The notes under the pieces: model-generated | Told to the model about the DNA's origin: nothing | Seen by the model: the letters and a program-made list of their open reading frames with translations, nothing else | Databases searched by the model: none | Position numbers and translations under genes: made by a program | Part shown: positions 1-48,227 of the stretch, piece by piece | Numbering within the stretch: position 1 is the stretch's first letter | Layout of the letters: every line of letters starts with the position of its first letter | Origin: an uncultured Woeseiaceae bacterium | Lineage (GTDB): Bacteria; Pseudomonadota; Gammaproteobacteria; Steroidobacterales; Woeseiaceae | DNA length: 48,227 bases | Assembly (NCBI GenBank): GCA_947259985.1 | Contig: CAMYOJ010000014.1 | Span: 1-48,227, forward strand | Direction: 5' to 3'

Positions 1-33
1 ATATTGTGAAATATACGAACACTATATGGAACG

Positions 34-789
34 ATGTCCGAGAAATCACCCCCGCGTGGCGCCCAGGCGGCTCTGCGCGCAGTTCGTCTGCTGAAGTTAT
101 TCACGCCCGAACGGCCAGAGCTGCAGCTCGCCGAGATCAGCGATCTTGCAGGACTCAACAAGACCACGGCGCACCGCCTGCTGCAGGCATTGCATAGCGA
201 GTCACTTCTCGACAGGAATCATGACAGCGGCGCCTACCGCCTGGGACCCGTGCTTATGGCGCTGGGAGTGCAGGCGCTGTCGAGCAATGACCTCAGGCTG
301 CGCGCACGGCCGCTGTTGAAAAGCCTGGCCAGCGAGAGCGGTGAAACGGCGACGCTCGAGGTACCGATCGAAGACACGATGTTGATACTCGACGAGGTAA
401 CGAGCAGCCATTTCGTGGGCGCTGCGGGCAATGTGGGCACGCGCTGGCCAATACATGCCACATCCACGGGGAAGGCATTGATCGCTTTCGACGAGCACGG
501 AACGCGCCGTATCGGAGACGAGCTTTGCGAGCTCACGAGCCATACGATCACGAACCGCAGTCAGCTCGAGGCGGAACTCGACGAAATTCGTCGACGAGGA
601 TACGCGGAGACCGTCGACGAACTCGAAGACGGGTTCTCGGGTGTCGGCGCGGTCGTGCGCAGCCGCACGGGAGAGGTGCTCGGTGCACTGTCGATCTGCG
701 GACCGACGCAGCGCTTGTCCACAACGCGCCGGTGCCGTCTGGGCGCGATGCTCAAGGATGCCGCCGAGCGACTGCAGCCGTGCTATTGA
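34..789 (+). CDS. IclR-family transcriptional regulator
   Basis: This is a 251-residue one-component regulator of the IclR family. Residues about 10-70 form the winged helix-turn-helix; the recognition region reads AGLNKTTAHRLLQAL (39-53), which is typical of the family. Residues about 75-250 match the IclR effector-binding domain, including the stretch STGKALIAF. Length is normal. ATG at 34 is preceded by an A+T-rich leader with GGAACG just upstream, so the start is plausible, though the promoter may lie partly outside the window. It sits directly upstream of, and in the same orientation as, the polyamine operon that starts at 846. Control of that operon is the natural inference, but the ligand cannot be read from the sequence. 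Some IclR proteins respond to aromatic or short organic acids instead. Confidence 0.9.
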   Translation: MSEKSPPRGAQAALRAVRLLKLFTPERPELQLAEISDLAGLNKTTAHRLLQALHSESLLDRNHDSGAYRLGPVLMALGVQALSSNDLRLRARPLLKSLASESGETATLEVPIEDTMLILDEVTSSHFVGAAGNVGTRWPIHATSTGKALIAFDEHGTRRIGDELCELTSHTITNRSQLEAELDEIRRRGYAETVDELEDGFSGVGAVVRSRTGEVLGALSICGPTQRLSTTRRCRLGAMLKDAAERLQPCY

Positions 790-804
790 GAAATGACGCC
801 ATGG

Positions 805-810
805 TAGAAT
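805..810 (+). promoter_or_regulatory. Candidate -10 box for the polyamine operon
   Basis: TAGAAT lies in the 56-bp gap between the IclR gene and puuD, 35 nt before the puuD start, and a GC-rich stretch follows it. No good -35 box is visible, so an activator may be needed. The same TAGAAT-plus-GC pattern precedes the acyl-CoA ligase at 21366. Confidence 0.4.
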
Positions 811-845
811 TCGCCGCAACCAGCCGGTAACGAACAAAGAGCTTT

Positions 846-1610
846 ATGTACCCGAAACCACTCATAGGCGTGCCGGCAGACCGACGTGTGATCGACCCAC
901 ATCCGTTCCAGATGGTCGGTGAGAAATATCTTGCGGCGCTGATCAACGGCGCGGACGCGCTGCCATTGATGGTGCCTGTCATGCCTGACGATGTGGATAT
1001 CGACGAGCTGCTGCAGCAGTTCGACGGCATTTTCCTGACGGGCAGCTACTCGAACGTCGAGCCGCATCACTACGATGGCGAACCGAGCGAGGAGGGCACG
1101 CTGCATGATCCTCATCGGGATGCCGTTACGCTGCCGCTCGTCAAAAGGGCGCTCGAGTGCGGCGTGCCTGTGTTCGCGGTGTGCCGAGGTTTCCAGGAAC
1201 TTAACGTAGCGCTGGGCGGGTCGCTGCACCAAAAAGTTCACGAGGTGGAGGGATACAACAATCATCTCGAGAACAAGGCTGACCCGCTGGAGACGCAATA
1301 CGGACCGTCGCATGCCGTTACTCTTGTCGAAGGTGGGCTGCTACGCAACCTGGCGGGTACCGACAGCGCCATAGTCAATTCGTTGCACGCACAGGGCGTC
1401 GCACGCCTCGCGAAGGGCGTAAGCGTCGAGGCTGTGGCGGACGATGGCCTGATCGAGGCGTTTCGCGTCGACGGGGTGCAAGGATTCGCGCTGGCCGTAC
1501 AGTGGCACCCGGAATGGCAGGTTACGGTTACGAAGAACGAGTTCTCAATGCAGATTTTCAAGGCGTTTGGTGACGCGTGCAGGGCACGCGCCGCAGAGCG
1601 ACAGGTGTAA
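846..1610 (+). CDS. puuD: Gamma-glutamyl-gamma-aminobutyrate hydrolase (class I glutamine amidotransferase-like)
   Basis: The 254-residue protein is a peptidase C26 / PuuD-type hydrolase, which in the gamma-glutamylated putrescine route cleaves gamma-glutamyl-GABA to glutamate and GABA. The nucleophile elbow VFAVCRGFQELN puts the catalytic Cys at 113. AVQWHPEW supplies His221 and Glu223, completing the class I amidotransferase triad. GGSLHQKVH after the nucleophile is also typical of PuuD. Length matches the family (about 254 residues in E. coli). It is the first gene of a run in which the next gene starts two bases after its stop. Related peptidase C26 enzymes exist, but the neighbouring PuuA-like synthetase makes this assignment strong. 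Confidence 0.88.
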   Translation: MYPKPLIGVPADRRVIDPHPFQMVGEKYLAALINGADALPLMVPVMPDDVDIDELLQQFDGIFLTGSYSNVEPHHYDGEPSEEGTLHDPHRDAVTLPLVKRALECGVPVFAVCRGFQELNVALGGSLHQKVHEVEGYNNHLENKADPLETQYGPSHAVTLVEGGLLRNLAGTDSAIVNSLHAQGVARLAKGVSVEAVADDGLIEAFRVDGVQGFALAVQWHPEWQVTVTKNEFSMQIFKAFGDACRARAAERQV

Positions 1611-1611
1611 T

Positions 1612-2943
1612 GTGAGTAAGAAAGACGTATTTCAGGCGTGGCTCGAAGAGCGCAATATCGAGGATGTCGAGGCGTTCGTGCCCGATATGGCGGGCTCGGC
1701 GCGCGGTAAGGTCGTACCCGCCGACAAGTTTGGTTCAGGCGACATGAAAATGCCCGAAGCGATTTTTTCGCAGACGATTTCGGGCGACTACATCGATGAC
1801 AAGAACAACGTCGAAGATCGCGACATGTTCCTGGTCCCCGATCCGAAGACACTGCGGCCGGTTCCGTGGGCGAGCGATCCGGCCGCTTCGGTGTTCGTTG
1901 ACTGCTACCACCGCGACGGTTCGACAGTCACGAAATCACCGCGCAACGTATTGCGCAACGTGCTTGCCAAGTTCGAAGCTCGTGGCTGGGTGCCCGTGGT
2001 GGCGCCCGAGGTCGAGTTCTATTTGCTCAGCCCGCATTCCGACCCTAACGAGGAGGCCGAGCCGCCCGAGGGCCGTCTCGGCTGGACCGAAGGCGCGCGC
2101 CAGCCCTATAGCATCGATACGATGAACGACTTCGATCCGTTCATTAACGATGTGTACGCTTATTGCGAGGCGCAGGGCATCCGCATCGACACGCTGTCGC
2201 AGGAAATGGGGCCGGCGCAATTCGAGATCAACTTCCTGCACGGCAACGCCGTCGACAATGCCGACCAGGTATTCCTGTTCAAGCGCACGGTTCGCGAAGC
2301 CGCGATCGAGCACAAGATGCATGCCACGTTCCTGGCAAAACCGATGGCGGGGGATGCCGGAAGCGCGTTGCACATACACCAGAGCGTCATCGACAAGCAG
2401 GGCAACAACGTATTCTCGAAACCGGATGGCGAAGCCAGCGAGCTGTTCTACGGATTCATTGCCGGCCTGCAGCGCTACATGCCTGAAGTGATGCTGATTT
2501 TCGCGCCATACGTAAACTCGTACCGGCGTTTCATGGATCCCTGGGCATCTCCGGTAAACCTTGCCTGGGCGACCGACAACCGCACGGTCGGCCTGCGTGT
2601 GCCCGACTCGAGTCCCGAGGCGCGTCGTGTCGAGAATCGCCTGGCAGGTTCGGATGTTAATCCCTACCTGGTCATCGCGGCGTCACTGGCTTGTGGCTAC
2701 CTGGGCATGGTCGAAGGACTGAAGCCGACCGACTCGATCGAGGGCAGTGGCTACGGCGCGGACTTCGGCCTGCATCGGCACATTTATTCGGCCATTGATG
2801 CCATGCGCGAGAGCGACGCCATGCGCAGTATGCTGGGCGACGACTTCGTGACAGTGTATACGGCGCTCAAAGATCATGAGTACCGGGAATTCCAGGAGAT
2901 CATTACGCCCTATGAGCGTGAGATCCTGATGTTCAATGTCTGA
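1612..2943 (+). CDS. puuA: Gamma-glutamylputrescine synthetase (glutamine synthetase family)
   Basis: This is a glutamine synthetase-fold ligase of the PuuA/GlnA-like group, expected to join glutamate to putrescine with ATP in the cytoplasm. I use GTG 1612 (443 residues), which follows the puuD stop by one base and gives an MSKKDVFQAW start. An upstream TTG at 1567 in the same frame would overlap puuD and add an unlikely leader. Visible motifs are the metal-binding region APEVEFYL, the ammonia/substrate loop MGPAQFEINF, the ATP-site stretch GSALHIHQS, and NRTVGLRVP with the conserved arginine region. The short N-terminal domain and length of about 443 fit PuuA and related glutamyl-polyamine synthetases better than true GlnA (about 469 residues). 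Whether the substrate is putrescine, spermidine or another amine is not decided by sequence. Confidence 0.85.
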   Translation: MSKKDVFQAWLEERNIEDVEAFVPDMAGSARGKVVPADKFGSGDMKMPEAIFSQTISGDYIDDKNNVEDRDMFLVPDPKTLRPVPWASDPAASVFVDCYHRDGSTVTKSPRNVLRNVLAKFEARGWVPVVAPEVEFYLLSPHSDPNEEAEPPEGRLGWTEGARQPYSIDTMNDFDPFINDVYAYCEAQGIRIDTLSQEMGPAQFEINFLHGNAVDNADQVFLFKRTVREAAIEHKMHATFLAKPMAGDAGSALHIHQSVIDKQGNNVFSKPDGEASELFYGFIAGLQRYMPEVMLIFAPYVNSYRRFMDPWASPVNLAWATDNRTVGLRVPDSSPEARRVENRLAGSDVNPYLVIAASLACGYLGMVEGLKPTDSIEGSGYGADFGLHRHIYSAIDAMRESDAMRSMLGDDFVTVYTALKDHEYREFQEIITPYEREILMFNV

Positions 2944-2968
2944 AACCGGAGATCGCTGGAGGTGAACC

Positions 2969-4342
2969 ATGGCAGCTATTGAGAAGCGGTCCCGGCAGGA
3001 CTGGCAGGAACTCGACAAAGAGCATCATTTGCATCCGTTTACGGACCACAAGAGCCTGCACAAGAAACGCTCACGCATCATTTCGCGTGCAGAAGGTGTG
3101 TACATCTATGACGCCGACGGACACCGAATACTGGACGGCATGTCTGGCTTGTGGTGCGTCAATGCGGGATACGGCCGGCAGGAACTCATCGATGCGGCCG
3201 CCGAGCAGATGAAGGAACTGCCGTACTACAACAACTTCTTCCAGTGCGCACACCCACCGTCGATAGAACTGGCGGCGATGCTCAAGGAAGTCAGCCAGCC
3301 ACAATTTAATCGCGTGTTCTTCGCGGGATCGGGTTCGGAATCCAACGACACCATCGTGCGTATGGTGCGGACCTACTGGGACCTCATGGGACAACCTGGC
3401 CGGCATACGATCATCAGTCGCGACAATGCCTATCACGGTTCAACCGTGGCGGCGGCCAGCCTTGGCGGTATGAAGCCGATGCACAAGCAGAGCGGCTTGC
3501 CGATTCCGGGCATCGTGCATGTCGAACAGCCTTACTGGTTCGGCAGCGACCGGAGCCTGTCGCCCGAGGAATTCGGCCTCGCTGCGGCGCGATCGATCGA
3601 AGACAAGATTCGCGAGGTCGGGCCTGACAAGGTAGCGGCCTTCATAGCTGAGCCGATCCAGGGCGCCGGCGGTGTCATCGTGCCGCCCGACAGTTACTGG
3701 CCCGAGGTGCAGCGCATTTGCGATGAGTACGGCATCCTGCTCATATCCGACGAGGTCATCACGGGCTTCGGCCGCCTTGGTGAGTGGTTTGGCGCCGACT
3801 ACTACGGCACCAGGCCGGATTTCATGCCGTTCGCGAAAGGGGTTACCTCTGGTTACCTGCCGCTGGGTGGCGTGTTTGTCAGCGACCGGGTCGCCGACGT
3901 ATTGATAGACAAGGGTGGCGAGTTCTTTCACGGCTACACCTACTCGGGGCATCCGGCTGCGTGCGCCGTGGCCATCGCGAACCTCAGGCTTGTCCAGAAA
4001 GAAGATCTCGTCGAGCGCATCAAGTCGGACATCGGTCCGTACCTGCAGGACAAATGGCGCGCACTGGGCGAGCACGCGCTCGTTGGCGACACGCGCATGG
4101 TCGGTCTCATGGGCGCTTTCGAAATCGTGAAGAGCAAGTCACCGCTCGAGAAGTTCGATGAGAAGCGCGGAGCAGGCGTCGTGTTTCGTGACACGCTCAT
4201 GGAACTGGGAGCATGCATGCGCGCGGTAGGAGACACGATCATCTGCGCGCCGCCGTTCGTGCTGTCGCACGGCGAAGCGGATGAACTCATCGAGAAGACC
4301 TGGAAAGCGCTGGACCAGGCACAAGACCTGCTGTCGGCCTGA
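2969..4342 (+). CDS. spuC: Class III aminotransferase, putrescine/polyamine:pyruvate type
   Basis: The 457-residue protein is a PLP-dependent class III omega-aminotransferase. The PLP lysine is Lys290 in FMPFAKGVTSGYLPLGG, the pyridine-binding Asp is Asp261 in LISDEVITGFGR, and the N-terminal MSGLWCVNAGYGR (58-70) is a signature of the SpuC / omega-amino acid:pyruvate group. Its RBS GGAGGTG lies just before the ATG, and it starts 25 bp after puuA. In Pseudomonas, SpuC moves the amino group of putrescine to pyruvate. Here the enzyme could act on free putrescine or on gamma-glutamylputrescine, replacing the oxidase PuuB, which is absent from this window. The specific substrate is inferred from context. 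Confidence 0.85.
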   Translation: MAAIEKRSRQDWQELDKEHHLHPFTDHKSLHKKRSRIISRAEGVYIYDADGHRILDGMSGLWCVNAGYGRQELIDAAAEQMKELPYYNNFFQCAHPPSIELAAMLKEVSQPQFNRVFFAGSGSESNDTIVRMVRTYWDLMGQPGRHTIISRDNAYHGSTVAAASLGGMKPMHKQSGLPIPGIVHVEQPYWFGSDRSLSPEEFGLAAARSIEDKIREVGPDKVAAFIAEPIQGAGGVIVPPDSYWPEVQRICDEYGILLISDEVITGFGRLGEWFGADYYGTRPDFMPFAKGVTSGYLPLGGVFVSDRVADVLIDKGGEFFHGYTYSGHPAACAVAIANLRLVQKEDLVERIKSDIGPYLQDKWRALGEHALVGDTRMVGLMGAFEIVKSKSPLEKFDEKRGAGVVFRDTLMELGACMRAVGDTIICAPPFVLSHGEADELIEKTWKALDQAQDLLSA

Positions 4343-4357
4343 ACAGGGAGAGAACAC

Positions 4358-5323
4358 GTGGACAAGCACGATAGCGACCATGCCATAGCGCGCGAGAGCC
4401 TGTATGGGACGACGCCCGAGCCGACCTATGCCGGTGTCACGTCGTTCATGCGACGCAAGTACACCAAGGATCTCACCGGCGTCGACGTCGCGGTACTCGG
4501 TGTCCCTCTCGATACGGCGACCACGAACAGGCCCGGCAGCCGCTTTGGCCCCAGGGCGATTCGTAATGCGTCCACGATCATGGCCTGGGAGCGCCCTTAC
4601 GGCATGGAGTTCGACCCGTTTGACAAGCTGGCCGTGGCTGACGTCGGCGATTGCTACTTCGACTTCGGTCGACCGGAGAACGTGCCCGACGAGATCGAGG
4701 CTCATGCCTTCAACATCATCAACGAGGGGCCCTCGCTATTAACGTTGGGTGGCGATCATTTCATCGCCTATCCATTGCTCAAGGCGCATGCCAGCAAACA
4801 CGGCGCGCCATTGTCTCTGCTGCACTTTGATGCACACAGCGATACCTGGTCGGACGAAGACGACCGCATTGATCACGGCACGATGTTCTACTGGGCGGCA
4901 AGAAACGGCATCGTCGACCCGGCGACATCGGTGCAGATCGGCTTGCGCACCACTAATCACGATACGCTCGGTTTCAACGTCATCGATGCGGACACCGTGC
5001 ACGAAAAGGGCGTGGCGGCTGTGGTCGAGCAGGCCCGGCGGCACCTGGGAGACAGGCCCGTCTACGTGAGTTTCGATATCGACTGCCTGGATCCCAGTTT
5101 CGCACCGGGCACGGGCACGCCTGTTTGTGGAGGCCTTTCGAGCCACCAGGCGATGTCCATACTGCGTGGTCTCAAGGGCATCGACGTCGTCGGCATGGAC
5201 GTCGTCGAGGTCGCTCCGGCCTATGACGTCGGTGAGATTACAGCGCTCGCGGCAGCCCACCTGGCGATGGAAATGTTGTACCTGTTCGCTTGTAGCCCGC
5301 GCCGAGAAACAGAAGATCGTTAA
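4358..5323 (+). CDS. speB: Agmatinase-family ureohydrolase
   Basis: A 321-residue manganese ureohydrolase of the arginase/agmatinase fold. All metal ligands are present: His134 in GGDHF, Asp158/His160/Asp162 in HFDAHSD, and Asp240/Asp242 in SFDIDCLDPSFAPGTGTP. The start is GTG 4358 with a GGGAGAG ribosome-binding site; no in-frame ATG nearby fits as well. It is the last gene of the puuD-puuA-spuC run, 15 bp after spuC. Agmatinase would hydrolyse agmatine to putrescine and urea, feeding the upstream enzymes. Guanidinobutyrase and guanidinopropionase share these motifs, and in a catabolic operon either would also fit, so the exact guanidino substrate is uncertain. The gene meets the TetR gene tail to tail with only 6 bp between them. 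Confidence 0.87.
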   Translation: MDKHDSDHAIARESLYGTTPEPTYAGVTSFMRRKYTKDLTGVDVAVLGVPLDTATTNRPGSRFGPRAIRNASTIMAWERPYGMEFDPFDKLAVADVGDCYFDFGRPENVPDEIEAHAFNIINEGPSLLTLGGDHFIAYPLLKAHASKHGAPLSLLHFDAHSDTWSDEDDRIDHGTMFYWAARNGIVDPATSVQIGLRTTNHDTLGFNVIDADTVHEKGVAAVVEQARRHLGDRPVYVSFDIDCLDPSFAPGTGTPVCGGLSSHQAMSILRGLKGIDVVGMDVVEVAPAYDVGEITALAAAHLAMEMLYLFACSPRRETEDR

Positions 5324-5329
5324 CGAAGA

Positions 5330-6007
5330 TCAGCCGGGCACGGAGACCTCGCCGGGCAGGAAAACCCTCACAACCATGTCGGCAATCTCGTCGAGCGTCT
5401 CTTCCGATTCGATATCAATGTCGCTCGAATTGCGCAATTCATTGCCCAACGCAAGCAGTCCACCGGACGACAGGCGGATCATGTTGAATATCAGTCTCGG
5501 GTTACCTTGCGGCGCGACGCCGACGCGCTGCAATTCCTCGATCATTGCAAACGTGGCGTCGAAGAGAGGTCGCAAGTGGTTTTCAATTAGCCAGTCGAGG
5601 CGGGGATTGGGATAGCTGGCCTCCTGCACCATGACCTTGTGCAGGGCCGGCTGGCTCTTCGCGTAATAGACATAGGCGCGAATCAGTGACGTCATACGTT
5701 CTTTCGGGCAGCTCTCCCTGCTGTTCTCGAGTGCCGCGCCGAGCGAGCGCGTGAATTCGCGGAATACCTTGTCCGCAGCAGCGCGCCAAAGCTGGTCCTT
5801 GTTCTTGAAGTGGTAGGTAATCAGCGGATGATGCACGCCGGCACGTTCGGCGATATCGCGTGTCGATGTGCCTTTGAAACCATTTTCCGAAAACGCCTCG
5901 ATCGCCGCGTCCAGCAACTTGTGTTGCGTGACAACACTGCGCTGTTGCTGCTTGCGTGCAGGGCGGTTGCTGCCCGGAACAGTTTCTTGTGACACGATCT
6001 TCGCCAT
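5330..6007 (-). CDS. TetR-family transcriptional regulator
   Basis: A 225-residue TetR regulator. The N-terminal helix-turn-helix is clear at about residues 30-75 (AAIEAFSENGFKGTSTRDIAERAG then HHPLITYHFKNKDQLW). The C-terminal part (about 85-220) is a helical ligand-binding domain with no recognisable ligand signature. A basic Gln-rich leader of about 25 residues precedes the DNA-binding domain. The gene follows the receiver-TonB gene on the same strand after 89 bp and ends 6 bp from speB. A 10-bp inverted repeat just upstream of its ATG suggests autoregulation. The target genes cannot be named. Confidence 0.9.
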   Translation of the reverse strand: MAKIVSQETVPGSNRPARKQQQRSVVTQHKLLDAAIEAFSENGFKGTSTRDIAERAGVHHPLITYHFKNKDQLWRAAADKVFREFTRSLGAALENSRESCPKERMTSLIRAYVYYAKSQPALHKVMVQEASYPNPRLDWLIENHLRPLFDATFAMIEELQRVGVAPQGNPRLIFNMIRLSSGGLLALGNELRNSSDIDIESEETLDEIADMVVRVFLPGEVSVPG

Positions 6008-6013
6008 AAAGCA

Positions 6014-6039
6014 GAATCCCGCTTAGACTAGCGGGATTC
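6014..6039. promoter_or_regulatory. Perfect 10-bp inverted repeat upstream of the TetR gene
   Basis: Arms GAATCCCGCT (6014-6023) and AGCGGGATTC (6030-6039) flank a 6-nt centre. The repeat ends 7 bp before the TetR start codon. It fits a TetR-type autoregulatory operator. It also lies downstream of the receiver-TonB gene and could form a hairpin acting as a terminator, although the T-run after it is poor. Confidence 0.6.
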
Positions 6040-6096
6040 CTAGACTCAATCCAGTGTGCACCTGAAATCGCGCCGATCGCGCGTCGGTGGGCGCCT

Positions 6097-9015
6097 TTAT
6101 TCGAACGCGAACATCATGCGAACGCCGGTGCGTGTCTCGACGGCCCTGCCGTTCTCGACCACCGGCTCGAACTCCCACCGCTCGACCGCTTTGACGGCGG
6201 AATTGACGAAAGTTTCTCCTGGTTCGGACTTGCGCACCTCGACATCCTTGACCGTACCGTCGGTCGTGACAATGAATATCACGTCGACCCATCCGGACAG
6301 GCTACGGCGCTCCGCGGAACGTGGATATTTTGGCGCGACGTACCTGGTGCGCTTGAGCGAACTGATCGGCACAGTCTTTGGTCCGGCGGGCGGAGCGCTT
6401 TGCGCCGACGCATTCGTCGAAGAAGGCTCGACGGCTCCTCCGCTCGCATCGTCGGTCGCCGGTGTTGAGGTATCCGGACCAGGCACTGCACCGTCGTTGC
6501 TTGCCGCTTCCGTCGCAGCGACTGCGCCGGCCACGATTTCGTCGCCGGCGGTAGCCGCATCGTTCGTCACCTCTTCTGCTTCGGCTGCACTTGCTGCAGC
6601 TGCTTCTGCCGCAGCCGCTTCTGCTGCAGCGCGATCGGCGGCTGCTTGTCGTTCGGCGGCTGCGAGTGCTTCGGCAGCCTGCCGTTCGGCTTCTGCGATG
6701 CGCTGTGCTTCGGCCTGGCGCTCGATCTCGCGGAGTCGCTCCGTTTCGGCCTGGCGCTGGCGCTCGGCAAGCGCATCACGTGCATTGGCGAGCGCGGCCT
6801 CAGCGGCGATTAGCTCGGCATTTCCTGGATCGAATGCGCGGACGTCGCCCAGCAGATTCTGCGCCCCGTTGAAATTACCGTTGTCGATCTCATTGCGGGC
6901 CTGCAACACGATCGTGTTCGCGACCACCGCAAGACCCTGGCGAGCGGCCGTGTTTCCGGGTTCGTTGGACAGAACCAGTTCGTAGTAATAACGGGCGTTG
7001 TCATTCGCCGGAGCCAGCAGGTCGCCTTCTTCGAGGCGGGCGTTGGCGAGTGCCAGCACTTCGTCGGCTTGCTGTGCATTACGTGCAGCGTTGAGTTCGG
7101 CCTCTACTGTATCGATCTCGGCGTTGTCCGACACACCGAGTGAGCGTGCAGCGGCGAGCGAACTGGCGGCGTCCTCGAAACGCTCATCGAGAATTGCCGC
7201 GCGCGCGTCGACCAGATGACCGCGCAGCTGCATCTGGAAAAGCTGGGCAGCCAGGAACGGCAGGCGCGCATTGTCGGGATCGACGCTGCCGATCCTCTGT
7301 AACGCGGCATCCGCGTCGTCGAGGCGTGCTTCGAGTAGCGCAGTTTCCGCGAGGCCCAGCGCTTCGGTGATAATCGCTTCGTACTCTGCCGCGAGCTCCG
7401 CATTGTCTGGGTACGCAGTGGCGGCGGCCGCAAATAGCTCAACGGCGTTATTGCCGGCAGGATTGAAAATCTGGCCGGCCTCGCGCGCGAGTCGCGCCTC
7501 CTCGACCATGGCATCGAGGTCGATACCCGTCTCGGTGCTCGCAGGCGCAATGAAATCCTCATTCGCTTCAGTGACCGCAGGCGTCGTCGCGACCGGCGCC
7601 TCTTTGACCGCAACCGGCTCGTCGGAGCCGCCCAGTAGCCAGAACAGCAGGCTGGCAACGACCAGGACGGCCACAGCCCCGGCACCCAGCACCTTGGGAT
7701 TCCTGAGCGGCGATTCGTCTCCGCCGGAGGCTGAAGCCTGGACTTCTGGTGTCTTTTTCGCTGCTTCGTCGTCCTTCTTGTCTTCACTCGAAAACTTCTT
7801 GCCGACCGAGCTGATCAGGCCAGTGACAGTCTCGGTGAAGCTGGAGTCGACGCTGCCAAACGCGGCGTCGAGCCCTTCGCTGACCGGGGACGAGCTATCG
7901 ACCGGTTCCGCAGACCCCAGGGGCGGGTCTGCCGGCACCGAGCTTGCGACTTTGGGGGCCCTCTCGCTGGCTTCAGGCTTCCCGCCTTTGGCCTTCCTGG
8001 GCTTGTCCGCGGGCTTCGGTGAAACCTTCAGAGCGGGCCTGGCCGCCGTCTCGGAGGCGGAGGCCGCGCCTTTCGCCTTGAACGCGGCGTCGGGCGCTTC
8101 GAGGTGGTGCTTGACCGAGGCCTCGACCGCGAGACGCGCACGACCGGGTGATACGGGTTTGAGCAGGAAACGGTATACCTTGCCGCGATTGATGAGATCC
8201 ATGAGCATTTCGCCATCATCACGACGCCCGGCAACTATCGATACCAGTCGTGTCGACCCTTTGCGCAGGTGCTGCGTCAGCTGCTCGACCTTGTCGCCCA
8301 CCATGGCGGCGTCGACTACGGCAACGCCGACTTTGTGCTTGCGAATGGTCTCATCGGCCTGGGCCAGTGTCGTGGCGTAATGGATGTTGTGAATGCCGCG
8401 AGCCGAATCCTTAATCGTGGCGAGAAACTCCTGGTCCTTGGTCAGGACAAGGACGTCGACGGATCGGGCTCCCACCGCTACCGCGGCAGAGATTTTCTTC
8501 GGGTCCAGCTTAGGCATCTGGCCGGTGCCGTCGCTGATGATCGTCGCCCCGTTCTCGGACGTTTCCATGACGATGTGTTCAGCGGGCTCATCGACATTGG
8601 CCGCCGTGTCATTGGCCGACTCCGCCAGTGCCATGAGGCGCATTTGTCTCGTCGCATCATCGACGAGCTTGGAGATCATGTCGCCCGTGACGTTGCCACG
8701 CACGACCTGGAATACCTCTTTTTCACCGACCAGCGCTTCGAGACCATTGTCAGCGTTGCCGGCCAGAAGGATGCCGAGCGTGTCGGGCGAGCGCTTTTTT
8801 GCCTCACGCAGCGCTTCGAGACCGCTCATGCCGGGCAAGTCCTGGGCCGAGACGATCACATTGATTGGGGTTTCGCCGAGCGTGGTCAAGGCTTCGCTGC
8901 CGCTGGTCGCACAATGCACGGTGTAGCGGTCGCTGAACCCCGAACTGAGGTTGTCCAGCGTGCTCTGTTCACTGTGCAGTAACAATACCTGAGTCTTGTA
9001 TTCGTGCAGGGGCAC
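6097..9015 (-). CDS. Receiver-like / TonB C-terminal domain fusion membrane protein
   Basis: A 972-residue protein with an unusual order. Residues 8-122 look like a response-regulator receiver domain, but Ala57 in VSAQDLPGMSG replaces the phospho-accepting Asp. Residues 187-303 form a second receiver-like domain that keeps Asp235 (AVVDAAM) and Lys286 (FLLKPVSPGR). A charged linker rich in Pro, Lys and Ala follows. One membrane helix lies at 441-462 (VLGAGAVAVLVVASLLFWLL). Residues about 495-720 are repeated helices resembling tetratricopeptide units. An Ala/Glu/Arg-rich coiled coil follows (about 720-800). The last 90 residues are a TonB C-terminal domain (YPRSAERRSLSGWVDVIFIV; VERWEFEPV). 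The predicted topology is cytoplasmic receivers and periplasmic TonB. GTG start 9015 has a strong GGAGGA site. ExbB/ExbD are not adjacent. It may couple an internal signal to outer-membrane transport or the cell envelope; that is inference. Confidence 0.8.
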   Translation of the reverse strand: MPLHEYKTQVLLLHSEQSTLDNLSSGFSDRYTVHCATSGSEALTTLGETPINVIVSAQDLPGMSGLEALREAKKRSPDTLGILLAGNADNGLEALVGEKEVFQVVRGNVTGDMISKLVDDATRQMRLMALAESANDTAANVDEPAEHIVMETSENGATIISDGTGQMPKLDPKKISAAVAVGARSVDVLVLTKDQEFLATIKDSARGIHNIHYATTLAQADETIRKHKVGVAVVDAAMVGDKVEQLTQHLRKGSTRLVSIVAGRRDDGEMLMDLINRGKVYRFLLKPVSPGRARLAVEASVKHHLEAPDAAFKAKGAASASETAARPALKVSPKPADKPRKAKGGKPEASERAPKVASSVPADPPLGSAEPVDSSSPVSEGLDAAFGSVDSSFTETVTGLISSVGKKFSSEDKKDDEAAKKTPEVQASASGGDESPLRNPKVLGAGAVAVLVVASLLFWLLGGSDEPVAVKEAPVATTPAVTEANEDFIAPASTETGIDLDAMVEEARLAREAGQIFNPAGNNAVELFAAAATAYPDNAELAAEYEAIITEALGLAETALLEARLDDADAALQRIGSVDPDNARLPFLAAQLFQMQLRGHLVDARAAILDERFEDAASSLAAARSLGVSDNAEIDTVEAELNAARNAQQADEVLALANARLEEGDLLAPANDNARYYYELVLSNEPGNTAARQGLAVVANTIVLQARNEIDNGNFNGAQNLLGDVRAFDPGNAELIAAEAALANARDALAERQRQAETERLREIERQAEAQRIAEAERQAAEALAAAERQAAADRAAAEAAAAEAAAASAAEAEEVTNDAATAGDEIVAGAVAATEAASNDGAVPGPDTSTPATDDASGGAVEPSSTNASAQSAPPAGPKTVPISSLKRTRYVAPKYPRSAERRSLSGWVDVIFIVTTDGTVKDVEVRKSEPGETFVNSAVKAVERWEFEPVVENGRAVETRTGVRMMFAFE

Positions 9016-9070
9016 TTCGTTTCCTCCAGGGGCTTATGTTGAATCGCGTGCGCGGTACTTGCGTCCGATG

Positions 9071-9076
9071 AGTATA
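9071..9076 (-). promoter_or_regulatory. Candidate -10 box for the receiver-TonB gene
   Basis: TATACT on the reverse strand (5/6 to consensus) lies 55 nt before the GTG start at 9015. No convincing -35 box is visible 16-18 bp further upstream. Confidence 0.35.
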
Positions 9077-9127
9077 TCCAAGGGTTTCAGCCCAATTACC
9101 GGCTGAGTGAGACATATTCCCGATTCT

Positions 9128-9164
9128 GTGACGCGCCGCACAGTGAAAGTGCCGGGCGCGTCAC
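9128..9164 (-). terminator. Possible hairpin downstream of thrS
   Basis: GTGACGCGC (9128-9136) pairs with GCGCGTCAC (9156-9164), nine base pairs with an interior that can pair further. It lies 9 bp after the thrS stop on the reverse strand. No clear U-tract follows, so intrinsic termination is only a possibility. Confidence 0.35.
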
Positions 9165-9173
9165 GTTTGGGCC

Positions 9174-11087
9174 TCAGGCGCGGCTTTCGACCTCGGAGAG
9201 GAGGTTCTCGATGGCTTCGTCGAGCGGCATGACCTGTTGCTTTTTCGAGCCCAGGCGCCGCATCGCGACCGTGCGGTTCTCGAGTTCCCGCTGGCCGACC
9301 GCGAACTGCACGGGCACCTTCGCCACGCTGTGTTCACGCACCTTGTAGGAGATTTTCTCATTCCTGAGGTCGGTTTCCGCCCGGATGCCCCTGGCTCGCA
9401 GCTCGGCCGCTACCTCGTCGGCATACTCGTCAGCCTCGGAGGTGATGGTCAGGACCTTGACCTGCACGGGAGCAAGCCATAGCGGCAGGTTGCCGGCGTG
9501 ATGCTCGATGAGAATGCCCATGAAGCGCTCGAGGGAGCCGAAAATGGCCCGGTGCAGCATGACGGGCAGGTGCTTGTTGCCGTCTTCGCCGATATAGCTC
9601 GCACCGAGGCGTCCCGGCATGTTCAGGTCTACCTGGAGCGTGCCGCACTGCCAGTCTCTGCCGATTGCATCGCGCAGCACGAATTCGAGCTTGGGCCCAT
9701 AGAACGCGCCTTCGCCGGGATTATGGGTGTACTCGAGGCCCGCTGCCTCGAGCGCCTTGATGAGAGCGGCTTCAGCCTGGTCCCAGACGGCGTCTTCGCC
9801 GACGCGGGCTTCGGGCCGGTCGGCAAACTTGATGCGAATATCGTCGAATCCGAAACTGCGGTAGATGCCGAGGATCAGGTCACAAACTGCGATCGATTCA
9901 TCGGTAATTTGCTCGGGCGTACAGAAGATATGGGCGTCATCCTGCGTGAACGCGCGCACGCGCATCATGCCGTGCAACGCGCCCGATGGTTCGTAGCGAT
10001 GGCACTTGCCGAATTCGGCAAGCCGGACCGGCAGGTCCCTGTAACTCGTGATGCCCTGTTTGAACACCTGCACGTGGCCCGGGCAGTTCATGGGCTTGAT
10101 CGCGTACTGTCGACCGTCGACGGTCTCGGTCGTGAACATGTTGTCGCCGAACGTGTTCCAATGACCCGAGGATTCCCACAGGGCACGCGACATGATTTCG
10201 GGCGTGTTGATTTCCTGGTAGCCGGCGGCGTTTTGCTGCTCACGCATGAAGTTGATCAGGCTCTGGAACAGGTTCCAGCCTTTCGGGTGCCAGAACACGG
10301 CGCCGGGCGCCTCTTCCTGAAAATGGAACAGGTCCATGACGCGACCGAGTCGGCGGTGGTCGCGCTTCTCGGCCTCCTCGAGCATGTTCAGGTATTTCCT
10401 GAGCTGTTTTTCGTTCGACCACGCCGTGCCATAGATGCGCTGCAGCATTTCGTTGTTGGAATCGCCGCGCCAATAAGCGCCCGACACATGCGTGAGTTTG
10501 AAGGCCTTGCCCAGTTTTCCGGTCGACGGCAGGTGCGGGCCGCGGCACAAATCAATGAAGTCGCCCTGGCGGTAGAGCGTCAGGTCTTCGTCCGACGGAA
10601 TGCCCTCGATGATCTCGGCCTTGTACTCCTCGCCAATGCCGCGGAAGAATTCTGCCGCCTTGTCGCGCTCCCAGACCTCGCGTTCAATGGCCTCATCACG
10701 GTCGACGATGTCCTTCATGCGTGCCTCGATGGCTTCGAGGTCGGACTCGGTGAACGGCTCCTCGCGCGAAAAGTCGTAGTAGAAGCCGTTTTCGATGGCA
10801 GGGCCGATTGTTACCTGGGTGTCGGGCCAAAGTTCCTTGACGGCTTCGGCGAGCACGTGGGCCGCATCGTGTCGCAGCAGCTCGAGCCCGTCGTCCGAGT
10901 CGCGCGTGAGTATCTCGACGCTGGCATCATCGTCGATGACTCGTGTCAGGTCCCGAAGCTCTCCGTTGATACGAACGGCCACGGCGTCGCGCGCGAGGCT
11001 CTTGCCTATGCTCGCGGCAATCTCGGCGCCGCTCGTCGCGGCATCGTAGTTCCGTGCGGAACCATCGGGTAACGTAATTTTCGGCAT
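9174..11087 (-). CDS. thrS: Threonyl-tRNA synthetase
   Basis: A class II aminoacyl-tRNA synthetase of 637 residues, which charges tRNA-Thr in the cytoplasm. Domains in order are TGS (1-60), the editing/second additional domain with HDAAH at 73-77, the class II catalytic core with [11 protein letters not shown] carrying the zinc-binding Cys, and the C-terminal anticodon-binding domain (about 530-637). The frame is open upstream to 11249, but [10 protein letters not shown] is the usual ThrS start, so I place the ATG at 11087. The longer version would run through the promoter palindrome. Length matches the family (about 640 residues). The usual downstream infC-rpmI-rplT cluster is not here; the gene is divergent from glnS instead. 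Confidence 0.97.
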
Positions 11088-11135
11088 GATCCAGACTTTG
11101 TTCGAGGGTGATTCCTGCGTGCCTGCCGGCACGGC

Positions 11136-11178
11136 GCGGTATTGTACGCGAATTGCGGCAGTTCGCGTACAATACCGC
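11136..11178. promoter_or_regulatory. 17-bp palindrome, likely mirrored divergent promoter for thrS and glnS
   Basis: GCGGTATTGTACGCGAA (11136-11152) and its exact reverse complement (11162-11178) flank a 9-nt centre. Each strand carries TTGTAC and TACAAT 20 bp apart. TACAAT is at 11169-11174 for glnS, and the mirror image at 11141-11146 serves thrS. Inferred transcript starts would leave leaders of about 28 nt (glnS) and 47 nt (thrS). The repeat could also be a regulator's operator. Confidence 0.6.
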
Positions 11179-11208
11179 CCCTTCAATCCAGCAGCCAGAC
11201 CACAGCAG

Positions 11209-12891
11209 ATGAGCGAACAGGAGCCGCGGGACTTTATCCGCCAGATCATTCACGACGACCTCGAGTCCGGCAAGCACTCCGAGATCGTCACTCGCTTCCC
11301 GCCGGAGCCGAACGGTTACCTGCATATCGGCCATGTCATGTCGATCTGCCTGAACTTCGGAGTTGCGGCCGAAACCGGCGGCCGCACGTTTCTGCGCCTC
11401 GACGACACCAACCCTGGCAAGGAGAGCCCCGAATACGTCGACGCGATCAAACGTGACGTGCACTGGCTGGGCTTCGACTGGGAGGATCGGCTGACGCACG
11501 CTTCCGATTACTTCGGGCAGCTGCACGATTCTGCTGTCCGCCTGATCGAACTCGGAGTGGCTTACGTTGACAGCCTGAGCGCCGAGGAAATCCGCGAGCA
11601 CCGCGGCACGCTGACCGAGCCGGGCACCAACAGCCCTTTCCGCGACCGCAGTGTCGAGGAAAACCTCGACCTGTTTCGCCGCATGCATGCGGGAGAGTTT
11701 GGGGACGGCGAGCATGTGCTGCGCGCGAAGATCGATATGGCGTCGCCGAACATGAATATGCGCGACCCGGCGGTGTACCGGATTCGACACATACCGCACC
11801 AGAATGCCGGCGACGAATGGTGCATCTACCCAATGTATGATTTTGCTCACGGGCTGTCTGATGCCTATGAGGGCATCACGCATTCGCTGTGCACGCTCGA
11901 GTTCGAGGACCATCGGCCACTCTATGACTGGTTTCTCGACCAGCTTCAGCCCGAGCACCGTCCGCGACAGATCGAGTTCTCACGGCTCAACCTGGCATAC
12001 GCCATCACGAGCAAGCGCAAGCTCAGTGCACTGGTCGAGGAAGGCATCGTTAATGGTTGGGACGATCCGCGCATGCCGACGATTGCGGGCATGCGGCGGC
12101 GTGGCTATCCGCCTGCGGCCATGCGCGAATTCGTGAAGCGAGCGGGCGTCACGAAGAAAGACAAGCTCATCGAGATGGGCGCGCTCGAGACCTGTGTGCG
12201 CGATACGCTCGGGGACGTCGCCGAACGGCGCATGGCCGTGCTGCGACCGCTCAAGGTGGTCCTGACCAACTATCCGGAAGGCCAGGTCGAGACGATGGAA
12301 GCCATGAATCACCCGGCGAATCCCGAGATGGGCACGAGAGAAATGCCATTCTCGCGCGAGCTCTGGATCGAGCAGGACGATTTCATGGAGGAAGCGCCGC
12401 GCAAGTTCTTCCGCCTGAAGCCTGGTGGCGAAGTGCGTTTGCGTTTCGGGTACATCATCAAGTGCGACGAGGTCATCAAGAACGATGCCGGCGAGGTGGT
12501 CGAGCTACGCTGCAGCTACGATCCCGACACGCGCAGCGGAACGGGCAGCAGTGACCGCAAGGTTAAGGGCACGATCCACTGGGTATCGTGCGAACATGCC
12601 ATCGATGCCACGGTGCGCTTGTACGATCGCCTGTTCACCGAGGCGAACCCGAATGCGGCGAGTGATTTCCATAGCGTCCTGAACCCGAACTCACTCGAGA
12701 CCATAAGTGCCAGGCTCGAACCGGCGCTGGGCGAGCTGGCAGCGGGGCAGGCCGTGCAGTTTGAGCGCCTCGGCTATTTTTGTGCCGACGAAAAAGACGA
12801 CGCCGACGAAGCGCGCGTGATCAATCGCATTGTGACGCTGCGCGATTCATGGGCGAAACTCGAAAAGCAGGCCATGCAAAAACAGGGCTAG
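11209..12891 (+). CDS. glnS: Glutaminyl-tRNA synthetase
   Basis: A class I synthetase of 560 residues that attaches glutamine to tRNA-Gln. The HIGH motif is HIGH at 39-42 within [18 protein letters not shown] follows, and the KMSKS loop appears as ITSKRK at 266-271. The C-terminal beta-barrel anticodon-binding domains occupy about 340-560. E. coli GlnRS has about 554 residues, so it is full length. I use ATG 11209 (MSEQEPRDF); the longer open frame to 11086 runs through the promoter palindrome. No strong Shine-Dalgarno sequence precedes it. GlnRS presence implies direct charging of tRNA-Gln, not the GatCAB route. The gene meets the SAM hydrolase gene tail to tail with a 4-bp stop overlap. Confidence 0.96.
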
Positions 12892-13691
12892 GTGCAGTAG
12901 CCCTCGCAGATGACAAGCGGGGCGCCGCGCGCGGCGCCCAGCCCCTCGGCGGCACTCCCCTCGGCTTTCGCAATCTCGACAACGCCAAAGGAATTGACGA
13001 GCGCCAGGAAGTCGCCCGGCTGCGCGCGTCCGTAGGTGGAAAGCATCGGAATCTGGTGACCGCCAATGTTGGCGACGGGTTCTCGTAGCGATTCGATGAG
13101 ACTCTCATCGATATTGCTGATCAGGTTACCGAAGGTGTCTACCGTCACAATGACGCCGCTGACCTTGCCTGGTGATGTTTCGGGTTCGTCGAGCCAGCCC
13201 GGCACCCATTCATGGACGGGTTCCCCGATATCGGGTACGGCTACCCGTCCCGCCGCGATTTCGGCGGCGACCGGGGCAAAGATGTCGCGACCATGAAACG
13301 TCGCGCTCGGCGCAGGCAGTGCGAGAGACTCGAGCCTCGCCAGGTCGAGGCGATAAACGGCCGCATCATCGGCCTTATCCAGAAGCTGAGCCAGCAACCC
13401 GTTATCGGGTGCCATGAACACGTGCTCGTCGTAGTCCACGACGAGAATGTTTCTCTCGGTGCCGACGCCCGGATCGACGATCGCGATGTGTACGGTCCCG
13501 GGTGGGAACCAACGGTAAGAGCGGCTGACCCAGAAACCCGCCTCGGGTGGCCACTGAGCGGGGATGTCGTGCGCAAGATCGACCACGCGAGCGTCGTGGA
13601 AGCGGCCGAGAATCACACCTTTCATCACGGCCGCAAACGGCCCCTTGTGGCCGAAGTCGGTCGTGATCGTGATGATGCCTGATGGCCTCAC
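12888..13691 (-). CDS. S-adenosyl-L-methionine hydrolase (adenosine-forming), DUF62 family
   Basis: This 267-residue protein belongs to the family that includes SAM hydroxide adenosyltransferase and the SAM-dependent chlorinase and fluorinase. Visible motifs are ITTDFG (9-14), VDPGVGTER (72-80), PDNGLL (95-100) and FHGRDIFAP (132-140). The Asp-Arg-His set of hydrolytic members maps to Asp73, Arg80 and His133, so water rather than halide is the likely nucleophile, giving adenosine and methionine. The start is GTG 13691, whose GTGA overlaps the stop of the transporter gene upstream. The open frame continues further but would run through that gene. It is the last gene of a four-gene operon. Its cellular role is not established; removal of SAM is an inference from the family. 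Confidence 0.85.
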
Positions 13692-14434
13692 GACGCCTCG
13701 GCCGGGTGGCCCAGGCGGTACAAGCGTCTTGCCCAGTAAATAAACACGGTATCGATCATAGCAATCGCCAACTTGAATATGTACTTGGCGGCGCCGAGCG
13801 CGAGTGCTGTGCGCAGGTCGACGATGCCCCACCAGGCAACCAGCGAGTAGATCAGCGTATCGACGACCTGCGAGCTCATCGTCGACAGGTTGTTGCGCAG
13901 CCACAGCCAGCGACCGGCCGTGAACTTCTTGATCTGGTGAAAGGCCCACACGTCGAAATGCTGGCTGATGTAGTAAGCGAGCAGGGAACCGAAGATGAAA
14001 CGTGGCGTGAAGTTCACGATCGTGGCAAAGGCGTTATGAATCGATGACGAGAACTCGGCCGTATCGGGCTTGCTGCTCGGCAGGTACAGCAGGGCCAGGC
14101 TCAACATGAGCAGCACGATCACGCTCACTGCGAAACCCATGCGCACGGCCTTGTTGGCCGCTGCTTTGCCGTAGTTCTCGCTGAGCACATCCGTCGCGAA
14201 GAAGATGCTCGAATAGAAAATGACGCCGAGGCTGGTCTGCAGCCCGAACACCACAGTGAGTTTCGGGCCCTGCAGGTTGGCGAGGATGATGGCGGTCGCG
14301 ATCGCTACCTGCAGACCGGCCTTGCCAAACAGCCGATACAGCAGCAGCGTGCAGCCGAGGTCTGCGACGAGTGTCGTCAGCCACAGAAGTTCCTGGTTGG
14401 CCGCGTAAAAGTCGACGATCGACTGCGGGAACAT
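13688..14434 (-). CDS. yhhQ: Queuosine precursor transporter (VUT/YhhQ family)
   Basis: A 248-residue inner-membrane protein with about six hydrophobic helices, matching the vitamin-uptake-transporter family whose YhhQ member imports queuosine precursors (preQ0/preQ1). Family motifs include GPKLTVVFG near residue 55, FATDVLSENYGK, and the C-terminal SSQVVDTLIYSLVAW. I use ATG 14434; a TTG two codons earlier is possible. The gene starts 14 bp after an acyl-CoA dehydrogenase stop and overlaps the SAM hydrolase by four bases. The window also carries queA and tgt about 29 kb away, the enzymes that use such a precursor, which supports the transport role. Confidence 0.88.
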   Translation of the reverse strand: MFPQSIVDFYAANQELLWLTTLVADLGCTLLLYRLFGKAGLQVAIATAIILANLQGPKLTVVFGLQTSLGVIFYSSIFFATDVLSENYGKAAANKAVRMGFAVSVIVLLMLSLALLYLPSSKPDTAEFSSSIHNAFATIVNFTPRFIFGSLLAYYISQHFDVWAFHQIKKFTAGRWLWLRNNLSTMSSQVVDTLIYSLVAWWGIVDLRTALALGAAKYIFKLAIAMIDTVFIYWARRLYRLGHPAEAS

Positions 14435-14448
14435 CGGCAAACGCGCCC

Positions 14449-15573
14449 TCAGGCGGCAAGTCTGTCCAGGTGCCAGTCTGCGTTGCCGAAACTTTGACCG
14501 ATGGCGGTGAGGCGCTTGAAGTAGTGCGCTACGTCGAGTTCCCAGGTGACTCCCATGCCACCGTGTATCTGCACTGCTTCTTCACCCACGCGCTGGCCGC
14601 TCGAGCTGACGAGGTACTTGATCGAGCTGATCGCCCGTGACGCGTCGGCCCCGCCTTGCGCATAGGTCATGACGGCCCATAGCAGCAGCGACTCGGCCTG
14701 CTCGCACGCCGTGAGCATGTCGACCATCCTGTGCTGCAACGCCTGGAATGAGCCGATTGGCACGCCGAACTGGGAACGACTTTTCGAATATTCGATAGTC
14801 TTGTCCTTGAGCAGGTGCATGATTCCGACGGCCTCGGCACAGACGGCAAGCGTCGCATCCGCGATCGTTGCTTCGAGCGCCGGGAATCCGCCGCCGACTT
14901 CGCCCAGCACCGCAGCGCTGCCGACGCGCACATTCTCCAGCGTGATTTCTGCCGCGCGCAGGCCGTCCACTGTTTGATACGCATTGCGGGACAGGCCATC
15001 GGCCGACGCCTCGACCGCGAACAAGGTAATGCCATCTACACCGCAGGATTCCCCGCCGGTGCGCGCAGGGATTATCAGGATACCGGCGGTCCCGCCGTTG
15101 ATGACGAAGCCCTTGCGGCCGTTCAACAACCAGTCGTCATCTTCGCGCACCGCAGTGGTCGCCACGTTGGCGAGTTCGTAGCGAGCCTGCGGCTCTGTGA
15201 ATGCGAGTGTCGCCTGCAATTCACCGCCCATGATCGGGTGCAGCCACCGTTGTTTCTGCTCTTCATTCGCGACTCGCTTGAGAATGCCGCCCGCGAGCAC
15301 GACGTTTGCAAGATACGGTTCCACAACGAGGCCACGACCAAGACGACGCATCACGACCATGATGTCGATCGGGCCGCCATCGAACCCGCCATCGGCCTCG
15401 CTGAACGGTACAGCCGTCCAGCCGAGCTCTGCGAACATCTGCCAGACCTTATCGCTGTAACCCTTGTCGCTCGCGGCGTACTTCTGGCGCGTGTCGAAGT
15501 CGTAGTCGTTCTCTATAAATTTATCGATGCTGTCGGCCAGCATCTCCTGTACTTCGTTAAGCGAGAAATCCAT
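14449..15573 (-). CDS. Acyl-CoA dehydrogenase, second of an adjacent pair
   Basis: A 374-residue flavoprotein of the acyl-CoA dehydrogenase family, with the N-terminal helical domain (about 1-115), the beta domain (about 120-215) and the C-terminal helical domain (220-374, including AVQIHGGMGVTWELDVAHYFKRL). The usual FAD-contact motif TEPxAGSD is changed to FTEPQARYELANV. This deviation is common where one subunit of a heteromeric ACAD keeps only part of the active site. It starts 8 bp after the other dehydrogenase gene, so the two are almost certainly co-transcribed and may form a mixed complex, as known for steroid-degrading ACAD pairs. The substrate cannot be read from sequence. Confidence 0.85.
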   Translation of the reverse strand: MDFSLNEVQEMLADSIDKFIENDYDFDTRQKYAASDKGYSDKVWQMFAELGWTAVPFSEADGGFDGGPIDIMVVMRRLGRGLVVEPYLANVVLAGGILKRVANEEQKQRWLHPIMGGELQATLAFTEPQARYELANVATTAVREDDDWLLNGRKGFVINGGTAGILIIPARTGGESCGVDGITLFAVEASADGLSRNAYQTVDGLRAAEITLENVRVGSAAVLGEVGGGFPALEATIADATLAVCAEAVGIMHLLKDKTIEYSKSRSQFGVPIGSFQALQHRMVDMLTACEQAESLLLWAVMTYAQGGADASRAISSIKYLVSSSGQRVGEEAVQIHGGMGVTWELDVAHYFKRLTAIGQSFGNADWHLDRLAA

Positions 15574-15581
15574 TGCTTTCC

Positions 15582-16781
15582 TCAGAGTCCAAGCACGTGC
15601 TTGGCGATAATGTTCTTCTGAATCTCGTTCGAGCCGCCGTAAATCGACGCCTTGCGATTATTGAAATATCGTAACGCTGTCGATGTCTCTGCTCCCTCGC
15701 CGACGGAGTCCCCTGCGAAACCCACTTCGTGCTGATCCGGAACATAGGGGAGTGCGTAATACCCGGCAGCCTGCACGTACAGCATGTCGATCGCCTGCTG
15801 TATTTCGGTGCCCTTGACCTTGAGAATGGACGACTCGGGGCCGGGTGCCTTGCCCGAGGCGACGGCCGCCAGCGTGCGCAGCTCGGTGTATTCGAGCGCC
15901 TTGAGTTCGACTTCGACAGCCGCGAGTTGTCGCATGTAGCTCGCGTCGGTGACCAGCGGCGGAGCGCCACGCACCGACTCGCTGACCTGCTTGCGCAGCC
16001 GCCGTATGCGGTAGTGCGAGCGCGCTACGGCGGCGATATTGGCGCGTTCGTGTTGCAGCAATACCTTGCCGTAGGTCCAGCCCTTGCCTTCCTCGCCGAC
16101 GAGGTTCTCCACGGGCACCTTGACGTTGTCGAAGTGCACTTCGTTCACCTCGTGCACCCCATCGAGAAGGATTATCGGCTTGACCGTGACGCCGGGCGTC
16201 TTCATGTCGATCAGCAGGAAACTGATTCCTTCCTGGCGCCGCGCAACGTCCGTGCTGGTCCTGGCAAGACAGAAGATCCAGTCGGCGTGCTGCCCGAGCG
16301 TCGTCCAGGTCTTTGTTCCATTGACGACGTAGTGGTCGCCTGCGAACTCTGCCCGCGTCTTCAATGATGCGAGATCGGAACCCGCGCCGGGCTCCGAGTA
16401 ACCCTGGCACCACCAGACCTTGCTGGCGAGGATATCGGGAAGAAAACGCTGCTGCTGTTCCTGGTTGCCAAAGGTGTAGATAACGGGCCCGACCATGCTG
16501 AGCCCGAACGGGATGATCACCGGGGCGTTGGCGTTGGCTTCCTCGGCTGCAAAAATGTATTTCTGCACCGGCGTCCAGCCCGTACCCCCGTATTCGACCG
16601 GCCAGTTGACTCCGGCCCAACCCCTGGAATGCAGTAGCTGCTGCCAGCGGATGTAGTCCTCGGGCGAGAGCTCTATACCGTTGTCCTGTTTCTCCCGGAT
16701 ATCGCCGGGAAACTCGTCACGGAAGAAGGTGCGAACTTCCTCCTGGAACGCGAGTTCCTGCTCGCTGAAAGTCACGTGCAT
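15582..16781 (-). CDS. Acyl-CoA dehydrogenase, first of an adjacent pair
   Basis: A 399-residue acyl-CoA dehydrogenase with canonical motifs: WWCQGYSEPGAGSDLASL (FAD/substrate loop), NGTKTWTTLGQHADW, and the C-terminal YGGSNEIQKNIIAKHVLGL. It would catalyse alpha,beta-dehydrogenation of an acyl-CoA with FAD, passing electrons to ETF; an ETF-quinone oxidoreductase is encoded at 33087. I use ATG 16781, giving MHVTFSEQELAF, rather than the open-frame start 13 codons upstream. It is the first gene of the ACAD-ACAD-YhhQ-SAM hydrolase operon. Length and the WWCQGYSEP form resemble the FadE17/CaiA-like branch rather than long-chain FadE. Confidence 0.9.
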   Translation of the reverse strand: MHVTFSEQELAFQEEVRTFFRDEFPGDIREKQDNGIELSPEDYIRWQQLLHSRGWAGVNWPVEYGGTGWTPVQKYIFAAEEANANAPVIIPFGLSMVGPVIYTFGNQEQQQRFLPDILASKVWWCQGYSEPGAGSDLASLKTRAEFAGDHYVVNGTKTWTTLGQHADWIFCLARTSTDVARRQEGISFLLIDMKTPGVTVKPIILLDGVHEVNEVHFDNVKVPVENLVGEEGKGWTYGKVLLQHERANIAAVARSHYRIRRLRKQVSESVRGAPPLVTDASYMRQLAAVEVELKALEYTELRTLAAVASGKAPGPESSILKVKGTEIQQAIDMLYVQAAGYYALPYVPDQHEVGFAGDSVGEGAETSTALRYFNNRKASIYGGSNEIQKNIIAKHVLGL

Positions 16782-16868
16782 AGCTGAATTCCGTTGTTGG
16801 CGAGCGAGGCAGCTTAGCAAACCTCGCGTGCGCCGTCTGTTGCGGTTTGTAACGTACGCCAGTTAGTG

Positions 16869-16874
16869 CAAAAT
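16869..16874 (+). promoter_or_regulatory. Candidate -10 box abutting the moaA start
   Basis: CAAAAT (4/6 to TATAAT) ends 6 nt before ATG 16881, and no Shine-Dalgarno sequence is visible. If it is functional, moaA mRNA would be leaderless or nearly so. Confidence 0.3.
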
Positions 16875-16880
16875 GCGTCG

Positions 16881-17942
16881 ATGACCAATTATTCGACCCC
16901 GGAACCAGCGGCGTTGCCGGAGCCCCGCGAAACGCGCGATGCCTTGCAGAGGCCTCTTCACGATCTGCGTATTTCACTGCTCGACCAGTGCAATTTTCGC
17001 TGCCCGTATTGTATGCCCGAGGCGGAGTTCCATGCCGACTATGAGTTTCTGCGCAGCCAGCAGCGCCTGACCTACGACGAGATACTCCGCGTCGCCGACG
17101 TCGCCGTCGGCCTCGGGGTCAGCAAGCTCCGCCTGACGGGCGGCGAACCCCTGCTCGACAAGAACCTGGCGCAACTCGTTACGGGACTCGCGGCCCTCGG
17201 CGGCGTAGACGACCTGGCGCTGACCACCAACGGCATGCTGCTCGCGCCGATGGCTCAACGTCTGGCCGATGCCGGCCTGCACCGCGTGACGGTCAGCCTC
17301 GACAGCCTGGATGAACAGGTGTTTTCACGCATGAGCGGTGGGCGCGGCAACCTGCAAACGGTGCTGGCAGGCATTGACGCTGCCGAGCAGGCCGGGCTGA
17401 CGCCCATCAAGATCAACGTCGTGGTGCAAAGAGGCGTCAACGACCATACGATCATCGAGCTGCTCGATCACTTTCGCGGCAGCGGACATATCGTCAGGCT
17501 GATCGAGTTCATGGACGTCGGCAATCGCAATGGCTGGCGAATGGACCAGGTGGTGCCGTCACGGCACCTGCTCGACGAAGTCACTCTCCGCTGGCCGTTG
17601 CGACGCATTGACAAGAACTACCCCGGCGAGGTGGCGCGCCGCTACCAGTACGTGGACGGCCAGGGTGAGATCGGATTTATTTCTTCGGTGACCGAGCCGT
17701 TCTGTGGCGACTGCAGTCGCGCGCGCCTGTCCGCGGACGGCGTACTCTATACCTGCCTGTTCGCGACGCACGGCACCGATCTTCGCGAGTCCTTGCGCAA
17801 CAACGCGGATGAAGAAGAATTGACGGATATCCTGTCCCGTATCTGGCTGCAACGTGCCGACCGCTACAGTGAACTTCGCAGCCCGGAGCTTGCCGAAGCT
17901 CACATGCAACGCAAAGTAGAGATGTACCGGATTGGTGGTTGA
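16881..17942 (+). CDS. moaA: GTP 3',8-cyclase (molybdopterin biosynthesis, radical SAM)
   Basis: A radical-SAM enzyme for the first step of molybdenum cofactor synthesis, converting GTP to (8S)-3',8-cyclo-GTP. The N-terminal iron-sulfur cluster motif is CNFRCPYC. The second cluster is carried by FCGDCSRARLSADGVLYTC. The protein ends in Gly-Gly, as MoaA requires. TGGEP and the LTTNGMLL loop support the SAM barrel. I start at ATG 16881 (353 residues); GTG 16866 adds five residues and is also possible. It heads a compact five-gene moa operon. Confidence 0.96.
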   Translation: MTNYSTPEPAALPEPRETRDALQRPLHDLRISLLDQCNFRCPYCMPEAEFHADYEFLRSQQRLTYDEILRVADVAVGLGVSKLRLTGGEPLLDKNLAQLVTGLAALGGVDDLALTTNGMLLAPMAQRLADAGLHRVTVSLDSLDEQVFSRMSGGRGNLQTVLAGIDAAEQAGLTPIKINVVVQRGVNDHTIIELLDHFRGSGHIVRLIEFMDVGNRNGWRMDQVVPSRHLLDEVTLRWPLRRIDKNYPGEVARRYQYVDGQGEIGFISSVTEPFCGDCSRARLSADGVLYTCLFATHGTDLRESLRNNADEEELTDILSRIWLQRADRYSELRSPELAEAHMQRKVEMYRIGG

Positions 17943-18416
17943 ATGAGCAAACTGACTCACATTGATGCTGACAACAAGCCGACGATGGTCGACGTCAGTG
18001 ACAAGTCCCGCACAGCCCGCGAGGCGCATGCCCGGTCAGTCGTGCGCCTGCCTGATGAGGTCGCGCAGCAATTTTCGGGAGAGGAAATCACGACCAGCAA
18101 GGGGCCCGTATTCGCGACTGCCATCATCGCCGGCGTGATGGCGGCCAAGAAAACGCACGAGCTGATTCCCTTTTGCCACCCGCTGGGCCTCGACGGCTGC
18201 AAGATCGACATTATCCTCGACGGCAGCGATGTAGTTGTGGACTGTCGTTGCCGGGTGCAACACAAGACCGGTGTCGAAATGGAAGCGCTGACAGGGGCCA
18301 GCGTTGCGGCGCTGACGATCTACGACATGCTCAAGGCGATGTCGCACGACATCGTTATCAGCGAAACGAAGCTCATGGCCAAGAGTGGCGGCAAGCGGGA
18401 TTTTCAACGTGATTAA
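17943..18416 (+). CDS. moaC: Cyclic pyranopterin monophosphate synthase
   Basis: MoaC (157 residues) works with MoaA to form cyclic pyranopterin monophosphate. Conserved motifs are THELIPFCHPLGLDGC and TGVEMEALTGASVAALTIYDMLKA, with the C-terminal KSGGKRDF. Length matches the family (about 160). The ATG directly follows the moaA stop with no gap, implying translational coupling. The C-terminal end overlaps the start of mobA. Confidence 0.97.
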   Translation: MSKLTHIDADNKPTMVDVSDKSRTAREAHARSVVRLPDEVAQQFSGEEITTSKGPVFATAIIAGVMAAKKTHELIPFCHPLGLDGCKIDIILDGSDVVVDCRCRVQHKTGVEMEALTGASVAALTIYDMLKAMSHDIVISETKLMAKSGGKRDFQRD

Positions 18417-19011
18417 CAACAATGCAAGACCTGCCGTTTACGGCCTCGTGCTGGCCGGTGGCCGGAGTCGCCGCATGGGCCATGACAAAGCGCTGCTCGA
18501 TCGCGGTGGACGATCACAGCTGGCGTTTGCGGTCGAATTGCTCACGGGTTGCGTCGACCGCGTATTCGTATCGACACGCGCGGATCAGAAGGACGAGGCC
18601 GAGCGCCGCCATTACGAGCAGGTCGTCGATCGTTATGACGACCTCGGTCCGGTCGCCGGCATCCTGTCGGCAATGGACGAGCATCCGGACGTCGACTGGC
18701 TGGTCGTCGCCTGTGACCTGCCCAATATCGATGCGCGGACGGTTCTTTATTTGCTCGATCATCGGGCGACGAGCAAGCCCTTCGTGGCCTATGCGAGCAG
18801 CTATGATGGCCTGCCGGAGCCCCTGTGTGCATTGTACAGGCAGGGTAGCGAGGCGACCGTCCGCAAGTTTGTGACGGAGGGTGTGATCTGTCCGCGCAAG
18901 ATCCTGATTCGCTCCGACACCTTGCTGCTGGACCAGCCGAATCCGAACTCGCTCGACAACGTCAACACGCCCGATGACCTGGCCGGCAGCGTGCTGGAGA
19001 CGCGCCCGTGA
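18409..19011 (+). CDS. mobA: Molybdenum cofactor guanylyltransferase
   Basis: MobA links GMP to molybdopterin to make the guanine dinucleotide cofactor. The nucleotide-binding motif is GLVLAGGRSRRMGHDKALL near the N-terminus, followed by GPVAGILSAM and the metal-binding VACDLPN. I select GTG 18409 (200 residues, near the E. coli length of 194), which has an AGCGGGA site and overlaps moaC by 8 bp. The open frame begins earlier, at 18385, inside moaC. Finding mobA between moaC and moaD is less common than mobA-mobB or mobA with moeA, and suggests that bis-MGD enzymes are main users of the cofactor here. Confidence 0.92.
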   Translation: MINNNARPAVYGLVLAGGRSRRMGHDKALLDRGGRSQLAFAVELLTGCVDRVFVSTRADQKDEAERRHYEQVVDRYDDLGPVAGILSAMDEHPDVDWLVVACDLPNIDARTVLYLLDHRATSKPFVAYASSYDGLPEPLCALYRQGSEATVRKFVTEGVICPRKILIRSDTLLLDQPNPNSLDNVNTPDDLAGSVLETRP

Positions 19012-19250
19012 AGACCATTACCGTCCGCTATTTCGCGATGTTCCGGGAACACGCCGGACTCGGCGAGGAAACGCTGAGTCTCGACGTCGCGACGGCCAAA
19101 GACGTTTTCGAGCAGACGCGGCTGCGCCACGGATCCAGGGAACCCAATGGCCACTGCAAGGTGGCGATCAACGACGAGATGGCCGACTGGTCGTCGCCGG
19201 TCGCGGACGGCGATACCGTGTTGCTGTTTCCACCGGTTGCGGGCGGCTAG
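19008..19250 (+). CDS. moaD: Molybdopterin synthase sulfur carrier subunit
   Basis: An 80-residue ubiquitin-like protein, starting MKTITVRYFAMFREHAGLGEE and ending FPPVAGG. The C-terminal Gly-Gly is thiocarboxylated and donates sulfur to precursor Z. GTG 19008 overlaps the mobA stop as GTGA, a sign of coupled translation. Length is typical (about 81 residues). It pairs with MoaE, encoded next. Confidence 0.95.
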   Translation: MKTITVRYFAMFREHAGLGEETLSLDVATAKDVFEQTRLRHGSREPNGHCKVAINDEMADWSSPVADGDTVLLFPPVAGG

Positions 19251-19251
19251 C

Positions 19252-19686
19252 GTGATCGAGGTCACTGCGACCAGGATCGAACCGGCAGAACTGCAGGCGA
19301 GCCTGCAAGACCCGGGGGCAGGCGGATTCTGCTCCTTCGAGGGCTGGGTAAGAAATGTCAATGAGGGTCGCGCGGTCGAACGGCTGGAATACGAGGCATA
19401 CGAGCCCCTCGTGATTGCTGAGGGCGAGAAAGTGCTCGCCGAAGCTTTGGCGCAGTTCCCTTATCTCGAAGCGCGCTGCGTGCATCGCACAGGTCTGCTC
19501 GAAATCGGTGATCTGGCCGTGTGGGTCGGCGTTGCGGCACCGCATCGCGACGAAGCATTCAAAGCCTGCAGGTACATCATCGACGAACTCAAGGTGCGGC
19601 TGCCTATCTGGAAAAAGGAGCACTACGTCGACGGTGATTCGGGCTGGGTCAACTGCGAGCGATGCGCCGAGCATGGCGCGACCTGA
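19252..19686 (+). CDS. moaE: Molybdopterin synthase catalytic subunit
   Basis: MoaE (144 residues) forms the heterotetrameric molybdopterin synthase with MoaD. Visible motifs are GGFCSFEGWVRNVNEG, LEYEAYEPLV, VGVAAPHRDEAF and the active-site lysines in PIWKKEHY. I use GTG 19252, one base after the moaD stop; the open frame extends 35 codons into moaD but is out of keeping with the family. It ends the moa operon. No moaB/mog or moeA gene is in the window. Confidence 0.95.
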   Translation: MIEVTATRIEPAELQASLQDPGAGGFCSFEGWVRNVNEGRAVERLEYEAYEPLVIAEGEKVLAEALAQFPYLEARCVHRTGLLEIGDLAVWVGVAAPHRDEAFKACRYIIDELKVRLPIWKKEHYVDGDSGWVNCERCAEHGAT

Positions 19687-19769
19687 GCGCAACGCTCACG
19701 CGGACCGGGATTGCAGATTGAACCGGCATCAGGTATCACTGCAGCAGGGTTTGGGGTCAGGAAGCGAAC

Positions 19770-20231
19770 TTGCGCCAAATAAGGTCTATCGAGGATGCCA
19801 AGGAACTGGAGGGCGAGGAGGTCGGCTTGTCCGACTGGGTCGTCATCGACCAGCATCGAATCGACCAGTTTGCCGAAGCCACGGGTGATTACCAGTGGAT
19901 ACACGTTGACGTAGAACGGGCCGCGAGGGAGATGCCCGACGGCAAGACGATTTCTCATGGCTACCTGACGCTGGCTCTGATCCCCACACTGACGGACAAA
20001 TTCATCGAGGTCAGGAATCTCGAGCGCGCCATCAATTTTGGTCTCAACAAAGTGCGCTTCTACGCCCCTGTACCTGTGGGCGCGCGTCTCAGGGCCAGGG
20101 CGAAGGTGCTGCAGGCAAGACGCCGGGCGGGTGCGTTGTTGTTGACGTCCGAGATTCGACTCGAGTTAGAAGGGGCGAGAAAACCGGCGTGCGTCGCCGA
20201 GACGCTCGGCATGTATTTCTTCGAAGGCTAA
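19770..20231 (+). CDS. MaoC-like (R)-specific enoyl-CoA hydratase / hot-dog dehydratase
   Basis: A 153-residue hot-dog-fold protein. The hydratase motif FAEATGDYQWIHVD carries the catalytic Asp40 and His45, and ISHGYLTLALIPTL is the usual following segment. Such proteins hydrate 2-enoyl-CoA to (R)-3-hydroxyacyl-CoA, for example in beta-oxidation or polyhydroxyalkanoate supply. The start is TTG 19770, supported by AGGAAG six bases upstream; no ATG fits. It stands alone after the moa operon, 83 bp downstream of moaE. Its precise substrate is unknown. Confidence 0.85.
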   Translation: MRQIRSIEDAKELEGEEVGLSDWVVIDQHRIDQFAEATGDYQWIHVDVERAAREMPDGKTISHGYLTLALIPTLTDKFIEVRNLERAINFGLNKVRFYAPVPVGARLRARAKVLQARRRAGALLLTSEIRLELEGARKPACVAETLGMYFFEG

Positions 20232-20284
20232 GTCGCCGTGAAGCACGCCATTCTGGTGATGAGTGGCTGCGTTTCCCCGATGTG

Positions 20285-20362
20285 ATGCGCATTCTCGCGG
20301 CCGCGTTCGCCGGGCTATTCGGCGCTTTCCTCGTTTACGTCGCGACCTGGGTTAGTCGCTGA
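20285..20362 (+). CDS. Possible 25-residue single-helix membrane peptide
   Basis: This short open frame encodes MRILAAAFAGLFGAFLVYVA plus five residues, one hydrophobic helix with a positive residue near each end. It fills most of the gap between the MaoC gene and the nitrilase gene, which runs the other way. The frame stays open upstream with acceptable codons, but only GTG 20282 and CTG 20264 are extra start options and no clear ribosome-binding site is seen. I recognise no family. Confidence 0.25.
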   Translation: MRILAAAFAGLFGAFLVYVATWVSR

Positions 20363-21308
20363 ATTCAGCCGTCGCCTGCCGTTCGCGATTCACGACGAGT
20401 CTTGTGACATCGGGACGCGAGTAGTGGCCGACAACGTCCAGGCTATGGCGCGCTTCGAGGACCGCGCGATGATCGAGTTCGACGGTGCGCAGGCATTCCT
20501 CGTCCAGGACAGGTTCGAGCAACCAGTCGCCGCCTGGCGATGCGGCGCACGAGCCGCCATTTGCCATCACGGCATCGGCAGTTTCAATCAGGATCTCGGC
20601 ATGCGGCAATGACTCCTCGATGTCCTCTCTGCGCATGAGTCCCGATACGGAAATAACAAAGGAGCGGCTCTCGCGTGCGATGAATCGAGTGATGTCTTCG
20701 GTGTTCCTTGCATTGCCTGGCCAGATTGCGACGTGCAGGTCTTCACCCTGCGCATACAGCGCGGCGCGCGGCAGCGGTAACCAGTTTTCCCAGCAATTCA
20801 GGCCACCGACCGTGAACGGGCCCAGGGAATGCGTGCGCAGGCCGTTGCCATCGCCAATAGCCCATACGAGGCGCTCCTCGTGGGTCGGCATCAGCTTGCG
20901 ATGCACGGAGCAGATCTCGCCCTGCTGGTTGATGTAGACCATCGAGCAGTAAAGGCTGTGTCGGCCGCGGTTGGCGGCGCGCTCCATGACGCCGATGTAA
21001 GTTGCGATGCCCTTGTCGCGTGCTCGCGCGCAGATGGCGTCGAGGTCGCCGTCCTCGATGCAAATACCCTGGCTCACGTAGTGAGCGTATAGTGATTTCT
21101 GCAGCGCGGATTCGAATTTCGCGCCTTCGGTTCTCTCCACCCAGAACGGGTAGCCGGGCAGCAGTGCCTCGCCGAAAATCACGAGCTTACAGTCCTCGAG
21201 CGCGGCTTTTTCCAACCACGCGAGGATCTTGTCGATTGTTGCGTCACGTCGTAGCCAGCATGGCGCGATCTGCGCGAGGCCGACTTTCAGCGTCGTTTCT
21301 TCTGTCAT
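20352..21308 (-). CDS. Nitrilase-family carbon-nitrogen hydrolase
   Basis: A 318-residue member of the nitrilase superfamily. The catalytic triad is Glu47 (FGEALLPGYPFW), Lys138 (HRKLMPTHEERLVW) and Cys172 (GGLNCWENWLPL). The CWEN sequence after the nucleophile and the HEERLVW segment are those of branch 1, true nitrilases (nitrile to carboxylic acid and ammonia), rather than amidases or NAD synthetase. I start at ATG 21308 (MTEETTLKVGLAQ); the longer open frame is unlike the family and runs across the divergent promoter. It is divergent from the acyl-CoA ligase gene. A physiological nitrile is unknown. Confidence 0.88.
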   Translation of the reverse strand: MTEETTLKVGLAQIAPCWLRRDATIDKILAWLEKAALEDCKLVIFGEALLPGYPFWVERTEGAKFESALQKSLYAHYVSQGICIEDGDLDAICARARDKGIATYIGVMERAANRGRHSLYCSMVYINQQGEICSVHRKLMPTHEERLVWAIGDGNGLRTHSLGPFTVGGLNCWENWLPLPRAALYAQGEDLHVAIWPGNARNTEDITRFIARESRSFVISVSGLMRREDIEESLPHAEILIETADAVMANGGSCAASPGGDWLLEPVLDEECLRTVELDHRAVLEARHSLDVVGHYSRPDVTRLVVNRERQATAEFSD

Positions 21309-21365
21309 GCGCCCACCCTGAGTCGATAACGCCGATCTGACGAAGATTATCATGCATAGCGGCGG

Positions 21366-21371
21366 TAGAAT
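21366..21371 (+). promoter_or_regulatory. Candidate -10 box for the acyl-CoA ligase operon
   Basis: TAGAAT lies 45 nt before the ligase start, in the 108-bp gap separating it from the divergent nitrilase gene. It matches the TAGAAT before puuD. No clear -35 box is seen. Confidence 0.35.
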
Positions 21372-21416
21372 GTCCGTTCGTGCGAGGCACGCAGGATTCA
21401 ATAAGGGGGACAAGCA

Positions 21417-23048
21417 ATGCATGGTCTGATGATGAACGAGCCGCTTTTGATCTCGTCGATCGCAAAGCACGCTGAAAAATTCCACGGTGATCGCGAAATT
21501 GTTTCGGTGACAGCCGACAATCCCCGACATCGATGCACGATTGCCGACGTTGTTGCGCGATCCCGGCAACTTGCCAATGCGCTCGGCCGCCTGGGGTGTA
21601 AGCAGGGTGACCGCGTCGCTACGATCGCCTGGAACGACTATCGACATCTCGAGTTGTACTACGGAGTCAGCGGCGCTGGGTATGTCTGCCACACGATCAA
21701 TCCGCGGCTGTTTCCGGAGCAGCTGATCTTCATCATCAATCATGCCGAGGATCGCGTGATCTTCACGGATGTCATGTTCGTGCCGCTGCTCGAGAAATTG
21801 CTACCGCAGATTTCGGGTGTCGAAAGTTTTGTCGTGATGACCGACGAAGCAAATATGCCCGAGACGAGCCTGCCGAATGCGCACTGTTACGAGACGTTGA
21901 TCGCGGCAGAGACAGACCAGTACGAATGGCCCGATCTCGATGAGCGCTCTGCATCGGCCCTTTGCTACACCTCGGGCACCACGGGCGATCCGAAGGGTGT
22001 GCTTTACGATCATCGGTCAACGATCTTGCATGCCTATGTGGCGCCCGCGCCGGATATCATGGACCTGTCGAGCGGCGATTGCGTGCTGCCGGTCGTGCCG
22101 CTGTTCCATGTCAACGCCTGGGGCGTTCCGTATTCTACGTTGATGGTGGGCGCGAAACTCGTCCTGCCGGGTCCCAAGATGGGCGATGGCGCCGCGTTGT
22201 ACGAGCTCATGGACTCGGAGGACGTCACAATGGCGCTCGGCGTCCCGACCGTGTGGCTCGGCCTGCTGCAGTATTGCGAGAGCGAGGGAAAACGGCTCGA
22301 CAAGCTGCGGCGCTCACTCGTAGGCGGTGCTGCCGTGCCGCGCTCGATGATCGAGGCGTTCCGCGACAAGCATGACGTCGAGATACGGCAGGGCTGGGGC
22401 ATGACCGAGATGAGTCCGCTCGGCACCTGCAACTCGCTGAAGGCCGGCCTCGAGTCGCTGACGGATGACGAGAAGCTCGACCTTGCGACCAAGGCCGGGC
22501 GCGGTATTTTCGGTTGCGAGCTCAGAATCGTTAATGACGACGGCAAGGAGCTGCCCTGGGACGGTGTCGCGTACGGTTCTCTGCAGGTGCGTGGGCCCTG
22601 GATCTGCAGCGACTATTTCAAGCTCGAAGGCAGCGCCGGCACCCATACCGACGATGGTTGGTTCGACACGGGCGACGTCGCGACGATTGACCCGCGGGGC
22701 TACATGGCGATCACGGATCGCACCAAGGACGTCATAAAGTCCGGCGGCGAATGGATCAGCTCGATCGAACTCGAGAACACGGCGATGGGGCACCCGGCCG
22801 TGGCCGAGGCCGCGGTCATCGGTATTGCTCATCCGAAGTGGACCGAGCGGCCGTTGCTGGTCGTGGTACGTGCGGAAGGTGAGGACATCAGCAAGGACGA
22901 AATACTGCAATACTTCGACGGCAAGGTGGCGACCTGGTGGATACCCAATGACGTGGCGTTCGTCGATGAGCTGCCGCACACAGCAACCGGAAAGGTAAAG
23001 AAGATTGAATTGCGCAGGCAATTCGCCGACTATGCCTTTCCGGAATAG
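21417..23048 (+). CDS. AlkK-like medium/long-chain fatty acyl-CoA synthetase
   Basis: A 543-residue adenylate-forming ligase that activates fatty acids to acyl-CoA with ATP. The P-loop-like motif is [19 protein letters not shown] (183-201). [22 protein letters not shown] and the C-terminal lysine in [12 protein letters not shown] complete the family set. The N-terminal [14 protein letters not shown] and [22 protein letters not shown] resemble Pseudomonas AlkK as I recall it. The ATG has a good AAGGGGG site. It is first in an apparent operon with an SDR-like gene and tesB. Chain length is uncertain. Confidence 0.9.
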
Positions 23049-23087
23049 AAACCCTGCGCATTAGCGACATTCGAATCAGGAGTAGCA

Positions 23088-23840
23088 ATGGGCGATCCCC
23101 TGCGCCTTTACGGACTTAACGCGCTCGTACTGCATGCCGCCGACGGCATTGGCGAGGCGATCGCGCGCACGTTCATCAAGCATGGTGCTTCCGTGATCGC
23201 CGTTGACTCGAACAACAGCGGTGTGGAACAGCACTTTTCATCGGTTAAGGGCATAACGGGAATGACGGCCGCGCTGACCGACCCGGATGGCATATCGGCG
23301 CTCGTGGACGAGGCCGCGAAGAAGCTCGGCGGCATCGACATCCTGGTTAATGATTTCCCACTGCGGCCCGATGTGCCGATCGAGCAGGCTGACGAGCGGT
23401 TCGAGCGTCTGCTGGAGCTGCGTGCTGCCCTGACGATGGAGATCTGTCGCTCCGCATTGCCGCACATAAAGCAAAGCCCGGCAGGGCGAATAATCAACAT
23501 CGGTTTCCTGCGCAGCTTTTTTGCCGCGGGCGGGGCCGCGGCCGGTGCTCGTGCCGAGCAGGACCTCGCCAACCTGACCCGCGCGCTCGCCGCCGACATC
23601 GGCGAGTTGGGCATTACGGCGAATTACATTCAGCCGGGCGCAATCATGACGCCTGCGAGTCGCGAAGTGTTCCGCAAGGACAAGTCCCTGAGAGATTATT
23701 GTATTAAGGGCTCTGCGGCGCGCCGCCTGGGCGAGCCGGTTGACGTCGCCAAGGTTGCGCTGTTCCTGGCAAGCGATGATGCCGTTTTTGTCAGCGGCAC
23801 GGGCATCGCGGTTGACGGCGGTCGCACGCACGCGGACTGA
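23088..23840 (+). CDS. SDR-fold protein lacking the catalytic residues
   Basis: A 250-residue protein with the short-chain dehydrogenase layout: Rossmann start at 11-40, LVN strand at 86-88, GRIINIG at 133-139, and the C-terminal VSGTGIAVDGG. The signature residues are altered. The glycine-rich TGxxxGIG reads LHAADGIG, the NNAG motif reads VNDF, and alignment on the LTRALA helix places Gly153 and Glu157 where the catalytic Tyr and Lys should be. It probably does not reduce or oxidise substrates by the normal mechanism. An AGGAG site precedes the ATG. It lies 39 bp after the acyl-CoA ligase and 11 bp before tesB, so a structural or acyl-CoA-binding role in that pathway is possible. Confidence 0.75.
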   Translation: MGDPLRLYGLNALVLHAADGIGEAIARTFIKHGASVIAVDSNNSGVEQHFSSVKGITGMTAALTDPDGISALVDEAAKKLGGIDILVNDFPLRPDVPIEQADERFERLLELRAALTMEICRSALPHIKQSPAGRIINIGFLRSFFAAGGAAAGARAEQDLANLTRALAADIGELGITANYIQPGAIMTPASREVFRKDKSLRDYCIKGSAARRLGEPVDVAKVALFLASDDAVFVSGTGIAVDGGRTHAD

Positions 23841-23851
23841 TTGTCACAGCG

Positions 23852-24751
23852 ATGCACGCGGTTCTCGAAGACCTGATTACGCTGCTCAAGCTCGAGCGTA
23901 TCGAGGAAAACATCTTCCGCGGCGACAGCCGGGACATCGGCAGCCCACAGGTCTTCGGCGGCCAGGTGCTCGGTCAGGCGTTATCAGCGGCGCAGCACAC
24001 CGTTGAGGGCAGGGTCGCGCATTCGTTGCATGCCTATTTCCTGCGCCGCGGTGACATAAAAGCACCGATTATCTACGACGTCGATCGTGCCCGCGACGGT
24101 GGCAGTTTTTCCAACCGGCGCGTCGTTGCAATACAGCATGGACGACCCATCCTGAATCTTGCGGCGTCTTTCCAGAACCCCGAAGACGGCCTCAGTCACC
24201 AGGCGGAGATGCCCGATGTGCCGTCGCCCGATGGGCTCAAGGACCTTACCGAGGTGGCCAGCGGTGCGCTGCAAAACATCCCGATGAAACTGCGGCGTTT
24301 CATGACCGACAAACGGCCATTCGAATTTCGCCCGGTCGATCCCGTGAGTTTCGATTCCCGCGACAAACTCGCGCCACAGAAGCATGTCTGGATTCGTGCG
24401 GTTGACCGGCTGCCGGAAGAGCGTGCGCTGCACCAGAACCTGCTCGCGTACGTATCGGATTTCGAATTGCTGGCGACATCGACGTTGCCGCATGGGCTGT
24501 CGTTCACGCGTGGCAACGTTATCATGGCCAGTCTCGACCACGCGCTGTGGTTTCACCGCGACTTCAGAATCGACGACTGGTTGTTGTATTCAATGGACAG
24601 CCCCAATGCCTCGGGCGCTCGTGGCTTCGCGCGCGGCGAGCTGTTCACGAGGGACGGCGTGCTCGTTGCATCGACGTCCCAGGAGGGACTGGTGCGCGTC
24701 GTCGACCCTGGTCGCCGGAAACCGCGCTCGGATCCACGACATCAGAAATAG
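23852..24751 (+). CDS. tesB: Acyl-CoA thioesterase II
   Basis: A 299-residue double hot-dog thioesterase of the TesB group, which hydrolyses acyl-CoA to free acid and CoA. Typical segments are VFGGQVLGQALSAA near residue 32, HSLHAYFLRRGD, and in the second half MASLDHALWFHRDFRIDDWLLY and STSQEGLVR. The Asp and Gln of the catalytic triad lie in those last two motifs. Length fits (E. coli 286). It is the third gene of the ligase-SDR-tesB run. Paired with a ligase it may release CoA when acyl-CoA accumulates. Confidence 0.92.
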   Translation: MHAVLEDLITLLKLERIEENIFRGDSRDIGSPQVFGGQVLGQALSAAQHTVEGRVAHSLHAYFLRRGDIKAPIIYDVDRARDGGSFSNRRVVAIQHGRPILNLAASFQNPEDGLSHQAEMPDVPSPDGLKDLTEVASGALQNIPMKLRRFMTDKRPFEFRPVDPVSFDSRDKLAPQKHVWIRAVDRLPEERALHQNLLAYVSDFELLATSTLPHGLSFTRGNVIMASLDHALWFHRDFRIDDWLLYSMDSPNASGARGFARGELFTRDGVLVASTSQEGLVRVVDPGRRKPRSDPRHQK

Positions 24752-24848
24752 ACAGCTCGTCGCTGAATCGGCTACGTAGACTTCGGCTTCCCGGCGAATA
24801 AGTGTCCGCTGCCTTCCAGAAAAGGCTTGCGGTCACCCAGCGCCCGTA

Positions 24849-25592
24849 TCACTTGGCCTTGCCCTGGGCCGCCACGGCGGCCGCGGCTTTCGCGACGGCC
24901 TCGGGATCGCCCAGAAACTCCCGCGACAGGGGCTTGAGATCGTCATCGAGCTCGTAGGCGAGGGGGATGCCCGTTGGAATGTTGAAGCCCGTGATCTCTT
25001 CGTCCGACACTTCGTCGAGCATCTTCACCAGCGCGCGCAGGCTGTTGCCGTGCGCGGAAATGAGCACATCCTTTCCGGCTTTCAGATCGGGCGCGATGAC
25101 GTCGTCCCAGCACGGCTTGACGCGCTCCAGCGTCAGCTTCAGGGACTCGGCGCCGGGCAAGCCCTCGACGCCGGCGTACCGCGGGTCAAAGGAAGGATGC
25201 CTGTCGTCATCGGCCTCGAGCTCGGGTGGCGGAATATCGTAGCTGCGGCGCCAGATATGCACCTGGTCTTCGCCGTACTTCGCCGCAGTTTCGCCCTTGT
25301 TCAGGCCCTGCAACGCACCGTAGTGGCGTTCGTTCAGTCGCCAGTCGCGCACGACAGGAATCCACATGAGATCCATCTGGTCGAGAATATGCCAGAGCGT
25401 GCGAATCGCCCGCTTGAGCACCGACGTGTACGCGATGTCGAACTCGTAGCCGAGTTCGTGCAGTAGCTTGCCGGCCTCGATGCCCTCCTGGATACCCTTC
25501 TCTGTAAGGTCGACGTCCTTCCACCCTGTAAACAGGTTCTTCAAATTCCAGTCACTCTGGCCGTGACGGCAGAGTACGAGCTTGCCAGCCAT
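24849..25592 (-). CDS. gpmA: 2,3-bisphosphoglycerate-dependent phosphoglycerate mutase
   Basis: A 247-residue histidine-phosphatase-fold glycolytic enzyme interconverting 3- and 2-phosphoglycerate. The phospho-histidine is His10 in [40 protein letters not shown] and [12 protein letters not shown] (second His) are also family marks. Length is typical (E. coli 250). It lies 30 bp after the NAD-glutamate dehydrogenase gene on the same strand and may be co-transcribed with it. It meets tesB tail to tail. Confidence 0.96.
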
Positions 25593-25622
25593 TTCTTCTC
25601 CGTGTGGCCCAGCGGGCCTTGT

Positions 25623-28600
25623 TTAGCTTGAAATCAGATCGCGCAGTTCCTGTGCGGCAACCGAGAGCGTAGCAAAATCGAGGTTACCGCGTAGTTTCAT
25701 TTCGTCGACCATGTGCAGGAAATTCTCGACTTCCTGCTCGTGCCTGGCCAGCCATTTGCGGGCGACTTCGGCCGGGTCTGTCTTGCCTCGACGCGACAAC
25801 AACTGCGACGCCAGGTCGCGACGGATAATGTAGAACTCGTCGCGCAGGTTGCTGCGGGCCATGGCCTGCCAGCGGCCACTGACCTTGAGGTCCTCGGCGC
25901 TGAAATGCAGCCAGTGCAGGCCGAGCGCATCGTTGCAGACCGAGTACAGGCGCGCCACGTCGATCACGTCACGATTGCGGTCCGCCGCAAGGTCGGCGAT
26001 GTCGAGCGCCGCACGCGTTACGAGTAACAGCGACATGCGATTGGCCAGTTTTTCGGGAACGCCCATTGCGATCCAGTCCTGCTCGGCACGATCTTTCCGG
26101 GCCCGGCTCGCCTTGGACAGATAAGTGTTCGAGCGGGAGTAGATCTTGGCCATGCCTTCCTTGAGACGATCCACGGTCTTGACGATATCGAGGTCATCGC
26201 CGAACTGCTCGATGAGCCAGTAGCAGGCATGGCGCAGCGTGCGGCTGACTTCGAACATCATCTCAAGCTGGGCGCTGGCCGGGATCTCGTGATCCAGGGA
26301 CTCGATCGTCTGCAGCAACGGTCCCGTGCGGCACAGGATGCGTGCAACTTCGTACGCTCGTGCGACAGTAAGCACCTTGGCCCCCGTGTCGACTTGTGCT
26401 CTCTTCGCGAATGCCGGCCCCATGCGATTGACCAGCGCGTTCGCGATCAGTGTTGCGAGTATCTGGCGGCTCAGGCGGTGATAGGGGATCAGGTCCATGT
26501 AGCGGCGTCGCAGAATGGGCGGGAAGTAGCGTTGCGGATCGATCTGCAGGAAATCCTCGAGAGACTCATTGGAGTCGATGAGGCCGTTATAGAGGTCGAT
26601 CTTCGCGTAGCTCAGAACCACGGCGAGCTCCGGTCGCGTGAAGCCCTGCTTGCGATCGCGTCGCTCATCGATCTCGGATTCGTGCGGCAGGAACTCCAGG
26701 TCGCGATCGAGCAAACCTGCGCGCTCGAGGTCGTTGATCAGGCGCGCCGTTTCGTCGAGGCGCTTGACGGAGAGTGACTCGCTCATACTGATCGACTGGG
26801 TCTGCAGGTAGTTGTTGCGCAAAACGAGCCTTGCAACCTCGTCGGTCATCGACGCCAGCAGCTCGTCACGCTTGGCGCGCGACATACCCTTTTTCTTGGC
26901 GACGTCGCTCAGGAGGATCTTGATATTGACTTCCCGATCCGAGCTGTCGACGCCGGCCGAATTGTCAATGAAATCGGTATTGATGCGGCCGCCCAGCAGG
27001 CTGTATTCGACGCGCGCGCGTTGCGTCAGGCCCAGGTTGCCGCCCTCGCCAATGACCTTGCAGCGCAATTCGTTGGCATCGACTCGTACTGCGTCGTTGC
27101 TGCGATCGCCCGCGTCCGAGTGGCCCTCGTTGCTGGCCTTGACGTACGTGCCGATGCCGCCATTCCACAGCAGGTCGACCGGCATGCGGAGGATCGCCCG
27201 GATCAGTTCGTCGGGCTGCAGCGACGATGCCTCGACATCGAGCAGTTCACGTACCTCTTTGCTTATCGGGATGGTCTTCGCCTGTCGTGAAAAGACGCCG
27301 CCGCCTTTCGAGATCAACTTCTCGTCGTAGTCGTCCCAGGTAGATCCTGGCATGCGGAACAGGCGTCGTCGCTCGCGATAGCTGGCGACTATGTCCGGTT
27401 CGGGATCGAGGAATATGCGGCGGTGATTGAAAGCGGCAACCAGCTTGATCTTGCGCGACAGCAGCATGCCGTTGCCGAACACATCGCCACTCATGTCGCC
27501 GATGCCCGCCACCGTGAACGGGTCTTTCTGCGTATTCACGCCCTGTTCGTGGAAATGGCGCTTCACGGCCTCCCAGGCGCCGCGCGCCGTGATGCCCATC
27601 TTCTTGTGGTCGTAGCCTGCCGAACCGCCCGACGCGAAGGCATCGTCCAGCCAGAAGCCATAGTCGGCCGAGATGCCGTTGGCAATATCCGAAAATGTCG
27701 CCGTGCCTTTGTCCGCGGCAACCACGAGATACGGGTCGTCGCCGTCCTGTCGCACGATGCCTTCGGGGGTGACTACCTTGCCGTCGACGACGTTGTCCGT
27801 CAGGTCCAGCAGACCGCGGATGAAAGTCTTGTAGCAGTGGATGCCGTTCTCGAGAATTTTCGCGCGGTCGTCCGTTGGCGCCCGTTTCGGGAAGAAACCG
27901 CCCTTGGCGCCCGTCGGAACGATGACCGTGTTCTTTACGACCTGGGCTTTCATAAGACCCAGTACCTCGGTGCGAAAGTCTTCGCGCCGGTCGGACCAGC
28001 GCAGTCCGCCGCGTGCTATATCGCCGCCCCGCAGATGCACACCTTCGACTTCGGGCGAATAGACAAACACCTCGAAGCGAGGCTTCGGCAGAGGCACCTC
28101 GGGCAGCTGCTCCGGGTCCAGCTTGATCGAGATATAGGGCTTCGGCTTGCCATCGATACGCTGGAAGTAATTGCTCCTGAGTGTCGCCTGGATGCCTCCC
28201 GTGAACGCCGTGAGGATTCGGTCTTCGTCGACATTGCGTGCCTTGGCGACGCCGCGCCCGACGGCAGCCGTGATGCGTTTGAGTTCGCGGGCACGCTTCG
28301 TCCTGGAGATCTGCGGATTGAATCGCGTTTCGAACAGCTCGACCAGCAATCCCGTCAGTTCGGCATGGGCAACAAGAACGTCTTCCATATATGCCTGGCT
28401 GAACGGCAGGCCGAGCTGTTGAATGTGCTTGGCATAGCAGCGCAGCAGCGCAGTTTCGCGCCAGTCCAGGCCGGCACTGATGATGAGACGGTTGAGTCCG
28501 TCGTTTTCGCACTCACCGTCCAGCGCCGCCATGAAACAGGCCTCGAACCGGTCCGAGACTTCCATGACGTCGATCGCCAGGCCGCTTTCGTGGCGCAGGT

Positions 28601-30446
28601 GAAAGTCCTGTATCCAGAAGGAGCCATCCGGCAGGCTGACTTCGTACGGGCGTTCGGTATATACGTCAACACCCATGTCCTCGAGCAAGGGCATCACTTC
28701 GGACAAGACGATCGGCTCGTCGACGCTGTAGACCATGAAATGCATGTGCCCCGGCTCCGAACCATCGGGCTGGTACAGGTCGACGGCACGCCTGGTGTCG
28801 CTTCGCAGCATCTCGTCGATAACCCGGACGTCGGAACAGGCCTCCGAAGGCGTCGTGTCTTCCTGGAAGCCGGCCGGGAATACGTTGCGGTAGGTGCGAT
28901 ACAGGCGCGGGCCTTCGTCAGGCCCAAATGCCTCGAGCAGTTCCTTTTGCAAACGGTCAGACCAGGTGACCACCAGGTCGGCGATCTGCTCTTCGATCCG
29001 ATCGATACTGATGCGGGGTTGATCGCCTTCGGCCGTGCGCACGATGATGTGCACGCGGGCGAGCGCGGACTCGGATATCTGCACGGCGGAATCGACCGAG
29101 AACCCGGCAAAAGCAGCGAGTAACAGCTCTTCAATCTGGCGTCGTATGGCCGTGGTGTACTTCTCACGTGGGACGTAGACGAGGCACGAGAAGAAGCGGC
29201 GGAAAGTATCCCGCCTGAGAAAAAACTTCACGCGCAGCCGGTCCTGCAGGTTGAGTATGCCGACCGTTGTCCGTGTCAGATCCTGTATCGAACTCTGGAA
29301 GAGTTCTTCTCGCGGATACGTGTCGATGATGTGCAACAGCGCCTTGCCGCGATGCCCTCTTTCATCGACATTGGCGCGCTCAAAGATCTTCTTTACCTTG
29401 TGCCGCAACAGCGGAATGTTGTGCGGGCTTTCGCTGTAGGCCACGGATGTCAGCAGGCCCATAAAACGACGTTCGCCGACGGCGTTGCCTTTCTCGTCGT
29501 AGATCTTGACGCCGACGTAGTCGAGAAATGCAGGCCGGTGCACCGTTGAACGCGAGTTGGCTTTGGTGAGTATGAGCCAGTCCCTGGAGCGTGTCAGTCG
29601 CCGCATCTCCGCGGTGAGTTCCACAGCCTTCGAGCCGCGGTCGTCACGGCTCAGGACACCCAGGCCCGTCCCTTTGACGGGCTTCAGCATTACCCGCTTG
29701 CCGCTACGCGACAAGCGGTATTCGCGGTAACCGAGGAACGTGAAATGTTCATCGACCATCCAGTCCAGCAGGGCCTGGCTTTCCGACCGCAGCAGGGGAT
29801 CGACACCCTTGGGGCCATGCTCGAGCAGGTCACGGGTCTCGGACATACGCCGTCGCATCTTGCTCCAGTCGCGTACCGCCAGTCGCACATCAGCCAGCAC
29901 CTTGCTGATCTCCTGGCGCAGAACCTTGAGTTCGTTCTCATCGGTCTCGCGATCGATGGCGAAGCGAATGAAGGACTCCGAAACCGCATCTTCGTCCTCA
30001 GGTCCCGTGATCTCGGCAACCCGACCATTCCTGTCACGCTTGATCGAGATAATAGGGTGCACCGTGATGTGCACGGCCATTTTGTGGCGGTTGATCGCGG
30101 CGGCCACCGAATCGACGAGAAATGGCATGTCGTCATTAACCATTTCGATGAACGTGTAGGGCGACTGGTAACCGTGCTCTTTCTCGTTCGCGTTGAAAAT
30201 GCGGATCAGGGCCTGGCCCTTGCGACGCTGCGAGCCGAAATCCAGGTGATCGAGCGCAATTCGCGCCATGATCGACTCGGAGCGGCCTTGCATATCCTCG
30301 ACGGGCACATCGGCGAAATACTGCTGCAAGAAAAGCCTGACTTGTTGCGGGTTCTTCAGACAGGCCGCCGAAACCCTGGATGAAATGACCTTTTCCACGA
30401 TCATCTGCCGGAGGTCTCCGCCTCGGCGTTTTTCTCTTGTTGTCAC
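25623..30446 (-). CDS. gdhB: NAD-specific glutamate dehydrogenase, large GDH-180 class
   Basis: A 1607-residue protein matching the about 180-kDa NAD-glutamate dehydrogenase class, which deaminates glutamate to 2-oxoglutarate and ammonium. The N-terminal half (about 1-700) holds ACT-like regulatory regions, including FIEMVNDDMPFLVDSVAAAINRH. The catalytic domain (about 720-1230) has GGLRWSDRREDFRTEVLGLMKAQ, VVPTGAKGGF, the nucleotide-site GIGDMSGDVFGNGMLLS, and RVEYSLLGGRINTDFIDNSAGVD. The C-terminal 350 residues are helical. Start is GTG 30446 (MTTREKRRGG). Typical length is about 1600, so it is complete. It is divergent from kynA, consistent with amino-acid catabolism. A 566-codon opposite-strand open frame inside it is an artefact of codon bias. 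Confidence 0.96.
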   Translation of the reverse strand: MTTREKRRGGDLRQMIVEKVISSRVSAACLKNPQQVRLFLQQYFADVPVEDMQGRSESIMARIALDHLDFGSQRRKGQALIRIFNANEKEHGYQSPYTFIEMVNDDMPFLVDSVAAAINRHKMAVHITVHPIISIKRDRNGRVAEITGPEDEDAVSESFIRFAIDRETDENELKVLRQEISKVLADVRLAVRDWSKMRRRMSETRDLLEHGPKGVDPLLRSESQALLDWMVDEHFTFLGYREYRLSRSGKRVMLKPVKGTGLGVLSRDDRGSKAVELTAEMRRLTRSRDWLILTKANSRSTVHRPAFLDYVGVKIYDEKGNAVGERRFMGLLTSVAYSESPHNIPLLRHKVKKIFERANVDERGHRGKALLHIIDTYPREELFQSSIQDLTRTTVGILNLQDRLRVKFFLRRDTFRRFFSCLVYVPREKYTTAIRRQIEELLLAAFAGFSVDSAVQISESALARVHIIVRTAEGDQPRISIDRIEEQIADLVVTWSDRLQKELLEAFGPDEGPRLYRTYRNVFPAGFQEDTTPSEACSDVRVIDEMLRSDTRRAVDLYQPDGSEPGHMHFMVYSVDEPIVLSEVMPLLEDMGVDVYTERPYEVSLPDGSFWIQDFHLRHESGLAIDVMEVSDRFEACFMAALDGECENDGLNRLIISAGLDWRETALLRCYAKHIQQLGLPFSQAYMEDVLVAHAELTGLLVELFETRFNPQISRTKRARELKRITAAVGRGVAKARNVDEDRILTAFTGGIQATLRSNYFQRIDGKPKPYISIKLDPEQLPEVPLPKPRFEVFVYSPEVEGVHLRGGDIARGGLRWSDRREDFRTEVLGLMKAQVVKNTVIVPTGAKGGFFPKRAPTDDRAKILENGIHCYKTFIRGLLDLTDNVVDGKVVTPEGIVRQDGDDPYLVVAADKGTATFSDIANGISADYGFWLDDAFASGGSAGYDHKKMGITARGAWEAVKRHFHEQGVNTQKDPFTVAGIGDMSGDVFGNGMLLSRKIKLVAAFNHRRIFLDPEPDIVASYRERRRLFRMPGSTWDDYDEKLISKGGGVFSRQAKTIPISKEVRELLDVEASSLQPDELIRAILRMPVDLLWNGGIGTYVKASNEGHSDAGDRSNDAVRVDANELRCKVIGEGGNLGLTQRARVEYSLLGGRINTDFIDNSAGVDSSDREVNIKILLSDVAKKKGMSRAKRDELLASMTDEVARLVLRNNYLQTQSISMSESLSVKRLDETARLINDLERAGLLDRDLEFLPHESEIDERRDRKQGFTRPELAVVLSYAKIDLYNGLIDSNESLEDFLQIDPQRYFPPILRRRYMDLIPYHRLSRQILATLIANALVNRMGPAFAKRAQVDTGAKVLTVARAYEVARILCRTGPLLQTIESLDHEIPASAQLEMMFEVSRTLRHACYWLIEQFGDDLDIVKTVDRLKEGMAKIYSRSNTYLSKASRARKDRAEQDWIAMGVPEKLANRMSLLLVTRAALDIADLAADRNRDVIDVARLYSVCNDALGLHWLHFSAEDLKVSGRWQAMARSNLRDEFYIIRRDLASQLLSRRGKTDPAEVARKWLARHEQEVENFLHMVDEMKLRGNLDFATLSVAAQELRDLISS

Positions 30447-30482
30447 TCTGGATTCTCCGCGCTGAACCAGGAGTCGGGACGG

Positions 30483-30510
30483 TTGTTAAGGCTACGGCGC
30501 ATGATACAGT
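30483..30510 (+). promoter_or_regulatory. Candidate promoter for kynA
   Basis: TTGTTA (30483-30488) and TACAGT (30505-30510) are 16 bp apart, and a TGA triplet before TACAGT gives an extended -10. An AT-rich 8-bp palindrome, GTAATTAC (30509-30516), overlaps the likely start site and could bind a regulator. Confidence 0.45.
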
Positions 30511-30548
30511 AATTACATCTGCAACAACCTTCTCGAAGGCGCCGAATT

Positions 30549-31403
30549 GTGGCCCCGATGAAAAAACGCGAACTCGAACAGAGCATACATACGGACCTGT
30601 CTCGTGACGACGATTACACGGGATACCTGCAGCTCGACAAGCTGTTGTCGGCTCAGAAGGGACTCAGTGATCCGCCGCACCATGACGAGATGCTGTTTAT
30701 CATCCAGCACCAGGTCGCCGAGCTCTGGATCAAGCTCGTCATCCACGAAGTGAACGGCGCCATACGCGACCTCCGCGAGGACAAGTTGCCGCAGGCGGTC
30801 AAGAAACTGGCACGCGTGCGACACATCCAGAATCAGCTGTACAGCCAGTGGAAGGTGCTCGATACCCTTACGCCCGCTGAATATGCCGAATTCCGGCACG
30901 TATTCGGCAAGGCATCGGGTTTCCAGTCCGCGCAGTACCGGATCCTCGAGTTCCGCCTGGGTAACAAGAATCGAGCGATGATGCCTGTTTATGAGCACCA
31001 GCCCGAGTGGCACGCCGTGCTCCTCGCCGCCCTCGAATCACCGAGCCTGTACGAAGAGTTCCTTGCCTACCTTGCGCGCCGTGGTATGCCCGTGCCACAA
31101 AGTGCGCTCGAACGCGATTTCAGTGAAGTGCGCGACGAGGATCCCGCTGTAGTGAGCGTGTTGCGTACGATTTACGAAAACCGCGGCGATAACTGGGCGC
31201 GTTACGAAACCTGTGAAGCGCTCATGGACATCGCCAACAACTTCCAGTTCTGGCGCTTTCACCACATGAAGACCGTGGAACGCATCATCGGGCACAAGCC
31301 TGGCACGGGCGGTTCCTCAGGGGTCGCCTTTCTCAGGAAGGCGCTGGATATCGAGTTCTTTCCCGAGTTGCTGCGCGTGCGTACCGAGATCGGCAGCAGC
31401 TGA
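30549..31403 (+). CDS. kynA: Tryptophan 2,3-dioxygenase
   Basis: A 284-residue heme dioxygenase that opens the indole ring of tryptophan to N-formylkynurenine, the first kynurenine-pathway step. Family motifs are YTGYLQLDKLLSAQ near residue 24, HHDEMLFIIQHQVAELW, the heme-ligand region FWRFHHMKTVERIIGHKPGTGGSSGVAFL, and a C-terminal FFPELLRVR. Length is normal. GTG 30549 has GAAGG at good spacing; ATG 30558, three codons on, is an alternative. No kynB or kynU gene is adjacent. Confidence 0.95.
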   Translation: MAPMKKRELEQSIHTDLSRDDDYTGYLQLDKLLSAQKGLSDPPHHDEMLFIIQHQVAELWIKLVIHEVNGAIRDLREDKLPQAVKKLARVRHIQNQLYSQWKVLDTLTPAEYAEFRHVFGKASGFQSAQYRILEFRLGNKNRAMMPVYEHQPEWHAVLLAALESPSLYEEFLAYLARRGMPVPQSALERDFSEVRDEDPAVVSVLRTIYENRGDNWARYETCEALMDIANNFQFWRFHHMKTVERIIGHKPGTGGSSGVAFLRKALDIEFFPELLRVRTEIGSS

Positions 31404-31853
31404 TCAGGCGTTGCCCAGATCGCGGGCGCGCGCCATGAGTCGCTTCATCGTGATGTCGAGCGCCGAACGCTCGTCTTCGTCGAGACCCGCCAGCAAATCG
31501 CGTTCGAACTCGAGCGCCAGCGGGGCGACCTCGTCATGCACGCGCCGGCCTTCATCTGACAGGTTCAGTATCGAGCGGCGTCGGTCAGCGTCCGCGAATT
31601 GCCGATCGATTCGGCCATTCTTGATCAGCTTGGTGACGGCGCGGCTGACGGCGACCTTGTCGAGAAAGGTGCGCTCGGCGACCTCGACGGCCGACAGTCC
31701 GGGGAAACGCCCGAGTATTGCAATGACACGCCACTCCGGTATCGAAAGCCCGAACCGCTTCTCGTAGACCTGGGCGATCGTGGTACTGACCGTGTGCGAC
31801 AGGATGGACAGCCGGTAGGGCAGGAAATCTTCGAGAATTAGCTCATCGTGCAT
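31404..31853 (-). CDS. MarR-family transcriptional regulator
   Basis: A 149-residue winged-helix regulator: EWRVIAILGRFPGLSAVEVAERTFLDKVAVSRAVTKLIKNGRIDR (about 40-84) is the MarR DNA-binding core, followed by the beta-wing DADRRRSILNLSDEGRRVHDEV. The gene ends directly after the kynA stop, tail to tail. The start ATG has AAGGAG, and this site lies inside an inverted repeat, suggesting self-control. Such MarR proteins often respond to aromatic acids. A link to kynurenine-derived ligands is only a guess from position. Confidence 0.92.
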   Translation of the reverse strand: MHDELILEDFLPYRLSILSHTVSTTIAQVYEKRFGLSIPEWRVIAILGRFPGLSAVEVAERTFLDKVAVSRAVTKLIKNGRIDRQFADADRRRSILNLSDEGRRVHDEVAPLALEFERDLLAGLDEDERSALDITMKRLMARARDLGNA

Positions 31854-31857
31854 CGGT

Positions 31858-31874
31858 GCTCACTCCTTGTGAGC
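31858..31874 (-). promoter_or_regulatory. Inverted repeat overlapping the MarR gene ribosome-binding site
   Basis: GCTCAC (31858-31863) and GTGAGC (31869-31874) are perfect inverted 6-mers around the AAGGA core of the Shine-Dalgarno sequence. It may be a MarR operator or a small hairpin that hides the ribosome-binding site. Confidence 0.4.
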
Positions 31875-31880
31875 AATCTA

Positions 31881-32969
31881 TCACGCAAGGTGTGGCAGAG
31901 CGAGGTACTCATTCGACTGCATTTCGATCAGGCGGCTGATCGTTCTTTCGAATTCGAACTTCAGGCGTTCGCCGGCGTACAGGGAATGCACGTCGGTTTC
32001 GGCCGAGACGATGAGCTTGACGCGCCGATCGTAAAATTCATCGACAAGCGCTATGAATCGTCGTGCCTGGTTCTCTCGCGTGCTGTCGAAGCGCGGAATA
32101 TCGGCAACGATTACGGCCGGGTACCAGCGTGCCACCTCGATGTAGTCGGCCTGGCTGCGCGGGCCGTCGCAGATATCACCAAAATCGAACCAGGCTATCC
32201 CTTTCGCACAGCGGCGCGCGCGAATGTCGCGGCCGTTTATGTCGAGCGCCTGGTCTGTCTCGATCTGGCTCGATGCCGATTCGTCGAAAAAGCAGGCGAG
32301 CTTTCGTTTTGCCTCGTCGTCGTTGGGTACCAGGTAAGTCCCGGCCTTCTGCAAGAGACGCAGACGGTAGTCCGTATCGCCATCCATATTGATTACGCGC
32401 GTATGCGTCTTGAGAAGTTGGATGGCCGGCAAGAAGCGCTGCCGTTGCAGGCCATCCCGATAGAGTTGATCCGGTTCCGAATTGGATGTCGCGACGAGCG
32501 TGAGGCCGCGCCGGAACAGGCCGTCGAGCAGGCGGCCGAGAATCATCGCGTCGCCGATGTCACTCACGAAAAACTCATCGAAGCACAGCACCCGGGTATT
32601 GCGCGCGATATCGGCCGCGACCCTGTTGAGCGGGTCCTCCACGCCATCCAGCGACTTAAGGCGATCATGGACCTCGTGCATCATGCGGTGAAAATGGATG
32701 CGTTTCTTGTCTTCAATCGCGAGACTCTCGAAGAACAGGTCCATCAGGAAAGTCTTGCCGCGGCCAACGCCGCCCCAGATATAAAGGCCACGCACGGTCT
32801 CTCGTGGTTCGTCGCGCCGGAATAGTCCTTGCAAGCCGCCGCGCTTCGGCCGGGAGGACATGAGTCGATGCTCCAGGTCCTCAAACCGGGCGACGATTTC
32901 AAGCTGCGCCGGATCCTCGACGTGTCCCTCCCGTGACAGACTGTTTTCGTACGCTTCGCGTATTTTCAA
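31881..32969 (-). CDS. zapE: Cell division protein ZapE (AFG1-type ATPase)
   Basis: A 362-residue P-loop ATPase of the AFG1/ZapE family, which associates with the FtsZ ring in E. coli. Walker A is GGVGRGKT (66-73), Walker B is RVLCFDEFFV (about 130-140), and the C-terminal half has the family segments FTDICD-like FGDICDGPRSQADY and FDSTRENQARRFIALVDEFYDRRVKL. The start is TTG 32969 with GAGGG upstream and no closer ATG. Length is typical (E. coli 375). It is monocistronic here, divergent from ETF-QO. Confidence 0.93.
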   Translation of the reverse strand: MKIREAYENSLSREGHVEDPAQLEIVARFEDLEHRLMSSRPKRGGLQGLFRRDEPRETVRGLYIWGGVGRGKTFLMDLFFESLAIEDKKRIHFHRMMHEVHDRLKSLDGVEDPLNRVAADIARNTRVLCFDEFFVSDIGDAMILGRLLDGLFRRGLTLVATSNSEPDQLYRDGLQRQRFLPAIQLLKTHTRVINMDGDTDYRLRLLQKAGTYLVPNDDEAKRKLACFFDESASSQIETDQALDINGRDIRARRCAKGIAWFDFGDICDGPRSQADYIEVARWYPAVIVADIPRFDSTRENQARRFIALVDEFYDRRVKLIVSAETDVHSLYAGERLKFEFERTISRLIEMQSNEYLALPHLA

Positions 32970-33086
32970 GCTACCCTCAATCCTGTATTGCGGCCGTACA
33001 GCGCCTCAGCAAGATTACATGGCTGATATGGCCGTCGCCACAGGGCCTGCTAACATCCAGATCATCAGTCAGGAGAACACCCGGGA

Positions 33087-34736
33087 ATGTCAGACAGAAA
33101 CGATCGCGAATCCATGGAATTCGACGTTGTCATCGTTGGCGGCGGGCCCGCCGGCCTGGCGGCCGCGTGTCGATTATTGCAGCTCGATGAAAGCCTGTCC
33201 GTAGTCGTCGTTGAAAAGGGCAGCGAGATAGGCGCCCATGTCCTGTCCGGCAATGTGTTCGAGCCTACGGGGCTCGATGAGCTGTTCCCGGACTGGAAGA
33301 ACATGGGTGCGCCGGTCGAAACGGAGTGCACGGGCGACCTGGTGCACTACCTGACGAGCGAGCAGAAGGCTGTGCGCGTGCCCGGGTTGTTCCTGCCGCG
33401 CCCAATGCACAATGACGGCAATTACATCATCAGTCTCGGCCAGCTGTGCCAGTGGATGGGCGAGCAGGCAGAAGCGATGGGCGTGAACGTGTTTCCGGGC
33501 TTTGCCGCGTCCGAGATCCTGTACGACTCCGACGGCCGTGTCACCGGAGTCGCTACGAGCGACATGGGCGTCGGCAAGGATGGCGAGAAGAAGGGCGCTT
33601 TCCAGGCAGGTTACGAGTTGCTCGGCAAGTACACGGTTTTCGCAGAAGGCGTGCGTGGCAGTCTCAGCGAACAAGTCATGCAGCGCTTCGACTTGCGCAG
33701 CAAGGCCGATCCGCAGCACTACGGTATCGGCATCAAGGAAGTCTGGGAGATTGACCCCGACAAGCACCAGGAGGGCCTGGTCGTGCATACCACCGGCTGG
33801 CCCCTGGACAATCGCACCGAGGGTGGCGGGTTTCTCTATCACGCGGCCAACAACAAGGTGTACCTGGGAATGATTATTGCGCTGAATTACAGCAATCCGC
33901 ACCTGTCGACGTTCGATGAGTTCCAGCGCTGGAAGCTGCACCCCAGGATTCGAACCTACCTCGAGGGTGGCAAGCGCATTGCGTACGGCGCACGTGCCGT
34001 GAACAAGGGCGGCTTGCAGTCGCTGCCCAAGCTCGTTTTTCCGGGTGGCATGCTGGTTGGCTGCAGTGCCGGATTCCTGAACGCCGTCAAGATCAAGGGT
34101 GCGCACACGGCGATCAAGACGGGCATGCTGGCGGCCGAGAGCATTCACAAGGCGCTGTCGTCAGGGGACCAGGGGCAGCCGGAGCTTGACGATTATGAGG
34201 CCAGCGTCCGCGACTCGTGGGTATACAGGGAACTCCACAAGGGCCGCAACTTTAGTCCCGCGCTGAAAAGGTTTGGCGTGTTCCTCGGAGCGGCGTTCGC
34301 ATTCATCGACCAGAACATATTCTTCGGCAAACTGCCATTCACGTGGCACAGTCGCGTGCCCGACCACGAGTCACTCCGAAAAGCCAGTGATGCGGAACCG
34401 ATCGAATACCCGAAGCCCGATGGTGTCATCACTTTCGACAAACTTTCGTCGGTATTCCTGTCGAGCACGAATCACGAGGAAGACCAGCCGTCGCATCTCA
34501 AGCTCAGGGACGAGTCGATTCCCCTCGAATATAATTTGCCCAATTTTGACGAGCCGGCACAGCGCTATTGTCCGGCGGGCGTTTACGAGATTGTCGACGA
34601 GGGCGGTGAAAAACGCTTCCAGATCAATGCGCAGAACTGCGTGCACTGCAAGACCTGCGACATCAAGGATCCGCGGCAGAATATCGTCTGGGACGTGCCC
34701 GAAGGCGGGGGCGGTCCCAACTATGCGAATATGTGA
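33087..34736 (+). CDS. Electron-transfer flavoprotein:ubiquinone oxidoreductase
   Basis: A 549-residue membrane-associated flavoprotein that moves electrons from reduced ETF to ubiquinone. The FAD-binding motif is VVIVGGGPAGLAAACRLL (residues 13-30). The C-terminal 4Fe-4S ligands are in NCVHCKTCDIKDPRQNIVW, and the family ending WDVPEGGGGPNYANM is present. GCSAGFLNAVKIKGAHTAIKTGM marks the substrate region. It is full length. ETF subunit genes are not in the window. Function fits the acyl-CoA dehydrogenases at 14.4-16.8 kb, whose electrons it would receive. Confidence 0.96.
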   Translation: MSDRNDRESMEFDVVIVGGGPAGLAAACRLLQLDESLSVVVVEKGSEIGAHVLSGNVFEPTGLDELFPDWKNMGAPVETECTGDLVHYLTSEQKAVRVPGLFLPRPMHNDGNYIISLGQLCQWMGEQAEAMGVNVFPGFAASEILYDSDGRVTGVATSDMGVGKDGEKKGAFQAGYELLGKYTVFAEGVRGSLSEQVMQRFDLRSKADPQHYGIGIKEVWEIDPDKHQEGLVVHTTGWPLDNRTEGGGFLYHAANNKVYLGMIIALNYSNPHLSTFDEFQRWKLHPRIRTYLEGGKRIAYGARAVNKGGLQSLPKLVFPGGMLVGCSAGFLNAVKIKGAHTAIKTGMLAAESIHKALSSGDQGQPELDDYEASVRDSWVYRELHKGRNFSPALKRFGVFLGAAFAFIDQNIFFGKLPFTWHSRVPDHESLRKASDAEPIEYPKPDGVITFDKLSSVFLSSTNHEEDQPSHLKLRDESIPLEYNLPNFDEPAQRYCPAGVYEIVDEGGEKRFQINAQNCVHCKTCDIKDPRQNIVWDVPEGGGGPNYANM

Positions 34737-34749
34737 TCGTAAGCGAGTA

Positions 34750-34817
34750 AATTAAGGGGACAGTTTAATTAAGGGGACAGTTTACTTAATTGCACACAGT
34801 AAACTGTCCCCTTAATT
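34750..34817. repeat. Tandem plus inverted AATTAAGGGGACAGTTTA repeat
   Basis: Two direct copies of AATTAAGGGGACAGTTTA start at 34750 and 34767 (period 17). The second copy, extended to 20 nt (34767-34786), is perfectly inverted at 34798-34817 around an 11-nt loop. It fills the convergent gap between ETF-QO and the SDR gene and ends one base from the latter's stop codon. A stem of this length should terminate transcription from both sides. I recall GGGGACAG-type palindromes near REP-associated Y1 transposase genes in proteobacteria; no transposase is present here. Confidence 0.9.
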
Positions 34818-34818
34818 G

Positions 34819-35586
34819 TTACTTTGGTTGCATCCGAATCGCGCCGTCGACGCGGATCGTCTCGCCATTCACCATCGGGTTGCCGTAGATGTAGGCCGCC
34901 GTATCGGCGTATTCCTCGGGCCGTCCCAGTCGGGGCGGAAACGGCACCTGCTTGCCAAGCGAGTCCTGCACTTCCTCGGGCATGCCGGCCACCATTGGCG
35001 TCTTGAAAATCCCGGGCGCTATCGTGTTGACACGTATCCCGAACTGCGCAAATTCGCGGGCCAGTGGCAGCATCATGCCGACGATACCGCCCTTGGAGGC
35101 TGAATACGCCGCTTGGCCAATCTGCCCTTCGAAGGCTGCGATCGAAGCCGTGCTAATGATGACGCCGCGCTCGCCGTCATCGTTGGCATCGTTCAGCTGC
35201 ATGACGGCAGCCGCTTCCTTCGTGACGTTGTAGGAACCAACCAGGTTGACCTGGATGACACGGTTGAATTTTTCGGCCGGCCATGGTCCTTCGCGGCCGA
35301 GCGTGCGGCCAGCCGTGGCAATGCCGGCGCAGTTGACGGCAAGCGTAATGCCGCCCATGAATTCGCTGGCGGTTTTGATCGCGGCCTGTACCGAAGCTTC
35401 GTCCGATACGTCGGTATTGATATACAGCGCGCGCTCGCCAAGTTCCGCAGCTTGCGCTTCACCCTGCTCATCGTTGATGTCCAGTAGCACGGCGTGGCCG
35501 CCTGCCTCACTGATACGCCTGGCCGTCGCGAGGCCCAGGCCCGATGCACCGCCCGTAATGACGGCTTTTGCGCTCGATAGTTGCAT
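34819..35586 (-). CDS. SDR-family dehydrogenase, 3-hydroxyacyl-CoA dehydrogenase type
   Basis: A 255-residue short-chain dehydrogenase with complete motifs: TGGASGLGLA (11-20), NCAG, ISTASIAAFEG, and the catalytic YSASK in AAYSASKGGIVGMMLP. Sequence features such as VNTIAPGIFKTPM and VPFPPRLGRPEEYADTAAYI resemble the type-2 (HSD17B10-like) 3-hydroxyacyl-CoA dehydrogenases. I use ATG 35586, preceded by GGGGA; the open frame extends 21 codons into the thiolase end. It lies 14 bp after the thiolase on the same strand, so the two probably catalyse successive steps, oxidation then thiolysis of a short or branched 3-hydroxyacyl-CoA. Confidence 0.88.
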   Translation of the reverse strand: MQLSSAKAVITGGASGLGLATARRISEAGGHAVLLDINDEQGEAQAAELGERALYINTDVSDEASVQAAIKTASEFMGGITLAVNCAGIATAGRTLGREGPWPAEKFNRVIQVNLVGSYNVTKEAAAVMQLNDANDDGERGVIISTASIAAFEGQIGQAAYSASKGGIVGMMLPLAREFAQFGIRVNTIAPGIFKTPMVAGMPEEVQDSLGKQVPFPPRLGRPEEYADTAAYIYGNPMVNGETIRVDGAIRMQPK

Positions 35587-35600
35587 TTGAGTCCCCTTGC

Positions 35601-36782
35601 TCAGTCGATTTCGAGAGCGATCGCGGTTGCTTCGCCGCCCCCGATACATTGTGTCGCGATGCCGCGTTTCAGCCCGCCGGCGCGGAGCGCGTGCAGCAAC
35701 GTAACAGAGATGCGGCAGCCCGTGGCGCCGATCGGGTGGCCGAGTGCGCAGGCGCCGCCATTCACGTTGACCTTCGAATGGTCGATGTCTACGTCATGCA
35801 TGGCCGCCATCGTCACGACGGCGAAGGCTTCGTTGATTTCGTAGAGGTCCACGTCGCCGGGTGTCCAGCCCAGCTTCTCGTGCAGTGCCTTAAGCGCGTA
35901 CACGGGCGCCGTTGTGAACCAGGCCGGTTCCTGGGCAAACGCCGAATGCGCGACGATTCTCGCGAGTGGCGCGAGTCCGCGTTTCTCTGCTTCCGAGGCG
36001 GACATCAACATGACAGCCGCGGCGCCGTCGGAAATCGACGACGACGTAGCCGCCGTGACCGTGCCGTCCTTACGGAATGCCGGCCGCAGGCTTGGGATCT
36101 TGTCGATACTGACAGTGCCGGGGGTTTCGTCCTCGCTGACCGTCGTGTCGCCGCGCCGGGAGCTAATCGTTACCGGCGCGATTTCCGCGGCGAATGTGCC
36201 TTCGGCGACAGCACGTTGAGCGCGCGTGACCGATTCGATCGCGAACGCGTCCATCTGCTCGCGACTGAACTCGTATTTGTCAGCCGTCAGCTGCGCGAAG
36301 TGCCCCATCATCTCGCCTTCATACGGGTCCTGCAGGCCATCGTAGAACATGTGATCGAGGGTCTGTTGGTGTCCCATGCGGTAGCCGCTGCGCGCCTTCG
36401 GCAACAGGTAGGGCGCATTGCTCATGGACTCGAGGCCACCGGCGATGATGATGGCAGCACTCCCTGCCTTGATCAGGTCGTGGCCCAGGATTATGGATTC
36501 CATCCCCGAGCCACACATCTTGTTGATGGTGGTGCAGGGGACGTCCTCGGGAATGCCGGCGCCGAGGGCCGCCTGGCGTGCAGGCGCCTGGCCGAGGCCC
36601 GCAGGCAATACGCATCCCATGAGCACCTGGTCGACATCGGCGGCGTCGACGCCGGTATCGGCGACGGCGGAACGGATGGTGGCGGCTCCCAGCTGTGGTG
36701 CCGTGGCGCCGCTGAGTACGCCCTGGAATGCACCGATCGGTGTGCGTTTCGCAGCAACGATGACGACGGGATCAGCACTCAT
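35601..36782 (-). CDS. Acetyl-CoA C-acyltransferase (thiolase)
   Basis: A 393-residue thiolase. The acyl-accepting Cys is Cys90 in TINKMCGSGMESI; GGACALGHPIGATGCRI carries the active-site His; CIGGGEATAIALE holds the second Cys near the C-terminus. Length equals the biosynthetic/degradative acetyl-CoA acetyltransferase type. An AGGAG site precedes the ATG. It is the first gene of a thiolase-SDR pair. It could act in acetoacetyl-CoA formation or breakdown, or in 2-methylacetoacetyl-CoA cleavage in isoleucine catabolism; sequence alone does not decide. Confidence 0.93.
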   Translation of the reverse strand: MSADPVVIVAAKRTPIGAFQGVLSGATAPQLGAATIRSAVADTGVDAADVDQVLMGCVLPAGLGQAPARQAALGAGIPEDVPCTTINKMCGSGMESIILGHDLIKAGSAAIIIAGGLESMSNAPYLLPKARSGYRMGHQQTLDHMFYDGLQDPYEGEMMGHFAQLTADKYEFSREQMDAFAIESVTRAQRAVAEGTFAAEIAPVTISSRRGDTTVSEDETPGTVSIDKIPSLRPAFRKDGTVTAATSSSISDGAAAVMLMSASEAEKRGLAPLARIVAHSAFAQEPAWFTTAPVYALKALHEKLGWTPGDVDLYEINEAFAVVTMAAMHDVDIDHSKVNVNGGACALGHPIGATGCRISVTLLHALRAGGLKRGIATQCIGGGEATAIALEID

Positions 36783-36860
36783 TATCTATTCTCCTGGTGA
36801 CTCATTGCCGGCCGGCGACGATACTTTCCTCCACAATTACGAGCGGCGCAATACTATGAA

Positions 36861-37622
36861 TTACGTACTTGCCTGCGCCGTATCCTCGCTGGTCCGCGGT
36901 ACGAGATCCGGTTCATCAAGAACCATGAGAATCCGCTGCCTTGCGGCTTCCGCGAGCGTGCTGCTGTCCGAGAAGTCCGGATCACCCGGCGCAATCGCCG
37001 CCAGGATGTCGACCTGCAGGTGGTTCGGCCGCGGCAGGACCCGTCCTGCCGGCATAAAGTAACGTGTGCCGCTGATAGCCACGGGTATCACAGGCAGCTC
37101 GCCGCGTAGCGCCGCGACGAACGCGCCGCCGCGAAAGCGGCCAACGCCGCGTTTCTTGAGAAACGTGCCTTCGGGGAAGAAGCCCAGTGATTCGCCGTCT
37201 TGCGCGGCCTTGACGATTTGCCGGGCATCGCGCGCGCTGCCGCTCAGATGATTGCGCTCGACGAACTTGGAGCCGGAACGCCTGAGCAGGAAATGGGCGA
37301 CAGGAATGTTGCGCATTTCGCCTTTGATCACAAAATTGAAATGCCCGGGCAGGTATGCTTTGAGCAGCAGGCCGTCGACATAGCTGGCGTGGTTGGCGAC
37401 GACGATGCAATGGTCGGGTGGCAGGTTGTCGACCCCTGTCACGGTGACGCGGGTTCCGGTCACGATGAACAGGGCCCGGGTTATCACGGCTGCGACGCGC
37501 TGCCGCCTGTGCATGCCGGGAACGAATATTGTGGCCAGCAGCGCGGCGATGACCGCCACCGCGAAGGCGAGCCAGGCATAGATGCCCCAAAGGACATGGA
37601 GGCCGCGTGTGACCCAGTTCAC
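36861..37622 (-). CDS. plsC: 1-acyl-sn-glycerol-3-phosphate acyltransferase
   Basis: A 253-residue inner-membrane acyltransferase for phosphatidic acid synthesis. A hydrophobic helix occupies about residues 8-34. The HX4D catalytic motif is NHASYVDG with His78 and Asp83. FPEGTFLKKRGVGRFRGG supplies the glycerophosphate-binding motif, and PVIPVAI follows. GTG 37622 is the start; GAAGG lies 13 nt upstream, which is rather far. It is monocistronic and divergent from xerD. It could also be a lysophospholipid acyltransferase of the same family. Confidence 0.9.
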   Translation of the reverse strand: MNWVTRGLHVLWGIYAWLAFAVAVIAALLATIFVPGMHRRQRVAAVITRALFIVTGTRVTVTGVDNLPPDHCIVVANHASYVDGLLLKAYLPGHFNFVIKGEMRNIPVAHFLLRRSGSKFVERNHLSGSARDARQIVKAAQDGESLGFFPEGTFLKKRGVGRFRGGAFVAALRGELPVIPVAISGTRYFMPAGRVLPRPNHLQVDILAAIAPGDPDFSDSSTLAEAARQRILMVLDEPDLVPRTSEDTAQAST

Positions 37623-37849
37623 TTTATGTTAATGCCTTCTGTAATCTGTGACAGCGATCACGCCGGGCCCCGTGCTTCGTCAGCATACTCATAAACCTTG
37701 AAAAATCCGTCGCTTGGCGATGCTTTAGCCGTAAGGGCGGTTTTGACAGTTATTGCGATACGGTTGTTTTTGACCGGCGTATGCTACCAGTCTGCCGCCT
37801 TGGTTGGCAGACACTCATCGCGGCAAAGGAATGCGCGACAGACAATTGG

Positions 37850-38791
37850 ATGTTTATGGGCAGCAGCAACAAACAGAGCAAGACTGATTCGCACCTCGTG
37901 CAACGCTCGGAAGAGCTTGTGGACCGGTTTCTGGATGCGATCTGGATGGAACGTGGCCTGTCGAAGAACACGCTGGGCGCTTACCGTGCGGATCTCATGA
38001 CGCTGGGTCGTGGACTCTCCGAGAACGACAAGTCCATCGAAATGGCCGACAAGTCGGACCTCCTGGACTTCATCGCCAAACGGGTGGAGAGCGGCGCCAA
38101 GCCACGCTCCACGGCGCGTCAGCTGTCGAGCTTTCGTCGTTTCTTCCGTTACATCATGCGCGAGGGCATGCGCAGTTCGGACCCCACCGCCGAAATTGAG
38201 ATGCCACGTATCGGCCGGTCGCTACCGAAGACGCTGTCCGAGGACGAGGTTGATGCACTTCTCAATGCGCCCAATACGGATGAGCCGTTGGGTCACCGTG
38301 ACCGTGCAATGCTCGAGCTCCTTTACGCCACGGGCCTGCGCGTTTCGGAACTCATCAATCTCAAGCAATCGCAGATCAACTTCAACCAGGGTGTCTTGCG
38401 CATCGTCGGCAAGGGTGACCGCGAGCGCCTGATCCCGCTCGGCGACGAATCGCAGCGTTGGCTAAGGGAGTTCATCAACGGACCGCGCATGGAGATTCTG
38501 CTCGAGCGCCAGACTGACTACCTGTTTCCGACACGCCGCGGCGATCGCATGACGCGCCAGGCGTTCTGGCACATTATCAAGCGCTACGCCGAGAAAGCGG
38601 GCGTGAGGCAGAAGATGTCGCCCCATAGCCTGCGGCATGCTTTCGCAACGCATCTTCTCAATCGCGGTGCCGACCTCCGGGTTGTGCAGATGCTGCTCGG
38701 TCACAGCGACCTCTCCACGACGCAGATCTACACGCACGTGGCGCGCGAACGTCTCAAGGAACTGCACGGCGAGCATCACCCACGCGGCTGA
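37850..38791 (+). CDS. xerD: Tyrosine recombinase XerD
   Basis: A 313-residue site-specific recombinase that resolves chromosome dimers at dif with XerC. From ATG 37850 the catalytic residues are Arg164 (ATGLRVSEL), Lys188 (VGKGDRERLIPL), His259 and Arg262 (PHSLRHAFATHLL), His285 (LLGHSDLSTTQ) and Tyr294 (QIYTHV). The N-terminal core-binding domain is at about 20-110. The C-terminal HVARERLKELHGEHHPRG is that of XerD rather than a phage integrase. The open frame begins at 37781, but ATG 37850 or 37856 fits the usual length of about 300 better; no good ribosome-binding site settles it. It is followed by a DsbC-like gene, an order often seen for xerD-dsbC. Confidence 0.92.
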   Translation: MFMGSSNKQSKTDSHLVQRSEELVDRFLDAIWMERGLSKNTLGAYRADLMTLGRGLSENDKSIEMADKSDLLDFIAKRVESGAKPRSTARQLSSFRRFFRYIMREGMRSSDPTAEIEMPRIGRSLPKTLSEDEVDALLNAPNTDEPLGHRDRAMLELLYATGLRVSELINLKQSQINFNQGVLRIVGKGDRERLIPLGDESQRWLREFINGPRMEILLERQTDYLFPTRRGDRMTRQAFWHIIKRYAEKAGVRQKMSPHSLRHAFATHLLNRGADLRVVQMLLGHSDLSTTQIYTHVARERLKELHGEHHPRG

Positions 38792-38807
38792 TCGCAGGCC
38801 GCGGCTC

Positions 38808-38816
38808 TGCTAAACT
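38808..38816 (+). promoter_or_regulatory. Extended -10 promoter element before the dsbC-like gene
   Basis: TGC followed by TAAACT gives a good extended -10, 70 nt before the start codon and 17 bp after the xerD stop, with a GC-rich stretch downstream. Confidence 0.45.
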
Positions 38817-38885
38817 TGCGGCCCTCCCGAGGAACCGCCGCCGTTGCTGCGGGTCTTAAGGGCATGCGCCTTACCAGGAACTGCG

Positions 38886-39635
38886 ATGATTATTAAGCGA
38901 ACCATTGAAATCCGCCTGCTGCCGGCTCTGGCCGCAATTCTTCTGTGGACGGCATCAGCCGCAGCGGCAGAAGACGCGGAGCTTGAGGCCGTGCGCGCCA
39001 AGATCTCGACGAAGTTCGAATCGGTCAACGCCGAGGACATAAACCCGAGCCCTATTGATGGCTGGTACACGGTACAGAAGGGCTCCGTGGTTGCTTACGT
39101 GTCGGCCGATGGCCGCTACCTGCTGCAGGGCGATCTGATCGACCTCGACATGCAGGTCAACCTGACCGAGATCAGCCGCAACGACGCGCGTCGCGACCTG
39201 GTTGCCTCGCTTGAAGACGAGCGTTCGATCGTGTTCTCGCCCACGGAGGTCAAGCACACGGTAACCGTATTCACCGACATCGATTGCACCTACTGTCGAA
39301 AGCTGCACAGTGAGATAGACGATTACCTCGAGAAGGGCATCCAGGTCCGCTACGTGCTGTACCCGCGCAACGGTCCGGCCTCAAAGGCGTGGAGCACGTC
39401 GGAGGACGTCTGGTGTGCCCGCGACCGCAACGCGGCGCTGACGGCCGCGAAGCTCGACCGGTCATTCGAGACCGCCAAGTGCGACACGTCGGTCGTATCC
39501 GAACATTACACGCTCGGCCGGGATATCGGCCTGAGCGGTACACCCGCGATCGTGTTCGAAGATGGCACCCTGGTCGGTGGCTACCTGCCGCCCGCAGCAC
39601 TTTCCATGCGGCTGGAGCAAAACGGGCTCAACTAG
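38886..39635 (+). CDS. dsbC: Periplasmic thiol:disulfide isomerase, DsbC/DsbG family
   Basis: A 249-residue exported protein. The N-terminus is a signal peptide (IIKRTIEIR then LLPALAAILLWTASAAAA, cleavage near residue 27). A short N-terminal dimerisation domain follows, then a thioredoxin fold with the CxxC pair Cys134/Cys137 in DIDCTYCRKLH and the cis-Pro loop SGTPAIVF. Further cysteines (VWCARDR, AKCDTS) match the second disulfide of DsbC. It would rearrange wrong disulfides in periplasmic proteins, kept reduced by DsbD, which is not in the window. I use ATG 38886 with AGGAA upstream. Its stop overlaps that of the convergent Nudix gene by 2 bp. Confidence 0.9.
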   Translation: MIIKRTIEIRLLPALAAILLWTASAAAAEDAELEAVRAKISTKFESVNAEDINPSPIDGWYTVQKGSVVAYVSADGRYLLQGDLIDLDMQVNLTEISRNDARRDLVASLEDERSIVFSPTEVKHTVTVFTDIDCTYCRKLHSEIDDYLEKGIQVRYVLYPRNGPASKAWSTSEDVWCARDRNAALTAAKLDRSFETAKCDTSVVSEHYTLGRDIGLSGTPAIVFEDGTLVGGYLPPAALSMRLEQNGLN

Positions 39636-40165
39636 GAATGCGAGCGGCGTAGCTCGTGAAAATGTACGCCGCGGTCCTTGCCTCGATCCTCAAAGTACTT
39701 TTTCAGGGCGAACGTGCCGCTCTGGAATGCGATGTCGTCCCAGGGGATCTCCTCTTCACCGAACATCGCGACCTCCAGGCTTTCCTCTCCGACGCCGTAA
39801 TCGCTGACAAGCCTGCCCTCGAAAAACAGGTGTACCTGGCCCGCGTCAATGACATCGACCGAGGCAAACAGGCGACCGAGCTCTACCGTGGCGCAGGCTT
39901 CCTCGAGCGTCTCGCGGGCCGCGCCACCGGCCAGCGTCTCGCCGAGTTCCATAAAACCGGCGGGCACGGTCCAGTAACCATGGCGCGGCTCGATCGCACG
40001 CTTGCAAAGAAGCACCTTGCCATTGCGCTCGGCGACGCAGCCCACGACGATGAGCGGGTTCTGGTAATGAATCACGCCGCAGTCATCGCAGACCCAGCGT
40101 TCGTGGGTGTCGTTGTCAGGAGTCTTGCGGCTCACAGAAGCGCCGCACTTTGAGCAATAGTTCAT
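39632..40165 (-). CDS. Zinc-ribbon Nudix hydrolase
   Basis: A 177-residue protein with an N-terminal four-cysteine zinc ribbon (Cys4, Cys7, Cys26, Cys29), then a Nudix domain. The Nudix box begins at Gly70 (GFMELGE, 70-76) and continues with RETLEE at 84-89. The metal-binding glutamates are present, but the final conserved Gly of the box is Cys91. The layout resembles the ribbon-plus-Nudix part of NADH pyrophosphatase (NudC), but it is shorter and lacks the longer NudC N-terminal domain. The substrate is a nucleoside diphosphate derivative of unknown identity. Its ATG lies 35 nt from the 3' end of tRNA-Leu on the same strand, so one transcript may carry both. Confidence 0.88.
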   Translation of the reverse strand: MNYCSKCGASVSRKTPDNDTHERWVCDDCGVIHYQNPLIVVGCVAERNGKVLLCKRAIEPRHGYWTVPAGFMELGETLAGGAARETLEEACATVELGRLFASVDVIDAGQVHLFFEGRLVSDYGVGEESLEVAMFGEEEIPWDDIAFQSGTFALKKYFEDRGKDRGVHFHELRRSHS

Positions 40166-40166
40166 C

Positions 40167-40200
40167 TTGGCTACAGAGTCGTTTTGGCTACAGAGTCGTT
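40167..40200. repeat. Perfect 17-bp tandem duplication between tRNA-Leu and the Nudix gene
   Basis: TTGGCTACAGAGTCGTT occurs at 40167-40183 and again at 40184-40200. The two copies fill the whole gap from the tRNA CCA end to the base before the Nudix start codon. The last T of the second copy is also the first base of the encoded CCA on the other strand. Confidence 0.95.
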
Positions 40201-40286
40201 GGTGCCGGGAGGGGGAATCGAACCCCCACTTCCTTTCGGAAACCGGATTTTGAATCCGGCGCGTCTACCAGTTCCGCCATCCCGGC
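40200..40286 (-). tRNA. tRNA-Leu(CAA)
   Basis: The reverse strand folds as a class II tRNA of 87 nt including an encoded CCA (40202-40200). The acceptor stem pairs GCCGGGA with TCCCGGC and A73 follows. The D-loop contains GGTAGACG. The anticodon stem-loop is CCGGA-TTCAAAA-TCCGG, giving anticodon CAA, which reads UUG. The long variable arm (TTTCCGAAAGGAAGT) is typical of tRNA-Leu, and the T-arm reads GGGGGTTCGATTCCCCC. It is the only RNA gene recognised here. Confidence 0.96.
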
Positions 40287-40328
40287 TCGTGGGCGTCAGG
40301 TGGGGCTTGCCCCGCCCGAAAGGCGCAC

Positions 40329-40334
40329 AGTATA
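40329..40334 (-). promoter_or_regulatory. Candidate -10 box for tRNA-Leu
   Basis: TATACT on the reverse strand lies 42 nt before the mature tRNA 5' end and is followed by a G+C-rich stretch, GTGCGCC, as expected for a stable-RNA promoter under stringent control. The -35 region is weak. Confidence 0.45.
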
Positions 40335-40379
40335 TGCGTGCAGCAACGCGTGTGCGACCCTTTGCGGCGCATAAGCATC

Positions 40380-40385
40380 TAAGAT
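40380..40385 (+). promoter_or_regulatory. Candidate -10 box abutting the sigma factor start
   Basis: TAAGAT ends 7 nt before ATG 40393. No Shine-Dalgarno sequence is visible between them, so a leaderless mRNA is possible. Confidence 0.35.
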
Positions 40386-40392
40386 CACAGAT

Positions 40393-40989
40393 ATGAGCAA
40401 GTTTGCCGACATCCAGATCGATCCGGCCATCGTCAAACGGGCCGCCCGGGGCGATTCGAAGGCGCACGAGATCATCTACCGGGCGTTCGCGACGCCCGTC
40501 TATTCGATTTGCCTGCGTTTCACCAAGGTGCCCGCGCATGCCGAGGATCTCGTGCAGGAGACGTTTATCGAGATCATGCGGTCGATCGCCAGGTTTCGCG
40601 GTGAGGCCGCATTGGGCAGCTGGATCCGGCGCATTGCTGTGTCCAAGGCGCTGATGTTCCTGCGCTCGGCATGGACCAAACGCGGGCAGACCTTCGAGGA
40701 CGACTGGCAGGACATCACGGAGGGGCAGGCGACGAGTCACGGCATTTCGAGCCATCCCGACGATGCGCTCGATCTCGATGCTGCGCTGGCGAATCTGCCG
40801 GACGTCAGTCGCGCCGTCGTCTGGTTGCACGATGTCGAAGGATTTACTCACAAGGAAATTGCAGGACTGATGGGTAAGACCGAGAGTTTTTCAAAGTCGC
40901 AGCTATCGCGGGCGTATCAACGCCTGCGGCCGATGCTCGCAGTCGACGAAAACACGCAGCCGGACGGGGCTGTGGCCAGGAGTTACTGA
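40393..40989 (+). CDS. ECF-type RNA polymerase sigma factor
   Basis: A 198-residue sigma-70 family protein with regions 2 and 4 only. Region 2 runs about 20-95 and includes VYSICLRFTKVPAHAEDLVQETFIEIMRSIARFRGEAALGSWIRRIA. Region 4 runs about 118-178 (LDAALANLPDVSRAVVWLHDVEGFTHKEIAGLMGKTESFSKSQLSRAYQRLR). This matches extracytoplasmic-function sigma factors. It starts an operon with a single-pass membrane protein (1-bp gap) and a PDZ protein. By analogy with other ECF modules, the membrane protein may hold it inactive until an envelope signal arrives. The regulon is unknown. Confidence 0.9.
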   Translation: MSKFADIQIDPAIVKRAARGDSKAHEIIYRAFATPVYSICLRFTKVPAHAEDLVQETFIEIMRSIARFRGEAALGSWIRRIAVSKALMFLRSAWTKRGQTFEDDWQDITEGQATSHGISSHPDDALDLDAALANLPDVSRAVVWLHDVEGFTHKEIAGLMGKTESFSKSQLSRAYQRLRPMLAVDENTQPDGAVARSY

Positions 40990-40990
40990 A

Positions 40991-41575
40991 ATGAGCAGTG
41001 ACGGGAAGGAAAAAGAGATGATCTGTGCACTGACAGCCGACGAATATGACGCGCTGCAAAAAGGGCTCCGGCAACTGCCGGACACGATGCCGCCGCGTGC
41101 CGTGTGGCAGCGAATTCGCGAGCAGGCGGAGGCCGAAGGCCTCATGCACACACCGCGCATGCAGCGTCGCTCGACCTGGTTCGCGGGTGCCGGCCTCGCG
41201 GCGGCCGCCGTGCTCGCTGCAGTGATGCTTCCCGGATTGATCAACCCGCCGGGCGAAAAGTTTCCCGTGGTGCCAAACAATACGAGCGACACACCCGTGG
41301 CGCAGCTGACGGCATTGCAGACGCTCATGGTCGAATCGCGTCAGATCGAGAGTGACCTCAGGGCATTGCCCAATGAACCGCGCGTCATGCGCGCCGGCAC
41401 GGTCGCCACGATTTCCGATCTCGAGGACCGCATCGCGGCCATCGATTACCAGTTGAACGATCCTGAGGTGCGTATGACGCCTGAGGACAAAGAGCTTTTC
41501 TGGCGCGAGCGCGTCAGGTTGATGAAATTGCTGCTGCAGTTGCGTTATGCGCAGGCGCAACGGGCAGCCTTTTAG
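40991..41575 (+). CDS. Single-pass membrane protein, putative anti-sigma factor
   Basis: A 194-residue protein with a cytoplasmic N-terminal part (1-62, helical, charged), one hydrophobic helix at about 64-84 (FAGAGLAAAAVLAAVMLPGL), and an outer part with a helical C-terminus (LEDRIAAIDYQL, KELFWRERVRLMKLLLQLRYAQA). I recognise no HxxxCxxC zinc motif and no named domain. It lies one base after the sigma gene, and the topology fits a transmembrane anti-sigma factor. That role is inferred from position and topology, not from a family match. Confidence 0.6.
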   Translation: MSSDGKEKEMICALTADEYDALQKGLRQLPDTMPPRAVWQRIREQAEAEGLMHTPRMQRRSTWFAGAGLAAAAVLAAVMLPGLINPPGEKFPVVPNNTSDTPVAQLTALQTLMVESRQIESDLRALPNEPRVMRAGTVATISDLEDRIAAIDYQLNDPEVRMTPEDKELFWRERVRLMKLLLQLRYAQAQRAAF

Positions 41576-41592
41576 ACCAGGAGTTGTACCAG

Positions 41593-42603
41593 ATGAAGAT
41601 GTGGAAAGTTGTATTGCCTGTTGCAGCAGTGTTGTTGCTGGCTGGCCAGGCGCTTGCGCAAACGGAAAAAGAGGATCGCTTGCGTGAAGCCGAGGTCAGG
41701 GAAGTAGAGATGGAACGCAAGATGGCCGAGGCCGAAAGGCAGATGGCCGAGGCCGCACGACAGATCGCCGAGATCACGCGCGAGCGTTTGCCGCGCATGG
41801 CCCAAGTCGAGCGTCGTTTCGAGCTTTCCGACAAACCGCGCCTGGGTGTCACGATCGACAGTGATAGCGGGACCGGCCCGGTCGAGGGCGTGTCGATTTT
41901 GGGCGTGTCGCCCGGCAGCGCCGCAAGTGATGCGGGCTTGCGTCCCGGCGACATCATCACGGCTGTCAACGACGAGTCGCTGAGTGCGGAAAGCTGCGAA
42001 GCGGCTAACATGCGCCTGCTCGACTTCATGAGAGGTGTCGAGGAAGGTGATGTGCTTAAGGTCGAGTACCTGCGGGATGGCAAAGTGGGTTCCGTCGAGA
42101 TTGAACCACGAGTGATCGATAGTAAGTTTTTCGCATGGTCGGGGCCTGAAGGGGGCTACGAGGTTCACATGCCGAAAATGCACGTCTCGCCCGAAACTGT
42201 CGAGAAGTTCAAGATGGAGTTCGCGTTCCCGTGGGCGGGTAGCGCATGGGGCGAGCTGGAACTCATCGAACTAAACGAGGGCCTCGGACGTTACTTCGGC
42301 ACGGACACGGGCCTGCTGGTTGTCAATGCACCCGAATCGGATGCCTTTGAATTGCAGGACGGCGATGTCATCCAGAGTATTGACGGGCGCGAACCCAGGG
42401 ATGTGCGCCACGCGATGCGTATCCTGAGTTCCTACCAGTCCGGCGAAGGACTCAAACTCGGTATCATGCGCGACAAGAAGAAGCGAACGCTGGATATAGA
42501 GATTCCGGCGGATTACCGTGGCAGGCGCCTCGAGGAAAAGCTCAAGGTGAGTCCCGTCGTCGCCCCGCTGCCGCCCGTAGCGCCGGTGAGCGATAGGACC
42601 TGA
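41593..42603 (+). CDS. Exported protein with coiled coil and two PDZ domains
   Basis: A 336-residue protein with a signal peptide (MKMWKVVLPVAAVLLLAGQALAQ, cleavage near 23). A heptad-rich coiled coil at about 25-70 repeats MAEAERQMAEAARQIAEI. Two PDZ-like domains follow, one at about 75-165 (PRLGVTI, GSAASDAGLRPGDIITAVND) and one at about 230-315 (GLLVVNAPESDAFELQDGDVIQSIDG). There is no trypsin-like protease domain, so it is not DegP/DegS. ATG 41593 has AGGAG nine bases upstream; a TTG at 41584 overlaps that site. It completes the sigma/membrane-protein operon and may sense misfolded envelope proteins or tether a protease. Confidence 0.8.
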   Translation: MKMWKVVLPVAAVLLLAGQALAQTEKEDRLREAEVREVEMERKMAEAERQMAEAARQIAEITRERLPRMAQVERRFELSDKPRLGVTIDSDSGTGPVEGVSILGVSPGSAASDAGLRPGDIITAVNDESLSAESCEAANMRLLDFMRGVEEGDVLKVEYLRDGKVGSVEIEPRVIDSKFFAWSGPEGGYEVHMPKMHVSPETVEKFKMEFAFPWAGSAWGELELIELNEGLGRYFGTDTGLLVVNAPESDAFELQDGDVIQSIDGREPRDVRHAMRILSSYQSGEGLKLGIMRDKKKRTLDIEIPADYRGRRLEEKLKVSPVVAPLPPVAPVSDRT

Positions 42604-42647
42604 TTATAGCGGCTCACGGGCCGAGCAATTTGCGACCGAAACAACCC

Positions 42648-42679
42648 GGGCGCGCATGGCTTTGCTACCATGCGCGCCC
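42648..42679. promoter_or_regulatory. 12-bp palindrome and -10 box directly before queA
   Basis: GGGCGCGCATGG (42648-42659) and CCATGCGCGCCC (42668-42679) flank an 8-nt centre and end one base before the queA ATG. An extended -10, TGC plus TACCAT (42663-42671), lies across the second arm and would start transcription at about 42678. No Shine-Dalgarno sequence is visible. Confidence 0.6.
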
Positions 42680-44836
<2,157 letters not shown>

Positions 44837-44862
44837 ACCGCGCTCATTTTCAGGGACATCCA

Positions 44863-45186
44863 ATGGACTTCTTTATTCAAAACGCCTACGCACAAGGCGC
44901 GCAACAAGGCGATTCGACCAGTTTCATCATCATGATGGTGCTGATGTTCGCTGCTTTTTACTTCCTCCTGATCAGGCCACAGCAAAAGAAACAGAAAGCG
45001 CACACCGAACTCGTTTCGGGGCTGCAGGTGGGTGACGAGGTGCTCACCGCCGGTGGCATCCTCGGCAAGATCACGGGAGTCAGCGAGCACTACGCCGTTG
45101 TCAAGATCAGCGATAACACCGAAATCAAGGTTCAGAAGGCCAGCGTGTCGATGGTCGTACCGAAAGGTACGTACGACGAAGCCTGA
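44863..45186 (+). CDS. yajC: Preprotein translocase subunit YajC
   Basis: A 107-residue inner-membrane protein with one helix (FIIMMVLMFAAFYFLLIRPQQKK, about 21-43) and a small cytoplasmic domain with the family motif GDEVLTAGGILGKI. It forms part of the SecDF-YajC complex that assists Sec-dependent export. It begins 27 bp after tgt and is followed by secD at 15 bp. Confidence 0.97.
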   Translation: MDFFIQNAYAQGAQQGDSTSFIIMMVLMFAAFYFLLIRPQQKKQKAHTELVSGLQVGDEVLTAGGILGKITGVSEHYAVVKISDNTEIKVQKASVSMVVPKGTYDEA

Positions 45187-45201
45187 TACGGCGAAAAAAC
45201 A

Positions 45202-47013
45202 ATGAACAGATACCCATCGTGGCTCAACGCGCTTGTGCTCGTCATTCTTATGGCCGGGTGCTTGCTGGCGCTGCCCAATATCTACGGCAGCGTCGACGCC
45301 GTGCAGATCGCCGATAACGACGGCACCGATCTCGGAGAGGACCGCCTCGAGGAGTTTGTGCGCGTCGTTGAGAGTGCCGGCGTAACGCCGGAAGCGGCTT
45401 ACCTGCAGGATGGCCGTGTCGTCATCCGCTTCGATTCGGTCGAAGACCAGGAGAAGGCCGGCGAGCGTCTGCGCGGCCAGTATTCGCGAGAAGCAAACGT
45501 AGCGATGACCCTGACGCCGAAACTGCCAGAGTGGGTGCGCGACCTGGGCCTGAGCCCGATGAGCCTGGGACTCGATCTCAGGGGCGGCGTATACGTGTTG
45601 CTCGAGGTGGACATGGCGACGGCGATCGACAGCCGCATGGCCCTCTACCAGCAGGACTTCGACGACCGCCTGCGCGAGGCGCGTATCCGCCACCGCGTGG
45701 ACCTCAGCGGGCAGCTGATCACGATCCGCCTGACGGCTGCCGAGGACATGCAGGCCGCCCGTGAGATCATCGAGAGTGCCGACTCCGACGTGCTGGTCGC
45801 AGACGGCGCCGATGGCAAGTCACTGACCGTACGCATGACGCAGACGCAGATCCAGGATCGTCAGAACTTTGCCATTGAACAGAACCTGACGACGCTCAGG
45901 AATCGCGTCAACCAGCTCGGCGTTGCCGAGCCGCTCGTGCAGCGCCAGGGTGTCGACCGCATTGTCGTGCAGCTACCGGGTGTGCAGGATCCAAATCAGC
46001 TCAACAAGATCCTGACAGCGACCGCGACGCTGGAATTTCGACTTGTCGACCAGTCCGGTGACGAGCCAGGTTCGCGGCGCTACCCGGGCCGCGGCAACGA
46101 GTCACCGCAGGTGCTCAAACGCCAGGTCATCGCATCCGGCGACCAGATTATCGACGCGAAGGCGGGCTTCAGTGAAGGCCAGCCTGCGGTTTTTATCACG
46201 CTTGATTCGGCCGGCGGCGAACGCATGCTGAAGACGACAATGGAAAACCTCAACAAGCCGATGTCGTCGGTGTTCATCGAGACGCGGCGCGAGACGGTCG
46301 TGCGCAATGGCGTGGAGGAGCAGCGCACGATAAAGCTGGAGGAGATCATCAACACGGCGACGATACGCGGCGTGTTCAAAAACAGCTTCCAGATTACGGG
46401 CCTGACGCCAATGGAAGCACGCGATCTCGCGCTGCTGCTGCGCGCCGGTGCATTGGCAGCGCCCGTGTACAAGATCGACGAGCGCACCATCGGGCCGAGC
46501 CTCGGGCAGGACAACATTGATCGCGGCTTCAACGCGATCAAGATCGGCTTCCTGGCCGTTATCGTATTCATGGTGATTTACTACCGCGCGTTCGGTCTCA
46601 TCGCCAATGTTGCGCTGCTGTCCAACCTCGTCTTCATTGTCGCGATGCTGTCGTTCCTGCAGGCCTCGCTGACCTTGCCGGGCATAGCCGGTATCGTATT
46701 GACAGTGGGTATGGCCGTAGACGCCAACGTACTCATATTCGAACGAATACGAGAGGAACTCGCGGCAGGTGCGTCGCCCCAGGCGGCGATCAACTCGGGC
46801 TACGAGAAAGCGCTGTCGTCGATCACGGATGCCAATATCACAACGTTGATTGCCGCAGTGGTTCTGTTCGGCGTCGGGACCGGGCCGATCAAAGGCTTCG
46901 CCATTACGCTGATGCTCGGCATCATTACCTCGATGTTTACCGCGATCGTTGGCACGCGCACGATCGTCAATCTCTCGTTCGGCGGGCGCAAGCTGCAGTC
47001 GTTGCCGATTTAG
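45202..47013 (+). CDS. secD: Protein translocase subunit SecD
   Basis: A 603-residue membrane protein that uses the proton gradient to pull exported proteins through SecYEG. A first helix at about 8-28 is followed by a large periplasmic domain (P1), with the motif LGLDLRGGVYVLLEVDM near 112-128. The C-terminal helices begin at about 447, with IAGIVLTVGMAVDANVLIFERIREEL carrying the conserved Asp of the RND-like helices. Length fits (E. coli 615). It starts 15 bp after yajC and ends 11 bp before secF. Confidence 0.97.
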   Translation: MNRYPSWLNALVLVILMAGCLLALPNIYGSVDAVQIADNDGTDLGEDRLEEFVRVVESAGVTPEAAYLQDGRVVIRFDSVEDQEKAGERLRGQYSREANVAMTLTPKLPEWVRDLGLSPMSLGLDLRGGVYVLLEVDMATAIDSRMALYQQDFDDRLREARIRHRVDLSGQLITIRLTAAEDMQAAREIIESADSDVLVADGADGKSLTVRMTQTQIQDRQNFAIEQNLTTLRNRVNQLGVAEPLVQRQGVDRIVVQLPGVQDPNQLNKILTATATLEFRLVDQSGDEPGSRRYPGRGNESPQVLKRQVIASGDQIIDAKAGFSEGQPAVFITLDSAGGERMLKTTMENLNKPMSSVFIETRRETVVRNGVEEQRTIKLEEIINTATIRGVFKNSFQITGLTPMEARDLALLLRAGALAAPVYKIDERTIGPSLGQDNIDRGFNAIKIGFLAVIVFMVIYYRAFGLIANVALLSNLVFIVAMLSFLQASLTLPGIAGIVLTVGMAVDANVLIFERIREELAAGASPQAAINSGYEKALSSITDANITTLIAAVVLFGVGTGPIKGFAITLMLGIITSMFTAIVGTRTIVNLSFGGRKLQSLPI

Positions 47014-47024
47014 GAACTCGACTT

Positions 47025-47966
47025 ATGAAACTCATCAGGGACAAGACCAATATCGATTTCCTCAGCGCGAAGCGTCGCAGGATTGCAATCAGCGTATCCG
47101 TCCTGCTCGTCATCGTGTCGCTCGCATCTCTCGCGACACGCGGCCTCGAGTTCGGTATTGACTTCACGGGCGGCATTCTGCTCGAAGTCGGCTACCCCCA
47201 GGCGGCAGACCTCGAAGAGATTCGCGGCAACCTGAGTGCTGCCGGTTTCGACGATGCCCAGGTGCAGCAGTTCGGCCGGGAGACCGATGTACTCGTGCGT
47301 CTGCCGCCGCAACCTGGCAATGAGGCCAGCGAGGTGCGTACCGAGCTGCAGCAGGTGTTGCAGTCGGGCGGCGATCCGATTGAGCTCAGGCGCGTCGAAT
47401 TTGTCAGCGCGCAGGTCGGCAGTGAGCTGGCGGAACGTGGCGCGCTGGCGATGGTCATCGCGCTGCTCATGATCTTCGTGTACGTCATGATTCGCTTCCA
47501 GTGGAAGTTTTCGGCAGGCGCGGTTGCTGCGCTTGCGCACGATGCGATCGTGACGGTCGGCTTCTTCTCGGTCTTCGGCCTGCCGTTCGACCTGACCGTC
47601 GTCGCCGCCGTTCTCGCCGTGATCGGTTACTCGCTTAATGACACCGTGGTCGCTTTTGACCGTATTCGCGAGAACTTCTTCGGTCTGCGGGGCATGTCCG
47701 CGGAAGAGGCGATGAACATCTCGATCAATGAAATGCTCGCGCGCACCTTGATTACGGGTCTTACGACCTTGCTGGTGCTGGTTGCGCTGCTGGTGCTGGG
47801 TGGCGAGTCTATCGCGCCGTTCTCGATCGCGCTGATCGTCGGCATCATCATCGGTACCTACTCGTCGATCTACACGGCGAGTGCGACGGCACTGGCGCTG
47901 GATGTGAATGCCCAGGATTTGATCGAGCCGATCAAGGATCCGTCTCTCATCGACGATCTGCCCTGA
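47025..47966 (+). CDS. secF: Protein translocase subunit SecF
   Basis: A 313-residue partner of SecD, with a first helix at about 21-39 (IAISVSVLLVIVSLASLAT), the motif GLEFGIDFTGGILLEVGY, a periplasmic domain, and five further helices including VIGYSLNDTVVAFDRIREN with the conserved Asp and Arg. AGGAA precedes the ATG. Length is normal (E. coli 323). It is the last gene of the yajC-secD-secF run. Confidence 0.97.
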   Translation: MKLIRDKTNIDFLSAKRRRIAISVSVLLVIVSLASLATRGLEFGIDFTGGILLEVGYPQAADLEEIRGNLSAAGFDDAQVQQFGRETDVLVRLPPQPGNEASEVRTELQQVLQSGGDPIELRRVEFVSAQVGSELAERGALAMVIALLMIFVYVMIRFQWKFSAGAVAALAHDAIVTVGFFSVFGLPFDLTVVAAVLAVIGYSLNDTVVAFDRIRENFFGLRGMSAEEAMNISINEMLARTLITGLTTLLVLVALLVLGGESIAPFSIALIVGIIIGTYSSIYTASATALALDVNAQDLIEPIKDPSLIDDLP

Positions 47967-48227
47967 AACAACCACTCCCGGTCACCACCAATTTGAAATG
48001 TCACACGCGGCGATCGCGCCGGGTGCGCCATCCACAGGCGAACGGGCGGCATGTTTACCGGCGGACTGTCTCGCTGCGCTCGCTTTATGTCTCGCCGGCA
48101 AACATCCCGCCCGCCCGCTTACGGCCAATGACAAGGCCCGCGGGCGGCGAGCGTGGAGATGTCACACCAAGCGAGTTATCGAAGATTGTCCGAGCGACTG
48201 GGACATCTCCGCGATCGCCGCGTGTGA
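47967..48227. repeat. Gene-free segment of nested inverted repeats after secF
   Basis: No plausible gene is seen. TCACACGCGGCGATCGCG (48001-48018) is perfectly inverted at 48210-48227, the last base of the window. Inside, 48043-48063 and 48093-48113 form a 21-bp inverted repeat with two mismatches around a 29-nt loop; GGAGATGTC (48155-48163) is inverted at 48202-48210; and GCCCGCGGGC (48136-48145) is a palindrome. The segment would fold into a branched structure and may be a dispersed intergenic repeat that continues past the edge. It could also end secF transcription. Confidence 0.85.

Follow-up and report, generated by a model that had tools for sequence, protein, structure and literature searches.

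Results

Organisation of the gene and genomic setting

The window, that is, the whole stretch of 48,227 nucleotides from an uncultured Woeseiaceae bacterium that was analysed, carries at 6097..9015 of its minus strand a gene for a protein of 972 aa. The single open frame, Pfam and alignments gave its layout as two receiver domains, a transmembrane helix, TPR-like helical repeats, a long helix and a TonB_C domain; all the features described below are on the same strand. As read directly from the sequence, the gene starts with a GTG codon (9015-9013), and a ribosome-binding site (GGAGG, 9023..9027) lies 7 bases 5' of it. In the Pfam search, Response_reg matched the protein with 45.9 bits over two stretches and TonB_C with 65.2 bits over residues 894-969, and no cytoplasmic output domain, GGDEF or FHA was found. 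The sole strong hydrophobic helix spans residues 439-465 (7621..7701), with Arg438 and Lys441 at its N-terminus and followed by Ser-Asp-Glu, charges that would suit an N-in, C-out topology; about 440 residues precede this helix and form the cytoplasmic part.

The initial annotation had described one reading frame, without its strand, holding two receiver-like domains, a single helix at 441-462, a periplasmic helical and coiled-coil region and a TonB_C domain. All these elements were recovered: the receivers by the two Response_reg stretches and two AlphaFold2 receiver folds, the helix by hydrophobicity (now placed at 439-465), the periplasmic region by an AlphaFold2 model with helical repeats and a helix at about 733-813, and the TonB_C domain by both Pfam and the TonB fold of the model.

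Upstream of the gene lies 9174..11249, which we take to be thrS, and downstream a gene for a TetR-family regulator (5330..6007). Both neighbours are conserved; with the window included, thrS was found upstream, in the same orientation, at 54 of the 55 loci with room for it and the TetR-family gene downstream in 49/54. Folding placed a GC-rich hairpin (9128..9164) between thrS and the gene, and a terminator-like hairpin followed by TGCTTT (6014..6039) between the gene and tetR. Because hairpins flank it on both sides, the gene is probably its own transcription unit, and an operon with thrS or tetR was rejected, the conserved order being no proof of co-transcription. A common position beside thrS, hinted at by the receiver-TonB_C genes of three other loci (L157, L158 and L160), was also rejected because all three belong to one genus.

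For the neighbour scan, custom profiles built from the sequences of this analysis were run in six frames against all open frames of at least 60 aa, in the whole window and in the 61 loci at which the protein was found (up to 7 kb per side). Except within the frame of the gene itself, neither the window nor the 61 loci gave a match to a histidine kinase, another receiver, CheX, ExbB, ExbD or a TonB-dependent receptor, in agreement with the earlier remark that no histidine kinase or ExbBD gene is adjacent.

Distribution and integrity of the gene

The 61 loci come from 60 species-level assemblies (Site_A34 gives two), mostly Woeseiaceae or Gammaproteobacteria MAGs. The protein was matched by 990 protein records, and both Response_reg and TonB_C are annotated on all of the best 120 of these. 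With a full-length profile, at least 77 of the 107 genomes of the source's own family were seen to carry the receivers and the TonB end within a single open frame; among the matches listed, 43 genomes matched without a break from position 2-4 through to 962-963, and a further 34 had pieces of both the receiver and the TonB_C part sharing one open frame. A joining of two genes by misassembly or frameshift, for which the initial annotation had pointed to the region near residue 430, is already refuted by these one-frame matches, by the 61 public contigs that carry the protein and by the two domains annotated on the best 120 protein records, and its probability is negligible.

The receiver profile gave some match in 94 of the 107 own-family genomes and a strong one (E <1e-70) in 89, the five weak matches (G413, G452, G381, G392 and G400) being scored as absent. 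None of the nine genomes of the small-genome genus g280 (1.1-2.0 Mb) gave a strong receiver match, and among 369 genomes across the class a strong match was obtained in just two, both of the source's own genus. A C-terminal piece is present in G392 and in G405, which had no receiver match, and G435, one of the genomes with an unbroken match, has an inner TGA. Some members, among the matches listed, bear the database name 'TonB family protein' or, misleadingly, 'serine/threonine-protein kinase'.

Fold, active-site residues and conservation of the receivers

Receiver 1 (residues 8-128; 8632..8994) and receiver 2 (186-306; 8098..8460) are separated by an inter-receiver linker (129-185; 8461..8631). 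AlphaFold2 returned receiver folds at residues 8-135 and 187-306, as the first reading of the N-terminal region had proposed; all five strands and five helices were present in receiver 2, and receiver 1 had its five strands, with the fourth helix unresolved and low confidence at 94-99. The N-terminal model was moderate (mean pLDDT 71.8). In Foldseek it matched receivers, with the tandem-receiver protein PleD as the top match, although full-length TM-scores were below 0.4 and the superposition was good for single receivers only.

Receiver 1 is degenerate, having H14-S15, A57, A85 and R106-G107 at the characteristic positions. In 57 aligned sequences, the 972-aa protein included, position 57 was Ala in 54, Val in one, Glu in one and a gap in one, so that the missing phospho-Asp seen at the outset (Ala57) is a general trait. 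Asp59, two residues further on, was considered as a shifted phospho-acceptor and rejected, since Asp occurs there in just 35/57 sequences. Receiver 2 had been read as keeping Asp235 and Lys286 without the usual acidic pair, and this holds throughout: both residues, and Asp194, were found in 57/57 sequences, and Thr192-Lys193 replace the pair, next to the invariant Asp194. Residues 271-300 of this domain show the modal residue at 97% on average.

We compared 25 fused proteins of the 972-aa kind with 31 tandem-receiver proteins from split relatives, in which the TonB part is a separate gene product; the latter were chosen from the best 120 of 1882 matches. Receiver 1 of the split proteins has the acidic pair in all 29 readable cases (two gaps) and the Asp, Thr and Lys in 31/31. 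In the fused proteins the acidic pair has become His-Ser (25/25) and the Lys has become Gly (25/25), the phospho-Asp being replaced by Ala in 24 and by Glu in one, and the Thr position being Ala in 23 and Thr in two. The Asp of receiver 2 is kept in all the fused and all the split proteins, and its Lys in 25/25 and 30/31, respectively; both sets lack the acidic pair there, making this receiver half-degenerate. These comparisons suggest that, within the 25 and 31 proteins, receiver 1 lost its phospho-acceptor role in the fused branch only, and that receiver 2 had probably not been a normal phospho-acceptor at any stage. The full set of acidic pair, Asp, Thr/Ser and Lys is absent from either receiver of the 972-aa protein. 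A classical phospho-switch seems unlikely in it, because receiver 1 lacks the usual Asp and receiver 2 the Mg-binding acidic pair.

Identity to the 972-aa protein was averaged over the 40 of the 61 loci whose main parts align. It was 79.2% for receiver 1, 76.1% for the inter-receiver linker and 83.1% for receiver 2, compared with 58.2% for the periplasmic repeats and 69.1% for TonB_C; among the comparison proteins, GlnRS gave 81.5%, ThrRS 84.9% and TetR 68.0%, both receivers being about as conserved as GlnRS. The variable linker that follows receiver 2 (307-438; 7702..8097) aligned in just 16/40 loci, at 40% identity. The inter-receiver linker was mostly of low confidence in the AlphaFold2 model despite its conservation. 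Conservation of a dead receiver at the level of a tRNA synthetase, together with that of a linker which is unordered in the model, points to protein binding as the role that the receivers and linker may serve.

Periplasmic arm and TonB tip

The AlphaFold2 model of residues 490-972 comprised helical repeats, a long helix, a disordered linker and a TonB fold. The TPR-like repeats (500-732; 6820..7518) had a pLDDT of about 97; self-alignment revealed a repeat unit in two copies starting near 504 and 654, and BamD/TPR proteins were matched. A single Ala/Glu-rich helix of about 80 residues (733-813; 6577..6819) leads to a flexible linker (814-878; 6382..6576) of variable sequence and a pLDDT mostly below 50. 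The C-terminal domain (885-972; 6100..6363) matched the structure of a FoxA-bound TonB CTD with an rmsd of 1.2 and is, as modelled, a full receptor-binding fold.

The sequence of the membrane helix is little conserved in the 57-sequence alignment. It lacks His in 52 of the 54 orthologues scanned, no helix being clearly found in the other two (L066 and L067). Residues 466-893 contain 19 Pro and no EPxxKP-like Pro-rich run.

Kinase operons and other relatives

On another contig of the same genome, consecutive genes encode a histidine kinase (759 aa), a tandem receiver (401 aa), a TM-helical-TonB_C protein (434 aa) and a further receiver (157 aa). Regions for further split loci were selected from family and order searches on the basis of receivers and TonB_C, with no regard to kinases. 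Custom profiles detected a tandem receiver gene adjoining a TM-TonB_C gene at 25 loci, with a histidine kinase directly upstream at 22 of them (21 genomes; the locus of the source genome and 21 others). Among these 22, the TonB gene of L161 is broken and the kinase of L203 is cut by the contig end; as for the remaining split loci, L193 and L218 have no kinase and a weakly matched second receiver, and L219 is ended by the contig end. The kinase profile was seeded from two of the split-operon kinases and extended on the same locus set, and Pfam confirmed the kinase at the four loci checked of the 22 (L100, L192, L202 and L205). This three-gene arrangement, with the tandem receiver encoded between the histidine kinase and the TM-helical-TonB_C protein, is a new finding here. 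In BLAST the 972-aa protein was only weakly similar to the split TonB protein (E 0.002), and the kinship of fused and split forms rests on shared part order, genome searches and profiles.

Other arrangements were also found. A receiver 2 fused to the TonB arm lies beside a kinase, a single receiver and CheX at L155, L188, L196 and L217; L199 has a similar kinase, receiver and CheX set but no receiver-2 match. At L187 and L195 the fusion of receiver 2 to the arm is followed by a receiver-Ser/Thr-kinase gene. L197, in another family, carries a second, separate double-receiver fusion, whose receiver 1 keeps its Asp and Lys and has lost the acidic pair. Finally, TonB_C occurs in Ser/Thr kinase-TM-TonB_C proteins (L162 and L198) and with an M56 (BlaR1-type) peptidase (L163); these resemble the 972-aa protein in joining a cytoplasmic or membrane signalling domain to TonB_C and differ in the signalling domain, TonB_C being the sole clearly shared part.

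In trees built from receiver 2 plus TonB_C, the clade of the 972-aa protein grouped with L204 (FastTree 0.98, UFBoot 98) and fell among single-receiver fusions, apart from the main split (kinase-operon) clade, and the split forms together did not make one clade. In a tree of TonB_C alone, the grouping of the 972-aa clade with L204 was not recovered. The place of the clade among single-receiver fusions and the non-monophyly of the split forms suggest that the fused or split state probably changed more than once, by more than one fusion or fission. A simple fusion of the two genes of the kinase operon was rejected, because the clade and L204 lie among the single-receiver fusions. Repeated fusion is a classical sign of parts acting together.

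Discussion

Since its split relatives have a kinase and an intact receiver 1, the 972-aa protein is, as far as sequence comparison goes, a branch that lacks the kinase and is phosphorylation-dead, within a family whose members link two-component signalling with a TonB-type arm. In the split relatives, gene order, intact sites and the PleD-like layout suggest a chain in which the histidine kinase would phosphorylate receiver 1, the phosphorylated receiver would dock on receiver 2 and the docked pair would alter the dimer state or the reach of the TonB arm. In the 972-aa protein, with the receivers fused to the arm and receiver 1 presumably no longer phosphorylated, a cytoplasmic partner would instead bind the linker and the conserved surfaces of the receivers, and its binding would determine whether the rod in the periplasm allows the TonB tip to engage an outer-membrane TonB-box partner. 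We give about an even chance to this reading of the protein as an inner-membrane trans-envelope arm under the cytoplasmic control of a PleD-like receiver tandem, bound by a partner without phosphate on receiver 1; its switching would most likely be by proteins docking on the pseudo-receivers.

The receiver folds with PleD as the top match, the kinase-tandem receiver-TM-TonB_C order at 22 loci, and the receiver 1 quintet, complete in the split relatives and lost in 25/25 fused proteins, support such receiver control. So do the gene sets in which a receiver-2 arm accompanies a kinase, receiver and CheX or a receiver-Ser/Thr kinase, the receivers being better conserved than TonB_C (79% and 83% against 69% over 40 loci), and the match to the FoxA-bound TonB CTD. 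Against it, the gene stands alone between hairpins, so that its neighbours give no function; the wiring of the kinase operons may not carry over directly to a clade that falls among single-receiver fusions; the Asp and Lys retained in receiver 2 may allow some phosphorylation there; and both the low PleD TM-scores and the moderate N-terminal model weaken the structural comparison. The initial annotation had proposed that the cytoplasmic residues tie transport or envelope coupling to an internal signal. For envelope coupling the tie is a reasonable reading, since related operons encode a histidine kinase together with a receiver 1 that is intact, and receivers are indeed joined to a trans-envelope arm; a classical phospho-switch as its means is unlikely in this protein.

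PleD (tandem receiver-GGDEF) resembles the 972-aa protein in its tandem receivers and differs in having a cyclase where the latter has a membrane-TonB arm; in the 972-aa protein, moreover, receiver 1 is dead too. The second receiver of PleD is a non-phosphorylated adaptor. With response regulators the protein shares the receiver fold, whereas a cognate kinase, present at 22/22 split operons, is absent from the window and the 61 loci.

To our knowledge, GltG has the nearest published layout. This protein (PglI) of the Myxococcus Agl-Glt gliding machine is described in the accessible portions of two papers as FHA-TM-TonB_C and as binding the motor protein AglR in a two-hybrid test (PMC3169522, PMC5349195). 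According to the same portions, it has, like the 972-aa protein, a cytosolic signalling domain, one membrane helix, a periplasmic helical part and a C-terminal TonB_C; it differs in having FHA where the latter has two receivers and in being encoded with gliding machinery, no kinase-receiver operon being described for it there. The AglR contact lends some weight to an energised transducer of TonB or GltG type, pulled by an ExbBD-, TolQR- or AglRQS-like proton motor encoded elsewhere, with the receivers merely tuning it. The genome has six MotA_ExbB-family matches, one of them in an ExbB-ExbD-ExbD-TonB_C cluster that has TPR genes next to it and is similar to the Agl-Glt core, and the predicted receptor-binding fold would also suit a motor-driven protein. 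TonB, as described in the accessible portion of PMC10907165, has a SHLS-type His motif in its membrane helix and an ExbD-binding D-box just after it. The 972-aa protein shares TonB_C with the CTD fold and departs from TonB in its long cytoplasmic part instead of a short tail, its TPR-like repeats and helical rod instead of a Pro-rich linker, and its lack of a helix His and of adjacent ExbBD. The poorly conserved, His-free helix of the orthologues, the absence of an EPxxKP-like linker and the absence of motor genes from the window and the 61 loci in the six-frame scan thus speak against a motor. The missing His carries little weight, since it is also lacking from the ExbBD-linked TonB that the genome encodes on contig 26, beside two ExbB and two ExbD frames. 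On balance we consider a motor-driven arm possible but less likely than partner docking.

Less probable still is that signals flow inwards, the periplasmic TPR/TonB_C arm sensing the state of the outer membrane or cell wall and the pseudo-receivers acting as a docking platform that reports to a cytoplasmic partner. That the most conserved parts are cytoplasmic (receivers 2 and 1 and the linker between them, in that order) would fit such a flow, and an outside signal is plausible for the M56 peptidase and Ser/Thr kinases that also bear TonB_C, but where the operon also encodes a sensor kinase, the receiver presumably acts after it, suggesting outward flow, and the protein has no cytoplasmic output domain in Pfam.

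Among the matches listed in full-text literature, a scope with most subscription papers outside it, we found no description of a receiver-TonB_C protein, nor do the accessible portions of PMC9239204 and PMC9389320 contain one.

Returning to receiver control, the broader proposal is a new class of two-component output in which a (pseudo-)receiver tandem switches a periplasm-spanning TonB-type arm, with the 972-aa protein as its orphan pseudo-receiver branch; we advance it tentatively, at slightly less than an even chance. If it is true, a histidine kinase or a partner could directly make or break contact between the inner and outer membranes, and the kinase-operon system may be a two-component system acting directly on the cell envelope. 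As far as we know, the regulation of TonB- and TolA-like proteins from inside the cell is poorly known. Here, in several families of one gammaproteobacterial order, histidine kinases, receivers and a CheX-like phosphatase are placed next to a TonB tip, and these natural gene sets and fusions make such inside control approachable with purified components. Receiver 1, conserved yet dead and with an intact relative in the same genome, offers a clean case of pseudo-receiver evolution.

Linker between the receivers and neighbouring genes

The linker joining the two receivers of the 972-residue protein (window positions 8461-8631) was mostly of low confidence in the structure model but had a mean identity of 76% across the 40 aligned loci; this segment may be a partner-binding peptide. 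At the start of the window, five consecutive genes (34-5323) encode look-alikes of an IclR-type regulator, a PuuD-like hydrolase, a glutamine-synthetase-like (PuuA-type) enzyme, an aminotransferase and an agmatinase, as judged from their sequences. This row, whose gene order is partly conserved at related loci, probably has a role in polyamine use.

TonB_C genes in other settings

Two further TonB_C settings were found in the genome that the window comes from. Contig 59 (L102) carries a TPR(937)-TPR(218)-ExbB-ExbD-ExbD-TonB_C cluster similar to the Agl-Glt gliding core of Myxococcus, and on contig 19 (L103, 4912-5829 and 7064-15878) a TonB_C gene lies close to pilG/pilH/chpA-like chemosensory genes, a setting shared by Pseudomonas tonB3.

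At L159, a TonB_C protein with a long N-terminal part followed by a membrane helix (4075-8303) is encoded directly before a TonB-dependent receptor gene. Proteins consisting of a Ser/Thr protein kinase, a membrane helix and TonB_C are encoded in the same order of bacteria at L162 (3798-6401) and L198 (2951-5767), both with a receptor-like match nearby. Finally, five loci (L155, L188, L196, L199 and L217) contain gene sets of a kinase, a single receiver, CheX and TonB_C, and Hpt was present in the kinases of the two sets checked (L155 and L196). These five gene sets represent a second way of wiring signalling to a TonB arm, the membrane-anchored periplasmic part ending in TonB_C.
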